NCBI GenBank assembly: GCA_031127185.1
Contig: JARIET010000077.1
Location: forward strand, 1 to 10,175
Source: Gemmatimonadota bacterium
GTDB lineage: Bacteria; Gemmatimonadota; Gemmatimonadetes; Gemmatimonadales; Gemmatimonadaceae
Direction: 5' to 3'
DNA: 10,175 nucleotides
Positions 1-10,175 of this stretch are shown in pieces. The translations under genes and the position numbers were made by a program. The notes below the pieces were generated by a model. That model was not told the DNA's origin. It searched no databases and saw nothing but the letters and a program-made list of their open reading frames with translations. Within the stretch, counting starts at the first letter, position 1; the number at the start of each line of letters is the position of its first letter.

Positions 1-440
1 TGGTAGTCGGAACGCGCGCCCGCGGCCGTTATGACGAAGCCGTATCCCGTGCGGAGGTCGCGGTGCGTGTCGAATGTCACCTGAAGGTGCTCCGCCGAGC
101 CCTGGCCGTCGCGGCGCGCCAGGCTGCGTAGAATCTGGCCCGGGTCACGGCGGAACATCCGCGCACCGATGTAGAGCGCCTGTGCATCGTACCGAACAAG
201 GACGCGAGTGCGCTCGGACGGCTCCGCGTCCTCAATGGGCCGCTGCTGCCCGAAATCCTCGACGGCCGGTGCACCGACCATCCATGCGGGATCATCGAGC
301 CGCCCGTCGATTCGGGGCGCATCGCCGGTAAGTCGCGAAGCGGCTGCCCGCTTGGAGGCCGGCTGAGCAAGGCCCACGCCGGCCGCGCTGAACAGGACGA
401 TGGCGGCGCACAGGATCGGGCGCAGACGCAAACGAATCAT
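1..440 (-). CDS. CBM9/DUF5916-type exported protein, N-terminal part (runs off window)
   Basis: The minus frame opens with ATG at 438-440 and is still open at base 1, giving 146 complete codons. Residues 1-26 form a signal peptide (MIRLRLRP, a hydrophobic stretch, then GLAQP). It is followed by RIDGRLDDPAW (near residue 44), the hallmark start of the family 9 carbohydrate-binding-like domain that precedes DUF5916, and later by ALYIGARMF, LQVTFDTHRD and GYGFVITAAGARSDY, which match the next strands of that domain. Members are usually several times longer, with a predicted outer-membrane barrel after this domain, so most of the gene lies outside the window. The ligand and role are not established; export to the envelope follows from the signal peptide. 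No convincing ribosome binding site precedes the ATG. It is transcribed divergently from the Crp/Fnr gene. Confidence 0.85.
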   Translation of the reverse strand, partial: MIRLRLRPILCAAIVLFSAAGVGLAQPASKRAAASRLTGDAPRIDGRLDDPAWMVGAPAVEDFGQQRPIEDAEPSERTRVLVRYDAQALYIGARMFRRDPGQILRSLARRDGQGSAEHLQVTFDTHRDLRTGYGFVITAAGARSDY

Positions 441-746
441 GGTGGTCGTAGTGGCTAGGCAGGGGTGATACGCAGCGGACTCCGCGAATCACGACGCCCG
501 TAGCGATGATTCAGCGCAGCACGAAATCTCACATGGGGTACGCGCGCGCACCACCAAGCGTTTGATCAGAAGCGCAGAACCGGATGGGGCACAAGCACTT
601 GCACGGGTAGCGGGACGTTTCGCGAGGTTTGACAGTCGCCCGTCGCGTCCGTACTTTCGCACGCAGACCCACGGCGGCGTGAATCTTGCCAATGTCATGA
701 GGCACGACACTGCCCGATCTCGTTGCTCCAAGCCCTTTCCCCGCCC
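441..746. other. Divergent intergenic spacer
   Basis: This 306-bp stretch separates the divergent DUF5916-type gene and the Crp/Fnr gene. It holds the promoter candidate at 629-657. A single CRP-like half site, TCACA at 529-533, is present without a partner. The open frames that cross it are short or read antisense to the regulator and show no family resemblance. I could not find a convincing leftward promoter for the gene at 1-440. Confidence 0.6.
629..657 (+). promoter_or_regulatory. Sigma70-type promoter for the Crp/Fnr gene
   Basis: A perfect -35 box TTGACA (629-634) is followed by a 17-bp spacer and TACTTT (652-657), which matches the -10 consensus at its three most conserved positions. 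Transcription would start near 664 and leave a leader of about 80 bases before the ATG at 747. The boxes and spacing are seen directly; activity is inferred. Confidence 0.5.
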
Positions 747-1424
747 ATGTCCAGCACCGTCGAGTTCCTCGCAACCGTACCGCTCTTCAAGGGGCTCGCC
801 GCGCATGAACTCGACAAGTTTGCCGAGTTGCTGCGCGAGAAGAGTTATCCGAAAGGCAGCGTGATTCTGTTCGAAGACGATCCCGGCGACTCGCTGTTCA
901 TCGTTCGCGACGGGCGCGTCAAGGTCGTGCTGGTGGCCGAAGACGGCCGCGAGGTGATTCTCGGGCTCCTTGGCGTCGGCGAGCATTTTGGGGAGTTGTC
1001 GCTGATTGATGACCAGCCACGTTCTGCGCACGTGATTGCAATGGAAGAGAGCGCCCTGCTCGTGCTGCGCCGCGACGATTTCCGGCGGCGGGTGGAGGCG
1101 AGCCCGTCGGTGGCCTGGTCCCTGCTGACCGAGCTTTCGCGTCGATTGCGGCGGGCGGACGACAAGATCGGCTCTCTCGTGCTGCTGGATGTGCCAGGCC
1201 GTATCGCCCGGATGCTGCTGGACAGCGCCTCGGACGGCGGCAGCGAGTTGATCGAGAAGCCGCTGACACATCAGACCATCGCCCACCTGATCGGGGCGAG
1301 CCGCGAGACGGTGTCACGGGCCATGCGCGAGTTCCAGGATTCGGGGTGGATCGTGATTGAGCACCGCAGGATTCGCATTGCCGACCGTGCCGCGCTCGAT
1401 CGCCGTGCGCAGCAACGCGTTTAA
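747..1424 (+). CDS. Crp/Fnr-family transcriptional regulator
   Basis: A 225-residue cytoplasmic DNA-binding regulator, close to the usual 210-240 for the family. The cyclic-nucleotide-binding fold spans about residues 6-120. It contains GEHFGELSLIDDQPRSAHV (78-96), in which E83, R92 and S93 stand where E. coli CRP contacts the ribose and phosphate of cAMP, so a cyclic nucleotide ligand is plausible. A long dimer helix follows (about 121-145). The helix-turn-helix is near 173-201, with recognition helix SRETVSR (185-191). R186, E187 and R191 match the CRP residues that read TGTGA/TCACA half sites. There is no N-terminal cysteine cluster, which argues against an FNR iron-sulfur sensor. ATG 747 is chosen because the family alignment begins there; an in-frame TTG at 723 would add eight residues. 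No Shine-Dalgarno sequence is visible. A matching operator lies just downstream at 1431-1446. Confidence 0.92.
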   Translation: MSSTVEFLATVPLFKGLAAHELDKFAELLREKSYPKGSVILFEDDPGDSLFIVRDGRVKVVLVAEDGREVILGLLGVGEHFGELSLIDDQPRSAHVIAMEESALLVLRRDDFRRRVEASPSVAWSLLTELSRRLRRADDKIGSLVLLDVPGRIARMLLDSASDGGSELIEKPLTHQTIAHLIGASRETVSRAMREFQDSGWIVIEHRRIRIADRAALDRRAQQRV

Positions 1425-1430
1425 CCGTTG

Positions 1431-1446
1431 CGTGACGTGCGTCACA
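1431..1446. promoter_or_regulatory. CRP-type operator between the regulator and the MBL gene
   Basis: CGTGA-N6-TCACA matches nine of the ten conserved bases of the E. coli CRP site TGTGA-N6-TCACA. Its core is a perfect inverted repeat, GTGACG (1432-1437) and CGTCAC (1440-1445). A further GTGAC occurs at 1455-1459. It begins seven bases after the Crp/Fnr stop and lies 74 bases before the start codon of the next gene. If that gene is transcribed from the weak promoter at 1468-1497, the site is centred about 65 bases upstream of the start point, near the range of class I CRP activation. Binding by the adjacent regulator is inferred from its recognition helix. Confidence 0.6.
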
Positions 1447-1467
1447 ACCCGGCCGTGACAGCCCGCC

Positions 1468-1497
1468 TTTCACGAATCCGCCGATCCGTCGTATCAT
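1468..1497 (+). promoter_or_regulatory. Weak promoter candidate for the MBL gene
   Basis: TTTCAC (1468-1473) and TATCAT (1492-1497) stand 18 bp apart. The -10 box is fair and the -35 box weak, as expected for an activator-dependent promoter. The position just downstream of the CRP-like palindrome is the main support. Confidence 0.3.
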
Positions 1498-1507
1498 GCA
1501 TGGTGTC

Positions 1508-1511
1508 GAGG
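1508..1511 (+). promoter_or_regulatory. Ribosome binding site that selects the GTG start at 1520
   Basis: GAGG lies eight bases before the GTG at 1520. The in-frame ATG at 1496 has no such site, and its extra eight residues do not resemble the family, so translation from GTG is preferred. Confidence 0.6.
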
Positions 1512-1519
1512 ATACTGGC

Positions 1520-2395
1520 GTGAGTCTGCGCGTACAGTTTTGGGGGACGCGAGGCTCGGTGCCGAGTCCTGGCCCACGCACGGTGAAGTACGGCGGCAAT
1601 ACGCCGTGTGTGGAAGTACGCACATCGACTGGTTGGCTGGTGGTGCTGGATGCAGGAACCGGGATCCGCGAGTTGGGCCGGTCGTTGATCGAGCGGTCCA
1701 ACGGCGCCCCGGTGGCAGGCGACATTTTTCTTACGCATGCGCATTGGGATCACATCCAGGGGATCCCGTTCTTTGCGCCGATTTTTCAACGCGGGAATCA
1801 TTTCACGATCTGGGGGTCGAAGTCGCTCGAGACGAGCATCGACCGAGTGGTGCGGGACCAGATGTCGCCGGTGGTATTTCCGGTAACGTTCGAGCAGTTG
1901 GACGCCACAATTGATTTCAGGGAACTCGCCGAAGGCGAGCGCAGCACGGGGAACGGCTACGAAGTGACGGCGATGGAAGTGCGGCACCCGGGGGGCGCGC
2001 TGGCGTATCGGTTTACCGAACCCCGAACGAAGCCATCGGCGTTGGTGTACGTATCAGACAACGAGTTGGGCCCGGCGGAGCGGTACCAGACGCCGTCCGG
2101 GTGGCGGGAGAGGTTCGAGGCGTTCGTGCGCGGCGCGAAGGTGCTGGTTCACGACACGACGTACACGACTGAGGAATACGACTTTCATCGCGGTTGGGGG
2201 CACTCCACCTTCCGCGAAGTGACGGAGATGGCGCTGACCTGTGATGTGGAAACGCTGGTGCTATTCCACCACGAACCGCGCCGTACGGATGAAGAGCTGG
2301 ACCGGCGCGTGGCAGAGTGCCAGGCGCTGGTGAAGGACCGCGGCGGGACGTTGAAGGTGCTGGCTGCCGCGGAAGGGTTGACGCTTACCGTCTGA
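1520..2395 (+). CDS. MBL-fold metallo-hydrolase (COG1235/PhnP-like)
   Basis: A 291-residue metallo-beta-lactamase-fold hydrolase without a signal peptide, so probably cytoplasmic. The N-terminus VQFWGTRGSVPSP followed by KYGGNTPCVEV is typical of this group. The metal-binding motif is THAHWDH (72-78: H73, H75, D77, H78). Further likely ligands or active-site residues are H156, D180 (VYVSDNE), H211-D212, H228 (GHST) and H250/H251. The fold places it with Lactamase_B_2 enzymes, which hydrolyse phosphodiesters or similar esters; the substrate cannot be read from sequence. Being next to a Crp-like regulator makes a cyclic-nucleotide phosphodiesterase role conceivable, but that is only a hypothesis. 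It starts 95 bp after the regulator and ends 41 bp before the CsgG-like gene, with no terminator between, so those two are probably co-transcribed. Confidence 0.88.
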   Translation: MSLRVQFWGTRGSVPSPGPRTVKYGGNTPCVEVRTSTGWLVVLDAGTGIRELGRSLIERSNGAPVAGDIFLTHAHWDHIQGIPFFAPIFQRGNHFTIWGSKSLETSIDRVVRDQMSPVVFPVTFEQLDATIDFRELAEGERSTGNGYEVTAMEVRHPGGALAYRFTEPRTKPSALVYVSDNELGPAERYQTPSGWRERFEAFVRGAKVLVHDTTYTTEEYDFHRGWGHSTFREVTEMALTCDVETLVLFHHEPRRTDEELDRRVAECQALVKDRGGTLKVLAAAEGLTLTV

Positions 2396-2425
2396 ACGTG
2401 TGGGTCATCGCAGTGCAATCTTTCC

Positions 2426-2430
2426 GGAGG
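2426..2430 (+). promoter_or_regulatory. Strong Shine-Dalgarno deciding the start at 2437
   Basis: A full GGAGG lies six bases before ATG 2437 and immediately precedes a signal peptide. The frame is open further upstream into the end of the MBL gene, but that part reads as out-of-frame MBL sequence. Confidence 0.85.
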
Positions 2431-2436
2431 CAGTTC

Positions 2437-3147
2437 ATGCGCATCAAGACCTTGTTCACCGCAGTTGCCGGCGTTGCCCTTGTGGCGGGCACTGCTCTCG
2501 CCCAGTCGAAGCCGACGGTGGCGGTATTGTACCTCAACAACTCGGCGCTTGGCGCGAAGAACGCGGAGCTCCAGCCTCTCTCCAAGGGGATTGCGGACCT
2601 GCTGATCAACAGCCTGGCGTCGAACCCGAACATCCGCGTCGTCGAACGCGACCGCATCCAGGCCGTGCTCGACGAACAGAAGCTTGCCACGGACGGCAAG
2701 CTTGACCCGGAGACGTCGGTCCGCGTCGGCAAGATCGTCGGCGCGCACCACATGATCACGGGCGTGTTCGCGACCGAACTGGGCAAGCCCGTGCTTCGCC
2801 TGTCGATGCGCGTGTTCAATGTCGAGACCAGCGAAGTCGAGAAGGGCGGCATCGACGTGACGGGAACGACGGAGTCGATCCTGCCGCTCATCGAGCAGCT
2901 CGCGGCGAAGATCAACTCGGAGCTCAAGCTGCCGGCGATCCCGGCGCGCGCCCGCGAAGACCATGCGTCGGCCGTGAAGAAGCAGGAGAAAGTACCCTTC
3001 CAGGCGGTGATGCTGTACAGCCGCGCACTGGACGAGAAGGACCACGGCAACAAGGACAAGGCCATTACGCTCTTCAAGCAGTCGATCGCGGCCTTCCCGG
3101 CCTACGAAGCACCGGCGAAGGAACTCGAGAAGTTGGGCGCGAAGTAG
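2437..3147 (+). CDS. CsgG/HfaB-like exported protein with C-terminal helical repeat
   Basis: A 236-residue protein with a clear signal peptide (MRIKTLFT, hydrophobic core, cleavage near ALAQ at 21-23). The body begins PTVAVLYLNN and carries VVERDRIQAVLDEQKL (68-83), then KIVGAHHMITG (99-109) and LRLSMRVFNVET (120-131). These match the CsgG/HfaB/FlgO-like fold that mediates curli export or builds outer-membrane-associated rings. Residues about 188-232 resemble one TPR-type helical pair (MLYSRALDE...KAITLFKQSI). True CsgG is a lipoprotein with a transmembrane barrel of similar length, but here no lipobox cysteine follows the signal peptide, so a soluble periplasmic protein is more likely. No curli genes are nearby. 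The exact role is unknown. It follows the MBL gene by 41 bp and is followed by a strong terminator. Confidence 0.8.
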   Translation: MRIKTLFTAVAGVALVAGTALAQSKPTVAVLYLNNSALGAKNAELQPLSKGIADLLINSLASNPNIRVVERDRIQAVLDEQKLATDGKLDPETSVRVGKIVGAHHMITGVFATELGKPVLRLSMRVFNVETSEVEKGGIDVTGTTESILPLIEQLAAKINSELKLPAIPARAREDHASAVKKQEKVPFQAVMLYSRALDEKDHGNKDKAITLFKQSIAAFPAYEAPAKELEKLGAK

Positions 3148-3155
3148 ACCGCCGG

Positions 3156-3183
3156 CCGGTCGCCGCTGATGGTTGGCGGCCGG
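3156..3183 (+). other. GC-rich hairpin after the CsgG-like gene
   Basis: A 9-bp stem (3156-3164 with 3175-3183, one G-T pair) closes a 10-base loop. No T-run follows, so it is not a terminator by itself; it may protect the 3' end of the transcript. Confidence 0.35.
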
Positions 3184-3203
3184 ACGTTGTCGAGTGATAG
3201 TTT

Positions 3204-3246
3204 CAGCCCGCCGGGGTTCGGTTGAACTCCGGCGGGCTGTTGTTTT
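3204..3246 (+). terminator. Strong intrinsic terminator
   Basis: Eleven perfect GC-rich pairs (3204-3214 with 3229-3239) extend through a G-T pair and four more pairs (3216-3219 with 3224-3227) to a GGTT loop, giving a stem of about 16 bp. The tail TTGTTTT follows at 3240-3246. It ends the MBL/CsgG-like transcript. Confidence 0.9.
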
Positions 3247-3268
3247 GGCGCCTTCCCTTCCCGCTCCC

Positions 3269-5251
3269 GTGAATCCCCTCGTTCTCACTTCGGTCGGTCG
3301 CGCCGTGGCAGCCCTCGACGGGCTCGGCGTTGAAGTGCGGCGCGCGCCGCTGCTACCGGCGGTGGGCACGCTCGACCCTGAGCGGCCAACAGTGATCCTG
3401 TTGGACCGGGCGCTTGCCGAAAGCGCTGGGGATGATCGGGCCGGGTTCGAACAACTGGCCAGCGTTGGTGCATTGCTCGGGATGGGCGAGCCGGGTGAGG
3501 CCGCACCGGGTCCGGCACTCCCCAGTGAGTTACTCAGCGGCTACGTGGCCGCAGACGCCCCCGTGGAGACGGTACGCGTCGCCGTGCAGGGCGCGTTGCG
3601 GCACGCCGCGACGTTGGTGGCGGCGCGCCGGTCGGCCCGCCGCGAAACTCGTAGCGCCGACGACCTGCACGAGCTCACGCGAATCGGGGTCGCGCTGTCC
3701 ACCGAGCGCGACCTGCTGACGCTGTTGGAGATGATCCTGACGCAGGCGCGGCGGTTGTCGAATGCCGACGCGGGCTCGCTCTATCTGGTGGAGCGCGACG
3801 AGGAGGGGCACCCACAGCAGCTGCGGTTCAAGTTGGCGCAAAATCATACGCTGCCCAACCTGCCGTTCAAGGAGTCGGTGATCCCCATCAACCACTCGAG
3901 CCTCGCGGGATACGTGGCCGCGACGGGTGAAGCGTTGATCATCCCTGACGTCTATCTCCTGCCCGACGACGTCAGCTACAAGATGAACCGCTCGTTCGAT
4001 GACAAGGTCGGCTATCGCACCAAATCGATGCTGGTCCTGCCGATGCGCTCACACCGGGACGAAATCACCGGCGTCGTGCAGCTGATCAACCGTAAGCGCA
4101 ACCTGGACACCGTGCTCTCGCTTCCGTCCATCGTGGACCGCGAAGTGCTCCCGTTTGATGCCCGCGCGGTTGACCTGGTCACCGCACTCGCGTCGCAGGC
4201 GGCCGTCGCCATCGAGAACGCGCGCCTGTACGAAGACATCGAACGCCTCTTTGAAGGATTTGTCACGGCTGCGGTCACCGCCATTGAATCCCGCGATCCC
4301 ACCACCAGCGGCCACTCGTCGCGCGTGGCCACGCTGACCTGCGGTCTTGCCGAAGCCGTGGATCGCGGAGGCACCGAGAACTACCGGGACGTGAAGTTCT
4401 CGCGCGAACAGATGCGCGAACTGCGCTACGCCGGCCTCCTGCACGATTTTGGCAAGGTGGGCGTGCGCGAACAGGTCCTGGTGAAGCAGAAGAAACTGTA
4501 TCCGAGCGACCTGGCGATCATCAAGCACCGCTTCCAATGGCTGTTGCAGCGCGCCGACCTCGAGTACGAACGCGAGCGTGCGGAATATCTCGTCAACTTC
4601 GGCAAGGACCGATACACGCAGGTGCTGGCCGAACTCGACGACCTGCGCCGCAGCAAGCGCGAGGAACTGCAGCGCTACCTGGACTCCATCGTGCAGGCGA
4701 ACGAACCGACCATCCTGCCTGAAGGAAAGTTCGACGAGCTTGAGGCGATCAACGCCCGGACCTTCCTCGACTTCGACGGGGTGGAAAAGCCGCTCCTCGG
4801 CGATGACGAACTGCGCTACCTGATGATCAACAAGGGGAATCTCGACCCGAAGGAGCGCCGGGAGATTGAGTCGCACGTCACACACACATTCCGGTTTCTC
4901 GAGCAGATCCCCTGGACCCGCGAGCTGAAGCAGATACCGAAGATCGCCTACGGCCACCACGAGAAACTCAATGCCAAGGGATACCCGCGTCAGGTCGGTG
5001 CCGATGCCATCCCGGTACAGACGCGGATGATGACGATCAGCGATATCTATGACGCACTGACGGCGACCGACCGGCCGTACAAGCGCGCAGTGCCCATTGA
5101 ACGCGCGATCGACATCCTGGTGGCCGAGGCCAGCGAGGGGGCGATCGACAAGTCGCTGCTCGACGCCTTTGTGGCAGCCAAGGTGTTCGACCTGGTGCAG
5201 GCCGAGTCGCCGCGACGGCGTTCCGTATCGGGGAGCGCATCGACGCTGTAG
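3269..5251 (+). CDS. GAF and HD-GYP domain signalling protein
   Basis: From GTG 3269 this is a 660-residue cytoplasmic protein. Residues 1-115 look like a degenerate receiver domain (VILLDR, D46 at the third-strand position). A GAF sensor domain spans about 132-320, and an HD-GYP domain follows. The HD-GYP landmarks are H349 (SGHSSR), the metal pair H392-D393 (LLHDFGKVG), H536 (SHVTH), HHEKLNAKGYP (563-573) and DIYDALT (592-598). HD-GYP enzymes hydrolyse cyclic-di-GMP or related dinucleotides. The catalytic set appears complete, although HHE is followed by N-A where HHExxDG is usual. About 115 charged residues are inserted between H420 and H536. The start is uncertain: a TTG at 3245 or 3173 is possible, but the latter would read through the terminator stem. 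No Shine-Dalgarno precedes GTG 3269. It is convergent with the hyuB gene, 28 bp away. Confidence 0.88.
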   Translation: MNPLVLTSVGRAVAALDGLGVEVRRAPLLPAVGTLDPERPTVILLDRALAESAGDDRAGFEQLASVGALLGMGEPGEAAPGPALPSELLSGYVAADAPVETVRVAVQGALRHAATLVAARRSARRETRSADDLHELTRIGVALSTERDLLTLLEMILTQARRLSNADAGSLYLVERDEEGHPQQLRFKLAQNHTLPNLPFKESVIPINHSSLAGYVAATGEALIIPDVYLLPDDVSYKMNRSFDDKVGYRTKSMLVLPMRSHRDEITGVVQLINRKRNLDTVLSLPSIVDREVLPFDARAVDLVTALASQAAVAIENARLYEDIERLFEGFVTAAVTAIESRDPTTSGHSSRVATLTCGLAEAVDRGGTENYRDVKFSREQMRELRYAGLLHDFGKVGVREQVLVKQKKLYPSDLAIIKHRFQWLLQRADLEYERERAEYLVNFGKDRYTQVLAELDDLRRSKREELQRYLDSIVQANEPTILPEGKFDELEAINARTFLDFDGVEKPLLGDDELRYLMINKGNLDPKERREIESHVTHTFRFLEQIPWTRELKQIPKIAYGHHEKLNAKGYPRQVGADAIPVQTRMMTISDIYDALTATDRPYKRAVPIERAIDILVAEASEGAIDKSLLDAFVAAKVFDLVQAESPRRRSVSGSASTL

Positions 5252-5279
5252 GGGTCGATCCGCTGCAAGTCGCGCCAGG

Positions 5280-6836
5280 TCAGCGGGCCGGAGCCGCTCC
5301 CCAGCCGCCGCCGCCCGGCGTTTCGATGGTCACCACATCACCGGGCGCGAGTTCCATGCGGCACTTCGGCGGTATCGGCGTGCCATTCAGCCGATTGATT
5401 CCCATGGCCCCGTCCATTCCGCCCAGCGCACCTCGTGGCGCACGCGTGCGTCGCTCGGTCACCAGGGTCACCGTGCAGCGCTCCAGCACGCGGTAGCGGC
5501 GCAGCACCCCATCGCCGCCGGCATGGAGGCCGTTTCCTCCAGACCCGCGGCGAATGGTATACTCGGCAATCTCCATCGGGTACGAGCGCTCGAGCGATTC
5601 GATCGGCGTGTTGCGCGTGTTGCTCATGCCCACGTGCACGGCGCTCGGTCCGCGCCCCTTCGGCGAGCCGCCCTGCCCACCGCCAAGTGTCTCGTAGAAC
5701 GTCCAGCCGTCGCCGCCAAAGGTGATGTTGTTCATGGTGCCCTGCCCCTGCGCCGGCACGGCAACGCCAGCGTCGGCAAACGCCGCGAAGAGGAGGTCGG
5801 TGACACGCTGTGATGTTTCCACATTGCCGGCCGCGACCGCCGATGGCCAGCGCGCATCGAGCACACAGTTGTCTGGCGTCGCGATCGTGATGGGGCGGCC
5901 GATCCCTTCGTTCGTGGGCACGTCGTCGTCCAGCAGCGAGCGCAGCACGAAGATCGCCGCCGCACGAACAACCGCCTTCACGGTGTTCACATTGCCGCGC
6001 ACGCGTGGCGATGTACCCGCGAAGTCGAGCGACAGCGTCCCCCGACGCACGCGGAGGCGCAGCGCGAACGGCACAGGAACATCGCTGACGCCATCCCCTT
6101 CAAGAATGTCGTCTGCGCGCCCCTCGACATCGCCAATCTCGAGCAAACGCGCACGCGCCCGTCGCTCGGTGTAGGCGAGCAGCGCGTCGCAGGCGGCACG
6201 CATACGGGACGGGCCCTCGCGCGCGAGGAGCATGCGCCATCCGGCGGCGCCCGCCGCACAGGCGCCGCGCTGGGCTTCCAGGTCACCGCGGCGTTCCGCC
6301 GGTGTCCGCACGTTGGCGAGCACGAGTTCGAGCAATGCGTCGTCGAGACGGCCACGCGGAGCCAGGCGGATGGGCGGGAGATGCAGTCCCTCCTGCACCA
6401 ATTCCGTAGCACCCTGCGGCATGGAACCGGGGCTCATGCCGCCCACATCGGCGTGGTGTGCGCGCACGGCGGTGTAACCAATGATGCGCGAACCTTCGGC
6501 CACCGCCTCAACCATGGTGAGGTCCGGCAGGTGGGATCCCCCATCGTAGGGACTGTTCAACAGGAACACGTCGCCCGGCGCCGGCTTGCGAGCCATCACC
6601 GCGCGCACCGACTCCGGCATCGCGCCAAGATGCACCGGGATGTGAGCGGCCTGCGCGATCATGCGGCCGCCCGAATCGAAAATCGCCGACGACGCATCGC
6701 GGCGCTCGCGGATATTCGGTGAGAGCGACCCGCGCTCCAGCACCGTACCCATCTCCTCCGCGATCATGGCGACCGCGTTGGACATCACGGACAGACCGAG
6801 GGCGTCGAAGCCGCGGGAGCGGGTCCGCGAACTCAT
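5280..6836 (-). CDS. hyuB: Hydantoinase B / oxoprolinase subunit (HyuB family)
   Basis: A 518-residue HyuB-family protein, near the usual 510-580. It carries NSPYDGGSHLPDLTMVEAV (94-112) and RAHHADVGGMSPGSMP (125-140), whose H127, H128 and D130 are the conserved putative metal ligands. It also has GNVETSQRVTDLL, GGGQGGSPKGRGP, RSYPMEIAEYTIRRGSGG and the family-typical C-terminal PGGGGWG. With HyuA it forms enzymes that open cyclic amides such as N-methylhydantoin or 5-oxoproline in ATP-driven reactions; the substrate here is unknown. It is cytoplasmic with no signal peptide. Its ATG overlaps, as ATGA, a stop (6833-6835) in the hyuA frame, implying translational coupling. Only a weak GAG (6842-6844) serves as ribosome binding site. 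It is the last gene of the minus-strand cluster. Confidence 0.93.
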   Translation of the reverse strand: MSSRTRSRGFDALGLSVMSNAVAMIAEEMGTVLERGSLSPNIRERRDASSAIFDSGGRMIAQAAHIPVHLGAMPESVRAVMARKPAPGDVFLLNSPYDGGSHLPDLTMVEAVAEGSRIIGYTAVRAHHADVGGMSPGSMPQGATELVQEGLHLPPIRLAPRGRLDDALLELVLANVRTPAERRGDLEAQRGACAAGAAGWRMLLAREGPSRMRAACDALLAYTERRARARLLEIGDVEGRADDILEGDGVSDVPVPFALRLRVRRGTLSLDFAGTSPRVRGNVNTVKAVVRAAAIFVLRSLLDDDVPTNEGIGRPITIATPDNCVLDARWPSAVAAGNVETSQRVTDLLFAAFADAGVAVPAQGQGTMNNITFGGDGWTFYETLGGGQGGSPKGRGPSAVHVGMSNTRNTPIESLERSYPMEIAEYTIRRGSGGNGLHAGGDGVLRRYRVLERCTVTLVTERRTRAPRGALGGMDGAMGINRLNGTPIPPKCRMELAPGDVVTIETPGGGGWGAAPAR

Positions 6837-6973
6837 CGGCGCTCGAGGAGCCAGCCACCGATGGCCAGCGCGCGGGCGGTCCAGCCGCGCGCCACGACCA
6901 TTGTGGCGTCCGAAAGTGTCAGCACACTGGGCCCCTTGAGTCGCCGGGAAGTCACCCGCAGCGCCGAATCAAG
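6833..6973 (-). other. In-frame HyuA C-terminal tail beyond the TGA stop
   Basis: Directly after the hyuA TGA, the same frame stays open for 46 codons and ends in a TGA at 6833-6835 that overlaps the hyuB ATG. It reads, in part, KGPSVLTLSDATMVVARGW and then TARALAIGGWLLERR. This resembles the usual HyuA ending (GPAVIE...T..V..GW.A...G.L). Third codon positions are G or C in 36 of 46 codons, as in a coding region of this genome. I read it as the severed or read-through C-terminus of HyuA rather than a separate gene. Confidence 0.8.
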
Positions 6974-8722
6974 TCACAGTTTTCGGGCCTTGCCGATCGC
7001 GGCCGCACGAGCGGCGATGACTTCCACCGGGCGATCGAGCGTGAAGCCGTAACGCCCCACGTGCAGCGCGGCGAACCGGGCGGCTATCGTCGCGCCGGTA
7101 TCGCGTGCGGTAAACGGGACATCGAGTTCATACCCCTGCCCCGCGTAGCGGGCTCGTGCGTGGGCCGCAATGCGCGGCTTTTGCATGCGTCCTGCAGCCG
7201 CGCGGCTGAGTTGCTGAAAGAGCCCCGCAACGGCAGGCCGCTTCATCGAGAGCGCGAGTTGCATCACACTTTGCGCAGCCTCGCGGCGCTCCGGCGCGAT
7301 GGCGAGCCCGAGTGCACTGAGCACACCTGCGTGCGGCGGAACGAGGATGCGCCGCATGCCGAGCGCGTCGGCAAGGGCGCAGCCGTGGAGCGGTCCACCG
7401 CCACCGAATGCCACCAGGACGCAGGCACGCGGATCGACCCCCCGTTCCACACTCACGCGCCGGAGCGCCCGCGCCATCGATGCATCGGCGATCGCGATGA
7501 TTGCCTCGGCAGTTCTTGGTACCGCCGCACCCAGTTGCTTCGCCAGCTTCGTGATCGCCGCATGCGCAGCAGCACGATCGAGTTGTACGCCCCCCGAGAG
7601 TTCCGCCGCGTCCAGGCGTCCCAGGGCAATGTGCGCATCAGTCACGGTTGGTGCGGTACCACCGCGCCCAAACGCCACGGGGCCGGGTACGGCTCCGGCG
7701 CTATGCGGACCGACACGCAGCGCGCCGCCGTCATCCACCCAGGCGATGCTGCCCCCGCCGGCGCTGACGGTCTCGACGAGCACGCGCGGAAGTGCGATCG
7801 GCACACCGGCCACACTGCCGCCCGGCTCCACGAGCGGCTCGCCACCCAGAATCAGGCCGGCATCTGCGCTGGTGCCGCCGATATCAATGGTGAGTGCGTC
7901 GCCGAAACCCGCCGCGCGGAGCACGGCCGCCGCGCCGACCACGCCGCCGGCTGGCCCGGAGAGTGCCAGCGATGCGGCGCGACCCGCCGCCTCACGCGCC
8001 GGGAGCATGCCGCCGCCGCTCGTCATCACTTCCGGCTCTGGATAGCCGGACTCGGCCAACCGCGCGCCAAGGTGTTCGAGGTACCGACGCACGCGTGGGC
8101 GGGCATACCCCTCTGCCACGGCCGTCGCCGTGCGTTCGTACTCGCGAATCTCGGGAAGCACCGTGCTGCCGCACACCACATCCACTCCCGGCAACGCCTG
8201 AGCGATTGCCCTGGCGAGGATCGCCTCATGTGAGGCATCGGCGTAGGCGTGGAGGAGCGACAGTACGACAATGTCCGGCTGCAGTGCGGCGACGGCCTCG
8301 GCGACCCGCTCAGCTTCCATCGCGGAGAGCGGAATCAAGCGCGCGCGCGCCGAGATGCGTTCGTTGACTGCCACTACGTGCGCGGCATCAACGAGCGGCG
8401 CCGGATGATGGAGTGAGAGATCGTACAGGCCGGCGCGTTCCTGTCGGCGCAACTCCAGCAGGTCGGTGGCCCCGGCGGTTGCGCAGAGCGCGACGCGCGC
8501 GCCTTTCCGTTCGAGCAGGAGATTGGTCACCACGGTCGTGCCGTGGGCGACCCGCGACACGGAGGCCGGCGCTGCACCGAGCGCGCGCAGCGCGGTCGCG
8601 ACTCCTTCGCTCTGATCGGCGGGCGTGCTGAGGACTTTTCTCGTCGCGACGCGTCCGCTGGCGTCCACCGCGGCCAGATCGGTGTAGGTACCGCCCACGT
8701 CGACGCCGACGGAGATGGTCAC
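6974..8722 (-). CDS. hyuA: Hydantoinase A / oxoprolinase subunit (HyuA family), ends at a probably internal TGA
   Basis: A 582-residue ATP-binding subunit of the HyuA/HyuB type with an ASKHA fold. GVDVGGTYTDL (6-16) is the N-terminal phosphate loop. Other family motifs are VAHGTTVVTNLLLERKGA, LALSGPAGGVVGAA, LTIDIGGTSAD (second phosphate loop), SAGGGSIAWVDDGGALRVGP, RGGTAPTVTDAHIALGRL and VAFGGGGPLHGCALADALGM. It uses ATP to activate a cyclic amide or ketone substrate; which one cannot be told. The usual length is about 630-700 residues. The frame continues past the TGA for 46 codons with family-like sequence (6833-6973), so the natural product is probably 629 residues. GTG 8722 is preceded by GGAG with a six-base spacer and overlaps the DUF4105 stop by four bases, indicating coupled translation. 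Confidence 0.9.
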   Translation of the reverse strand: MTISVGVDVGGTYTDLAAVDASGRVATRKVLSTPADQSEGVATALRALGAAPASVSRVAHGTTVVTNLLLERKGARVALCATAGATDLLELRRQERAGLYDLSLHHPAPLVDAAHVVAVNERISARARLIPLSAMEAERVAEAVAALQPDIVVLSLLHAYADASHEAILARAIAQALPGVDVVCGSTVLPEIREYERTATAVAEGYARPRVRRYLEHLGARLAESGYPEPEVMTSGGGMLPAREAAGRAASLALSGPAGGVVGAAAVLRAAGFGDALTIDIGGTSADAGLILGGEPLVEPGGSVAGVPIALPRVLVETVSAGGGSIAWVDDGGALRVGPHSAGAVPGPVAFGRGGTAPTVTDAHIALGRLDAAELSGGVQLDRAAAHAAITKLAKQLGAAVPRTAEAIIAIADASMARALRRVSVERGVDPRACVLVAFGGGGPLHGCALADALGMRRILVPPHAGVLSALGLAIAPERREAAQSVMQLALSMKRPAVAGLFQQLSRAAAGRMQKPRIAAHARARYAGQGYELDVPFTARDTGATIAARFAALHVGRYGFTLDRPVEVIAARAAAIGKARKL

Positions 8723-10023
8723 GCGGCGCTCCGTAGGTGCGCAGGAGTTCGGTCGCGCCTCACCAGTGCCATGGCAAAGGCGAGGTGAATCGGGAGCGCG
8801 AAGTAGATCGGCGAGGCATCCGCCGGCGCCAACCCGGGCACCGCATGCGCTGCTGCCGCGATCAGCGCAGCGCCCGCCGTGAAGAGCGAGAGGTTACGAG
8901 TCGCGAGGCGCGTTCGCATGGGGGAGGAGCCGCTCCATGAGCGGCCGTACAACCAGGCCAGGATGAGCGAGACTGGCGTGCCAAGCAGCACGTTGGTGTT
9001 GGCGCCCATGTAGTGATGGCGATCGAATACGCCGGCCAGCAGCACCAGCACCCCGGCGAAGCCGGAGGTAAAGTGCCAGACACTCCCGAGTATCGCGACT
9101 GAACGGCAGGCCCAGGCTCGGCGCGCGGCACCGCGCCCAAGCAGCACGATGACCCAACCCGCCACGATTCCGATCAGCCCGGCCGGCCGGCTGAAGTCCG
9201 GCACGGCGGAAGCCTCGACGAAGCTCGTCTCCGGGACCAGTTGCCGTTCGCTGCGCACGAGCGGCACCGGTCCTGTGGGGCCAGCTACCTGCACGGAACG
9301 CAACGCATCACGCAGATGCATCGGGATGAAGCCTTCCTGCCAGCGCGTGATCTGCGAGTCTGCGCGGGCACCGAGCGTGTAGGTCATGCCGAAGCTGATG
9401 AGCGGAAACGCGTCGCCGAGCCGCAACGTTTCGCCGCGCCAGGTGCGTCCGCTCCCAGGACCCTCCAGCGCGGCACGAAGCGATCCCCCCATGACGGCGT
9501 CGAGCGCATCACGCACACGCGTCGAGCAGTTGTCGAGGTAATAGTCGTAGCGATAAAACTTGTTTTCTTCCATCGCGTTCCAACGGAGCAAGCGCAGCAA
9601 CGAGTCGGCCGCCGCCGGTGAGAGGGCGAGTTCCTGCTCCCAGACTGCGCGGTCTTGGCGCCGGTAGTAGTCGACAAAGAACAGCGAGGGGTAGCCAGCC
9701 ATCCAGTACTGCGTGCGGCCGGCGACGAATCTCGGAATGAGCGCGGGCGAGGAAAAGTCGAACATTCCCCAGTTCCACGCCGAATCAAGTCCGGTGCGGA
9801 GATTCTGGATGCGGATGGCCGAGTGCCCGAAGCGATCGAACACCATCGCACCCTGCCCCATGGTGAGCAGCGAAACGATGAGCGAGTCTCGTGGCGGCGC
9901 GACGACGCCTGTCGCCTGGGCGCGCGTGACGGATTGAGCGACGCTCGCCGCTGGTGACGCGGCCTGAGCCGCCAACAGCAGCAGCGTTCCGACGCTGATC
10001 GCGCGCGCGATGGGAAATCGCAT
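8719..10023 (-). CDS. DUF4105 domain membrane protein
   Basis: A 434-residue envelope protein. The N-terminus from ATG 10023 is a signal peptide or anchor (MRFPIARA, then a leucine/alanine core ending near SVAQS). The DUF4105 domain covers about 45-230 and shows LTMGQGAMVFDRFGHSAIRI (H67), NWGMFDF (84-90), RFVAGRTQYWM and YYLDNCSTRVRDALD (161-175, with C166), all hallmarks of the family. From about residue 285 there are roughly five hydrophobic segments. One is followed by DRHHYMGANTNVLL, the membrane-proximal motif also common in this family. The function of DUF4105 is not known; the conserved H and C could suggest an enzymatic site, which is inference. The start overlaps the upstream SpoIID-like stop by one base (TGATG), and the end overlaps hyuA by four. 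An earlier ATG at 10134 is in frame but lies within the SpoIID-like coding sequence, so it is rejected. Confidence 0.9.
   Translation of the reverse strand: MRFPIARAISVGTLLLLAAQAASPAASVAQSVTRAQATGVVAPPRDSLIVSLLTMGQGAMVFDRFGHSAIRIQNLRTGLDSAWNWGMFDFSSPALIPRFVAGRTQYWMAGYPSLFFVDYYRRQDRAVWEQELALSPAAADSLLRLLRWNAMEENKFYRYDYYLDNCSTRVRDALDAVMGGSLRAALEGPGSGRTWRGETLRLGDAFPLISFGMTYTLGARADSQITRWQEGFIPMHLRDALRSVQVAGPTGPVPLVRSERQLVPETSFVEASAVPDFSRPAGLIGIVAGWVIVLLGRGAARRAWACRSVAILGSVWHFTSGFAGVLVLLAGVFDRHHYMGANTNVLLGTPVSLILAWLYGRSWSGSSPMRTRLATRNLSLFTAGAALIAAAAHAVPGLAPADASPIYFALPIHLAFAMALVRRDRTPAHLRSAA
8729..8732 (-). promoter_or_regulatory. Ribosome binding site of hyuA
   Basis: GGAG on the minus strand lies six bases before the GTG start at 8722, inside the end of the DUF4105 gene. 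It supports the GTG start and coupled translation. Confidence 0.65.
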
Positions 10024-10175
10024 CAGCGACCAATTCCCGATGCGGGACCGACGGTGGTGCCGGGGAAGTACGCCGCGAGAATCGCGCGAGCCGTCTGCCC
10101 CGCACGCGCCCGTCCGATGGCCCCCCATTGGCACATGCCCACCCCGTGTCCGTGTCCGTTGCCGCGGATTGTGAG
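10023..10175 (-). CDS. SpoIID/LytB-domain protein, C-terminal end (partial)
   Basis: The minus frame is open from the window edge and ends at a TGA (10023-10025), giving the last 50 residues. GNGHGHGVGMCQWGA (5-19) followed by ILAAYFPGTTVG (32-43) is the diagnostic C-terminal motif of SpoIID/LytB proteins (G.GHGVGMSQWGA...IL..YYPGT). Such proteins are peptidoglycan-acting: SpoIID is a lytic transglycosylase on denuded glycan, and LytB is an amidase enhancer. A cysteine replaces the common serine in GMSQ. Nothing can be said of the rest of the protein. It is the first visible gene of the tightly packed minus-strand cluster. Confidence 0.85.
   Translation of the reverse strand, partial: LTIRGNGHGHGVGMCQWGAIGRARAGQTARAILAAYFPGTTVGPASGIGR

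Follow-up and report, generated by a model that had tools for sequence, protein, structure and literature searches.

In-frame stop codons that are private to one draft genome, and pseudogenes of recent origin, are a known kind of gene interruption. The hyuA gene analyzed here resembles them in that the interruption is confined to one assembly and to a single codon, the gene is otherwise intact, and unrelated genes are hit as well; we saw no difference between hyuA and such cases. Bacterial selenoproteins are a second system for comparison, and hyuA is similar to them in that a TGA lies within its frame and the genome carries tRNA-Sec and selD. However, the hyuA site differs from theirs in having no Cys homologues, no redox motif and a weak SECIS match, and the string "hydant" does not occur in the main texts of PMC1088965 and PMC13188914. 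Within the HyuA, N-methylhydantoinase and 5-oxoprolinase alpha subunits (PF05378, PF01968), a TGA separates the last 46 codons from the rest of the gene only here. Based on comparison with related sequences, we suggest that this stop is private and unprogrammed in an otherwise normal gene, and that read-through and selenocysteine insertion are unlikely.

The window, i.e. the whole stretch of DNA analyzed, comprises the 10,175 nucleotides of contig JARIET010000077.1 from a Gemmatimonadota bacterium (assembly GCA_031127185.1). The relevant features are as follows.

6974–8722, minus strand: residues 1–582 of hyuA, hydantoinase/oxoprolinase subunit A, with a GTG start at 8722, assigned by Pfam domains
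6974–6976, minus strand: in-frame TGA at hyuA codon 583, seen only in this genome
6836–6973, minus strand: 46 further codons in frame, encoding a linker and the conserved beta strands of the HyuA C-terminus, assigned by homology
6942–6963, minus strand: GC-rich hairpin 3' of the TGA, with a stability no better than chance
6833–6835, minus strand: probable ancestral hyuA stop TGA, in an ATGA overlap with the hyuB ATG, judged from relatives
5280–6836, minus strand: hyuB, hydantoinase/oxoprolinase subunit B, with an unbroken frame, assigned by Pfam Hydantoinase_B

The source genome (2.22 Mb in 219 contigs, 61% complete) yielded a single HyuA match, and its closest named relatives are Gemmatimonadota metagenome assemblies. 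The hyuA body contains both domains expected of the family (Hydant_A_N, 1.9e-38; Hydantoinase_A, 8.5e-86), while hyuB matches Hydantoinase_B over profile positions 1–518 of 519 (8.5e-175). Upstream, a gene with Lnb-type Pfam domains overlaps the hyuA start by four bases. In three relatives (L039, L042 and L024), the hyuA frame is open for at least 1085 codons and has a HyuB-like end, and these genes are apparently natural hyuAB fusions.

An earlier sequence-only reading had proposed that a TGA at 6976–6974 splits hyuA, that 46 sense codons follow in the same frame before a TGA at 6835–6833, that their product resembles the HyuA terminus, and that the frame ends in an ATGA overlap with hyuB. 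All of these points are borne out. The hyuB ATG lies at 6836–6834, and its frame thus starts at the ATGA that closes the longer hyuA frame. At this composition, 46 codons without a stop are nothing unusual (P about 0.36, estimated from how often stops occur in another frame of hyuA), and we judge the tail to be real because it is homologous to the C-terminus of relatives, not because of its open length. P0001, the closest relative in the protein collection, has 629 residues and is 94% identical over 582 residues. After residue 582, P0001 continues with GPAVLTLSDATMVVARGWSARALAIGGWLLERR and the window with GPSVLTLSDATMVVARGWTARALAIGGWLLERR; over the last 31 residues (599–629) the two differ at only 2 positions. 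The C-terminal motif GPxV.TLxDATMVVAxGW is encoded in the same frame as the body, but behind the TGA, and by eye the same kind of motif ends the 120 proteins listed. The linker around codon 583 is variable, both in its sequence and in how long it is; the last 35 residues, by contrast, are conserved. Codon comparisons with four genomes of the genus follow this division: silent changes are in excess over replacing ones in the tail (12/9, 11/7, 17/8 and 16/8; body, in the same genome order, 238/121, 248/122, 256/137 and 242/150), while replacing changes are in excess in the linker (4/12, 3/13, 3/12 and 2/14). Neither the tail alone nor the read-through translation of hyuA gave a Pfam match in this region, and the intact proteins P0001, P0002 and P0006 have none there either. 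A frameshift in place of a stop is unsupported; the tail and the body share one frame that is open on both sides of the TGA. In the 15 same-genus junctions, read by eye for the end of the hyuA frame and not for the hyuB start, this frame ends in ATGA in 14 and GTGA in one. Because the tail is homologous and the frames of relatives end in ATGA or GTGA, position 6833 is very probably the ancestral end of hyuA, as had been proposed.

Among the genomes searched, only this draft genome has the stop. In the genus, HyuA is matched in all 18 genomes, in some partially, and a stop lies inside the match only in the window's own genome. In the wider family, with at most seven candidates scored per genome, 122 of 179 genomes matched HyuA. 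The survey listed 137 matches besides the window, and in the 107 of these, from 106 other genomes, that extend from residue 553 or before to residue 620 or beyond, no stop lies inside hyuA. The alignment of homologues at codon 583, for which the sequence-only reading had called, gives sense residues throughout. Arg, Lys and Glu are the commonest among the 55 aligned proteins (18, 17 and 8, followed by Thr 4, Asn 3, Ala 2, and Asp, Ser and Gln 1 each), and Cys is not among them. P0001 has Arg, and the 15 same-genus genomes have AAG, AAA, CGG, CGT, CGC, GCG, ACG, GAC or CAG, that is K, A, R, T, D or Q and in no case Cys. The gene also shows no sign of decay. Window and P0001 differ at 45 positions including the stop column; without it, outgroups place 3 of the 44 differences on the lineage of the window and 7 on that of P0001, leaving 34 unassigned (35 of the 45 when the stop column is counted). 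The assigned differences fall in the body (window 3, P0001 6) and the tail (0 and 1). Apart from this TGA, the frames of hyuA and hyuB are unbroken.

These comparisons bear on the suggestion that the UGA is read through, in a programmed or tolerated manner, so that some full-length HyuA is made and hyuB stays coupled. The intact and conserved tail, the C that follows the UGA (a context that the sequence-only reading called leaky in bacteria) and the hairpin just 3' of it would all fit this idea. However, a stop that is conserved in relatives and has coding sequence on both sides was found in none of the 107 spanning matches, residue 583 is variable, and two of the four ordinary interruptions in this assembly (see below) are TAA. 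The hairpin at 6963–6942 is indeed part of the minimum-energy fold, but it is no more stable than shuffled sequences: of 200 shuffles in each case, 115 equal or surpass its fold over 47 nt (z = 0.19) and 140 over 101 nt (z = 0.45). Programmed read-through is unsupported given a unique stop, a variable residue and an ordinary hairpin, and we consider read-through of either sort very unlikely. An alternative is that HyuA is made in two pieces, with the tail re-initiated at the GTG that is its seventh codon and assembling with the 582-residue part. The tail is open and conserved and the GTG lies near its start; against this, the site is free of stops in every spanning match from the 106 other genomes, and in the P0001 model the tail is predicted to form short strands that continue the same chain after the strand 566–576. 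We regard a two-piece HyuA as barely credible.

Because the genome carries tRNA-Sec and selD, we considered decoding of the UGA as selenocysteine. In this genome, selD is directly followed by tRNA-Sec(UCA) (L196, contig C95, 8225–9358), and of the 18 genomes of the genus, 16 have a SelB that scores above the cut-off; neither selA nor an above-cut-off SelB was found in this 61% complete genome. The limits for a bacterial SECIS element were taken from PMC13188914; in the strict form, the apical loop of the hairpin has G[G/U] and lies 16–37 nt after the UGA. The hyuA hairpin passes a lenient form of these limits (loop of 5 nt with G as its second base, 19 nt from the UGA), but 144 of the 441 ordinary terminal TGAs pass it too, as do 542 of 1500 random positions within genes. 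The hairpin fails the strict loop pattern, which 52 of the 441 terminal TGAs and 239 of the 1500 random positions meet. Two other interrupted genes of the assembly behave differently. One (L131:6440–7132, minus strand, TGA at 6794) encodes a peroxiredoxin-like protein with a UXXC motif (HW*PWC), and the other (L254:4661–5467, minus strand, TGA at 5006) a peroxiredoxin with a TXXU motif (TGG*). Each has a SECIS-like hairpin, both pass the strict pattern, and their motifs match the two families of selenocysteine peroxiredoxins described in PMC1088965, Prx with TXXU and Prx-like with UXXC. Both are likely ordinary selenoproteins, and hyuA is unlike them. With Arg, Lys or Glu at the site in relatives and a position in a linker that is not a redox site, selenocysteine in hyuA strikes us as highly improbable, even with tRNA-Sec(UCA) and selD in the genome and SelB in relatives.

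The hyuA stop is not the only interruption in this assembly. We scanned 1.33 Mb of the same genome (101 stretches including the window) for adjoining same-frame stretches that are parted by a stop and each carry a coding signal, and judged the 146 candidate pairs (43 + 103) by eye. Six pairs were taken to be one gene split by a stop: hyuA, polynucleotide phosphorylase (PNPase), the two peroxiredoxins, a quinoprotein (PQQ) dehydrogenase and a Ser/Thr kinase; for the five other than hyuA, the sequence read across the stop was checked against solved structures. One pair was judged to be two genes, and a scan showed these to be GrpE and then DnaJ; the other 139 were taken by eye to be gene ends or non-coding. 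The number of interruptions is a lower bound. PNPase is cut by a TGA (L139:5682, minus strand) at which no SECIS pattern was found; of the 11 other loci read in the genus, 9 have Cys there and 2 have Ala. A stop inside the PNPase match was also listed for genomes G007, G002 and G012, and that of G007 (L160) is the gene's own end. The PQQ dehydrogenase is cut by an in-frame TAA (L214:1306, plus strand), as is the kinase, at a Tyr position (L184:15728, plus strand). Because unrelated genes are hit, and by TAA as well as TGA, the phenomenon is neither UGA-specific nor hyuA-specific. UGA-specific recoding throughout the genome was rejected on the same two TAA interruptions and on TGA being the commonest terminal stop (418 of the 814 long ORFs that have one). 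A further reading is that UGA is tolerated at sites other than those for selenocysteine, for example through mis-decoding by tRNA-Sec(UCA) or a near-cognate tRNA, with PNPase and HyuA made at full length. If the organism did decode these UGAs, termination would be leaky in a housekeeping gene, which is unlikely; the two TAA interruptions also argue against such tolerance, unless both are errors, and we give it hardly any weight.

We suggest instead that the draft genome, which is fragmentary, may have a consensus error in this single codon, and give this reading an even chance. The organism's hyuA would then be an ordinary gene of about 629 codons that ends at 6833 and is coupled to hyuB by the ATGA overlap, with nothing programmed; we infer that the error entered during sequencing or assembly and is absent from the cell's own DNA. 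In its favor are the sense codon in P0001, at 94% identity, and in the other relatives read, the lack of a stop in all spanning family matches, the lack of decay, the 219 contigs at 61% completeness, and the interruption of PNPase, the PQQ dehydrogenase and the kinase in the same assembly. PNPase is a housekeeping RNase, and an early stop in it is easier to accept as error than as biology. If 2.7% of single-base changes make a stop, the four events in about 404,000 long-ORF codons imply that roughly one base in 8,000 is wrong or changed, again a lower bound, and such a rate is believable for a fragmentary draft consensus. On the other hand, four interruptions in 1.33 Mb would also be plausible as true recent nonsense mutations, and none of the four is TAG, although TAG is expected to account for 55% of random stop-making changes.

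In a homology control, the ORFs of 400 kb of genome G003 were compared with a sample of the window's genome (G000), and the reverse. Unfiltered, its output was flooded by shadow frames. Once only the best match per place was kept, with an identity of at least 50%, G000 retained 8 stops over 106.7 kb and G003 retained 5 over 105.6 kb. Each of these 13 stops lies towards one end of its alignment, 2 within 3 columns of it and 11 behind a fringe of 5–102 columns that is 25–57% identical, where the rest of the alignment is 68–98% identical. We read all 13 as lying outside genes, having looked at the frames for two (L133 and L221). Thus, no convincing interruption was found in about 107 kb of G000 or about 106 kb of G003 at this identity. 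The control left out hyuA, PNPase, the kinase and both peroxiredoxins, and a G003 frame does span the TAA of the PQQ dehydrogenase, but at 40% identity, below the filter. Because the control covered too little (about 107 kb), no excess of interruptions in this assembly is demonstrable from it.

The main competitor of a consensus error is that hyuA, as a dispensable catabolic gene, really acquired a nonsense mutation very recently, with HyuA probably inactive and hyuB uncoupled. A single base separates TGA from several sense codons, among them Arg codons in use here, and hyuA is not universal: with at most 13 candidates scored per genome, a match was found in 59 of 99 genomes searched, the window's own included, and in none of the other 40. 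A tail and a body without accumulated damage would be expected if the mutation is recent. By contrast, the absence of a second break in either frame and the interruption of PNPase, the loss of which is costly, argue against it, and no second genome of this species was seen, in a protein collection clustered at 90%, where seven members stand behind P0001. A true mutation is in our view a real, if tentative, possibility, and a consensus error is somewhat more likely. Thus, of the causes named by the sequence-only reading, read-through finds no support, while nonsense mutation and sequence error both still stand.

What a true stop would mean can be gauged from the model of P0001 (mean pLDDT 83.8), in which the tail contains strands at 594–596, 599–602, 607–610, 614–618 and 624–628. 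In a structural comparison, full-length relatives from the PDB align over the whole model chain, with residues 1–583 spanned by at least a fifth of the rows and the part beyond by six full-length rows and a few others; by sequence, 7hk5 aligns only as far as residue 575, and the tail is covered by the structural comparison only. If the stop is true, HyuA loses its last 46 residues with these five predicted beta strands, and hyuB loses its coupling. According to the model, a 582-residue HyuA without them would probably not fold or work normally. The case also holds a caution: a convincing in-frame TGA, with conserved coding sequence downstream, a hairpin and selenocysteine genes in the genome, may still be private to one assembly, where unrelated TAA and TGA interruptions elsewhere parallel the stop in hyuA.
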